From a virus: a stretch of 36,891 nt of DNA. Location: the IMG/VR virus record IMGVR_UViG_3300028388_004445, positions 1 through 36,891 of that record, one strand, 5' to 3'. Both the position numbers and the translations under genes were made by a program. Numbering within the stretch: position 1 is the first letter of the stretch; each line of letters opens with the position of its first letter. Positions 1-36,891 of the stretch are shown here, piece after piece. The notes under the pieces are model-generated. The model did not search any database. It saw only the letters and a list, made by a program, of their open reading frames with translations, and was not told the DNA's origin.

Positions 1-2
1 CA

Positions 3-1376
3 ACGTCAGAGTACCCACACGTAACAAAAGACGGTGTTACAGTTGCAAAAAATGTTAAATTAGAAGGCTTTGAAGACATTGGCGCTAGCTTAATTCGACA
101 AGCAGCAAGTAGAACAAATGACGTAGCTGGTGATGGAACTACTACATCGACACTGTTAGCTCAGGAACTAGTACTATTGGGCTTTGATCAAATTACCGCC
201 GGTGCAGATCCGGTAACAATCAAGCGTCAAATTGATGTTGCAGTTAAAAAAGTAGTTGAGGAAATACAACGACACTCAATTGAAATTTCAGATAGCGATG
301 AACAAATTGCACAAGTTGCCTCTATTTCAGCTAACAATGATATGTCTATAGGGGAGCTAATTGCAGATGCAATTAAAACCGTTAAACGAGAAGGTGTAAT
401 TACAGTTGAAGAATCAACTACATTTGACACCTCAATTGAAGTAGTAGAGGGGACGCAGTTCAATCGAGGATATCTTTCTCCTTACTTCGTAACTGATCAA
501 AAAACGCAAATGGCAGACTTATCTAAACCTCTACTATTAATAGTTGATCAGAAGATTGTAAATATTAAACAAATCTTGCCAGCATTAGAGTCTGCCAATC
601 AAACCGGTAGACCACTGTTAATTATAGCCGAAGACATTGATTCAACTGCATTGAGTACTCTAGTTGTTAATAAAATGAATGGTGCGTTGAATGTTACAGC
701 TGTTAAAGCACCGAGCTTTGGAAATTCAAGAACAGAATATTTACGAGATTTAGCTGCACTAACCGGAGCATCAGTTATATCTTCTTCATCAGGGGTTTCA
801 TTTGATGCAATTGAAATGACACATCTAGGAAATGCAGAGAAGGTTACGGTAACAAAAGATAAAACTACAATTATCAATGGCGCAGGGAATTCTAGTGATA
901 TAAGGGTTAGAATTGACTCAATCAAAAATCAGATTAATGCAACTACATCTGACTTCGAGCGAGAAAAATTACATGAGCGTTTAGCTAAACTTTCTGGTGG
1001 TGTAGCTGTATTATATGTGGGGGCAGCAACAGAAACTGAACTAAAAGAAAAACGTGATCGTGTAGACGATGCTCTTGCTGCTACTCGTGCTGCAATGGAA
1101 GAAGGTATTGTACCCGGTGGTGGTGTAACATTAGCTAAATGTGCTAATGTTCTTGATGACAAAATTCCAGGTGAAAAGATTGTCAAGCAGGCACTATTCC
1201 AGCCACTCATGACAATTTGTACTAATGCGGGGTATGATGGTACAACAATTCTAGAAAAAATAATTAACATCCCAGACGATGTGTGGGACGAGATTATTGA
1301 CAACGCAAAAAGTCAAACTGCGCGAGAAAAGCTACGCGCTATTGCAACAAAAACACAAGATATTGCTTTAAACTAA
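3..1376 (+). CDS. groEL: GroEL-like chaperonin (60 kDa type), 5' end cut by window
   Basis: Group I chaperonin subunit; ATP-driven folding of proteins in a cytoplasmic ring. The frame is open from the first full codon at base 3, so the gene starts upstream. 457 residues are visible. The N-terminal equatorial part has the DGVTVAK segment and the ATP-binding GDGTTT motif. The C-terminal half has [12 protein letters not shown], the segment [12 protein letters not shown] containing the catalytic aspartate equivalent to GroEL D398, and the GGG nucleotide loop. After NAGYDG only about 48 residues remain, and the usual C-terminal equatorial block (the GYNA...DPTKVTR region and GGM tail) is absent, so the protein is shorter than the 548-residue bacterial form. 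It lies 10 bases upstream of the prohead core gene, so it probably serves head-protein folding. The family is certain; ring assembly and activity are inferred. Confidence 0.92.
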
Positions 1377-1386
1377 GGAGATTGAT

Positions 1387-1635
1387 ATGGCAGATGTTGA
1401 AGACCTAATTGATAATATCGCAACCGGTGATTATAACAAAGCGTCAAGTGAATTTGAACAATTAATTGCTGATAAGCTTTCTGATGCTCTAGATGCCAAG
1501 CGAGCAGATGTAGCTGCTCAGATCTATGGTGATCAATTGGAAGATGATAATGAGTTGGATAATGAGGAAATTTCCGACGAAGATTTAGACGACGCTGCTG
1601 AGCAAGCGTTGGAAGAATATGACGAAGAACAGTAG
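1387..1635 (+). CDS. 67: Prohead core protein, gp67-like
   Basis: 82-residue very acidic protein. Its helical N-terminal half (LIDNIATGDYNKASSEF...) is followed by a run of Asp and Glu. T4 gp67 is 80 residues with the same plan: a short helix with alternating Ala and Phe, then an acidic tail. It is also an internal core protein encoded just before gp21. Here the gene sits between groEL and the gp21 protease. The start has a good Shine-Dalgarno (AAGGAGAT). The assignment comes from size, composition and position more than from conserved residues; gp68 is the alternative. The protein is expected to be degraded by gp21 during capsid maturation. Confidence 0.58.
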   Translation: MADVEDLIDNIATGDYNKASSEFEQLIADKLSDALDAKRADVAAQIYGDQLEDDNELDNEEISDEDLDDAAEQALEEYDEEQ

Positions 1636-1655
1636 TTTTCCGAAAATTTAAAAAG

Positions 1656-1663
1656 TATAAATA
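1656..1663 (+). promoter_or_regulatory. T4-type late promoter TATAAATA
   Basis: Exact match to the T4 late-promoter box recognised by gp55-RNA polymerase, in the 58-base gap before gp21 and about 30 bases upstream of its start. gp55 is encoded in this window. Confidence 0.75.
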
Positions 1664-1693
1664 ATTGTAATTAAGTTAAGGACTACAATTTCT

Positions 1694-2353
1694 ATGAAGC
1701 TGATTGCGGAATATAACGATCAAGATATTGAAGTTGTTACCGAAGCTCTTGAGGGCGGTGGTAAGAACCACTTTATTGAAGGTGTGTTTGCTCAAGCTGA
1801 GCAGCGCAACCGTAATGGTCGTATCTATCCGCGTGGCGTTATGGAAAGAGCAGTTGACAAATATGTCAACGAACAGGTTTTAACCAAGCGCGCTGTTGGT
1901 GAATTAAATCATCCTGATGGGCCAACAGTTAACTTGGATAAGGTATCCCACATCATCGAAGCGCTAGATTGGCAAAAAGATGACGTAGTGGGTAAAGCAC
2001 GCATTTTGGACACTCCAAATGGTAAGATTGTAAAAGGTCTGTTAGAAGGTGGTGTTCGTCTAGGCGTGTCGACTCGTGGTATGGGTAGCCTCGAGGAAAA
2101 AAGTGGTGTCATGTACGTAAAGGACGATTTTCTTTTGAGTACTGTCGATATCGTACAGGATCCATCTGCACCGAACGCTTTTGTTAATGGAATTATGGAA
2201 GGTGTTGAATGGGTTTGGAACAATGGCATCATTGAAGCTCGAGAAATTGAAAAAATAGAGACTGAAATTAAAACGGCATCACGCGCTGATCTCTACGAGA
2301 CTCAGGTTCGTGAGTTTAAAAATTTCCTCTCGTTGCTGAAAAAAACAATATAA
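1694..2353 (+). CDS. 21: Prohead core serine protease gp21
   Basis: Maturation protease that cleaves scaffold, core and capsid precursors after L/I-x-E sites and then itself. The 219 residues include GELNHPDG with catalytic His73 and LGVSTRG with Ser126, the two signature segments of the T4 gp21 (U9/S78-like) family. QDPSAPNAF near residue 155 is a further family motif. The preceding TATAAATA late promoter and the position just before gp22 and gp23 fit the T4 order. The Shine-Dalgarno (AAGGA) is rather far from the ATG. Confidence 0.92.
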   Translation: MKLIAEYNDQDIEVVTEALEGGGKNHFIEGVFAQAEQRNRNGRIYPRGVMERAVDKYVNEQVLTKRAVGELNHPDGPTVNLDKVSHIIEALDWQKDDVVGKARILDTPNGKIVKGLLEGGVRLGVSTRGMGSLEEKSGVMYVKDDFLLSTVDIVQDPSAPNAFVNGIMEGVEWVWNNGIIEAREIEKIETEIKTASRADLYETQVREFKNFLSLLKKTI

Positions 2354-2363
2354 GGAGTCAAAC

Positions 2364-3419
2364 ATGACTGATCGTATTGAAGAACAGGATGTTGAGCTCG
2401 ATGACGACGGCGTTATGGAAGCACAAGCTCACGATCCTAAGAAAGCTGAAGCACAGTCTGTATCCGCTACAGACAAAGCTGGAGATGCTGTAAACAAGCA
2501 AGCTCCCGCTCGCAGAGGCGATAAGCGTAACGGTGATCCTGTTCCTAACACAAAAGCAGGATTAATGGGTGCGTTGTTTAAAAGAATGGAAGGAATGGCA
2601 CAAGGCGATCTTTCCAATCTGTACAAGCGTATGATGGGTGAAGAACTGGAAGGCGATGATCAAGCTGTTGTTGAAACAGTTGATATTGATGTCGACTTCA
2701 CAGAAGACCTAAACGCACTAGTAGAGTCGGAAGCAACACTTTCCGAAGAGTTTAAAGAAAAGACAGCTGTCATCTTCGAAGCTGCTGTAAAAACAAAGAT
2801 CACAGAAGAAATTGATCGTTTGGAAGAACAGTATCAACAAGAGCTAGAAGAAGAAGTATCAGCTATCAAAGAAGAACTTGTGGAAAAAGTTGATAGCTAC
2901 CTAAACTACGTGGTTGAGACTTGGATGGAAGACAACGAGCTTGCAATTGAGCAAGGTCTTCGTGCTGAGATTGCAGAGAACTTTATGAACAGTCTAAAAG
3001 AGTTGTTTGTAGAGTCCTATATCGAGGTTCCAGAAAACAAGGTCGACCTGGTAGACGAACTGGCAACAGCAAACGAAGAGCTTGAAGAAAGCTTCAATGA
3101 TGCTGTTACTAAAGCGATTGCTCTGAGCGAAGAGCTAGAACACTATAAGCGTGAAGCGGTAATCCGCGAAGCTGCTAGTGACCTGGCTGAAACTCAGATC
3201 GAAAAGCTACGTTCCCTATCTGAAAACGTTGAGTTTGAAGATGAGGAATCCTTCGCAGAGAAGATTGCTACAATCAAAGAGTCATACTTCTCTAAGAAGA
3301 AAACAGAAAACGGCATTGTGTTCGAAGAAGCTGACGAAAACGATGATACAGATATCAACGAAAACGTTAGCGATGTAATGCAAAGCTACCTCGCAGCAAT
3401 TAGAAAAACTAAGAAGTAA
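2364..3419 (+). CDS. 22: Prohead scaffolding core protein gp22
   Basis: 351-residue, highly acidic and mostly helical protein with long Glu/Lys heptad-like stretches (about residues 110-330), as expected of the T4 gp22 internal scaffold around which gp23 assembles. It starts 11 bases after gp21 with a TAAGGAG ribosome site and is followed 13 bases later by gp23, the T4 21-22-23 order. Several L-x-E and I-x-E tripeptides are candidate gp21 cleavage sites. The first about 70 residues are less ordered and rich in Ala, Lys and Arg. The call depends on context and composition, because scaffolds diverge quickly. Confidence 0.85.
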   Translation: MTDRIEEQDVELDDDGVMEAQAHDPKKAEAQSVSATDKAGDAVNKQAPARRGDKRNGDPVPNTKAGLMGALFKRMEGMAQGDLSNLYKRMMGEELEGDDQAVVETVDIDVDFTEDLNALVESEATLSEEFKEKTAVIFEAAVKTKITEEIDRLEEQYQQELEEEVSAIKEELVEKVDSYLNYVVETWMEDNELAIEQGLRAEIAENFMNSLKELFVESYIEVPENKVDLVDELATANEELEESFNDAVTKAIALSEELEHYKREAVIREAASDLAETQIEKLRSLSENVEFEDEESFAEKIATIKESYFSKKKTENGIVFEEADENDDTDINENVSDVMQSYLAAIRKTKK

Positions 3420-3431
3420 GGAGTCCAAAAG

Positions 3432-4748
3432 ATGGAAACTTATGATCGTCTAGTCGAGAAGTGGACACCAGTGCTGGATGAAGAAACAGCCGGTGAAATC
3501 GCCGATCGTCACAAGAAAGCCGTTACAGCGGTTGTTCTTGAAAACACAGAAAAGGCTCTTCGTGAAGAGCGTGCTCAGGCACAATTCATGACTGAGTCTC
3601 CAGCAACTTCCGTTGGCAACAGCTCTGTTGCGAACTGGGATCCAGTACTGATCTCCCTAGTACGTCGCGCGATGCCAAACATGGTCGCATACGACATCTG
3701 TGGTGTTCAGCCAATGACTGGTCCAACTGGCCTAATCTTCGCGATGAAGGCACGCTACGGCACAGGTGAAACATCTTCAACAGAAGCTCTGTTCAACGAA
3801 GCTGACACAACATATTCTGGTGACTCAACAGGGTCACAGGACAGCTCACCATCCGGTCTGCTAGGAGTAACAGACTCCAACGCTGACAGCACAATCGATG
3901 ATAATCGCACTGGTCCTTCCACAGGTACTGGTATGACAACAGCGAAAGGCGAGCTTGCTGGTGCGTTCCGCAACATGGGCTTCACAATCGAGAAGAGCAC
4001 TGTTACAGCGAAGACACGCGCTCTGAAAGCGGAATACAGCCTTGAACTAGCACAGGACCTGAAAGCTATTCACGGTCTTGATGCTGAAACAGAACTGGCA
4101 AACATTCTGTCTACTGAGATTCTTGCTGAGATCAACCGTGAGGTTATCCGCACAATCAACTCTCAGGCGAAGACAGGCTGCCAGCAAACAGGCGTTACAA
4201 CAAAGGGTATCTTTGACCTGGCGACAGACGCTGATGGTCGTTGGAGCGTTGAGAAGTTCAAGGGTCTACTGGTTCAGCTAGACCGTGAAGCTAACGTTGT
4301 TGCGAAAGAGACAAGACGTGGTAAGGGTAACTTTATTGTCTGCTCTTCTGACGTTGCTTCTGCACTAGCAGCATCCGGTGCTCTGGACTATGCTCCAGCT
4401 CTAAGCACAAGCCTAAACGTCGACGACACAGGCAACACATTTGCTGGTGTTCTAAATGGACGGATGCGCGTTTACATTGACCCATATGCGGTTACAGACT
4501 ACATCACAGTCGGCTACAAGGGTACAAACCCTTATGACGCTGGTGTGTTCTACTGCCCATACGTACCACTAACAATGGTCCGTGCGGTTGGTGAAAACGA
4601 CTTCCAGCCAAAGATCGGCTTCAAGACTCGTTACGGCATGGCTTCAAACCCATTCGTCGGCGCGACTCCTGCTGATGGTCTTGCTACAGCAAAGACAAAC
4701 CAGTACTACAGAATCTTCCGCGTGGATAACATTCTGCAGACTGCGTAA
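3432..4748 (+). CDS. 23: Major capsid protein precursor gp23
   Basis: 438-residue HK97-fold capsid protein of the T4 type. The diagnostic block NWDPVLISLVRRAMPNMVAY followed by DICGVQPMTGPTG is near residues 68-105. The T4 precursor is cut by gp21 at the end of a helical N-terminal delta region. Here the equivalent site is probably after Glu55 in FMTE-S, just before the SPATSVGNSS linker. It is shorter than T4 gp23 (521), as in other marine and alphaproteobacterial T4-like phages. The ribosome site is TAAGGAG. A strong terminator 40 bases downstream closes the head operon. Confidence 0.96.
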   Translation: METYDRLVEKWTPVLDEETAGEIADRHKKAVTAVVLENTEKALREERAQAQFMTESPATSVGNSSVANWDPVLISLVRRAMPNMVAYDICGVQPMTGPTGLIFAMKARYGTGETSSTEALFNEADTTYSGDSTGSQDSSPSGLLGVTDSNADSTIDDNRTGPSTGTGMTTAKGELAGAFRNMGFTIEKSTVTAKTRALKAEYSLELAQDLKAIHGLDAETELANILSTEILAEINREVIRTINSQAKTGCQQTGVTTKGIFDLATDADGRWSVEKFKGLLVQLDREANVVAKETRRGKGNFIVCSSDVASALAASGALDYAPALSTSLNVDDTGNTFAGVLNGRMRVYIDPYAVTDYITVGYKGTNPYDAGVFYCPYVPLTMVRAVGENDFQPKIGFKTRYGMASNPFVGATPADGLATAKTNQYYRIFRVDNILQTA

Positions 4749-4786
4749 GTCAAAACAAGAGAGGATATAATCCTCCAAGTGTACTA

Positions 4787-4813
4787 GGGGCGCTTCGGCG
4801 CCCCTTTTCTTTT
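4787..4813 (+). terminator. Intrinsic terminator after gp23
   Basis: Perfect 7-bp stem GGGGCGC / GCGCCCC closed by a TTCG tetraloop (4787-4804), then TTTTCTTTT. A smaller GAGGA/TCCTC hairpin lies just upstream (4761-4775). Confidence 0.93.
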
Positions 4814-4820
4814 ATAAATA
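4813..4820 (+). promoter_or_regulatory. T4-type late promoter TATAAATA
   Basis: Exact late-promoter box directly after the gp23 terminator and 30 bases before the next start codon, so the adhesin gene has its own late transcription start. Confidence 0.8.
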
Positions 4821-4849
4821 TAGCAAAGAAGAAATCGAATGAGAATAGT

Positions 4850-6358
4850 ATGAATCCTTTCTTTAACACATCCGTTATTAGAAATAAAAAATCTGTTGGA
4901 TTGAGACGCAGATTACTTCGTCATGTGACTCGGACATTTTTTAATTTTGAAGATAGTGATGCAAGACAAACAGGAATAGCATTTGATTTTATTGAACAAC
5001 TGTTTTGGAAGAATGGTGTCCAGTATAACACTATTGATTCCGCTGCGCCCCCATCATTTGCTGGATCTAATGGAACATTTATTGATTCCAATGGATATGT
5101 TGTTGATGCTGATAGTAATCAATGGAGATACACCCACGACCCCGATTCGTCTACCGATCATCCGCTACTAGGGATATTAATTGAACCAGCAAAACAAAAT
5201 AAAATATCATACAGTGAAGATTTTAATAGCTATGGATGGACTAGTTCTAATGCTAGTTTAGTTTTTGATAGTGACATCGTAACTCCTCGAGGACCTAATG
5301 CACCATTGGGTGCCTGGAAGTTGCAGGAAGATAGCGCAACTAATTTTCATTTTATAAGTAAGGTACTACCAGAATCTGTTAATGGATCTGATCTAAATAG
5401 GATAGGTATTTCTTGTTTTGTAAAGGATGATGGGAGTGGACGATGGATAGCATTAAATTCAACCTTGTCGCTTTCCGGTGCGAACCTGATTTATTTTCAG
5501 CCTAGTACAGGAACATTTGGTACTGTAGAAAACTCTGGTGTTAATGATTATTGGGCTGAGCCACACACCAACGGTTGGTGGAGAATAATGTGGGGACCAA
5601 CAACCGCCAACTCGACCAGTTTATCTGGTACGTTTTGGTTTTATTTAGATGATAACAACGGGGGCGGGGGATCGGATTTAAATTACACTGGTGATGGAAC
5701 ATCGGGTATATATTTGTGGGGCTTTCAGATAGAAGATTTTGGACCAACCAGCTATATTCCTACTACCGGTAGTCTAGTTACTAGAACAAAGGATATCATT
5801 CAATGGAATATTGCGGATAGTGAAACTGCATGGTGGGATAATTCGCAATTGACAGCACTAATTGATGTTAATCTACGCTACAGACACGCAGGAGCGCAAG
5901 CTCACTGGTGTTTAAACGAAGATCCGGTATCTTTAAGTGATTATAGCGGGGTCTTTGCTGCTGGTGTTGACAAGGATACGTGGGATTTTAATTATTATAA
6001 TGAAGTAGGTAATTCATTAACTGGATCAGTTGCATCAACAAAACCCCCTGGTTCCCAATGGTTTAAAAAGTTTTCTATTGCTGCGCGCGCTCAGACCAAC
6101 AATTTTGCAATATCTGTTAACAACGAGACTCCGGTAAAGGACACCAGTGGTACTATGATGGCCGGTGCATCTCAACAATATTTGACATTAGGAAAATTTT
6201 CTAGTAATACTCAAACAGCGAGTAACATTGATCATTATGATGCTTCTATTGTATGTGAAAGATTTGTGCTTTGGCCTAAAGCTGTTGGAGATTCAGCTTT
6301 GGCATTAATATCAGACAGCGCATCTTTTCCTACACAAGACGTTATCTTAACAAGATAA
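4850..6358 (+). CDS. Lectin-like adhesin, fibre or capsid decoration protein
   Basis: 502-residue secreted-looking beta-rich protein without a signal peptide. The central part carries the pattern seen in phage fibre and carbohydrate-binding proteins: SYSEDFNSYGW near residue 122, GWWRI near 242, then GIYLWGFQIEDFGPTSYIPT and VTRTKD (about 284-318). This arrangement is typical of concanavalin/LamG-like modules in phage structural proteins. The C-terminal 180 residues look like a second jelly-roll module. It has a dedicated late promoter and lies directly after gp23, so a capsid-surface decoration or a receptor-binding fibre are both possible. Structural role is likely; the exact location on the virion is not shown. 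Confidence 0.62.
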   Translation: MNPFFNTSVIRNKKSVGLRRRLLRHVTRTFFNFEDSDARQTGIAFDFIEQLFWKNGVQYNTIDSAAPPSFAGSNGTFIDSNGYVVDADSNQWRYTHDPDSSTDHPLLGILIEPAKQNKISYSEDFNSYGWTSSNASLVFDSDIVTPRGPNAPLGAWKLQEDSATNFHFISKVLPESVNGSDLNRIGISCFVKDDGSGRWIALNSTLSLSGANLIYFQPSTGTFGTVENSGVNDYWAEPHTNGWWRIMWGPTTANSTSLSGTFWFYLDDNNGGGGSDLNYTGDGTSGIYLWGFQIEDFGPTSYIPTTGSLVTRTKDIIQWNIADSETAWWDNSQLTALIDVNLRYRHAGAQAHWCLNEDPVSLSDYSGVFAAGVDKDTWDFNYYNEVGNSLTGSVASTKPPGSQWFKKFSIAARAQTNNFAISVNNETPVKDTSGTMMAGASQQYLTLGKFSSNTQTASNIDHYDASIVCERFVLWPKAVGDSALALISDSASFPTQDVILTR

Positions 6359-6481
6359 TTACAACAAGATTGCTGCTAAAGCGGCTACCCACACAAAACA
6401 AATTAATACAATTAAGTATTCCACGCCAGCAATGTAATATTGCTTGGTAAAAATTTGTTTCCAGTTAATTTTCTTTGACAT
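6359..6481 (-). CDS. Small single-pass membrane protein
   Basis: 40 codons on the minus strand, starting at the ATG complementary to 6479-6481 and stopping at 6359, one base after the stop of the adhesin gene on the other strand. A basic N-terminus (MSKKINWKQ) is followed by a hydrophobic helix of about 20 residues (YLIVLICFVWVAALAAILL). GGGGG lies about 9 bases upstream as a possible ribosome site. No family is recognised. It is probably the last gene of the minus-strand island started by the promoter at 6775-6803. Confidence 0.55.
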   Translation of the reverse strand: MSKKINWKQIFTKQYYIAGVEYLIVLICFVWVAALAAILL

Positions 6482-6555
6482 TATCTTTGCCCCCAATGTC
6501 ACCACAGTTTCAATCTTCTACTAATTGTTTAACACGATCAACAGATGCTTGATAG

Positions 6556-6747
6556 TCAATTAACATCTGTGTAAACATCTGAGTCAGATGGCGCTGCTAC
6601 CTTTCCACCCTTTTCCAACAAAGAGATAGCTGCGTTTAAATGCGCCGTGGCGTCAATTGCGGCATTTGTGGCATCTTTCAGCTTTTCAACACTAGCTTCC
6701 AATTCCTCGATGCGGTTTGCGGCTCTGATAAATTCATCAACTGCCAT
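6556..6747 (-). CDS. Small coiled-coil hypothetical protein
   Basis: 63-residue protein on the minus strand, mostly helical with heptad-like spacing (IEELEASVEKLKDAT) and Ala-rich repeats. It has a strong ribosome site (AAGGAGATCACAAG before ATG) and an upstream TTGACC-N17-TATATT promoter on the same strand, so it is very likely expressed. It is inserted against the direction of the late genes. No function is recognised. Confidence 0.72.
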   Translation of the reverse strand: MAVDEFIRAANRIEELEASVEKLKDATNAAIDATAHLNAAISLLEKGGKVAAPSDSDVYTDVN

Positions 6748-6774
6748 CTTGTGATCTCCTTAGCTTATATTGTT

Positions 6775-6803
6775 AATATAAACCTATCATGTTTAATGGT
6801 CAA
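6775..6803 (-). promoter_or_regulatory. Sigma70-type promoter, minus strand
   Basis: Read on the minus strand: TTGACC (6803-6798), 17-base spacer, TATATT (6780-6775), then five bases and TATAAGC. Same layout as the early promoters at 27297, 31343 and 36262. Confidence 0.78.
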
Positions 6804-6822
6804 CACGAAAATTTGCCAATCA

Positions 6823-6830
6823 GATAAATA
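6823..6830 (+). promoter_or_regulatory. Possible late promoter GATAAATA
   Basis: One mismatch to the TATAAATA late box, 26 bases before the tail-tube-like gene and after the divergent minus-strand island, where a new late start would be needed. Confidence 0.45.
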
Positions 6831-6855
6831 GCCATATATTTAATAGGAGATAAAA

Positions 6856-7380
6856 ATGCCAATCCTTAATCCGAGTGCAACTAACGGGTTAACTAATATT
6901 AACTTGTTGCAACCGACAGCGTTTAAGCTGGTGATCGATCGTCGCAATTACCAGAATATAGAATTCTTTGCGCAAACGGTTCAAATTCCAGCTATATCGC
7001 TTTCTGCTGCACCTCAATACGCACCGCGGCAAGGACCGGGTATTCCTTTCCCTGGAGACAAGCTGACATTTAGCGAGCTAACAGCTACCATGCTAATTGA
7101 CGAAGAATTGAACGGCTATATTGAAATGTATAGGTGGATGGAGAGATTAGTTGAAACTAATTATATTTCTCCGTATAATAAAACAGATACAGAACTACCT
7201 CATCACGCAGATGTTACAGTAACTATACTAACAAGTCACAATAACGCCAACAGACAATTTAGATTTATTGATTGCATCCCAACATCACTTGGTGACATAT
7301 CGATGGAAGCAAGCACACAAGACACAGTAGCACTTGTTAGTCCGATATCATTTGCCTACTCTTATTTTACAATTGACTAA
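6856..7380 (+). CDS. Tail tube or baseplate tube-cap family protein
   Basis: 174-residue protein resembling the T4-like tail tube/baseplate tube fold (gp19, gp48, gp54 group). It has a LLQPTAFKLVI start, a FFAQTVQIPAISL segment, a PFPGDKLTFSEL segment and MLIDEELNGYIEMYRWM. These match the pattern FxVQxVxLPGI...PGDxLxF..L...FxIDExLxNY...W seen in contractile-tail tube proteins of marine T4-like phages. The ribosome site is AGGAGAT, with a probable late-type box upstream. It could be the tube itself or a tube-initiator; residues alone do not decide this. Confidence 0.55.
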   Translation: MPILNPSATNGLTNINLLQPTAFKLVIDRRNYQNIEFFAQTVQIPAISLSAAPQYAPRQGPGIPFPGDKLTFSELTATMLIDEELNGYIEMYRWMERLVETNYISPYNKTDTELPHHADVTVTILTSHNNANRQFRFIDCIPTSLGDISMEASTQDTVALVSPISFAYSYFTID

Positions 7381-7388
7381 GGTGATAA

Positions 7389-7832
7389 ATGAATCTACAG
7401 CAGATTATGGATCAGTGGGAGAAAGATTGTGTTCTTCCTCAAAACAATCTTGATGAAGCATCTAGGCAAACACCTATCCTCCATGCAAAATACTTGCGGC
7501 TTTTATCAGAAGCTAAGCTGCAGCTAAAGCGTGCTGAGAATGCTCAGAGGTCGCTGCTGAAAGACAAGTGGCTTTATTACAACGGTAAAATGACTAAACA
7601 ACAAATTGATGATCACGGGTGGGATTATGACCCACTTGATGGACTAAAGGTGTTAAAGGGTGAAATGGATTACTATTACAATTCTGATGTAGAAATTCAG
7701 AGATCTGAAGAAAAAATTCAGTATTGGAAAACTGTAATAGATACCCTAACAGAAATAGTGGATAACTTAAAATGGCGGCACCAAACGATCGGCAACATGA
7801 TTAAGTGGCGACAATTTGAGTCAGGGGGATAA
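7389..7832 (+). CDS. uvsY: Recombination mediator UvsY
   Basis: Loads UvsX recombinase on gp32-coated single-stranded DNA. 147 residues against 137 in T4. The same helical architecture is visible: HAKYLRLLSEAKLQLKRAE near residue 30, KDKWLYYNGKM near 58, a central acidic part, and the C-terminal IQYWKTVIDTLTEIV...WRHQTIGNMIKWRQFE, which parallels T4 LQYWGILLDFC...IKHIQDMRAFE. It overlaps uvsW by one base (TAATG), matching the linked uvsY-uvsW pair of T4. Confidence 0.88.
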   Translation: MNLQQIMDQWEKDCVLPQNNLDEASRQTPILHAKYLRLLSEAKLQLKRAENAQRSLLKDKWLYYNGKMTKQQIDDHGWDYDPLDGLKVLKGEMDYYYNSDVEIQRSEEKIQYWKTVIDTLTEIVDNLKWRHQTIGNMIKWRQFESGG

Positions 7833-9304
7833 TGGCAGATATTTTAGTCCAGTTACAAGATTATAGTATGATGAGAGTTCAGTGTGATAGAAGTATCGCA
7901 GCTGAGCTCTCTGATTATTTCAGTTTCTACGTTCCCAACTACAAATACATGCCCGCTTATCGCAACCGTGTATGGGACGGAAAAATCAGGTTGTTCAACT
8001 CTATGACAAACGAGTTGAACGCTGGACTGTTTGCATATCTTAGCAAATTTGCGGAACAGCGAAATTATCTTTTGGATGTTGTTGATGGAGAATATGGGTT
8101 TCCTAATGACACCGACCCTCTTGATTTAGACCACTTTAATGCGTTCGTAGACACGCTCTCCGCGCCGTATACACCGAGAGACTATCAACACACAGCAGTA
8201 ACTACAATGTTACAACACAGACGTGGTATAATACTATCTCCGACGGGCTCTGGCAAAAGTTTTATTATCTACCTAATGATTAGGTATCTATTAGACAATA
8301 TTAACGGAAAGATATTAGTGATTGTTCCAACCACATCTCTGGTAGAGCAAATGTATAATGACTTCAAAGATTACAATTACGATGTTGATAGTAACGTACA
8401 TCGAATATACAGCGGTAAAGAAAAGAATACTGATAAACGCGTTGTTGTGTCAACATGGCAATCGATATACAAGTTTCCAAAAAAGTGGTTTGATCAGTTT
8501 GAAGGTATATTTGGTGATGAATGTCATGGGTTCAAATCCAAGTCTCTTTCTTCTATTATGAATAAGTCAACACAAGCAAAATACCGCTATGGTACAACAG
8601 GGACATTGGATGGTACATTAACACATAAACTGGTTCTTGAAGGTTTATTTGGACCATGCTACCAAGTAACAACAACAAAACAATTGCAAGATAATAACAC
8701 GTTAGCTGATCTAGACATATCAGTTGTTGTGTTGGAATATGATCAACAAACCAGAGAAAACTGGGGAAAACGTACGTACCAACAAGAAGTTGAGTTTATA
8801 GTTAAGCACGATAAACGTAACAATTTTATTCGTAACCTCGCTTTAGATCAACATGGCAATACTCTAGTGCTGTTTCGATTAACTGATAAACATGGCAAAG
8901 TGTTATACGATCTGATAAAAGATAAAGCTGCAGATGGACGCAAAGTGTTTTACGTAGCAGGCGATGTCGCGACAGACGATCGTGAAGCTGTTCGTAAGAT
9001 AGTAGAAAACCAAACCGACGCTATTATTGTAGCGTCATTAGGGACGTTTTCAACCGGGATAAATATACGTAACCTCCATAATATTATATTTGCATCCCCA
9101 TCCAAGTCTCAGATTAAGGTGTTACAGTCGATTGGGAGAGGATTGCGTAAATCAGATAACCAGGTCACAACAAAACTGTTTGATATAGCAGATGACTTAC
9201 ACTGGAAGTCAAACAAAAATTTTACGTTGCTACATAGCGGTGAACGTATAAAAATATATCAGAAAGAGCAATTCAAATATAAAATTGTAAAGGTGAAGAT
9301 GTAA
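7832..9304 (+). CDS. uvsW: Superfamily 2 DNA helicase UvsW
   Basis: ATP-dependent helicase that unwinds R-loops and branched recombination intermediates and shuts down origin replication late in infection. 490 residues (T4: 503). The N-terminal small domain contains YRNRVWDGKIRLF. Then come the Q-like motif YTPRDYQ, Walker A SPTGSGKS (about residue 138), DECH box (about 229), TTGTL motif III, and motif VI in SIGRGLRKS. It is coupled to uvsY upstream and the next gene downstream by overlapping TAATG codons. Confidence 0.95.
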   Translation: MADILVQLQDYSMMRVQCDRSIAAELSDYFSFYVPNYKYMPAYRNRVWDGKIRLFNSMTNELNAGLFAYLSKFAEQRNYLLDVVDGEYGFPNDTDPLDLDHFNAFVDTLSAPYTPRDYQHTAVTTMLQHRRGIILSPTGSGKSFIIYLMIRYLLDNINGKILVIVPTTSLVEQMYNDFKDYNYDVDSNVHRIYSGKEKNTDKRVVVSTWQSIYKFPKKWFDQFEGIFGDECHGFKSKSLSSIMNKSTQAKYRYGTTGTLDGTLTHKLVLEGLFGPCYQVTTTKQLQDNNTLADLDISVVVLEYDQQTRENWGKRTYQQEVEFIVKHDKRNNFIRNLALDQHGNTLVLFRLTDKHGKVLYDLIKDKAADGRKVFYVAGDVATDDREAVRKIVENQTDAIIVASLGTFSTGINIRNLHNIIFASPSKSQIKVLQSIGRGLRKSDNQVTTKLFDIADDLHWKSNKNFTLLHSGERIKIYQKEQFKYKIVKVKM

Positions 9305-9756
9305 TGGATGATATTAGACAGCTAAAATTATCAACTGGAGACGATGTTGTTTGCCAAGTAATTCAGTGGGCTGACGATGAAAATGCTGACATTGTTGTTA
9401 GACATGCATATAAAATTGTCTCAAAGAGCGATGGTGGTTATCGATACTATACATTTGTTCCATGGATGGTGTATCAAACTGGCGATGAGATGTTTGTGAC
9501 AATCAACTGCATTCATGTTGTTGGCGACGCAAAGCCCCATGATAATGTGTTAGTACAGTTTATGACTGCATTAGAGCAAGAGCGTAAAGCTGTGGCAGAT
9601 GAAAATGAAGTTCAATCGCTTTCTCCATCTTCTGCAGAAGATCTCCAGCGCCTGCTTGATATGATGAAAAGTACCACAGAACAATCAGATCTTTCATACA
9701 CTCAAGACAGTGATAGCAAAGTAATAACATTCCCCAATAATGGCAAAATCCACTAA
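9304..9756 (+). CDS. Conserved phage protein, possible Sm/LSm-like fold
   Basis: 150 residues. The N-terminal half (IRQLKLSTGDDVVCQVIQW, then YTFVPWMVYQTGDEMFVTINCIHVV) has the strand pattern of small Sm-like beta barrels found in T4-like marine phages: a KLxxGDxVxCxV strand, then PWM, then a final strand. The C-terminal 55 residues are polar and probably disordered. It is translationally coupled to uvsW (TAATG) and to the next gene (overlap of one base). An RNA-binding role would be a guess; the fold assignment is tentative. Confidence 0.4.
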   Translation: MDDIRQLKLSTGDDVVCQVIQWADDENADIVVRHAYKIVSKSDGGYRYYTFVPWMVYQTGDEMFVTINCIHVVGDAKPHDNVLVQFMTALEQERKAVADENEVQSLSPSSAEDLQRLLDMMKSTTEQSDLSYTQDSDSKVITFPNNGKIH

Positions 9757-10385
9757 TGAACGACGAAGCAGCGTGGAAAAAATATCCACACCACCGCCTA
9801 TGGTTTAACAAACTGTGGTTATCAGAACAATTTGGATATTATTGTGGTCCTGGTGGTGTTGCTCCACAGGCATCGAACTACTATATTGTTAGACCAATAT
9901 ACAACTTAGCTGGAATGGGCGTTGGTGCAGAATATCGGTGGATTGAAGAGGGTGATTACAGTGTAGTTCCTCCAGGATACTTTTGGTGTGAAATCTTCAT
10001 TGGGAAACACATATCAGCACAATATCAGTGGAATGATAACCAGCTAACTGCAGTCAGCGGATGGCTTGGTCAACATCTCACCACAGAGTTATACAAATTT
10101 AATCGATGGACTAGAGTTGATATTAATGATCTTCCTTCTCCCCCACCAATATGTAATCGTCTAATGGATGTGCAGCAAATTAATATCGAGTTTATTGATA
10201 ATAAACCAATAGAAATACATTTACGGGAAACCCCTGATCCTCAATACGATCAACTATTCCCTGTGTTTACTGACATGCATGTTAATCATAAACAAATGGT
10301 TGATAACGGATACAAGTGGATTGATAGCTATGATAATGCAGATGGTTTTCTGGATAACCCTAGAATAGGGTTCTACGTTCGTTAG
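9756..10385 (+). CDS. Conserved hypothetical protein of T4-like phages
   Basis: 209 residues, rich in aromatic residues, with segments such as WFNKLWLSEQFGY, CGPGGVAP, YIVRPIYNLAGMGVGAEY and PPGYFWCEIFIGKHIS. I recall similar proteins near the replication genes of marine T4-like phages but no function. The combination RPIYNLxGMGxGA and a later GxFWCE is reminiscent of ATP-grasp-like proteins, without a convincing full motif set. It is the last gene of the uvsY operon, followed by a weak hairpin terminator. Confidence 0.5.
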   Translation: MNDEAAWKKYPHHRLWFNKLWLSEQFGYYCGPGGVAPQASNYYIVRPIYNLAGMGVGAEYRWIEEGDYSVVPPGYFWCEIFIGKHISAQYQWNDNQLTAVSGWLGQHLTTELYKFNRWTRVDINDLPSPPPICNRLMDVQQINIEFIDNKPIEIHLRETPDPQYDQLFPVFTDMHVNHKQMVDNGYKWIDSYDNADGFLDNPRIGFYVR

Positions 10386-10401
10386 GGATTGCACCCACCT
10401 C

Positions 10402-10422
10402 TAAGGGCGCTGCTCTTATTTT
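10402..10422 (+). terminator. Weak intrinsic terminator
   Basis: TAAGGGC / GCTCTTA 7-bp stem with one G-T pair and a 3-base loop, running into TTTT. It is in the 132-base gap before the gp55 gene, whose remainder holds the promoter at 10460. Confidence 0.45.
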
Positions 10423-10459
10423 ACACAGGTTTTTCAAAAGGTCAACAGAAAAATGCTAG

Positions 10460-10488
10460 TTGACAAAAAATAATTTTAATCCCATAGT
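10460..10488 (+). promoter_or_regulatory. Putative promoter of gp55 operon
   Basis: TTGACA, 17-base spacer, CATAGT (4 of 6 matches); TAGTAT two bases on is an alternative -10. GTCAAC at 10441 and GTTGAC at 10459 form an inverted repeat across the -35 region. Confidence 0.45.
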
Positions 10489-10517
10489 ATTATATAAAAT
10501 TAGTAGTGAGGCATAGT

Positions 10518-11111
10518 ATGGCGAAAAGAGAAAGTGTTCATTATGTAAACAACAAAGAGTTTTCGCAAGCTGTTGTTGATTATTGCACCAAAGTAAAACA
10601 AGCTAAGGAAAATGGTAGTCCAGTTCCAATTGTTCCCGACTACATCGCGACTTGCTTTTTAAAGTTCGCAGAAGGCTTATCACATAAAACCAACTTTATC
10701 AGGTACACATATCGTGAAGAGATGGTAATGGATGCGGGAGAAAACTGTCTAAAAGCAATCGAAAACTACAATGTAGATGCAGCAACGAGATCTGGTAACC
10801 CAAACGCATTTGCTTATTTTACACAAATTAGTTGGTATGCATTTCTTCGCAGAATTGCAAAAGAAAAGAAGCAGCAGGACGTTAAGCTAAAATATTTGTC
10901 GCAATCTGGTGTTGAACAGTATATAATCAACGAAACTGGTGATGTTGCTGCACAGCAGGTAATGCAGTCATTTGTCGATCAACTAAAAGATAGGATCGAC
11001 AAGGTGAAAGAAAAAGATGATGAGTTTAAGCAATATTATCAACAGCACAAACAACGAAAAAAGAAAGTGATTATTGTTGATAGTAATTTAGATGATTTTA
11101 TGGATGATTAA
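10518..11111 (+). CDS. 55: Late-gene sigma factor gp55
   Basis: Directs host RNA polymerase to TATAAATA late promoters together with the sliding clamp. 197 residues against 185 in T4. N-terminal YVNNKEFSQAVVDY parallels T4 YVNNKELLQAIIDW. FAEGLSHKTNFIRYTYREEMVMDA and NPNAFAYFTQISWYAFLRRIAKEKK match the sigma-2-like region. The ATG at 10518 is chosen over an in-frame GTG at 10506 because a GTGAGG ribosome site overlaps that GTG and the T4 protein begins near here. It starts the operon gp55-47-46-45. Confidence 0.93.
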   Translation: MAKRESVHYVNNKEFSQAVVDYCTKVKQAKENGSPVPIVPDYIATCFLKFAEGLSHKTNFIRYTYREEMVMDAGENCLKAIENYNVDAATRSGNPNAFAYFTQISWYAFLRRIAKEKKQQDVKLKYLSQSGVEQYIINETGDVAAQQVMQSFVDQLKDRIDKVKEKDDEFKQYYQQHKQRKKKVIIVDSNLDDFMDD

Positions 11112-11132
11112 TGCAATGGAGTATTTGAAATC

Positions 11133-12194
11133 ATGACAAAGCTGGCTGTGATAAACGATACTCATAATGGCATTAGAAATAGTGCTGACATATTTTTAGA
11201 AAACGAACGAATATTTTATAGTGAAGTGTTGTTTCCTTATTTGGTGGAAAACAACATAAAAAATATTATTCATCTTGGCGATGTATTTGATAATCGCAAA
11301 TTCATTAACTTTAAAGCTATTCACTCATATCGTCGTAACTTCTTACATTACTTGCGAGAATATGGGATGCACATGGATGTTATCCCAGGAAACCACGACA
11401 CGTTCTATAAATCAACTAACGATCTAAACAGCTTGAAAGAGTTGTTGGGTCATTATATGAATGAAGTTACAATTCACATGCATCCGACAGTAGTTGATTA
11501 TGGATGCAGAATTGCTTTAATACCATGGATTAATGCTGAAAATGAAAAAAGCACAAAAGCATTTCTAACAAGATGTAAGGCTGATGTTGTCGGAGGACAT
11601 TTCGAGCTCAGTGGCTTTGAAATGATGAAAGGTATTACCAACGAGCATGGCATGGATCCCAAGATCTTTAATCGCTTCGAAATGGTTTTATCCGGACACT
11701 ATCACACAAAGAGCTCTCGTAACAACATTCACTATCTCGGGTCACAGATGGAGTTCTTCTGGTCGGACGCCCACGACAAGAAATACTTTCATGTGTTAGA
11801 CACAGACAATCGAACACTAACAGCTATTAACAACCCCAACACACTATTTCACCGAATCTACTATGACGATCGTCAACACGATTACACCGATATCGATATT
11901 AGTATGGTAGATAATAAATTTGTCAAGGTGGTAGTTATTAACAAAGCCGATCCATATATGTTTGACCGGTTTATTGATAGGATACAAAACCGTAAAATTC
12001 ACGAATTGAAGATTGCTGAGTCTTTTACGGAGTTTGTGGGCAATAGTGTTGACGATAGTAGTGTATCGGTCGAAGATACCCCAACGCTACTCAATAGCTA
12101 TATTGATGCTGTTGATACAGACCTAGACAAAGATCGTATAAAAACACAAATGTATGATTTAATGATTGAAGCGCAGACACTGGAAATTCAATGA
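11133..12194 (+). CDS. 47: Recombination nuclease subunit gp47 (SbcD/Mre11-like)
   Basis: Metallophosphoesterase subunit of the gp46-gp47 end-processing nuclease. 353 residues (T4: 339). The five phosphoesterase motifs are visible: NDTHNG (about 8-13), HLGDVFDNR (46-54), GNHDT (85-89), GGHFELSG, and SGHYHTK (187-193). It overlaps gp46 by four bases (ATGA), as expected for a tightly coupled complex. Confidence 0.95.
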   Translation: MTKLAVINDTHNGIRNSADIFLENERIFYSEVLFPYLVENNIKNIIHLGDVFDNRKFINFKAIHSYRRNFLHYLREYGMHMDVIPGNHDTFYKSTNDLNSLKELLGHYMNEVTIHMHPTVVDYGCRIALIPWINAENEKSTKAFLTRCKADVVGGHFELSGFEMMKGITNEHGMDPKIFNRFEMVLSGHYHTKSSRNNIHYLGSQMEFFWSDAHDKKYFHVLDTDNRTLTAINNPNTLFHRIYYDDRQHDYTDIDISMVDNKFVKVVVINKADPYMFDRFIDRIQNRKIHELKIAESFTEFVGNSVDDSSVSVEDTPTLLNSYIDAVDTDLDKDRIKTQMYDLMIEAQTLEIQ

Positions 12195-13912
12195 TTGTAT
12201 TTCATGAGATCGCCTGGCGCAATTTTCTAAGCACTGGCGATAAATGGACAAAAGTTCGTTTGGATAAACATAAATCTACGTTAATTGTTGGACAGAATGG
12301 ATCAGGCAAATCGACGATGCTTGATGCACTGTCTTTTGCGCTGTTTGGAAAGGCGCACCGTAATATTAGCAAGCCACAGTTAGTTAACACGATCAACAAC
12401 AAGCACTGTGTGGTTCAGGTTAAGTTTACTGTTAATGGATCTCAATACAAAGTAATCCGCGGAATAAAACCAAACAAGTTTGAGATCTGGCGTGATGGTA
12501 CTATGATTAACCAGTCTTCTCATGCTAAAGAGTATCAGAAGATACTGGAACAAAATATCATTAAACTAAACCACAAATCCTTCCATCAGATTGTTGTATT
12601 GGGTAGCAGCTCTTTTATTCCGTTTATGCAGTTAACCGCTGGAGCGCGACGAGACGTTATTGAAGATCTGTTGGATATTAATGTTTTTTCGAAGATGAAT
12701 CAAATCTTAAAGGAAAAAAATTCATTATTAAAAGACAGTATAAAAGATATTAATTATCAAATTGAAATTCAAGAAAATAGAATTGATACGCAGAAAAAAT
12801 ATATTGCAGATATAAAAAAGCTTAATAAGGATGCTAAACAACAATTAGATCAACAGATACAAAACCATCGTACCGACATTATTAATTATAGCCGCGATAA
12901 CGATTTGTTGCAGGAAAGGATTGATCACCAAAACGCTATTCACACTACTCAACGAAATAATGCGGCAGCTAAAAAGCAAAAGCTACTTACATATCAAAGT
13001 CAGTTTAAATCTGATATGAAAGCAATTGTCCAACAAGCCAAGTTTTTTGAAAATAACAGCTCGTGTCCAACATGCACACAACAAATTGATGAGTCTATGC
13101 GTCAAAGTAAGCTAGACGAAGCTAAAGTTAAATCAAAAACACTTAGTGAGGCTATGGATAAGCTCGAGCAGCAGTTACAACAAACTACTGACGCATTTGA
13201 TAAGTCGGAAGCTAAGCTAGCAGAAATCCATCAATGGCAAACACAATATAACAACAACAGCCAGTCTATTGCTCATCTCGAGCATTCCATCTTGTCACTA
13301 CAACAGCAAATCGATGCAATGTCTGACAACACCAGTGATTTAGCTAATGCAAATAACGATCTACACGATATGGTTGAGCTCAAAAATTCTTTGGTAGAGC
13401 AGAAGCTTAATCTCAACGAGCAGTATACATATAACCAGGTAATCAGCGAAATGCTGAAAGACACTGGTATTAAAACCAAAATTGTTAAGCAATACCTACC
13501 AGTAATTAATAACCTGGTCAATCAATACCTGCAGGTACTGGACTTCTTTGTATCTTTCCATCTTGATGAGGCTTTTAGCGAAACTATTAAGTCGCGGCAC
13601 CGTGATGCATTTTCATACGATTCGTTCAGTGAAGGTGAAAAACAAAGAATTGATCTCGCTCTGCTGTTCACTTGGCGGATGATAGCGAAGATGAAAAATA
13701 GTGTCGCAACTAACCTGTTGGTGTTAGATGAGACGTTTGATTCATCTCTGGATTATGAAGGCGTTGACAATCTGATGAAAATCTTATACACTTTAGAAGA
13801 CGATACTAATACCTTTGTGATTTCACACAAGGGGGAAATCCTTGATGGTAAATTCGAAGACAAGATAGAATTTATCAAGGAAAAAAACTTTAGCAAAATA
13901 AAGGGCGCTTAA
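12191..13912 (+). CDS. 46: Recombination nuclease subunit gp46 (SbcC/Rad50-like)
   Basis: SMC-type ATPase partner of gp47. 573 residues (T4: 560). Walker A GQNGSGKST lies near residue 34. Long coiled coils flank a CPTC zinc hook (Cys292 and Cys295). The ABC signature SEGEKQRIDLALL (about 479) and Walker B LLVLDETFD follow, then the H-loop VISHK. All essential residues are present. It overlaps gp45 by one base. Confidence 0.96.
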   Translation: MIVFHEIAWRNFLSTGDKWTKVRLDKHKSTLIVGQNGSGKSTMLDALSFALFGKAHRNISKPQLVNTINNKHCVVQVKFTVNGSQYKVIRGIKPNKFEIWRDGTMINQSSHAKEYQKILEQNIIKLNHKSFHQIVVLGSSSFIPFMQLTAGARRDVIEDLLDINVFSKMNQILKEKNSLLKDSIKDINYQIEIQENRIDTQKKYIADIKKLNKDAKQQLDQQIQNHRTDIINYSRDNDLLQERIDHQNAIHTTQRNNAAAKKQKLLTYQSQFKSDMKAIVQQAKFFENNSSCPTCTQQIDESMRQSKLDEAKVKSKTLSEAMDKLEQQLQQTTDAFDKSEAKLAEIHQWQTQYNNNSQSIAHLEHSILSLQQQIDAMSDNTSDLANANNDLHDMVELKNSLVEQKLNLNEQYTYNQVISEMLKDTGIKTKIVKQYLPVINNLVNQYLQVLDFFVSFHLDEAFSETIKSRHRDAFSYDSFSEGEKQRIDLALLFTWRMIAKMKNSVATNLLVLDETFDSSLDYEGVDNLMKILYTLEDDTNTFVISHKGEILDGKFEDKIEFIKEKNFSKIKGA

Positions 13913-14589
13913 TGCAACTATCAAGTTTTACTATGCAAGTTTTGAAAAACTTTGCTACAATAAACCCCAACATTGTTATTAAGCCTGGTAATCAGTTGAT
14001 GACAATGTCAGAAGCAAAGAATGTTGTTGGCTTGGCTGAAATCTCCGAATCATTTGACCAAACGTTTGGTGTTTATGACCTCGGAGAGTTTTTGAGGGTT
14101 CTTTCTCTTGTAGATGAACCCGATCTAAAGTTTGATGATAAACACGTGACAGTTAACTCAAGCTCTGGCCGCGCGCGGATCAAATATTATTTTTCCGATC
14201 CAGATATGCTAACGTCTCCTCTGCATAAAATTAAAATGCCAGAAGCTGATGTCAGCTTTGCTCTGGACCAGCCAGCACTGGAAGGTCTACGTAGAGCTGC
14301 TGCTGCTTTAGGACACGATCAATTGGCTATCACTGGCCGTGACAATGTAATCACTTTGACGGTCGTTGACCCCGACAATTCTACCAGTAACGCATATTCG
14401 ATTGATGTTGCTGGTCAATGTCCAGATAGTCCGTTTGTGTTTTATTTAAACATTTCTAATTTGAAAATTATTACATCTAGTTATGATGTGACTATTTCAT
14501 CTAAATTAATTTCACAATTTACTACGTCGATTGATGATAACAAATTGACGTATTGGATTGCATTGGAAAAAGACAGTGAGTTTAACTGA
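13912..14589 (+). CDS. 45: Sliding clamp gp45
   Basis: Trimeric processivity clamp for gp43 polymerase and co-activator of late transcription with gp55. 225 residues (T4: 228). The N-terminus LSSFTMQVLKNFATINPNIVIKPGNQL parallels T4 in position and pattern, as do the acidic central strand FGVYDLGEFLRVLSLV and the late strand YWIALEKDSEFN. The gene is coupled to both neighbours by overlapping stop and start codons. It lies upstream of the clamp loader genes, with one small extra gene in between. Confidence 0.92.
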   Translation: MQLSSFTMQVLKNFATINPNIVIKPGNQLMTMSEAKNVVGLAEISESFDQTFGVYDLGEFLRVLSLVDEPDLKFDDKHVTVNSSSGRARIKYYFSDPDMLTSPLHKIKMPEADVSFALDQPALEGLRRAAAALGHDQLAITGRDNVITLTVVDPDNSTSNAYSIDVAGQCPDSPFVFYLNISNLKIITSSYDVTISSKLISQFTTSIDDNKLTYWIALEKDSEFN

Positions 14590-14954
14590 TGGAAAACACC
14601 TGTTTATACTGTGGCGTTACTGATAAGCAGCGTTGTCAAACGACAGAGCAAGCACTATCATGTCAACACTACAAGAAGCAACAGCAGTTGGAAAATGCTA
14701 TTGCTAAGTCTACTAAAAACATTAATCCAAAACGACGTAAGAGAAAAAAGGAGAGATCGATGGATCATGATAAGTCTTACCAGCTGATTAACCAAATCGC
14801 GCGCAGCACTGTTGCTGTAATCGATGCGTTGACTCAGCGTGGTGCGTTTCGTGGAGAAGAGCTGAGCACTATTGGCCAACTTCGCGATAACTGCACACAA
14901 GCTATTCAGCTTGTCGAGGCATATCAGCAAGAGTCTGCTGCTGATACTGAATAA
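14589..14954 (+). CDS. Small Cys-rich protein with internal restart
   Basis: 121 residues. The N-terminal 57 residues carry a zinc-finger-like cluster (Cys5, Cys8, Cys16, Cys25, His27) and then a very basic stretch (NPKRRKRKKER). The rest is a helical domain. An in-frame ATG at 14760 (Met58) has a better ribosome site (AAGGAG, six bases away) than the first start, so a second 64-residue product is likely. It lies between gp45 and gp44, where T4 has no such gene. No family is recognised. Confidence 0.6.
   Translation: MENTCLYCGVTDKQRCQTTEQALSCQHYKKQQQLENAIAKSTKNINPKRRKRKKERSMDHDKSYQLINQIARSTVAVIDALTQRGAFRGEELSTIGQLRDNCTQAIQLVEAYQQESAADTE
14748..14762 (+). promoter_or_regulatory. Internal ribosome binding site and ATG
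   Basis: AAGGAG at 14748-14753, a six-base spacer and ATG at 14760 in the reading frame of the surrounding gene; predicts a separate C-terminal product. Confidence 0.6.
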
Positions 14955-14971
14955 TAGGTAATTATTATATT

Positions 14972-15916
14972 ATGAATGAAACAAAATTGTTTCTGTGGGC
15001 TGAGCGCTTTCGGCCGACTACTATTGAACATATGATCCTCCCATCGTCATTGAAAGATACTTTTCAAGCGATCGTTGATGGCGGACAAATTCCAAACATG
15101 TTGTTTACCGGGCCTGCAGGGCTCGGTAAAACATCTGTGGCAAAGGCTCTGTGTGAACAGCTTGGGTTGGATTACATTTTAATCAATGGCTCAGAAGAAG
15201 GTAACATCGACACGCTGCGAACAAAAATTCGGCAGTTTGCTTCTTCTGTGTCACTACAAGGAGGTTACAAAGTTGTTATCCTCGATGAGGCAGATTATCT
15301 AAACCCTCAATCTACACAACCTGCACTGCGTGGATTTATCACAGAGTTCTCTAACAACTGTAGGTTTATTTTAACGTGTAACTTTAAAAATCGTATTATT
15401 GAACCTCTACACAGTCGTTGTTCTGTCTATGATTTTAACATTTCACGGACCGACCTGGTAACACTTGCCGGTCAGTTTTTTAATAGGCTGACTGGTATCC
15501 TCGACCAAGAAAATATCAGTTATGATAAAAAAGTTGTCGCTGGGTTAATTAAAAAATATGCTCCCGATTGGAGACGAATTCTTAACGAGGCGCAGCGGTA
15601 TAGTGTTTCTGGACAGTTAGATACCGATGTGTTAGTAGCTGAGTCTTCTGCTCAATATAATCAGCTGTTTAACCATCTAAAACAAAAAGACTTTAAGGCC
15701 ATGCGGCGATGGGTGGTCAATAACATTGACACGGACACATCTGTAATTTTCCGATCAATATACGATCGGATGTATGATGCTGTTAAGTCAGAAGACATTC
15801 CACAGCTGGTTTTGATTCTCGCTGATTATCAGTACAAGGATGCGTTTGTAGCTGATCATGAGTTAAACACCGTCGCTTGCTTGACTGAGATTATGGCTAA
15901 CGTGAGGTTTAAGTGA
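14972..15916 (+). CDS. 44: Clamp loader ATPase subunit gp44
   Basis: AAA+ subunit that opens and loads the gp45 clamp. 314 residues (T4: 319). ERFRPTTIEHMILP near the N-terminus, Walker A GPAGLGKTS (about 46-54), Walker B VVILDEADYL (about 104-113), the sensor 1 region FILTCNFKNRI and the SRC arginine-finger motif in LHSRCSVYDF are all present. Its stop overlaps the GTG start of gp62. Confidence 0.96.
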   Translation: MNETKLFLWAERFRPTTIEHMILPSSLKDTFQAIVDGGQIPNMLFTGPAGLGKTSVAKALCEQLGLDYILINGSEEGNIDTLRTKIRQFASSVSLQGGYKVVILDEADYLNPQSTQPALRGFITEFSNNCRFILTCNFKNRIIEPLHSRCSVYDFNISRTDLVTLAGQFFNRLTGILDQENISYDKKVVAGLIKKYAPDWRRILNEAQRYSVSGQLDTDVLVAESSAQYNQLFNHLKQKDFKAMRRWVVNNIDTDTSVIFRSIYDRMYDAVKSEDIPQLVLILADYQYKDAFVADHELNTVACLTEIMANVRFK

Positions 15917-16311
15917 AACCGTTTGATTATTTAAATGCAATTAACCACACAAAAGAAAACCTGATTGTAGATGATATCACAGAGCGGGAATATCCAGCCT
16001 TCCTGATTAATCGTAGTTTATCCTACTTTGCCGACACCGTTGCATATGCCAATGCAATCAATCAATATCACCACGTAGACAAAAAACTCCAAAACGATTT
16101 TTTGCTAAATATTGTTAGAAAACGTAAACGGTTTTCTAAATGGTTTAAGCCAACAACGCAAAGTGATATTGAAGCGGTCAAAGAGTATTATTGCTATAGT
16201 AATGAAAAGGCTAGACAAGCTCTTTCCCTTCTATCACCTGAACAACTACAACAAATAAAAAAAAAGGTGTCAAAAGGTGGAAAGCGAAATTGTACAATGG
16301 ACTCCAGCTGA
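15913..16311 (+). CDS. 62: Clamp loader small subunit gp62
   Basis: Non-ATPase subunit of the clamp loader, which binds four gp44 subunits. 132 residues, shorter than T4 (187) but similar to marine T4-like forms. MKPFDYLNAINHTKENL and FLINRSLSYFADTVAYANAINQY are family features. It starts with GTG overlapping the gp44 stop (GTGA), and its 3' end overlaps regA by 35 bases. The C-terminus is Lys-rich. Confidence 0.86.
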   Translation: MKPFDYLNAINHTKENLIVDDITEREYPAFLINRSLSYFADTVAYANAINQYHHVDKKLQNDFLLNIVRKRKRFSKWFKPTTQSDIEAVKEYYCYSNEKARQALSLLSPEQLQQIKKKVSKGGKRNCTMDSS

Positions 16312-16681
16312 TATGTTGGAGATAACGTTAAATGAACCAGACGATTTTTTAAAAATTAGAGAAACCTTAACTCGTATCGGTGTTGCATCTCGCAAAGAGA
16401 AGAAATTATATCAGTCGTGCCATATCTTACACAAGCAGGGACGATATTTTATTGTGCACTTTAAAGAGCTATTCTTGTTAGATGGTAAAAAATCCAACCT
16501 GGATATTAACGACATCAAGCGCCGCAATACAATTGCTGTTTTGCTCAGCGATTGGGGATTAATTGATTTAGTTTCTATGGATGATTTACAGTTCGCGCCA
16601 TTGCGGCAGATTAAGATCCTTTCATATAAGGAAAAAGCGCAGTGGGAATTGTGTCCAAAATACAATATAGGAAATGGTTAA
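16277..16681 (+). CDS. regA: Translational repressor RegA
   Basis: RNA-binding protein that blocks ribosome access on several early T4 mRNAs, including its own and those of clamp proteins. 134 residues (T4: 122). FLKIRETLTRIGVASRKEKKL, CHILHKQGRYFIVHFKELFLLDGK and RRNTIAVLLSDWGLIDL all match the RegA pattern. It starts with GTG inside gp62, with AAGG upstream. The order gp45-44-62-regA-43 of T4 is preserved apart from inserted small genes. Confidence 0.92.
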   Translation: MESEIVQWTPADMLEITLNEPDDFLKIRETLTRIGVASRKEKKLYQSCHILHKQGRYFIVHFKELFLLDGKKSNLDINDIKRRNTIAVLLSDWGLIDLVSMDDLQFAPLRQIKILSYKEKAQWELCPKYNIGNG

Positions 16682-16882
16682 ATGGATGAGCAACCACATA
16701 CAACAGCTCCAGAGCAATTAGAACTTGCTTTGCGGATCATGGGTAACGAGGTAATAGCTTTTAGCATTTCCAGTCAAAGCCCACGCCGCAATTGGATTAT
16801 TGTTGGTTTGATTACAATGATTGTATTAGCTGTAGTTGCTAATCAGCTAACCCCATTGATCCAACTGCTGATCTGGGGGTAA
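16682..16882 (+). CDS. Small single-pass membrane protein
   Basis: 66 residues. A polar N-terminal half of about 38 residues is followed by one hydrophobic helix (WIIVGLITMIVLAVVA) and a short hydrophobic tail. It starts right after the regA stop codon (TAAATG). No family is recognised; insertion between regA and gp43 suggests an accessory gene. Confidence 0.6.
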   Translation: MDEQPHTTAPEQLELALRIMGNEVIAFSISSQSPRRNWIIVGLITMIVLAVVANQLTPLIQLLIWG

Positions 16883-16888
16883 TAACGG

Positions 16889-16907
16889 CTATTCCTTAAA
16901 GGAATAG
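16889..16907 (+). repeat. Hairpin in regA-43 gap
   Basis: CTATTCC / GGAATAG 7-bp perfect inverted repeat with loop TTAAA, without a T tract. A second short CGGT/ACCG hairpin follows near 16928. These lie in the 75-base gap before the next gene; possibly mRNA structure. Confidence 0.4.
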
Positions 16908-16957
16908 GTGGTGATCTCTAAATATTTCGGTAGCAACCGTTTATTGAGGACACCACA

Positions 16958-17200
16958 ATGAGTTATCTTCCACTACTAATCCACGAGTTTTGGCTTTCAG
17001 CTATTAATACTGTATTGTCACTAGCAACTAGTGTAATACATTTTATCAAAAACACCATAATTATCCTTGCTGATGCTCAGCAACGTCGGGTAAACTATGA
17101 TGTTGCATACCAGCTGTGGCGCACCGAGTTTCGCAATGAATCTTTTGACCGTGTTCTTGATGCGGTATCAAAAGGTAGTTTAGAAGGACTAAACAAGTGA
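16958..17200 (+). CDS. Small membrane-associated hypothetical protein
   Basis: 80 residues with a hydrophobic N-terminal half (AINTVLSLATSVIHFIKNTIIILA) and a polar, charged C-terminal half beginning DAQQRRVNYDVAYQLW. The ribosome site is TTGAGGA. It overlaps the next small gene by four bases (GTGA). The plan (hydrophobic start, basic middle) resembles small alphaproteobacterial proteins of the DUF1127 type, but I do not see that family's motif. Confidence 0.6.
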   Translation: MSYLPLLIHEFWLSAINTVLSLATSVIHFIKNTIIILADAQQRRVNYDVAYQLWRTEFRNESFDRVLDAVSKGSLEGLNK

Positions 17201-17340
17201 AGTATTTAAAAGCTGTATACAACTTTATTAGACCAATGACGTTAAGAGAGCGAGAAGAATACTATCTCTCTCAAGCAACAGATCTAGTAGATCTAGAACG
17301 TCGAATCCGACAACTAGATCAGCCACGTAGATGGCTATAA
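17197..17340 (+). CDS. DUF3563-like small protein
   Basis: 47 residues starting at a GTG that overlaps the previous stop. The C-terminal two thirds (EEYYLSQATDLVDLERRIRQLD) match the DUF3563 pattern ExxYLxxAxDLxDLERRxRxL known from small proteins of Rhizobiales, Burkholderiales and their relatives. That suggests capture from a proteobacterial host. The function of the family is unknown. A strong terminator begins directly at the stop codon. Confidence 0.66.
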   Translation: MKYLKAVYNFIRPMTLREREEYYLSQATDLVDLERRIRQLDQPRRWL

Positions 17341-17369
17341 AATAAGGCGGCTTGGCCGCCTTATTGTTT
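17341..17369 (+). terminator. Strong intrinsic terminator before gp43
   Basis: Perfect 11-bp stem AATAAGGCGGC / GCCGCCTTATT with a TTG loop (17341-17365), then GTTTT. Confidence 0.93.
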
Positions 17370-17392
17370 TCTCAATGTGATAAATGTACTAT
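17364..17392 (+). promoter_or_regulatory. Putative promoter for DNA polymerase gene
   Basis: TTGTTT, 17-base spacer, TACTAT, overlapping the end of the terminator, so gp43 would have its own transcript. An AGGAGG ribosome site follows at 17406. Confidence 0.5.
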
Positions 17393-17417
17393 GATGCTTC
17401 CAAATAGGAGGTAAACC

Positions 17418-19931
17418 GTGAGCACTTTTTATACATCTGTTAGTCGTTACGGTAACGACATTCTCTATCGTGGCTATCGCGATGGCAAACGTGAAGAGCG
17501 TAAAGTCAGCTTCATGCCGACACTGTTTGTTAACAGTCAACAACCAACTGGTTGGACCAACATGCAAGGGCAGCCCGTTCAACCACAAACGTTTGATACG
17601 ATGCGTGATGCCAAGCAGTTTATTGATCGTTATGACAACATTGATAATTTTCCAATTTATGGAACAACCAACTACATTACTCAGTACATCACGGAACATT
17701 TCCCCTCTAACGTCAACTTCGACCGCGATCTGATTAATGTCACACAAATCGACATCGAGGTTGCTTCTGACGAAGGTTTTCCTTTTGTTGAGCACTGTGC
17801 ACATCCAGTAGTTTCAATAACATCACAAAACAATATTGATAACACATATTATGTTTGGGGTCTAGGGGATTACGATCCTGATAAATGTCAGCTTGATGGT
17901 GTAACAATAAAGTATGTCAAGTGTAAGAGTGAGATTGATCTTCTAACACGTTTCTTGATGTTCTGGAGCTCTCCTAAGTTTAGTCCCGATGTTGTCACTG
18001 GATGGAACACCCGCCTGTTCGACCTTCCATACCTTATTCGCCGCGCCGCAAAGTTGATTGGTGAAGACGCTGCTAAACGTTTTTCACCGTGGGGTATAGT
18101 TGATCAGCGAACAATTCACATTGCTGGAAAAGAACATATAGCATATGATATAAAAGGTGTTGAGCAATTAGACTATCTCGATTTGTTCCGGAAGTTTGGA
18201 TACAGCTATGGACAATTGGAGTCGTACAAGCTGGATCATGTTGCCTATATCGTCTTGGGAGAACGTAAGCTATCATACGAAGAGCATGGTAGTCTGCATT
18301 CGTTGTACAAATCTGATTTTCAAAAGTTTATTGACTACAACATTCGAGACGTTCAAATCATTGGACGGCTAGAGGACAAGCTTGGTCTGATTACGCTTGC
18401 AATGACGATGGCATATCGTGGAGGGGTTAATTATTCTGATACGTTCGGCACTACTGCTATTTGGGATTCTATCATCTATAGAAACCTGTGGCAGAAAAAA
18501 GTTGCTGTTCCACCGAAGCGTGGAAAGGTCAAAGAGAAGTATCCAGGTGCTTACGTAAAGGATCCGCAAATTGGAATGCACCAGTGGGTGGTTTCTTTCG
18601 ACCTGAATTCTCTGTACCCAAACATTATTGTGCAGTATAACATGTCACCTGAGACGATTGTTGATGGTGCTGTTCCTGCTGTTAGTGTAGAAAGTGTGTT
18701 GAGGGGCAATCAAGGGAAGCTGGACAATCAGTATCCTACAGCTGCTACTGGTCAACAGTTTCACAACAAGTATCGTGGAATTGTTCCCACTGTTATTAAA
18801 CAATATTACGATGAGCGGCGACAGATCAAAGATCGCATGTTGAAAGCAAAGCAGCAGTATGAATCGAAGCCAACACAACAGTTAGAAAACGAAATTGTCA
18901 GTCTGGAAAATCAGCAGATGGCAATTAAAATTCTAATGAACAGTCTTTATGGAGCGATGGGTAACAACTATTTCCGTTACTTTGATCGCCGTGTTGCAGA
19001 AGCTATCACCACATCTGGTCAGCTGTCGATTCGTTGGGCAGAACGCGCGATCAACGGCTTTTTGAATAAAACTATTGGCACAACAGCTAAAGATTATGTA
19101 ATTGCAATTGATACTGACTCGCTTTACGTCAACATGCACCCATTGGTTAAGCTGTTCTCTCTGGAAAAATATCCAACCGAAAAGATTGTAAAAATGTTGG
19201 ATAGATTCTGCACAGACAAAATTGAACCAATGCTTGCTGATGCTTACCAACAGCTTGCCGATCAGATGAATGCATATGAAAATCGTATGGAAATGGCGAG
19301 AGAGGTAATCGCGGATCGTGGGATCTGGGTTGCTAAAAAGCGTTATATTCTGAATGTTCATAATAACGAAGGCGTTCAGTATACCGAACCAAAATTAAAG
19401 ATTATGGGTATTGAGGCTATTAAGTCTTCAACACCTCAAATTTGTCGCGACATGTTCCGCCAGGTGTTTAAGGTTATTATGACGTCAACAGAACAAGAAA
19501 CACAGAAGTTTATTGCTGATTTTCGGAAGCAGTTTGCGCAGCTGGATCCAGAGGAAGTTTCTTTCCCGCGTGGAATTAGTGATGTAGATAAGTGGTACGA
19601 TCGCAACTCGATTTATAAAAAGGGTTGTCCGATGCACGTCCGTGGCGCTTTATTGTTTAATCATTATGTAAAGAAAAACAGTCTGGATCGAAAGTATGAG
19701 ACGATTAATAATGGTGAAAAGATTAAATTTGTCTATTTAAAGACTCCAAATCCAATAAAAGAAAACATTATCTCTTATCCTCTTAATCTTCCACCGGAGC
19801 TTGACCTACACCGTTTTATCGATTATAATATGATGTATGAAAAATCATTTGTAGATCCACTGAGGCATATTCTTGATGCTATTGGGTGGAATGTTGAACC
19901 TAAGGCTTCACTTGAGGGTTTCTTTAGTTAA
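17418..19931 (+). CDS. 43: Family B DNA polymerase gp43
   Basis: Replicative polymerase with 3'-5' exonuclease. 837 residues (T4: 898). Exo I QIDIEVAS (about 109), Exo [15 protein letters not shown], Exo [12 protein letters not shown]. Polymerase motif A is [11 protein letters not shown] (about 394), motif [14 protein letters not shown] (about 503) and motif [11 protein letters not shown] (about 563), followed by AKKRYI. The C-terminus ends near ASLEGFFS, a candidate clamp-binding tail (T4 ends similarly with a hydrophobic pair). The start is GTG with an AGGAGG site. It overlaps the next gene by one base. Confidence 0.98.
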
Positions 19932-20917
19932 TGTATTCTTTGACAGTGTTCAAAGCACCTAGATGGTGGGAACAACAACATAGATACGTTTATGATAACA
20001 AAACCCATCGGCGAATGGATTTTTCGTCGTGGGCTCAGTTTGCAAATTTTTTGCGGAAATTATCACAGCGTCAGTTAGAAGGAAAGCAAGATGCAGAGCT
20101 TATATCACCAGCTATATTTAAACCTGGTCAGCCTAGACGAAACGCAAATGTATTGGCTTGGGCAGGTTGGGCAGCTATTGACGTTGATGATTGGACACCT
20201 ACCGATCAACTAGAAAATGAGCTGCATCGTGTTTTTGGGGACTATAAGTTTGTTTGCTATTCAACAGCGAGTTCCACTGTAGACCACCCCAAGTTTAGGG
20301 TGGTCTTCCCGCTATCAGATCATGTCGCTGTAGACAACATCAGACATTTTTGGTTTGCGCTTCAAAGTGAATTTAATCAGATGGGTGATAAGCAGTGTAA
20401 AGATTTTAGTAGAATGTATTATGTTCCCGCGAATTATAAATCAGCGTACAACTTCTTTTTTGATAACCGAGATGGTCAACTGGTTGATGTTGATTACTTA
20501 CTCGCAAAGCATCCATATGTTGAACACAGTAAAGCTACAACCTTTCTAGATCGTCTGCCAGAAGCATGGCGTAAACAAATTATTGATCATCGTAAAAACA
20601 AACTAGACAACACTAACTACAATTGGAACACGTATCACGATTGTCCGTTTGTTAACAAACAGTTGATCGATCAGTATAAGTCAATCGCACATATTGATGG
20701 CACCGGTCGATATAGAATGATATACAAAATTATGATTTCGATAGCGAGTAATGCTGTGTCTAAACAATACCCATTAACTGTTGCAGAATTGGTCGAGCTT
20801 ATACGACAATTAGACCAAGAAACGTCAAATATATATCAAAATCGCCCATTAGATGTTGAGGCTAATAACGCTCTTGAATTTGCATATAAACACAGTGCAG
20901 TGTATGGATCCAAATAA
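19931..20917 (+). CDS. Conserved phage protein, possible archaeo-eukaryotic primase (AEP) fold
   Basis: 328 residues, coupled to gp43 by a one-base overlap (TAATG). The middle contains GWAAIDVDDW (about 79-88), YKFVCYSTASS (about 105-115), DHPKFRVVFPLS (about 118-129) and DFSRMYYVPANY. This order (acidic DxDD strand, then STSS, then a conserved R-V/I-xxPL strand, then an Arg-Tyr-Pro segment) is what AEP/PrimPol-like and RepB-type primases show. The C-terminal 110 residues are helical. I recall related proteins between gp43 and uvsX in marine T4-like phages, annotated hypothetical. A primase role is inferred and unproven. Confidence 0.5.
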   Translation: MYSLTVFKAPRWWEQQHRYVYDNKTHRRMDFSSWAQFANFLRKLSQRQLEGKQDAELISPAIFKPGQPRRNANVLAWAGWAAIDVDDWTPTDQLENELHRVFGDYKFVCYSTASSTVDHPKFRVVFPLSDHVAVDNIRHFWFALQSEFNQMGDKQCKDFSRMYYVPANYKSAYNFFFDNRDGQLVDVDYLLAKHPYVEHSKATTFLDRLPEAWRKQIIDHRKNKLDNTNYNWNTYHDCPFVNKQLIDQYKSIAHIDGTGRYRMIYKIMISIASNAVSKQYPLTVAELVELIRQLDQETSNIYQNRPLDVEANNALEFAYKHSAVYGSK

Positions 20918-20919
20918 CA

Positions 20920-22047
20920 ATGGCTATTGTACCAACATCTTGGGATGATCCCGATTACAAACACATTACCTTTGATACGAAAGGGAAACAAAATATGTCA
21001 CTAATGGATAAGCTAAAGAAGAACAGCAAAATCTCAGACACAGAAGTGTTGGCTACATCCAAGTTCTTTACGGAAAAGGATATGATTCCAACCAACGTTC
21101 CAATGATTAACGTTGCTCTGTCTGGTAGTTTGACCGGTGGGTTGGCACCAGGCCTTACGGTGCTTGCTGGACCTTCTAAACATTTTAAGACATCGTTTGC
21201 TTTGCTAATGGCAGCAAGTTATCTAAAGCACTATCCTGATGCAGTACTAATGTTTTACGATTCAGAATTTGGGTCGCCAACTCAATATTTCGAAACGTTT
21301 GGTATTGATACGGATAGAGTGCTACATATTCCCATTACTAACGTAGAGCAGCTAAAGTTTGATTTGGTTTCTCAGCTAGAGCAACTAAAGCGAAACGATA
21401 ATGTAATTGTCGTTATTGACTCGATTGGTAATCTCGCTTCTAAGAAAGAGCTAGAAGACGCTCTCAGCGAAAAGTCCGTTGCTGATATGTCTCGTGCAAA
21501 AGCATTGAAGGGACTGTTCCGTATGGTCACCCCATATCTCGCTAGTAAAAACATCCCGTTGCTCGCGATTAATCATACGTACAAAGAGATCGGTCTCTAT
21601 CCAAAGGACGTTGTTGGGGGTGGAACGGGAATTTATTATTCAGCAGATAATATCTGGATTATTGGTCGTCAACAAGAGAAAAAGGGGACAGAAGTAGTTG
21701 GTTATAACTTTGTCATAAACATTGAAAAATCACGATATGTAAAAGAGAAGTCGAAGATTCCGATCTCGGTGACGTGGGAAGGAGGGATTGCTGAATACTC
21801 CGGTCTAACCGATGTTGCTATTGCAGGTAATTATGTTATCAAGCCAAGCAATGGTTGGTATGCTGTTGTTGATCAGCAAACTGGTGAAATTGGTAACAAA
21901 GTGCGCTATGCAGATACATTAACCGCGGAGTTCTGGCAACCAATCTTTAAAGATACTGATTTCAACGAATTTGTTAAAAAGCAGTATTCGATTGGATACA
22001 CTAGCCCAGTCGATCCAGATAGTATCGTGGAGGATGCCAATGATTGA
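20920..22047 (+). CDS. uvsX: Recombinase UvsX (RecA-like)
   Basis: Strand-exchange recombinase, partner of UvsY. 375 residues (T4: 391). It has SKFFTEKDMIPTNVPMINVALSG, Walker A-type GPSKHFKTS, MFYDSEFGSP, VVIDSIGNL (Walker B), NHTYKEIG and VGGGTGIYYSAD, all close to T4. The first ATG at 20920 has no good ribosome site. ATG at 20995 (Met26) has AAAGGG upstream and aligns with the T4 start, so the true N-terminus may be there. The longer form closes the gap to the previous gene and is given here. Confidence 0.95.
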   Translation: MAIVPTSWDDPDYKHITFDTKGKQNMSLMDKLKKNSKISDTEVLATSKFFTEKDMIPTNVPMINVALSGSLTGGLAPGLTVLAGPSKHFKTSFALLMAASYLKHYPDAVLMFYDSEFGSPTQYFETFGIDTDRVLHIPITNVEQLKFDLVSQLEQLKRNDNVIVVIDSIGNLASKKELEDALSEKSVADMSRAKALKGLFRMVTPYLASKNIPLLAINHTYKEIGLYPKDVVGGGTGIYYSADNIWIIGRQQEKKGTEVVGYNFVINIEKSRYVKEKSKIPISVTWEGGIAEYSGLTDVAIAGNYVIKPSNGWYAVVDQQTGEIGNKVRYADTLTAEFWQPIFKDTDFNEFVKKQYSIGYTSPVDPDSIVEDAND

Positions 22048-22360
22048 TCTTAACAAACCGTTGGAAGATATTGATTACAAAGTTGTTACATATCAAGACC
22101 CTGATTATGGAGACGCTTGGTACGTGGAGGTTTTACGAGATTCAAATTATGCTGGGGTAGCATTGGCATATGAAGATATCCAATATGATGGGAGGCACGA
22201 ACAACTGTCGTTTATCATTGTTGCGGCCGATGCTGATGGGCACGAGATAGAGCTTGATAGTGAATTAGAAGACCTCGCGGCGAATATTCTTACCGATATG
22301 ATTAACAATTTAATTGCGAGGGGAGGCGCGGTGTTTAGTGACAAAGACAGCAATAACTGA
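22040..22360 (+). CDS. Small acidic protein, paralogue of next gene
   Basis: 106 residues from an ATG with GGAGG six to seven bases upstream, overlapping uvsX by eight bases. It is acidic, with pattern DYKVV...DAWYVEVL...YAGVALAYEDIQYD...LSFIIVA...ELEDLAANILTDMI. The next gene has the same arrangement, so the two look like tandem paralogues. I recall similar proteins beside uvsX in marine T4-like phages. Function unknown. Confidence 0.65.
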   Translation: MIDLNKPLEDIDYKVVTYQDPDYGDAWYVEVLRDSNYAGVALAYEDIQYDGRHEQLSFIIVAADADGHEIELDSELEDLAANILTDMINNLIARGGAVFSDKDSNN

Positions 22361-22637
22361 GCAGTGGGTTGAAAACAGAGACTATCAGCTTATTCCCAAA
22401 GAGGAAGACGATCATTGGTATATTCGAATACAAAAGGGAACATATGTTGAGTGTGTAATTAGGTATTTAAAAGTATCATTTGATGAAGAAAATATGATGT
22501 TGAGGTTTGACTACGAACTGGTGGAAAGTACAGATCCACATTTTTCCTCGGAGGATGAAGAGCTACAAAAAGTTGCTAGTCATATCCTTCACAGTGTTTT
22601 AATGAGCGCTTTTTCTGATGAACAAGATAAATCTTGA
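22338..22637 (+). CDS. Small acidic protein, paralogue of previous gene
   Basis: 99 residues if started at GTG 22338, which has GGGAGG eleven bases upstream; an in-frame alternative lies at 22314. The sequence NRDYQLIP...DHWYIRIQ...YVECVIRYLKVSFD...LRFDYEL...DEELQKVASHIL parallels the preceding protein strand by strand. It overlaps gp41 by 20 bases. The function is unknown; the position between recombinase and helicase suggests a replication accessory role. Confidence 0.62.
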   Translation: MTKTAITEQWVENRDYQLIPKEEDDHWYIRIQKGTYVECVIRYLKVSFDEENMMLRFDYELVESTDPHFSSEDEELQKVASHILHSVLMSAFSDEQDKS

Positions 22638-23994
22638 ACAAACAATTATTCGTAATATACTGACTAACCAACAGTATATGCGTAAAGTACTACCTTTTAT
22701 TAAGCCAGAGTATTTTAGAGGTGTGTATAACACACTATTCAAAGAGATTGGACGCTTCGTCGGTAAGTACAACAAGTTGCCGACATTAGAAGCTTTTAAA
22801 ATCGAGCTAGACAAAAGCACTAGAATACCATCTGATCAGTACCACGAAGCTGTTGATATTCTTACTGATATTTTCAGTGAAGAAAAAGTTGATGATCAGT
22901 GGTTGTTGGACACTACCGAACAGTGGTGCCAGGATAGAGCTGTTGAGCTTGCTATTATGGAATCTATATCGATTCTTGATGGTAAGCACAAGACACTTAC
23001 TAAAAATGCGCTTCCTGATATTTTGCAAAAAGCTCTTTCTGTATCTTTTGATACAAACATTGGACACGACTATATTGCAGACGTAGACCATCGATATGAT
23101 TTCTACCACCAGGATGTCGATCGCATTCCATTTGATCTTGAAATGTTTAACAAAATCACAAAAGGCGGTTTGGTCAAAAAGACGCTAAACATTCTGCTTG
23201 CTGGTACTGGGGTTGGTAAGTCTCTAGCAATGTGTCATATGGCCGCAAATGCTGTTTTGCAGGGTAGAAATGTATTGTATATTACTATGGAAATGGCCGA
23301 GGAACGGATTGCGGAGAGGATCGATGCTAATTTGCTCAACGTTCCACTAGACGAGTTGCCAAATTTGTCTAGAGATATGCTTCGAAACAATGTGGAAAAG
23401 CTGACCTTGAAAACCAATGGTCAGCTAATTATTAAAGAGTATCCAACAGGACAACCAAACTCTAGTCACTTTAGAGCGTTGCTTAACGAGCTAAAAATAA
23501 AAAAGGAGTTTGTTCCAGAGCTAATTTTTATTGATTATCTAAATATTTGTGCATCAGCTAGAATGAAGTCTATGGGTGGAGCAATTAACTCATATACGTA
23601 TATTAAAGCGATTGCTGAAGAGCTGAGAGGGTTGGCAGTCGAGTTTGATGTTCCTTTGATCTCAGCAACTCAAACAACACGTACTGGATATAGCAATTCT
23701 GATCCTGGTCTGGAAGACACGTCTGAATCTTTCGGTCTTCCTGCTACTGCTGATCTTATGGTTGCGTTGGTTAGCAACGAAGAGTTGGAACAGTATGGTC
23801 AAATTCTTGTCAAACAGCTAAAAAATCGCTATAATGATCCAAATAAAAACAAGAGATTCGTTGTTGGGGTTGACCGGTCAAAAATGCGTTTGTACGATGT
23901 CGACGATGCAACTGGAGATCTGGTTGACGACACCCCAACGTTTGATAAATCGACCACCGCTGAAAGGTTTAAAGATTTTAAGATAGAGGATTAA
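22618..23994 (+). CDS. 41: Replicative DNA helicase gp41 (DnaB-type)
   Basis: Hexameric 5'-3' helicase of the replication fork. 458 residues (T4: 475). The N-terminal helical domain starts EQTIIRNILTNQQYMRKVLP. The RecA-like domain has Walker A LAGTGVGKS (about 194-202), YITMEMAEERIAERIDANLL, Walker B LIFIDYLNIC, and SATQTTRTGYS. The arginine finger region is near VGVDRSKMRLYDVD. The TESFGLPATADLM segment fits the DnaB H3 motif. Confidence 0.96.
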   Translation: MNKINLEQTIIRNILTNQQYMRKVLPFIKPEYFRGVYNTLFKEIGRFVGKYNKLPTLEAFKIELDKSTRIPSDQYHEAVDILTDIFSEEKVDDQWLLDTTEQWCQDRAVELAIMESISILDGKHKTLTKNALPDILQKALSVSFDTNIGHDYIADVDHRYDFYHQDVDRIPFDLEMFNKITKGGLVKKTLNILLAGTGVGKSLAMCHMAANAVLQGRNVLYITMEMAEERIAERIDANLLNVPLDELPNLSRDMLRNNVEKLTLKTNGQLIIKEYPTGQPNSSHFRALLNELKIKKEFVPELIFIDYLNICASARMKSMGGAINSYTYIKAIAEELRGLAVEFDVPLISATQTTRTGYSNSDPGLEDTSESFGLPATADLMVALVSNEELEQYGQILVKQLKNRYNDPNKNKRFVVGVDRSKMRLYDVDDATGDLVDDTPTFDKSTTAERFKDFKIED

Positions 23995-24011
23995 ACAATG
24001 GAGATGATTGT

Positions 24012-24707
24012 ATGCAATATAAATATAGTGACCCAAAGGCGTGGCTTGTCGTTGAGCCTTCACCCGCTCCACAACTGCTTGAAGCGAGTATAGAAGATGC
24101 GGAAGACCTTATCGCCTACTGTGCCCGAGTATCTAATCCATCTAATCAATTCAACACAGAAACCGGAAAAAAGCTGCTGCGATATCTGATCAAGCACAAA
24201 CACTGGTCTCCATTGGAAATGTGCTCAGCAACAATTGGTATCGACACGACCAGAGACATCGCAAGACAAATCCTTAGACACACAAGTTTCAGATTCCAGG
24301 AATTTAGCCAGCGCTACGCCGATCCTTCCAGTCTTGATGATGCCTTTGTTTTAAGAGAAGCGCGTCTGCAAGATCTTAACAACAGACAAAATAGTATTGC
24401 TGTTGATGATAGTCAGCTACAAAAAATGTGGGCGGCTAAACAGATACAGATAATTCATGAAGCAAAACTTGCATATAAATGGGCTATTGAAAACGGTATT
24501 GCGAAAGAGCAAGCGCGTTGCGTTCTTCCGGAAGGAAACACCAAATCACGAATTTTTATGGCAGGTACAATGCGATCGTGGGTTCACTATATTGAATTAA
24601 GATCAGCGAACGGAACGCAAAAAGAGCATATGGAGCTTGCGCGCTGCGTCGCAACAGCAATTGCTAAAATCTTTCCGATGGTAGAGGAGTTTACTGATCG
24701 TGGGTAG
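24012..24707 (+). CDS. thyX: Flavin-dependent thymidylate synthase ThyX
   Basis: Makes dTMP from dUMP with methylene-tetrahydrofolate and reduced FAD. 231 residues. It has WSPLEMCSATIGI, then the ThyX signature as RHTSFRFQEFSQRY (Arg89 to Tyr102; usual form RHRxxSxNExSxRY), and ARCVLPEGNTKSRIFMAGTMRSWVHYIELR near the C-terminus. Thr and Gln replace the usual Arg and Asn in the signature. It is followed by two small overlapping genes and queD-queE-folE, forming a nucleotide operon. The TATAAATA inside its first codons is probably chance. Confidence 0.93.
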   Translation: MQYKYSDPKAWLVVEPSPAPQLLEASIEDAEDLIAYCARVSNPSNQFNTETGKKLLRYLIKHKHWSPLEMCSATIGIDTTRDIARQILRHTSFRFQEFSQRYADPSSLDDAFVLREARLQDLNNRQNSIAVDDSQLQKMWAAKQIQIIHEAKLAYKWAIENGIAKEQARCVLPEGNTKSRIFMAGTMRSWVHYIELRSANGTQKEHMELARCVATAIAKIFPMVEEFTDRG

Positions 24708-24915
24708 AAAAATTTCGACTTATTATGCTGAAAACAAAAGGGGTTTTTGTGAAGTCCATATGGATTTTAAGGAAGAAACCCCCTACTTAAAGTTTTTTGA
24801 TGATAACGCTCGTTTGTGTTATACAGAATATGCAACCGGAAAAACGTTGTCTCAAGCAGAACAAATTGCGGAAGATTGGGCAATGGGTTATACAGCAATT
24901 GGAGAAATTACATAG
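24700..24915 (+). CDS. Small hypothetical protein
   Basis: 71 residues, GTG start overlapping the thyX end by eight bases. It is predicted alpha/beta: ISTYYAENKRGFCEVHMDF, then YLKFFDDNARLCYTEYATGKTLSQAEQIAEDWAMG. No family is recognised. Its stop overlaps the next start by one base, so it is part of the thyX-folE operon. Confidence 0.6.
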   Translation: MGRKISTYYAENKRGFCEVHMDFKEETPYLKFFDDNARLCYTEYATGKTLSQAEQIAEDWAMGYTAIGEIT

Positions 24916-25100
24916 TGGGTTGTAGGAGTAATAAAGCTAATATCGAAGAACTGATTGTTCGCGAGCCTGGCACCCTGATCTATAGTGATCAGGGCGTTGA
25001 GCTTACACTGCAAGATGGCAGTATTATTATGACTTCTAAGGCATCGTATATTACTCCCAACACCGCTGCAAGATTAAAGACAAAGGATATTAACGGATGA
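24915..25100 (+). CDS. Small hypothetical protein
   Basis: 61 residues from a GTG at 24915 that shares its first base with the previous stop codon (TAGTG). The frame extends further upstream without a better start. N-terminal Cys3 and basic residues, then GTLIYSDQGVELTLQDGSIIMTS, probably a small beta sheet. It overlaps queD by four bases (ATGA). Not recognised. Confidence 0.52.
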   Translation: MGCRSNKANIEELIVREPGTLIYSDQGVELTLQDGSIIMTSKASYITPNTAARLKTKDING

Positions 25101-25588
25101 CACAATACAAATATGTTAGCACAAAGGAATATCACGACGAGTTTCCTTGTGCTTACAGACAGTGGCGCGCTGACTCGCATTGCAACATGATCCACGGATA
25201 CAGCTTCTCTATGAAGTTCTGGTTCGGCACCAACGAGCTTGACGTTCGCAACTGGGTTGCCGACTATGGTGGTCTGAAAGAGCTGAAAGCAGTTCTCAAG
25301 GATCAGTTTGATCACACTCTGCTGGTTGCAGAAGATGATCCTGAGCTTGAGACATTCAAGCTGCTACAAGAGAAGAAGATGGCAAAGCTGACGATCCTTC
25401 CGAAGCTTGGCTGTGAAGGTCTTGCTGACCAGCTTTACAAGTATGTTAACGGTGTCTACATTCCTGATATGTGGGGTCCTGCAGAGGCTGAGCGTCTGTG
25501 GTGCTTCCGTGTAGAAGTTCGTGAGACTCAGAGCAATATGGCGTATCGTGAGGGACATCGTCTAGACGGAGAGGATCTGTTTGAATGA
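25097..25588 (+). CDS. queD: 6-carboxytetrahydropterin synthase QueD, phage-type PTPS
   Basis: T-fold enzyme converting dihydroneopterin triphosphate to 6-carboxy-tetrahydropterin, step two of 7-deazaguanine synthesis. 163 residues. It contains ADSHCNMIHGYSFSMKF (Cys29 as the catalytic cysteine, His33), DYGGLKELK and FDHTLLV (DH pair). It differs from bacterial QueD: the first zinc histidine (FxAAH) is Tyr20 and the second His of HGH is Tyr35, as I recall in phage forms with the RQWxAxSHCxxIHGY pattern. Overlaps queE by four bases. Confidence 0.86.
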   Translation: MTQYKYVSTKEYHDEFPCAYRQWRADSHCNMIHGYSFSMKFWFGTNELDVRNWVADYGGLKELKAVLKDQFDHTLLVAEDDPELETFKLLQEKKMAKLTILPKLGCEGLADQLYKYVNGVYIPDMWGPAEAERLWCFRVEVRETQSNMAYREGHRLDGEDLFE

Positions 25589-26517
25589 CAGTGAAAAAAT
25601 ACACATACAGTGAAATTTTCAATTCAATACAAGGGGAAGGTGTATTTACTGGCCAGTGGACGTTGTGGCTGCGATTCTTTATGTGCAACCTGCAGTGTAA
25701 CGGTTTTGGTCAGAAACATCCAACCAAACCAGAAACATGGGATCTTCCTTACGAAGATTTTGATGTGAGCACGGTTAAGCGAGTTGAAGATTTGCCTGTG
25801 TGGGAAAAGGGTTGTGACTCTAGCTACACATGGGCAAAGAAATATAAGCACCTAATGGCACAAAAGACCGCAGCTGAGATTTACCAAGACATTGTCGATG
25901 CTACACGAACACCATCTAATCCTCAAGGTAGGTTCCTCCACCCGAATAGCAATCAAACAGCTGATATGTGTTTCACTGGTGGTGAACCATTTCTTAAACC
26001 TGCACAAAATGCTGTGATGGAATTGTACCAGCTATTTAAGGACGATAATAATCTTCCGAGGTCAATTACATGGGAAACTAATGGTACACAACCATTAATG
26101 CCACACTTTGAAGCATATCTAACAAATCCAGGTAAGTTTGATACACCGGTATTGTTTAGCGTATCACCAAAATTGTGGACCGTTGCTGGTGAAAAGCGGG
26201 AAAAGGCAATTAAGCCAGATATTGTTAAAGAATATTATAGAATAGGTAATTTTATCAATCGCAACAGTAAGCTACCATCTGGTCAGTTAAAGTTTGTTGT
26301 TGGTGCAGATGATGAAATGTGGGAAGAACTTGAGGAAGTTGTTGCAATATTCCGCCAAGCTGGAGTAGACTGGCCGGTGTATATTATGCCTGTCGGTGCT
26401 ACTGTAGAAGAACAAGAAAGATCGGCTGGTGATGTGGCAAGGATAGCGTATCAGCGCGGATACAATGTTTCCGGAAGGCTTCATTGTTATCTGTGGGGCA
26501 ATGCAATTGGAACGTGA
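25585..26517 (+). CDS. queE: 7-carboxy-7-deazaguanine synthase QueE, phage-type radical SAM
   Basis: Radical SAM enzyme making CDG from carboxy-tetrahydropterin. 310 residues. SIQGEGVFTG (14-23) and the cluster cysteines Cys34 and Cys38 (CNLQC) are clear. The third cluster cysteine appears to be Cys77 in KGCDSSYTW, which resembles the WCDTxYTW of bacterial QueE. A 38-residue segment beginning GFGQKHPTKP therefore interrupts the usual CX3CX2C. MCFTGGEPFL (the GGEP SAM motif) is near residue 130, and ETNGTQ follows. Longer than bacterial QueE (about 220). Confidence 0.88.
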   Translation: MTVKKYTYSEIFNSIQGEGVFTGQWTLWLRFFMCNLQCNGFGQKHPTKPETWDLPYEDFDVSTVKRVEDLPVWEKGCDSSYTWAKKYKHLMAQKTAAEIYQDIVDATRTPSNPQGRFLHPNSNQTADMCFTGGEPFLKPAQNAVMELYQLFKDDNNLPRSITWETNGTQPLMPHFEAYLTNPGKFDTPVLFSVSPKLWTVAGEKREKAIKPDIVKEYYRIGNFINRNSKLPSGQLKFVVGADDEMWEELEEVVAIFRQAGVDWPVYIMPVGATVEEQERSAGDVARIAYQRGYNVSGRLHCYLWGNAIGT

Positions 26518-26526
26518 GGAATATAG

Positions 26527-27291
26527 ATGAGTGAATTTATTTCAACCAACCGCGATCGTGATGACATCGAAGAAGACATTGTAGATCAACAACCACCGAC
26601 AAGAGTTTCTAATCTATTGCGCGATCGACTAATCGCTAGTGGCCAGAGGTTTTTTGCTAACGACAATATTAGCGACTACATCAACGACGAAGAACGCGCA
26701 ATGTTGATTGATGAGCTGACTGTTAAGTTTGAGGATGTGCTAGACAGTCTGTTGATTGATAGGTTTAACGATCCAAACAGTCATGGGACGCCTCGCCGTC
26801 TCGCTAAAATGTATGTTAATGAGCTTATGCGCGGCCGTTTTTATCCTGGTCCGGAAGTTACTGCGTTCCCTAACGACAATGCTGAGACGCGCTATAGTGG
26901 GATGATTAACGTTCGCGCTGAGATTACGTCAATGTGCTCCCATCACCATCAACCGGTCAAGGGTGTTTGTTATATTGGCTTGCTGCCAAGTGTTAAGGTA
27001 ATTGGACTTAGCAAATACGCTCGTATTGCTCAGCACTGCGCAAGACGTGGAACGTTGCAGGAGGAGCTGACTAAGATGATCGCCGACGAGATTCAAGCAG
27101 CAACAAAAGCTACCGACATTGCGGTGTACATTCAGGGGACCCATGGGTGCATGGAGAATCGTGGCGTTTGTGCACATAGCTCACTAACGCAAACAGCGGA
27201 GCTGCGCGGACAATTCTTCAACCCAAGCGTTAAAAACGAATTCCTTGATTACATCAAAATGCAGCAACAATTTGCAGGAAATCGCACATAA
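26527..27291 (+). CDS. folE: GTP cyclohydrolase I, FolE-type
   Basis: Opens GTP to dihydroneopterin triphosphate, the entry step of queuosine-type synthesis. 254 residues. Zinc ligands Cys137 and a His in CSHHHQP, and Cys208 in GTHGCMENRGV, are present, as are GLSKYARIAQHCARRGTLQEELT, AVYIQGTHG and LRG near the C-terminus. An N-terminal extension of about 60 residues is acidic. GAGGAA is the ribosome site. It is the last gene of the thyX operon; a new promoter follows within six bases of its stop. Confidence 0.92.
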   Translation: MSEFISTNRDRDDIEEDIVDQQPPTRVSNLLRDRLIASGQRFFANDNISDYINDEERAMLIDELTVKFEDVLDSLLIDRFNDPNSHGTPRRLAKMYVNELMRGRFYPGPEVTAFPNDNAETRYSGMINVRAEITSMCSHHHQPVKGVCYIGLLPSVKVIGLSKYARIAQHCARRGTLQEELTKMIADEIQAATKATDIAVYIQGTHGCMENRGVCAHSSLTQTAELRGQFFNPSVKNEFLDYIKMQQQFAGNRT

Positions 27292-27296
27292 AGCTG

Positions 27297-27339
27297 TTGA
27301 CATTACTACCACTTTGACTTATATTTAATATGTAAGCAA
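27297..27339 (+). promoter_or_regulatory. Early promoter with TGTAAGCAA leader
   Basis: TTGACA, 17-base spacer, TATATT (27320-27325), five bases, then TGTAAGCAA (27331-27339), where the transcript should begin. Starts the accessory region. Confidence 0.88.
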
Positions 27340-27350
27340 GGAGAGTAATC

Positions 27351-27566
27351 ATGGATGTCGATCTCAACAATGTTGTTCTTACCAGTGGTGAGTACAAGGT
27401 CTCGATCGCACAACACAAAGTTGGTCGTAAGGTATACGATCAAGAACTGATGGTTTGGGGTCCTGCAATCGACGATGTTGTAATCCCGTTTGGCAGTGAG
27501 CCTGATTCGCTGGTTGGCGCGCTTAATACTGCAATCGCAATGATCAAAGATGTAACTTCCAAATAA
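27351..27566 (+). CDS. Small hypothetical protein, early
   Basis: 71 residues, first gene behind the strong promoter at 27297, with an AAGGAGAG ribosome site. Beta-rich N-terminal part (VVLTSGEYKVSIAQHKV), then a Pro/Gly linker and a C-terminal helix (LVGALNTAIAMIKDV). The family is not recognised. Position at the head of an early operon suggests a host-takeover or regulatory role, which is inference only. Confidence 0.68.
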   Translation: MDVDLNNVVLTSGEYKVSIAQHKVGRKVYDQELMVWGPAIDDVVIPFGSEPDSLVGALNTAIAMIKDVTSK

Positions 27567-27577
27567 GAGGAACTGGC

Positions 27578-27670
27578 ATGGAATATTGGATTTTGGCTGT
27601 TATCATCTTGACGATGGTTTCTTCAATTTTTGAAATTGTTAAGTATGACAAAAAGCTCAGCTATGCGTAA
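27578..27670 (+). CDS. Tiny membrane peptide
   Basis: 30 residues: MEYWILAVIILTMVSSIFEI forms one transmembrane helix, then a short charged tail. Ribosome site GAGGA, nine bases before the ATG. It lies 11 bases after the previous stop in the same operon. No family is recognised. Confidence 0.5.
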   Translation: MEYWILAVIILTMVSSIFEIVKYDKKLSYA

Positions 27671-27694
27671 TCCCAAAGTGCAGACATCAAATTT

Positions 27695-27759
27695 TATTCT
27701 CAAGGATAAATTGTATTCTCAAGGATAAAAAAAGGATAAATTGTATTCTCAAGGATAAA
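27695..27759 (+). repeat. Three direct repeats TATTCTCAAGGATAAA
   Basis: Exact 16-base copies at 27695, 27714 and 27744 (spacing 19 and 30), with a partial copy (AAAAAGGATAAATTG) between the last two. Each contains AAGGA. They occupy most of the 96-base gap before the BTLCP gene, which they supply with its only ribosome site. No open frame here. Confidence 0.88.
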
Positions 27760-27766
27760 AAATACG

Positions 27767-28315
27767 GTGTTTAAACGTACGATTATATCGGCGTTGCTTC
27801 TTGCAGCTGTAACGCCCCCTATGGCCGCAGCAAACAGCTTTATCGAAACCGGTAAAGCTCTGCCGCGGCCTCCTTCTGCATATATCGATATGTGCCTGCG
27901 CGAACCCAATTCAATTGCGTGTCACAACCCAGATCTTTCTACTGGAACCAACACTGCAATTAATTTGTGGATGTTAAATAAACAGATAAACAATCAAATC
28001 CAACCTATAGAAGATATAGACAACTATGGGATTAGTGATTACTGGACAACTGGTAGAACCACAGGAGACTGTGAGGACTACGTTTTTGCTAAGCGGGAAG
28101 CGCTGATTAAGCGGGGTTTTGATGCAAACCGGTTATCACTTGCCGTTGTCATGTATAACGGTGAAGGTCATGCGGTGCTCGTTGTTCGCACTGACCAGGC
28201 AGATGTTGTGTTAGATAACGTTACTGATTCAATTAAAACCTGGAATAAGACCAACTACAAGTTTTTGTGGATGCAGCAGTTTGGTGATCCTAATACATGG
28301 AAGGTAGTAAAATAA
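27767..28315 (+). CDS. Periplasmic transglutaminase-like cysteine protease (BTLCP, LapG-like)
   Basis: 182 residues with a Sec signal peptide (KR, then a hydrophobic stretch to about residue 18, cleavage likely after AAA near 22). Catalytic triad Cys102 in TTGDCEDYV, His135 in GEGHAVLVV and Asp150 in VVLDNVTD, as in the bacterial transglutaminase-like cysteine proteinase family (PF06035) that includes LapG, which cuts periplasmic adhesin anchors. It starts with GTG; the closest AAGG lies in the third direct repeat. The family is common in Proteobacteria, so host origin is likely. Its substrate in infection is unknown (envelope protein cleavage, lysis aid or adhesin release). Confidence 0.84.
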   Translation: MFKRTIISALLLAAVTPPMAAANSFIETGKALPRPPSAYIDMCLREPNSIACHNPDLSTGTNTAINLWMLNKQINNQIQPIEDIDNYGISDYWTTGRTTGDCEDYVFAKREALIKRGFDANRLSLAVVMYNGEGHAVLVVRTDQADVVLDNVTDSIKTWNKTNYKFLWMQQFGDPNTWKVVK

Positions 28316-28425
28316 TGACTAAGATGGAAGGCCATCTGTATAATGAGGCCACCGACGAGATCGAAAGGCTGCGCGCCCGGATCGCGGAGTTGGAGGTAGA
28401 ACTTGAGGAGAAGAACAATGGCTGA
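28315..28425 (+). CDS. Short coiled-coil peptide
   Basis: 36 residues starting at ATG in TAATG, sharing one base with the previous stop. Its core EATDEIERLRARIAELEVEL is a heptad helix. It overlaps the next gene by eight bases and is GC-rich like that gene, unlike its surroundings. The sequence EIxRLRxRIAELE recurs in the next gene as ADRIAELEAAL. Probably a small accessory protein, not recognised further. Confidence 0.5.
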   Translation: MTKMEGHLYNEATDEIERLRARIAELEVELEEKNNG

Positions 28426-28696
28426 CATCGTAGAACGGCTGCGGAATAGCGGGAGCAGGACAGAGATTGAACTGCACGAAGACCGCGAGGAAGCCGCCGA
28501 CCGCATCGCGGAGTTGGAGGCGGCGTTGCGGAACTGCGTCGAAATGCTGGACCAGTTGGTAGACGAAAGCGGTCGCAGCATTGAATGGGACGAAGAAGAC
28601 CCTTTCCGCAGGGGCGAATGGTTCTGGCCAGAAGATCTTGCCAAGATTGAAATCGCCCGCGCCGCACTGAAAGGAGACTGCGACGGTGGGACTTGA
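28418..28696 (+). CDS. GC-rich hypothetical protein, Ea22-like N-terminus
   Basis: 92 residues from ATG at 28418 (GAGGAGAAG upstream). MADIVERLRN...EAADRIAELEAALR is the layout seen in small proteins of rhizobial and roseobacter phages and Ea22-like proteins. The C-terminal half (EEDPFRRGEWFWPEDLAKIEIARAAL) is unfamiliar. GC content is clearly higher than the flanking genes, which suggests recent arrival from another phage or host. Confidence 0.6.
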   Translation: MADIVERLRNSGSRTEIELHEDREEAADRIAELEAALRNCVEMLDQLVDESGRSIEWDEEDPFRRGEWFWPEDLAKIEIARAALKGDCDGGT

Positions 28697-28784
28697 TGTA
28701 GCGGTACTAACTCTACTTAGCTTTGCTGCCGGGACATTCTTTGGCTGTATTTTGGGGTATTTGTACGGAAAAGACGATGAGTGA
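28686..28784 (+). CDS. Tiny membrane peptide
   Basis: 32 residues from GTG at 28686, overlapping the previous gene by 11 bases. Hydrophobic helix VLTLLSFAAGTFFGCILGYLY with GxxxG-like spacing, then KDDE. It overlaps the next small frame by eight bases. Holin-like size, but without further evidence. Confidence 0.45.
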   Translation: MGLDVAVLTLLSFAAGTFFGCILGYLYGKDDE

Positions 28785-28842
28785 CTTTGAGTTTATGTTA
28801 ATGGTCGTCGTGTTTCTAATTATTTGGATGGCTAGAGGGTAA
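28777..28842 (+). CDS. Tiny membrane peptide
   Basis: 21 residues (MSDFEFMLMVVVFLIIWMAR and a final Gly) starting inside the previous gene's end, with GGAAAAGACG upstream. It is one short hydrophobic helix ending in Arg-Gly. One base separates its stop from the next ATG. The frame fills a gap exactly, which supports translation, but it is very short. Confidence 0.4.
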   Translation: MSDFEFMLMVVVFLIIWMARG

Positions 28843-28843
28843 A

Positions 28844-29041
28844 ATGACTAGACCGTTGATAGTATTAGATGATCAGGGTACGATAATGTACGAGTTTACA
28901 TTTACGTACACTCACATGGATAAACAATGGGGAATCAATCTGTTTGCTTACAATTGGGATGATGCGCGTAAACGAGTGCAATCAATCAAAAAATCACTAG
29001 TAGTTGAAGGAAAGATGGAAGATGTGCAACAGTGGGACTGA
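28844..29041 (+). CDS. Small hypothetical protein
   Basis: 65 residues, two beta segments (PLIVLDDQGTIMYEFTFTYTH, then WGINLFAYNWDDARKRVQSIK) and a short helix. The second half, with NWDDARKRVQSI, resembles the C-terminus of small phage proteins with an xAxSxxDAxxRVxxI pattern, annotated hypothetical. It is translationally coupled to neighbours and ends three bases before the next ATG. Confidence 0.58.
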   Translation: MTRPLIVLDDQGTIMYEFTFTYTHMDKQWGINLFAYNWDDARKRVQSIKKSLVVEGKMEDVQQWD

Positions 29042-29044
29042 TAA

Positions 29045-29548
29045 ATGAGTGATAGACAGCAGAAATACTGGACGGTGACGCTACAGGAAGCCTTCGGAAA
29101 CACCGCGGCGGTAAAAAAGGGTCTGGAAGGTGAAGCGTTTATGACCCGTGTATTTGATCACTGGAAGTGGGAATGGCGGTTAAATCAATCAGATAAGAAA
29201 AAACAGCTGGATGGCTTGGATATTGAATTTAGAAGCCCAAACTGGGTTCACTGGTATTCTGCTGATATAAAAGCTAACATGAATCAGTATGGTACGTTTT
29301 ATGTGTACAATTGGATTGAAACCCTAAAATCCGATAGGGTTTTTCATGTAAACGTCGACACAGGGTGGATCGCTTATTACTCGGTTGATCGAATGCGACG
29401 TTTCTGGGAAGTTAATAAAGACCGTCGAGGGGATCGTTTAATTATTAGAACAAAGCATCGACCAAAATGGGTTACAGCACGTCGTATTAAACAAGCAGTT
29501 ATCGACGACGATGACGAACAAGTGATTGATTATGGAGATATAGTATGA
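29045..29548 (+). CDS. PD-(D/E)XK-like nuclease candidate
   Basis: 167 residues. The arrangement GLEGE (Glu28, Glu30), LDGLDIEF (Asp56, Asp59) and SADIKAN (Asp74, Lys76), with 15 residues between Asp59 and Asp74, fits the E...D...DxK core of PD-(D/E)XK nucleases. A later aromatic strand (YGTFYVYNW) also fits. DNA or RNA could be the substrate; a Holliday-junction or homing-type enzyme cannot be separated by eye. It overlaps the next gene by four bases (ATGA). Confidence 0.52.
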   Translation: MSDRQQKYWTVTLQEAFGNTAAVKKGLEGEAFMTRVFDHWKWEWRLNQSDKKKQLDGLDIEFRSPNWVHWYSADIKANMNQYGTFYVYNWIETLKSDRVFHVNVDTGWIAYYSVDRMRRFWEVNKDRRGDRLIIRTKHRPKWVTARRIKQAVIDDDDEQVIDYGDIV

Positions 29549-29928
29549 AAAAAAACTCTAATTATATTTGGGTAACGTTTGACAAAGAAGGCATTCACAA
29601 ATACCCAGCAGCACTTGAAGATCCAAATCTCGCAACAGGCGATCAGTATGATGTAAGCTTCCTAGGTTACCCACACCGGCATATTTTTAAGTTTCGTGTT
29701 GGCATCGAAGTTTGGCATGAAGACCGAGATATTGAGTTCATCCAGTTCAAGCGATGGCTGGAATCTCTGTATGCTGAGGGAGCGTTGGAGCTAGACTACA
29801 AATCCTGTGAGATGATTAGTGATGCTCTTGCTGAGAAGATCAATCAGCGCTATCCAGCGCGTTCTATCATGATTGAAGTGTCTGAAGATGGAGAAAATGG
29901 TTCGTGGGCTGAATATAGCGATCATTAA
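29545..29928 (+). CDS. T-fold (QueD/PTPS-like) conserved phage protein
   Basis: 127 residues. VSFLGYPHRHIFKFRVGIEV (His44, His46), RDIEFIQFKRWL (61-72), DYKSCEMISDALAEKI (84-99) and SIMIEVSEDGENGS (107-120) follow the order of PTPS/QueD proteins: HxH strand, D-F-xx-LK helix start, PTxEnlA helix, final E strand. No cysteine like QueD Cys29 is present before the His pair. I recall this conserved protein from marine T4-like phages without a known function. It is a distinct gene from the queD at 25.1 kb. Confidence 0.5.
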   Translation: MKKNSNYIWVTFDKEGIHKYPAALEDPNLATGDQYDVSFLGYPHRHIFKFRVGIEVWHEDRDIEFIQFKRWLESLYAEGALELDYKSCEMISDALAEKINQRYPARSIMIEVSEDGENGSWAEYSDH

Positions 29929-29931
29929 TTG

Positions 29932-29939
29932 TATAAATA
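29932..29939 (+). promoter_or_regulatory. T4-type late promoter TATAAATA
   Basis: Exact late box in the short gap before the gene at 29973, about 34 bases upstream of its ATG; suggests that gene and the two following are late. Confidence 0.75.
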
Positions 29940-29972
29940 ACTGTAAATAATTTATAGTATTTGGAGAACGCA

Positions 29973-30458
29973 ATGTCCGATTTAAAGTCGTTTGCTACTT
30001 TAAGAGCGCAGCTGTCAGAAAGTGCTGCTGAGGCCGCTAAGAAAAAACTAAAAAAGATGAGAGGACAAACTGTTTCGTTTACTCATCACGCATCCGGCGA
30101 GAAAATTAGCGGAACATATAAAGGCCTAAAGCAAATGGGTGGTCGTTCTTATGCCCATGTGGAGACGGGTAAAGGAGCTCATCGCGTCCCTCCACATCAA
30201 ATTCATCAGGTGCAAGAGAACTATATCGAAGAGTCAAAACATAATTTTAAGTGGTTTGATGTTAGCAAAATGAAGGATCAAGCATACGATCATCTTGATG
30301 ATACTGATCAATCGATGTTCAAGCACGCAGCTACTGCAGATGTGGGAGATCCGGATGGTAAGCGTCCTGATCACCACCTTGGTGTAAACACCAAGGCTTC
30401 TGGATCAAGACAGACGATTGCCTTGATGAAAAAATACGGCGCTAAGGAAATCAAATGA
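29973..30458 (+). CDS. Late protein, candidate packaged head protein
   Basis: 161 residues from ATG 29973, chosen over an in-frame TTG at 29961 because GGAG lies seven bases upstream of the ATG. The N-terminus MSDLKSFATLRAQLSESAAEA resembles a T4 capsid-targeting sequence: a short helix with SFxxF-like spacing ending in LSE followed by S, a gp21-type cleavage site. The next segment is very basic (AAKKKLKKMRGQ), then a small beta domain (VSFTHHASGEKISGTYKGLK). It has a TATAAATA promoter. Basic late proteins packaged with DNA (T4 internal proteins) fit this, as inference. Confidence 0.58.
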   Translation: MSDLKSFATLRAQLSESAAEAAKKKLKKMRGQTVSFTHHASGEKISGTYKGLKQMGGRSYAHVETGKGAHRVPPHQIHQVQENYIEESKHNFKWFDVSKMKDQAYDHLDDTDQSMFKHAATADVGDPDGKRPDHHLGVNTKASGSRQTIALMKKYGAKEIK

Positions 30459-30658
30459 GTAAACTGATCTCTTTTTCGCAGTTTGTTAGCGAGATGAAGG
30501 CGCGCCTTGCCTTAACACCGGAACGGACCGAGACGATGAACCGCAGCCTTAAGGAAAAGCTCGCCACCCTCGACCCCACCCGCCGGGCCGCAATCAAGGG
30601 ACAAGCCGATCGGCTGCATGAAGAGTATCTGAAGCAAAAACAGCTGCCACATCAATGA
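30455..30658 (+). CDS. Small late protein with SFxQFxxE N-terminus
   Basis: 67 residues, overlapping its neighbour by four bases. MSKLISFSQFVSE closely resembles the start of T4 internal proteins (KTYQEFIAE), the capsid-targeting peptide removed by gp21. The remainder (about residues 14-67) is basic and helical, and the DNA for that part is GC-rich compared with the neighbours, as if a foreign segment were fused behind a native leader. Function unknown; a packaged or structural role is inferred. Confidence 0.55.
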   Translation: MSKLISFSQFVSEMKARLALTPERTETMNRSLKEKLATLDPTRRAAIKGQADRLHEEYLKQKQLPHQ

Positions 30659-31326
30659 AATATGGATGGAAGTTTCTTCGCCAACTGTTAGTTGGGCCAA
30701 TTTCAGCAGCATTGTACCTGTATTTAATTATCGGGTATGGTGGTTATCGTTTGCTTGGTCAAGATAACATTATCGCAAGAATGTGGTTGTTTATTGTCGC
30801 AGGCCCGTTTCTCGTCCTTAACGCGTTGTACAATATTATTATCGGTACTTTTATTTGGCTTGACCTTCCAAGAGAATTAGCATACACACAACGAATAACA
30901 CGTTATGTCAAACAAGGCGATAAACTAGCTAAGTGGATTGCAATTACGTTAAACGAAGCAGATCCTAATCACGTGAAGCTGGTGCCTAATGATGACAATT
31001 TCGAGTACCGGTGGAAGATGATTAGACACTTACTTGTCGGCCCGATCAGTTTTGTTATGTTAGTTGCTTTTGGTTTGTACTTTTGGGGTCTTCGCACGTT
31101 TGGCCACACCGTGTTAAAATACCCATGGGCATTGCTCGTAGGCCTGCCAATGGGTATCATGAATTTTTTCTATAACACAATTATTGGCACGTTCATTTGG
31201 TTAGATCTTCCTCGCGAGGGAGGATACACTGGGCGAATTAAAAGACACCAGGCTGATGGTAATCAAATGGCTGATCACCTTGCACGAATGATCAACGAGT
31301 TCGACCCTGACCACTTTAACGTATAA
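30655..31326 (+). CDS. Membrane protein with two tandem repeats
   Basis: 223 residues made of two homologous halves (about 1-110 and 114-223). Each half has RxLLVGPIS with a first membrane helix, a second helix ending YNxIIGTFIWLDLPRE, then YTxRIxR, a Gly-x-x-(M/L)A segment and NExDPxHxxxV. So four membrane helices are expected. The half-unit resembles small phage proteins ending in (F/Y)DPxHC that I recall as unnamed. It is coupled to the previous gene (ATGA). Function is unknown; an inner-membrane role during infection is plausible. Confidence 0.66.
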   Translation: MKYGWKFLRQLLVGPISAALYLYLIIGYGGYRLLGQDNIIARMWLFIVAGPFLVLNALYNIIIGTFIWLDLPRELAYTQRITRYVKQGDKLAKWIAITLNEADPNHVKLVPNDDNFEYRWKMIRHLLVGPISFVMLVAFGLYFWGLRTFGHTVLKYPWALLVGLPMGIMNFFYNTIIGTFIWLDLPREGGYTGRIKRHQADGNQMADHLARMINEFDPDHFNV

Positions 31327-31342
31327 AAATTAAATTTCTCTG

Positions 31343-31385
31343 TTGACATAATCTTCAACAATCATTATGTTGAGGGTGTAAGCAA
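31343..31385 (+). promoter_or_regulatory. Early promoter with TGTAAGCAA leader
   Basis: TTGACA, 17-base spacer, TATGTT (31366-31371), five bases, TGTAAGCAA (31377-31385). Confidence 0.84.
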
Positions 31386-31401
31386 AGCAGAGGAAGATCA
31401 A

Positions 31402-31839
31402 ATGGGCGAATATGTCTACAAAGTTACTCGTCACACTGTGGAACTGAGCAACGGTGAAACCGCAAACGTCGCGGTATTTGCGTACAAGCCGACGTGGAAT
31501 TGGGATGCGCGGCCGACCAACGAACAAATGCACGTTCGTTCTGGGGCCGCAAAGTGTGATGCAAACGCTGACAAGCGCAGCGAGTGGATCGTCCTGGGTT
31601 TTTTCGACGAAAAGTCTGGTAAAATCCAAGTGGAGATTGAATCCACCGCAAAGAAAGTTGGTAAGCGTGGGTCGTTCTCTGACAGCTGGTTCGATATCAA
31701 AAAAGCTGAGGGTTCCGCTATCTGTGCTTCGTTGAGCCGTGAGATTATGCTGACGCGCACGGAAACTGTTGGAGATCGGTTTGTTACCTATGGTTATAAT
31801 CGTCGGCATGGTTGGAAGCAGCTTGAAACGGCTGCGTAA
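31402..31839 (+). CDS. Hypothetical early protein
   Basis: 145 residues with an AGAGGAAG ribosome site behind its own early promoter. Mixed alpha/beta with a strongly patterned N-terminus (YVYKVTRHTVELSNGETANVA) and a middle part rich in Lys, Trp and Ser. No motif recognised. GC content is higher than in the replication genes. The reverse strand also stays open for long stretches here, but those frames lack ribosome sites. Confidence 0.66.
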   Translation: MGEYVYKVTRHTVELSNGETANVAVFAYKPTWNWDARPTNEQMHVRSGAAKCDANADKRSEWIVLGFFDEKSGKIQVEIESTAKKVGKRGSFSDSWFDIKKAEGSAICASLSREIMLTRTETVGDRFVTYGYNRRHGWKQLETAA

Positions 31840-31864
31840 ACAATTGCAATTGTTAATTTTAACA
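31839..31864 (+). repeat. Overlapping palindromes before dpdA promoter
   Basis: AACAATTGCAATTGTT (31839-31854) is a perfect 16-base palindrome starting in the stop codon. TGTTAA-TT-TTAACA (31851-31864) is a second inverted repeat sharing four bases. They lie just upstream of the promoter at 31874; operator or hairpin. Confidence 0.6.
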
Positions 31865-31873
31865 ACTCAACTC

Positions 31874-31901
31874 TTGTCGTCGGGTAAGATTGTTTTATTA
31901 T
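31874..31901 (+). promoter_or_regulatory. Putative promoter of dpdA
   Basis: TTGTCG, 16-base spacer, TATTAT (31896-31901), about 30 bases before the dpdA start. Lacks the TGTAAGCAA element. Confidence 0.55.
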
Positions 31902-31932
31902 AGTGCATGATATTTAAATTGAGGTTTTACAT

Positions 31933-32817
31933 ATGACCGAGTTTTGCCATATCACTCCGACGGAGTATCTTGATCTATTTGCACACAACAGATCACACCA
32001 TCTTTCTCTCGCACATCTTATTGAACAAGATCCGGTTTATGCGAACTGGTATAAAAATAATGCTGAGAGAAATCCTGATTCAGTGAACATAATGGACAAT
32101 AGTGCATTTGAAATGTACAAGCAGGGACGAGATATGTACCCTGCACACAAGCTATTGGAAATGGCGACTAAGGTAGATGCTGATTATGTGGTGCTATCTG
32201 ATTACCCATCGCAAGAATCGATGCATACAATTGAGGCAGCTTATTTGTTAGCACCTGAAATTAGGCGTAACGGCTTTGGTACATTTTTCGTTCCTCAGTC
32301 GGAAGTTGGTGACTTAGAAGATTTGATCTTTGCGTTTAAGTGGGCTGCAGAGAGTCCTTTGATTGATTATGTTGGTGTTTCCATCCTCGCTGTGCCAAAT
32401 GCATATGGCGTTGAACGTGGTAATAAACTACAACGATTCCTTAGCAGATGGTGGTTTATGAACGAATTGAATAAGAGAGGGGTTCTAAAACACCTAAAAG
32501 CGCGAGGTAAGAAGATCCATTTTCTTGGTATGGTTGATGGGCCAAACGAGATTGCGCTGGTAAAAGATTATCTGTGGGCGATTGATACGTGGGACAGTAG
32601 TGCAGCTGTATGGGCAGGTATCAACGACATTGAGTTTGATCAATCACCATCAGGACTAGTTGACGGCAAGTACGAAGTTGAGGTAGACTTTAATCACAAT
32701 ACCGCGACGTTAAATCAAATGGCAAAGGCGATGAAGAACTGCTTTTATATTGACCAACTGATTGAAAGCATTCAAGGGTTTAATGCCATAGAGATCAACC
32801 TTGATCCATGGCGGTGA
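31933..32817 (+). CDS. dpdA: DpdA-like DNA 7-deazaguanine transglycosylase (TGT fold)
   Basis: 294 residues. The motif order matches phage DpdA proteins: MDNSAFEM (Asp55-Glu60), the active-site-type segment VVLSDYPSQES with Asp90, YVGVSILAVP (about 146-155), IHFLGM (195-200) and DTWDSSAAVW (218-227), the second candidate catalytic Asp region. DpdA swaps guanine in DNA for preQ0-type bases, as TGT does in tRNA. The zinc-binding cysteines of TGT are absent, as in phage DpdA. The precursor genes queD, queE and folE are 6 kb upstream. I am fairly sure of the superfamily; tRNA as substrate is the alternative. Confidence 0.72.
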   Translation: MTEFCHITPTEYLDLFAHNRSHHLSLAHLIEQDPVYANWYKNNAERNPDSVNIMDNSAFEMYKQGRDMYPAHKLLEMATKVDADYVVLSDYPSQESMHTIEAAYLLAPEIRRNGFGTFFVPQSEVGDLEDLIFAFKWAAESPLIDYVGVSILAVPNAYGVERGNKLQRFLSRWWFMNELNKRGVLKHLKARGKKIHFLGMVDGPNEIALVKDYLWAIDTWDSSAAVWAGINDIEFDQSPSGLVDGKYEVEVDFNHNTATLNQMAKAMKNCFYIDQLIESIQGFNAIEINLDPWR

Positions 32818-32855
32818 CTGGCTGACAATTGGCCAAGGTATAAGGAGAGTTTTTG

Positions 32856-33176
32856 ATGATGATGTATGACAAAAATGATGATTTGACCCCCAATTACAAG
32901 TATTTTGAGGATCTGGCGCTAGAAGAGATTCAGCAATATATTAATGAGACGTATGATCAGCATTATGTTGGTGATGGTGAAATTCAAACCGTTGATTTTT
33001 GGCAATCGCTTGGCAGCTTAGATACTACTGCGCGAGATACCGCAATCAAGTACTTGGCACGATATGGTAAAAAAGATGGGCGTAATCGTAGAGATCTGTT
33101 AAAGGCTGTTCATTATATTATTCTAATAATGTATGCTGACGATCTAAAAACCAAACAACAGGACGATTTTTTATGA
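32856..33176 (+). CDS. DUF3310-like protein
   Basis: 106 residues. Of several ATG codons in a row, 32856 is six bases after AAGGAGAG. The C-terminal half ARDTAIKYLARYGKKDGRNR then RDLLKAVHYI has the DUF3310 layout (A-x-K-Y-x-x-R-x-G-K-K... DLxKAxxYL), a small family common in phages next to nucleotide-metabolism genes, function unknown. It overlaps the dCTP deaminase-like gene by four bases (ATGA). Confidence 0.62.
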   Translation: MMMYDKNDDLTPNYKYFEDLALEEIQQYINETYDQHYVGDGEIQTVDFWQSLGSLDTTARDTAIKYLARYGKKDGRNRRDLLKAVHYIILIMYADDLKTKQQDDFL

Positions 33177-33670
33177 GTATGAAGCACATTGTACACAGCA
33201 ACTCGTCGTCAAACCTAACTGCGGTTAAAGACAAGGACATTCAGCCTAATGCTGTTGACCTGCGTCTTGGTAAGGTGTTTGAGATACTCGACAACGATTT
33301 TATTATCGATGAGCAGCGCAAAGTTCACCGCGGGTCCGACGAAATTCCAGTTTTTGAAGATGGTTATTACTACCTATATCCTGGTCACTATGAAGTGATT
33401 ATGGAAAATGAGATCGAGGTTGGAGATCAAGAGGCGGGTTTTGTGATTACTCGCAGCACTCTAAACCGTAATGGTGTATTCTTAACGTCTGGATTGTATG
33501 ATACTGGATACAGTGGTGTGATGGCTGCTGTGATGCACGTGACGTGTGGCCGCGCAATAATCAAGCCTGGTACGCGAATAGGCCAGTACCTATGCTTTGA
33601 TGCACAAGCAATTCACCACTATAATGGTGACTACGGACACGGAAAAGATCATGATAAAAAGTATCGTTGA
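33173..33670 (+). CDS. dcd: dCTP deaminase / dUTPase family protein
   Basis: 165 residues. IQPNAVDLRLG (24-34), the RSxLxRxG motif as ITRSTLNRNGVFLTSG, LYDTGYSGVM and PGTRIGQYLCF are the conserved strands of the trimeric dCTP deaminase/dUTPase fold. The early IQPNAVDLRLG is typical of dCTP deaminase. Product dUTP or dUMP would feed ThyX. Short compared with E. coli Dcd (193). Deaminase or bifunctional activity cannot be told apart by eye. Confidence 0.85.
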   Translation: MSMKHIVHSNSSSNLTAVKDKDIQPNAVDLRLGKVFEILDNDFIIDEQRKVHRGSDEIPVFEDGYYYLYPGHYEVIMENEIEVGDQEAGFVITRSTLNRNGVFLTSGLYDTGYSGVMAAVMHVTCGRAIIKPGTRIGQYLCFDAQAIHHYNGDYGHGKDHDKKYR

Positions 33671-33695
33671 TTATAGTACTATTAGCATTGATAAT
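33667..33695 (+). promoter_or_regulatory. Putative promoter
   Basis: TTGATT, 17-base spacer, GATAAT (33690-33695), with a palindrome covering the -10. The ribosome site TAGGAGAG follows for the gene at 33726. Confidence 0.62.
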
Positions 33696-33702
33696 TATCA
33701 AT
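33687..33702 (+). repeat. 16-base palindrome ATTGATAATTATCAAT
   Basis: Perfect palindrome whose left half contains the -10 hexamer of the promoter at 33667. A protein bound here would block transcription, so it is a candidate operator. Confidence 0.68.
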
Positions 33703-33725
33703 AGTCTATTAGGAGAGCATATATT

Positions 33726-33944
33726 ATGAGCAACCAACGTCAACGTTCAACGTATCGTGCAGCTTCATCGGACAGCCTTGCTGACATGAAGCTACGTGAC
33801 TTTTTTCGCGAAGCTGCGGGGATTCTCAATCAAGCAGGAGAAGAAGATGCTGCGTTCTACTTTGAGCAAGTGGTCGATCATCTTAATCAAGGCAAGCCTT
33901 TGCCGCAAGACTATACAGCGCTTAGCCGAATGTTTGGTGTTTAA
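33726..33944 (+). CDS. Small helical hypothetical protein
   Basis: 72 residues, basic N-terminus (SNQRQRSTYR), then amphipathic helices (LRDFFREAAGILNQAGEEDAAFYFEQVVDHL). It has a TAGGAGAG ribosome site and a promoter with a palindromic operator-like site. Its stop overlaps by two bases the stop of the convergent gene on the other strand. Not recognised. Confidence 0.66.
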   Translation: MSNQRQRSTYRAASSDSLADMKLRDFFREAAGILNQAGEEDAAFYFEQVVDHLNQGKPLPQDYTALSRMFGV

Positions 33945-34243
33945 TATGGACCGCCACTATGGTCATTGCGCGACATGTAAGCCTGCGCGCCAAAAAAGAA
34001 TCCAACAATAGACGCCATTGCTAAAAAGAACGTGCTCAGCACGCCATCTAGTACTGCTATTCTTTCTACGGGAATCCATGGACCTACAAGAACGATAACT
34101 GTAATAACGGCCGCAAGTAGCGCTATCCACGCCATTCTGCGTTGGGAGTCTGCCTTGCGGTCTTTATTTTCTAACTCTATTAATCGAGCTTCTTGGTCAG
34201 ATACCAATCCATCACGGTTCAAGTCATATGGTGATTTTGCCAT
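33941..34243 (-). CDS. EF-hand membrane protein
   Basis: 100 residues on the minus strand if started at ATG complementary to 34241-34243; a longer in-frame start exists at 34258 with no better ribosome site. Residues 7-18 (DLNRDGLVSDQE) are a textbook EF-hand calcium loop (Asp7, Asn9, Asp11, Gly12, Ser15, Glu18). A charged helix follows, then two membrane helices (WIALLAAVITVIVLVGPWI and FFLAMASIVGFFFGAQAYM). I recall similar EF-hand plus two-helix proteins in other phages, unnamed. Possible holin-type or membrane sensor role is inference. Confidence 0.7.
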   Translation of the reverse strand: MAKSPYDLNRDGLVSDQEARLIELENKDRKADSQRRMAWIALLAAVITVIVLVGPWIPVERIAVLDGVLSTFFLAMASIVGFFFGAQAYMSRNDHSGGPY

Positions 34244-34280
34244 CTTTATTATTCTCATTATTTGGACAACTGCCGATATT

Positions 34281-34288
34281 TATAAATT
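34281..34288 (+). promoter_or_regulatory. Possible late promoter TATAAATT
   Basis: One mismatch to TATAAATA, 60 bases before the muramidase-like gene. Confidence 0.4.
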
Positions 34289-34347
34289 TTGGTATTGGTA
34301 AATACATATCGGTAATCGCTGTAATTGGGCAACTATCGGGGCATCAA

Positions 34348-34878
34348 ATGAACAATATACACAGTCCACAGCAACTAGCTAACGATCAGCAATGGCAGCA
34401 AAAGCTAGAAGAAGTTGTTATTAAGTATGGTATTGAGGAATCCGACATTTATGATATCATATACGGTGAAACAGTACCTAAGTGGAATTTTGCATCATAT
34501 AACGCTGGTTCAAAGGCTGCAGGCGCATTTCAGTTTATACCGGTGACGATACAAACACTTAACAAGCGTTATGATATGAAATTAAATGTTAGTAAAATTT
34601 TAAAAATGACTCCCGCGCAGCAGCTGGATCTGTACGATAAGTATCTACAACTTTGGAATTATGATGGCACTGTCGCTCTAGGGTTTATGCAAGCCGCTCC
34701 AGGAAAATTCTACAAATTAAAGCGACAAGGTGTTGATATTACTCCAGATCTTGTTGTATATTCAAAAGGATCTCGCGCATGGCGAGCAAATCCTGGATGG
34801 AGACTAAACGGTGACGGAGATGCAACAATCGAATCAATCAACCAATACTACGCAAGCAAACGAAGACAATATTCCTGA
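34348..34878 (+). CDS. Lysozyme-like (lytic transglycosylase fold) protein
   Basis: 176 residues from ATG 34348 (CGGGGC upstream); the frame is open 120 bases further upstream, but that part is hydrophobic read-through over the promoter. YGETVPKWN (catalytic-type Glu41), then NAGSKAAGAFQFIPVT (52-67), then KMTPAQQLDLYDKYL match SLT-type muramidases: E, then GxxQFxPxT, then a helix with Q. The C-terminus has GSRAWRANPGWRLNGDGDAT, which I recall in phage virion proteins. Candidate endolysin or virion-associated peptidoglycan hydrolase. No signal peptide in the short form. Confidence 0.66.
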   Translation: MNNIHSPQQLANDQQWQQKLEEVVIKYGIEESDIYDIIYGETVPKWNFASYNAGSKAAGAFQFIPVTIQTLNKRYDMKLNVSKILKMTPAQQLDLYDKYLQLWNYDGTVALGFMQAAPGKFYKLKRQGVDITPDLVVYSKGSRAWRANPGWRLNGDGDATIESINQYYASKRRQYS

Positions 34879-35026
34879 GTTTCTTGAGATTTGGTTAAAC
34901 GTAATTGGCGTTATTAAGCCAAAACGAAAGTCTCTGCACGCACCGATTAAGCATCCAAAGACAAAACAACCAATAGTATCACAAGGATGGAAACCAAGTT
35001 ATGACGGAGAGCAACCGCCATTCTAA
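34811..35026 (+). CDS. Small hypothetical protein overlapping muramidase gene
   Basis: 71 residues from GTG 34811 (GGAG nine bases upstream), overlapping the previous gene by 68 bases in another frame; ATG 34820 is an alternative. The polar N-terminus (QQSNQSTNTTQ) lies in the overlap. The unique part EFLEIWLNVIGVIKPKRKSLHAP is helical, then basic. It overlaps the DUF1289 gene by 26 bases. Not recognised. Confidence 0.5.
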   Translation: MTEMQQSNQSTNTTQANEDNIPEFLEIWLNVIGVIKPKRKSLHAPIKHPKTKQPIVSQGWKPSYDGEQPPF

Positions 35027-35210
35027 TAGTTACGTAACGCCATGTATTAGCGTGTGCAGAGTAGATCCATATACAAAACACTGCCATGGATGTGGTAGGT
35101 CACTGGATCAAATTCGTGATTGGACAAATTATACCGATCAGCAGCGAATGGAAATTATGAAGGCTTTGGGTTACGGAAAACGTAAGAAAAAGCTGAGTAA
35201 AGATAAATAA
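35001..35210 (+). CDS. DUF1289 family zinc/Fe-S-like small protein
   Basis: 69 residues with PCISVCRVDPYTKHCHGCGRS (Cys15, Cys19, Cys28, Cys31) followed by LDQIRDWTNYTDQQRMEIM. This is the DUF1289 signature (PCxxxCxxDxxxxxCxGCgRtldEIxxW) found in many Alpha- and Gammaproteobacteria. Its function is unknown; four cysteines suggest metal binding. The basic C-terminal tail KRKKKLSKDK is not typical. It is probably host-derived. Confidence 0.82.
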   Translation: MTESNRHSNSYVTPCISVCRVDPYTKHCHGCGRSLDQIRDWTNYTDQQRMEIMKALGYGKRKKKLSKDK

Positions 35211-35240
35211 ACAGTTTACTGTTGAGCCGATATAGGCTAT

Positions 35241-35274
35241 GTAGACGAGGGTGCGATTCCCTCCTGGTCCACCA
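35241..35274 (+). repeat. 34-bp duplicate of tmRNA acceptor 3' end
   Basis: Identical to 35543-35576: GTAGAC, T-arm GAGGG-TGCGATT-CCCTC, acceptor strand CTGGTCC and ACCA. No pairing 5' acceptor strand lies within tRNA distance upstream, so it is not a tRNA. A small AGCC/GGCT hairpin precedes it. It would need the coding piece of the tmRNA to pair with. Confidence 0.88.
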
Positions 35275-35287
35275 AAAGGAAACTAAA

Positions 35288-35422
35288 ATGAAACTAAGTG
35301 AAGCAGAACGTATTGTAGCACAAGTTATCACAAACAAATTGAAGGTAACTGGTAGTGCTAAATGGGCTAAAATTCTAGCACCTGAAATCGTCAAAGCACT
35401 CAGTGATGCGATGAAAAAATAG
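35288..35422 (+). CDS. Small helical hypothetical protein between tmRNA repeats
   Basis: 44 residues from ATG 35288 (AAGGAAAC upstream). The frame is open upstream through the tmRNA-like repeat, but that part is RNA-like. Amphipathic helices (LSEAERIVAQVITNKL, then KWAKILAPEIVKALSDAMKK). It lies in the 268 bases between the two acceptor copies. Not recognised. Confidence 0.52.
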   Translation: MKLSEAERIVAQVITNKLKVTGSAKWAKILAPEIVKALSDAMKK

Positions 35423-35444
35423 CTTCTTTTTTCTGGAGGCGAAA

Positions 35445-35510
35445 ATGTGGTGTGTGGGAAGACAAAATCATTTTGTGGTTGACATAACGAGTAACCTAGG
35501 CTATAAATAG
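35445..35510 (+). CDS. Possible tiny peptide gene
   Basis: 21 codons with a strong GGAGG ribosome site ten bases before the ATG, ending within the -10 region of the tmRNA promoter. It has no recognisable features (MWCVGRQNHFVV...). Listed because of the ribosome site; it may be chance. Confidence 0.28.
   Translation: MWCVGRQNHFVVDITSNLGYK
35479..35507 (+). promoter_or_regulatory. Promoter of tmRNA gene (sigma70, overlaps late box)
   Basis: TTGACA, 17-base spacer, TATAAA; the -10 is part of TATAAATA (35502-35509), the gp55 late box. Start expected near 35514. The tmRNA could be made both early and late. Confidence 0.83.
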
Positions 35511-35513
35511 TTT

Positions 35514-35817
35514 TGTAATCGATGAAGCGATGTGACGACGGAGTAGACGAGGGTGCGATTCCCTCCTGGTCCACCATAGATACACTGTGGTGCGTTATAC
35601 CAGCGTAAGCAGGATATCCTGTAGAGGTAGAAAGCAGTGTATCTTTGATGGGCCAGAATAGGATCGATACACGACCGAAGCAGAGTGGAGATTACCGTGT
35701 TGACCTACGTTATTCGGTCAAAACAACTAACTGCAAACACAAATGCAGCACCTCGTGCTTACGCTCTAGCAGCGTAAGTTACATGGGCCCGCCGAGAGCC
35801 TGGAAACAGAATCTCGG
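35514..35817 (+). ncRNA. ssrA: Circularly permuted (two-piece) tmRNA
   Basis: Acceptor piece first, then intervening segment, then coding piece. The acceptor piece (about 35514-35576) ends in T-arm GAGGG-TGCGATT-CCCTC, CTGGTCC, A and CCA. The coding piece starts at GGGCCAG (35650), pairing with CTGGTCC over 7 bp including G3-U70, the alanine identity pair. It then has a GGATCGA D-loop. The tag frame starts at GCA 35733, nucleotide 84 of the piece (about 90 in E. coli): ANTNAAPRAYALAA, then TAA. The intervening segment closes with AGATACACTG (35578) / CAGTGTATCT (35635), a 10-bp stem. GTAATC (35515) can pair with GATTAC (35690), a candidate for helix 2. The T-loop has G instead of the usual U55. 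It has its own promoter and terminator. Tag, acceptor stem and order agree, so the call is strong; pseudoknots are not resolved. Confidence 0.9.
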
Positions 35818-35823
35818 TTTTTT
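35792..35823 (+). terminator. Terminator of tmRNA gene
   Basis: CCGAGA (35792-35797) / TCTCGG (35812-35817), 14-base loop, then TTTTTT. Confidence 0.86.
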
Positions 35824-35847
35824 ATTTAACAACTCAAGGATGATGAA

Positions 35848-36180
35848 ATGAAAAGTGTAATTTTCGCGGCCGCTATGGCCATTGGTGCAACTTCTGCAGC
35901 ACATGCAGGTGAATGGGCCATGCTTGGAGAAACTGAATATGCAGTTGAAGCAGATGTTTTTTCTCTTGAAGCTGGTGCAGAGTATGCGTGGGACAAATTC
36001 CGCGTCACGGGCATGCTGAACATGGATAACGATACTATCAGCGATGAATTCGATTTCACTGGAGCTGATGTTGAGTTTGGATATCAGCTATCTGAAAACA
36101 TTGAAGCATATGCTCGCGTTGAACTTGATGATGGCTTGGAATATTCCGACGTTGTTATTGGAGCTACTTTCCGCTTCTAA
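35848..36180 (+). CDS. Small outer-membrane beta-barrel protein
   Basis: 110 residues. Sec signal peptide KSVIFAAAMAIGATSAAHA with cleavage likely after residue 20 (AHA-GEW). The mature part of about 90 residues alternates hydrophobic and polar residues (VFSLEAGAEYAWDKFRVTGML, FDFTGADVEFGYQLS, IEAYARVELDD, VVIGATFRF) and ends in Phe, the usual BAM-recognised C-terminus. AAGGA is the ribosome site. It lies right behind the tmRNA terminator. A change of the cell surface, for example superinfection exclusion, is an inference. Confidence 0.72.
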   Translation: MKSVIFAAAMAIGATSAAHAGEWAMLGETEYAVEADVFSLEAGAEYAWDKFRVTGMLNMDNDTISDEFDFTGADVEFGYQLSENIEAYARVELDDGLEYSDVVIGATFRF

Positions 36181-36222
36181 TACAATCTCTTACTGTATCG
36201 GGTGACGCCGTAATACGTCCGC

Positions 36223-36248
36223 ACGGGGCCATGGTTAGCCCCGTTTTT
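36223..36248 (+). terminator. Intrinsic terminator
   Basis: ACGGGGC (36223-36229) / GCCCCGT (36238-36244), loop CATGGTTA, then TTTT and a further T-rich run. Ends the beta-barrel transcript. Confidence 0.87.
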
Positions 36249-36261
36249 CTATTTTTTAGTG

Positions 36262-36304
36262 TTGACTTCATCTCTACTAATGGTTATATTGATAATGTAA
36301 GCAA
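36262..36304 (+). promoter_or_regulatory. Early promoter with TGTAAGCAA leader
   Basis: TTGACT, 17-base spacer, TATATT (36285-36290), five bases, TGTAAGCAA (36296-36304). A leader of about 60 bases precedes the coding start. Confidence 0.87.
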
Positions 36305-36362
36305 ACAAGATGGGGCTCCTGCCCAAAGGCAAGTATGCCGACGTCAAGATGGAGGAAGTTTA

Positions 36363-36695
36363 ATGGCTTTGTTTACCCGCACTGAATTTAACACCCTGAT
36401 TGAGCGCGAAGACGAGGTAGGTATGCACGCAATTGGTCGCGCTCTGGTTCACCTGTTTAACCGTCAGACCGAAGATGAAAAGGAGATCGCAACCACGAAG
36501 CACCATAACATGAAGGGCTTCACTGGGGCTGATGGTCGTCGTGGTGTGATTACTGCGAAGTATTACCTCAAGCATCGTAAGCTGCTTGACTGGCAGATCG
36601 AGTACTGGCTTGAGCGTAACCGTCGTGGTACGACTCGTCTTGGCAAGTACTACCGTCAGATCGCTGAGGAAGCGAAGAGAAAGGCTGCAAAATAA
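36363..36695 (+). CDS. Conserved phage hypothetical protein, early
   Basis: 110 residues from ATG 36363 with GGAGG eight bases upstream. An in-frame ATG at 36231 lies inside the terminator and is rejected. MHAIGRALVHLFNRQTEDEK, GFTGADGRRGVITAKYYLKH, LLDWQIEYW and LGKYYRQIAEEA are segments I recall from small proteins in many unrelated phages; function unknown. Strongly basic. Expressed from the promoter at 36262. Confidence 0.75.
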   Translation: MALFTRTEFNTLIEREDEVGMHAIGRALVHLFNRQTEDEKEIATTKHHNMKGFTGADGRRGVITAKYYLKHRKLLDWQIEYWLERNRRGTTRLGKYYRQIAEEAKRKAAK

Positions 36696-36708
36696 AAATA
36701 AAAAGCTG

Positions 36709-36737
36709 TTGACTTTAGGCCGACAAGACACTATATT
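36709..36737 (+). promoter_or_regulatory. Early promoter, no TGTAAGCAA element
   Basis: TTGACT, 17-base spacer, TATATT (36732-36737), with an AAAGGAG ribosome site before the next gene. Confidence 0.85.
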
Positions 36738-36768
36738 AATATTATAGGACGAACAAAGGAGCCACGAC

Positions 36769-36891
36769 ATGACCTTTAGCTACGACGAAAACATCTTTTC
36801 TGACCTCCACAAGGACGCGTATGGTTTCCGTCCGCGCAACCACGAGTTCTACACTGCTGCGCCTGAGCGCAAGCAGGAGATCTGGGACGCC
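36769..36891 (+). CDS. Conserved phage hypothetical protein, 3' end cut by window
   Basis: 41 codons visible from ATG 36769 to the window end. SDLHKDAYGFRPR (about residues 11-23), followed by a helix containing ERKQEIWD, is a segment seen in early proteins of many phages, function unknown to me. AAAGGAG lies upstream and it has its own early promoter. GC-rich with few rare codons. Confidence 0.7.
   Translation, partial: MTFSYDENIFSDLHKDAYGFRPRNHEFYTAAPERKQEIWDA

Follow-up and report, generated by a model that had tools for sequence, protein, structure and literature searches.

Stalled ribosomes are rescued by tmRNA, which also tags the incomplete proteins. Of the 53 two-piece tmRNA structures counted in phages by 2021, 50 came from marine or aquatic samples, and one of the carriers is the T4-like phage Melnitz (PMC9004378, published in 2022). 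The genome of Pelagibacter phage Mosig also has an annotated ssrA. A first-pass annotation of the DNA studied here knew of few tmRNAs in phages, most of them one-piece; this view is outdated, and because two-piece tmRNAs of T4-like marine phages are published (PMC9004378), the present gene is not the first of its kind. What deserves following up is the tag family, together with the protein genes that sit between the tmRNA pieces of some relatives.

The 36,891 bases analysed, hereafter the window, make up one IMG/VR virus record. Like Methylophilales phage Melnitz and Pelagibacter phage Mosig, which are T4-like (Kyanoviridae) marine phages, it carries a two-piece tmRNA of alphaproteobacterial type with its own promoter region, and the Mosig tmRNA scores 93.6 bits with the Rfam model RF04321, equal to that of the window. 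The neighbours differ: a late-transcription coactivator and thyX in Melnitz and Mosig, a DUF1289 gene and a beta-barrel gene in the window, which, unlike the two phages, lacks a glutamine riboswitch (no such Rfam match over cut-off). Host tmRNA of the Caulobacter type (RF01849) shares the permuted order, the G3-U70 pair, the CCA end and the 3' AACAGAA hairpin. The tmRNA of one relative (L246) has short DNA matches in Bacteriophage DSS3_MAL1, where an ssrA is annotated, and in tracts of the roseophages MD18, RcXuper, V10 and DSS3P8; unlike the window gene, the DSS3_MAL1 ssrA and the roseophage tracts sit among tRNA genes.

Layout of the tmRNA gene and its surroundings

The T4-like origin proposed for the window is well founded. 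Its major capsid protein is 68% identical and its DNA polymerase 55% identical to those of Phage C48C1 (Kyanoviridae), and T4-type capsid, polymerase and replication genes are present. A GroEL-like chaperonin (Cpn60_TCP1, E=6e-36) is encoded at 177-1376, the profile being matched only from position 80. PTPS (QueD-like), a radical-SAM-like QueE candidate and GTP cyclohydrolase I are found adjacent in series (25097-27291), and a 294-aa protein (31933-32817), with neither a Pfam nor a PHROG match, resembles phage DpdA by eye; this set perhaps serves 7-deazaguanine DNA modification.

The tmRNA gene lies on the + strand, as do all window features described below. It is matched by RF04321 (tmRNA_permuted) at 35514-35777 with 93.6 bits (E=4.6e-17, cut-off 47) and by RF01849 (alpha_tmRNA) at 35475-35820 with 65.4 bits (cut-off 50). 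RF00023 has no match at this locus and ARAGORN detected no tmRNA in the window, so that standard annotation would overlook the gene. Both matching models give the order acceptor piece, intervening segment, coding piece and, together with covariation among relatives, they uphold the earlier reading of a phage-encoded, permuted two-piece tmRNA. The false permuted matches found in G056, G068, G058, G085 and G096 are one-piece tmRNAs behind a tRNA; the window gene, with no T-arm downstream of its coding piece, is unlike these. RF04321 scores such one-piece genes behind a tRNA in L285, L286, L287, L289 and L290, those of L285 and L286 exceeding its cut-off. The L286 locus includes a ROOL RNA (1952-2540, 381.9 bits) within a tRNA cluster of viral contig IMGVR_UViG_3300006139_000005.

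The acceptor piece (35515..35576, 5' end approximate; family profile E=1e-13) comprises a 5' hairpin region, the T-stem GAGGG/CCCTC (35549-35553/35561-35565), the acceptor 3' strand CTGGTCC (35566-35572), A 35573 and an encoded CCA (35574-35576). An intervening segment of 73 nt (35577..35649), predicted from the covariance-model alignment and an inverted repeat to be removed from the precursor, is closed by a helix between AGATACACTG (35578-35587) and CAGTGTATCT (35635-35644). The coding piece (35650..35817) is supported by the Rfam models and by a profile of 98 family members that matches 35638-35814 with E=9e-30. It begins with the acceptor 5' strand GGGCCAG (35650-35656), which forms with CTGGTCC the 7-bp stem claimed earlier, the third pair being G-U in the sequence (G3-U70), and it continues with a D-loop-like GGATCGA (35661-35667) and the outer-helix strand GATTAC (35690-35695). 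In most relatives the linker behind this strand has one nucleotide more than the window's linker behind GGGCCAG. In the outer helix, GUAAUC (35515-35520) pairs with GAUUAC (35690-35695), which would hold the two pieces together.

This structure is not a product of chance. The predicted fold is much stabler than shuffled sequences (z = -4.9). When the window is aligned with six relatives, with trimming by eye around the helices that favours pairing, all 126 cells of the 18 pairs of the acceptor stem, T-stem and outer helix are paired, and 8 of the 18 pairs are altered on both sides. The covariation score is 0.54 against 0.16 for shuffled alignments, and none of 500 shuffles reached 0.54. The same picture comes from 57 distinct viral tmRNAs that were selected with no rule on pairing: 383 of 399 acceptor cells are paired (shuffled maximum 344), and pair 3 is G-U in 54 of the 57.

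The proposed sigma70-type promoter also stood up to comparison. TTGACA (35479-35484) and TATAAA (35502-35507) are separated by 17 nt (promoter 35479..35507), and of 94 related viral tmRNAs 34 have TTGAC-17-TATA in front of them, as against none of the 94 control stretches, which lie 200 bp farther upstream. The terminator proposed at the other end requires a different reading. The hairpin with AACAGAA (35792-35817), which with the following T6 spans 35792..35823, is seen in sequence and fold; AACAGAA follows the tag in 92 of the 94 related tmRNAs whereas a T run is found in 14 only, so the hairpin is mainly a conserved 3' part of the coding piece and a terminator secondarily, although with T6 in the window it may double as one.

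Two proteins whose genes lie 5' of the tmRNA served as queries in the search for relatives, and 7 of 50 records so obtained have a permuted tmRNA above cut-off. The DUF1289 gene (35001..35210; Pfam PF06945, E=2e-17) lies directly before the tmRNA in one relative, L251. Downstream, a gene for a small secreted beta-barrel-like protein (35848..36180; Porin_4, E=3e-5, below the Pfam cut-off) is kept in four relatives (L246, L247, L248 and L251). Two further records, L128 (6780-6840) and L129, have no tmRNA match; there GTGAACGTTGAAGCAACGTG, resembling the 5' end of the relatives' tmRNA, stands alone before the beta-barrel gene and is probably a deletion scar of the tmRNA gene. Such apparent loss would make the gene dispensable. 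No SmpB gene was found among 20 related phage records, six of them from a named phage collection, and SmpB is therefore presumed to come from the host.

The tag and its viral family

The tag frame claimed earlier is confirmed by the Rfam model, the sequence and homologous tags: it reads ANTNAAPRAYALAA-stop at 35733..35777 (GCA..TAA), with GCA as resume codon. Relatives have the homologous tags ANNNFAPSGLALAA, ANDNFAPSDYALAA, ANENFAPKAFALAA, ANDNFAPSGYALAA and ANSNFAPRGLALAA, all ending in ALAA. At least 120 viral contigs have a tag of the form AN[DNE]NFAPxxxALAA when searched with a DNA pattern, which by itself partly fixes N2, N4, A6 and ALAA; F occupies position 5 in 117 of 128 tags examined. 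The window tag agrees with the family consensus in length, N2, N4, AP and ALAA and differs at positions 3 and 5, where T and A replace D/N/E and F.

Compared with host ssrA tags, the viral tag resembles that of Rhodobacteraceae but is two residues longer. The host tag has 12 residues, and the form ANxN[RK]AP[VM]ALAA occurs in 54 of 100 Rhodobacteraceae genomes (a few of the 54 deviate at the bracketed positions), whereas viral tags mostly have 14 residues, with F at position 5. A codon-free pattern for the 14-residue form matched 1 of 385 alphaproteobacterial genomes, a MAG with eight permuted tmRNAs in which the matches fall on contigs bearing extra, phage-like copies. The eight genes lie on separate contigs of this Rhodobacteraceae MAG (G099, the MAG of L295), which suggests that these are phage contigs binned in. 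A search of 84,980 genomes also gave one match, with a pattern that fixes the Leu codon as CTA; since many hosts do not use CTA for that Leu, we set this count aside as a measure of rarity and regard the codon-free pattern as the fair test. As far as the sampled genomes go, the comparison suggests that the tag is virus-specific.

That the tmRNA identifies the host lineage, as had also been claimed, holds only as a suggestion: Melnitz infects OM43, yet its tmRNA is of alphaproteobacterial type (PMC9004378).

Protein genes between the tmRNA pieces

Intervening segments of the relatives measure 25-443 nt (median about 82 nt), the long ones of L248 and L343 in the unbiased count being due to mis-assigned T-arms. 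Several relatives have protein genes in this place (coordinates on the oriented strand). In L301 (8700-9040) a DUF6356-like gene begins behind the CCA, and its stop codon overlaps the closing helix. L252 and L253 (1501-2088 in each) have two ORFs between the pieces, one of them DUF6356. An HNH endonuclease gene (PHROG 2255, E=2e-25) fills the segment of L398 (12440-12920), and a putative membrane protein is encoded between the pieces of L403 (2920-3440). The closing helix is retained despite the nested gene, as in L301 and L398.

As content of the intervening sequences of permuted genes, the tmRNA database paper names a tRNA gene and a repetitive element; endonuclease genes it mentions for group I introns only (PMC11915505). 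In the open-access literature we found no report of protein genes in intervening segments of permuted tmRNAs. We lean, by a narrow balance, towards the view that marine phages have their own permuted tmRNA lineage, with a conserved, virus-specific tag and an intervening segment in which protein genes (DUF6356, HNH endonuclease, membrane proteins) can settle and become part of the precursor.

The second acceptor copy and the probable function of the gene

An exact second copy of 34 nt of the acceptor piece, overlooked in the first-pass annotation, lies at 35241..35274 (acceptor profile E=1.3e-7). The same GTAGACGAGGGTGCGATTCCCTCCTGGTCCACCA, comprising T-arm, acceptor 3' strand and CCA, stands at 35241-35274 and at 35543-35576. 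The extra copy has neither a 5' half to pair with the coding piece, nor a matching intervening helix, nor a coding piece of its own; it ends at CCA and is followed by a ribosome-binding-site-like AAAGGAAA and, before the tmRNA promoter, a 44-aa ORF (35288..35422) with no family match. No comparable second copy was found at the 98 other viral tmRNA loci (G056 and G068, considered as further cases, were rejected as one-piece tmRNAs behind a tRNA), and no other viral contig contains the exact 31-mer of the acceptor. Two kinds of remnant were also looked for and rejected: that of a promoter 5' of the copy (p=0.23) and, in the stretch separating the 44-aa ORF from the tmRNA promoter, that of a vanished coding piece (p=0.3, no profile match).

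The copy is most likely a relic of duplication or of site-specific insertion, and an assembly join or chimera is possible. Together with the small ORF it may be a remnant of gene traffic similar to that in the intervening segments. A more specific origin, which we consider possible but rather doubtful, is a displaced attachment-site fragment from a mobile element whose target was the tmRNA acceptor piece, in the manner of islands in bacterial ssrA. The copy stops exactly at CCA, and about 300 bp and a small ORF separate the two copies where L251 has DUF1289 directly before the tmRNA; moreover, islands favour tmRNA genes (PMC4383910). However, no integrase was seen, the fragment is found upstream, not downstream, the sequence in front of the copy resembles the promoter no more than by chance, and the copy occurs in a single contig, where a chimera may account for it.

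An extra acceptor fragment is also what might be expected if the RNA were made but acted against the host's trans-translation, perhaps by sequestering SmpB. Such interference has been proposed for a tRNA-like domain of mycobacteriophage DS6A that has no tag. In E. coli, a tRNA-like domain by itself is enough to inhibit tmRNA, according to work cited in PMC4131195 and PMC11915505. We hold this to be improbable for the window gene, since an intact tag frame ending in ALAA, a resume codon and the 3' domain are kept family-wide and an inhibitor would need none of them. A decaying or passenger copy of host origin, functionless in the phage, would fit the slightly divergent window tag and the relatives in which the gene is missing or reduced to a scar. 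Compensatory helix changes, the conserved tag, the promoter and the downstream gene speak against such decay, which seems if anything slightly less probable still. The Rfam scores, the covariation, the homologous tags, the promoter shared with 34 of 94 relatives and the downstream gene kept in four of them argue that the window gene is very probably a functional phage-borne ssrA of the circularly permuted alphaproteobacterial type; the divergent tag positions 3 and 5, the shorter linker and the apparent loss in L128 and L129 count against this.

Such an ssrA would most likely work with the host's alanyl-tRNA synthetase (AlaRS), SmpB and ClpXP. By analogy with known two-piece tmRNAs, from which we infer transcription, processing, charging and tagging, its own promoter would give a precursor with the acceptor piece first, whose two halves would pair through the intervening helix and the acceptor stem. 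Host tRNA-processing enzymes would excise the intervening segment to leave two RNAs that stay base-paired, the acceptor piece with its CCA end and the coding piece. After charging by host alanyl-tRNA synthetase via G3-U70, the tmRNA would enter stalled ribosomes with host SmpB and EF-Tu, add ANTNAAPRAYALAA and release the ribosome, and host proteases would degrade the tagged protein. The phage could benefit in that ribosomes would stay in service while host RNA is degraded. The advantages suggested in the first-pass annotation, escape from host control or a substitute for host tmRNA lost to degradation during infection, would be hypothetical further ones.

The window gene is a well-supported addition to phage-borne trans-translation, one that ARAGORN overlooks. 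As judged from sequence, the family suggests that two-piece tmRNA genes are a common feature of marine phages and that their tag differs from that of the sampled hosts. Protein genes nested between tmRNA pieces would, if true, be a new gene arrangement, and they would raise the question of how one precursor acts as both mRNA and tmRNA. The distinct viral tag makes it testable whether these phages turn ribosome rescue or tagging to their own advantage.
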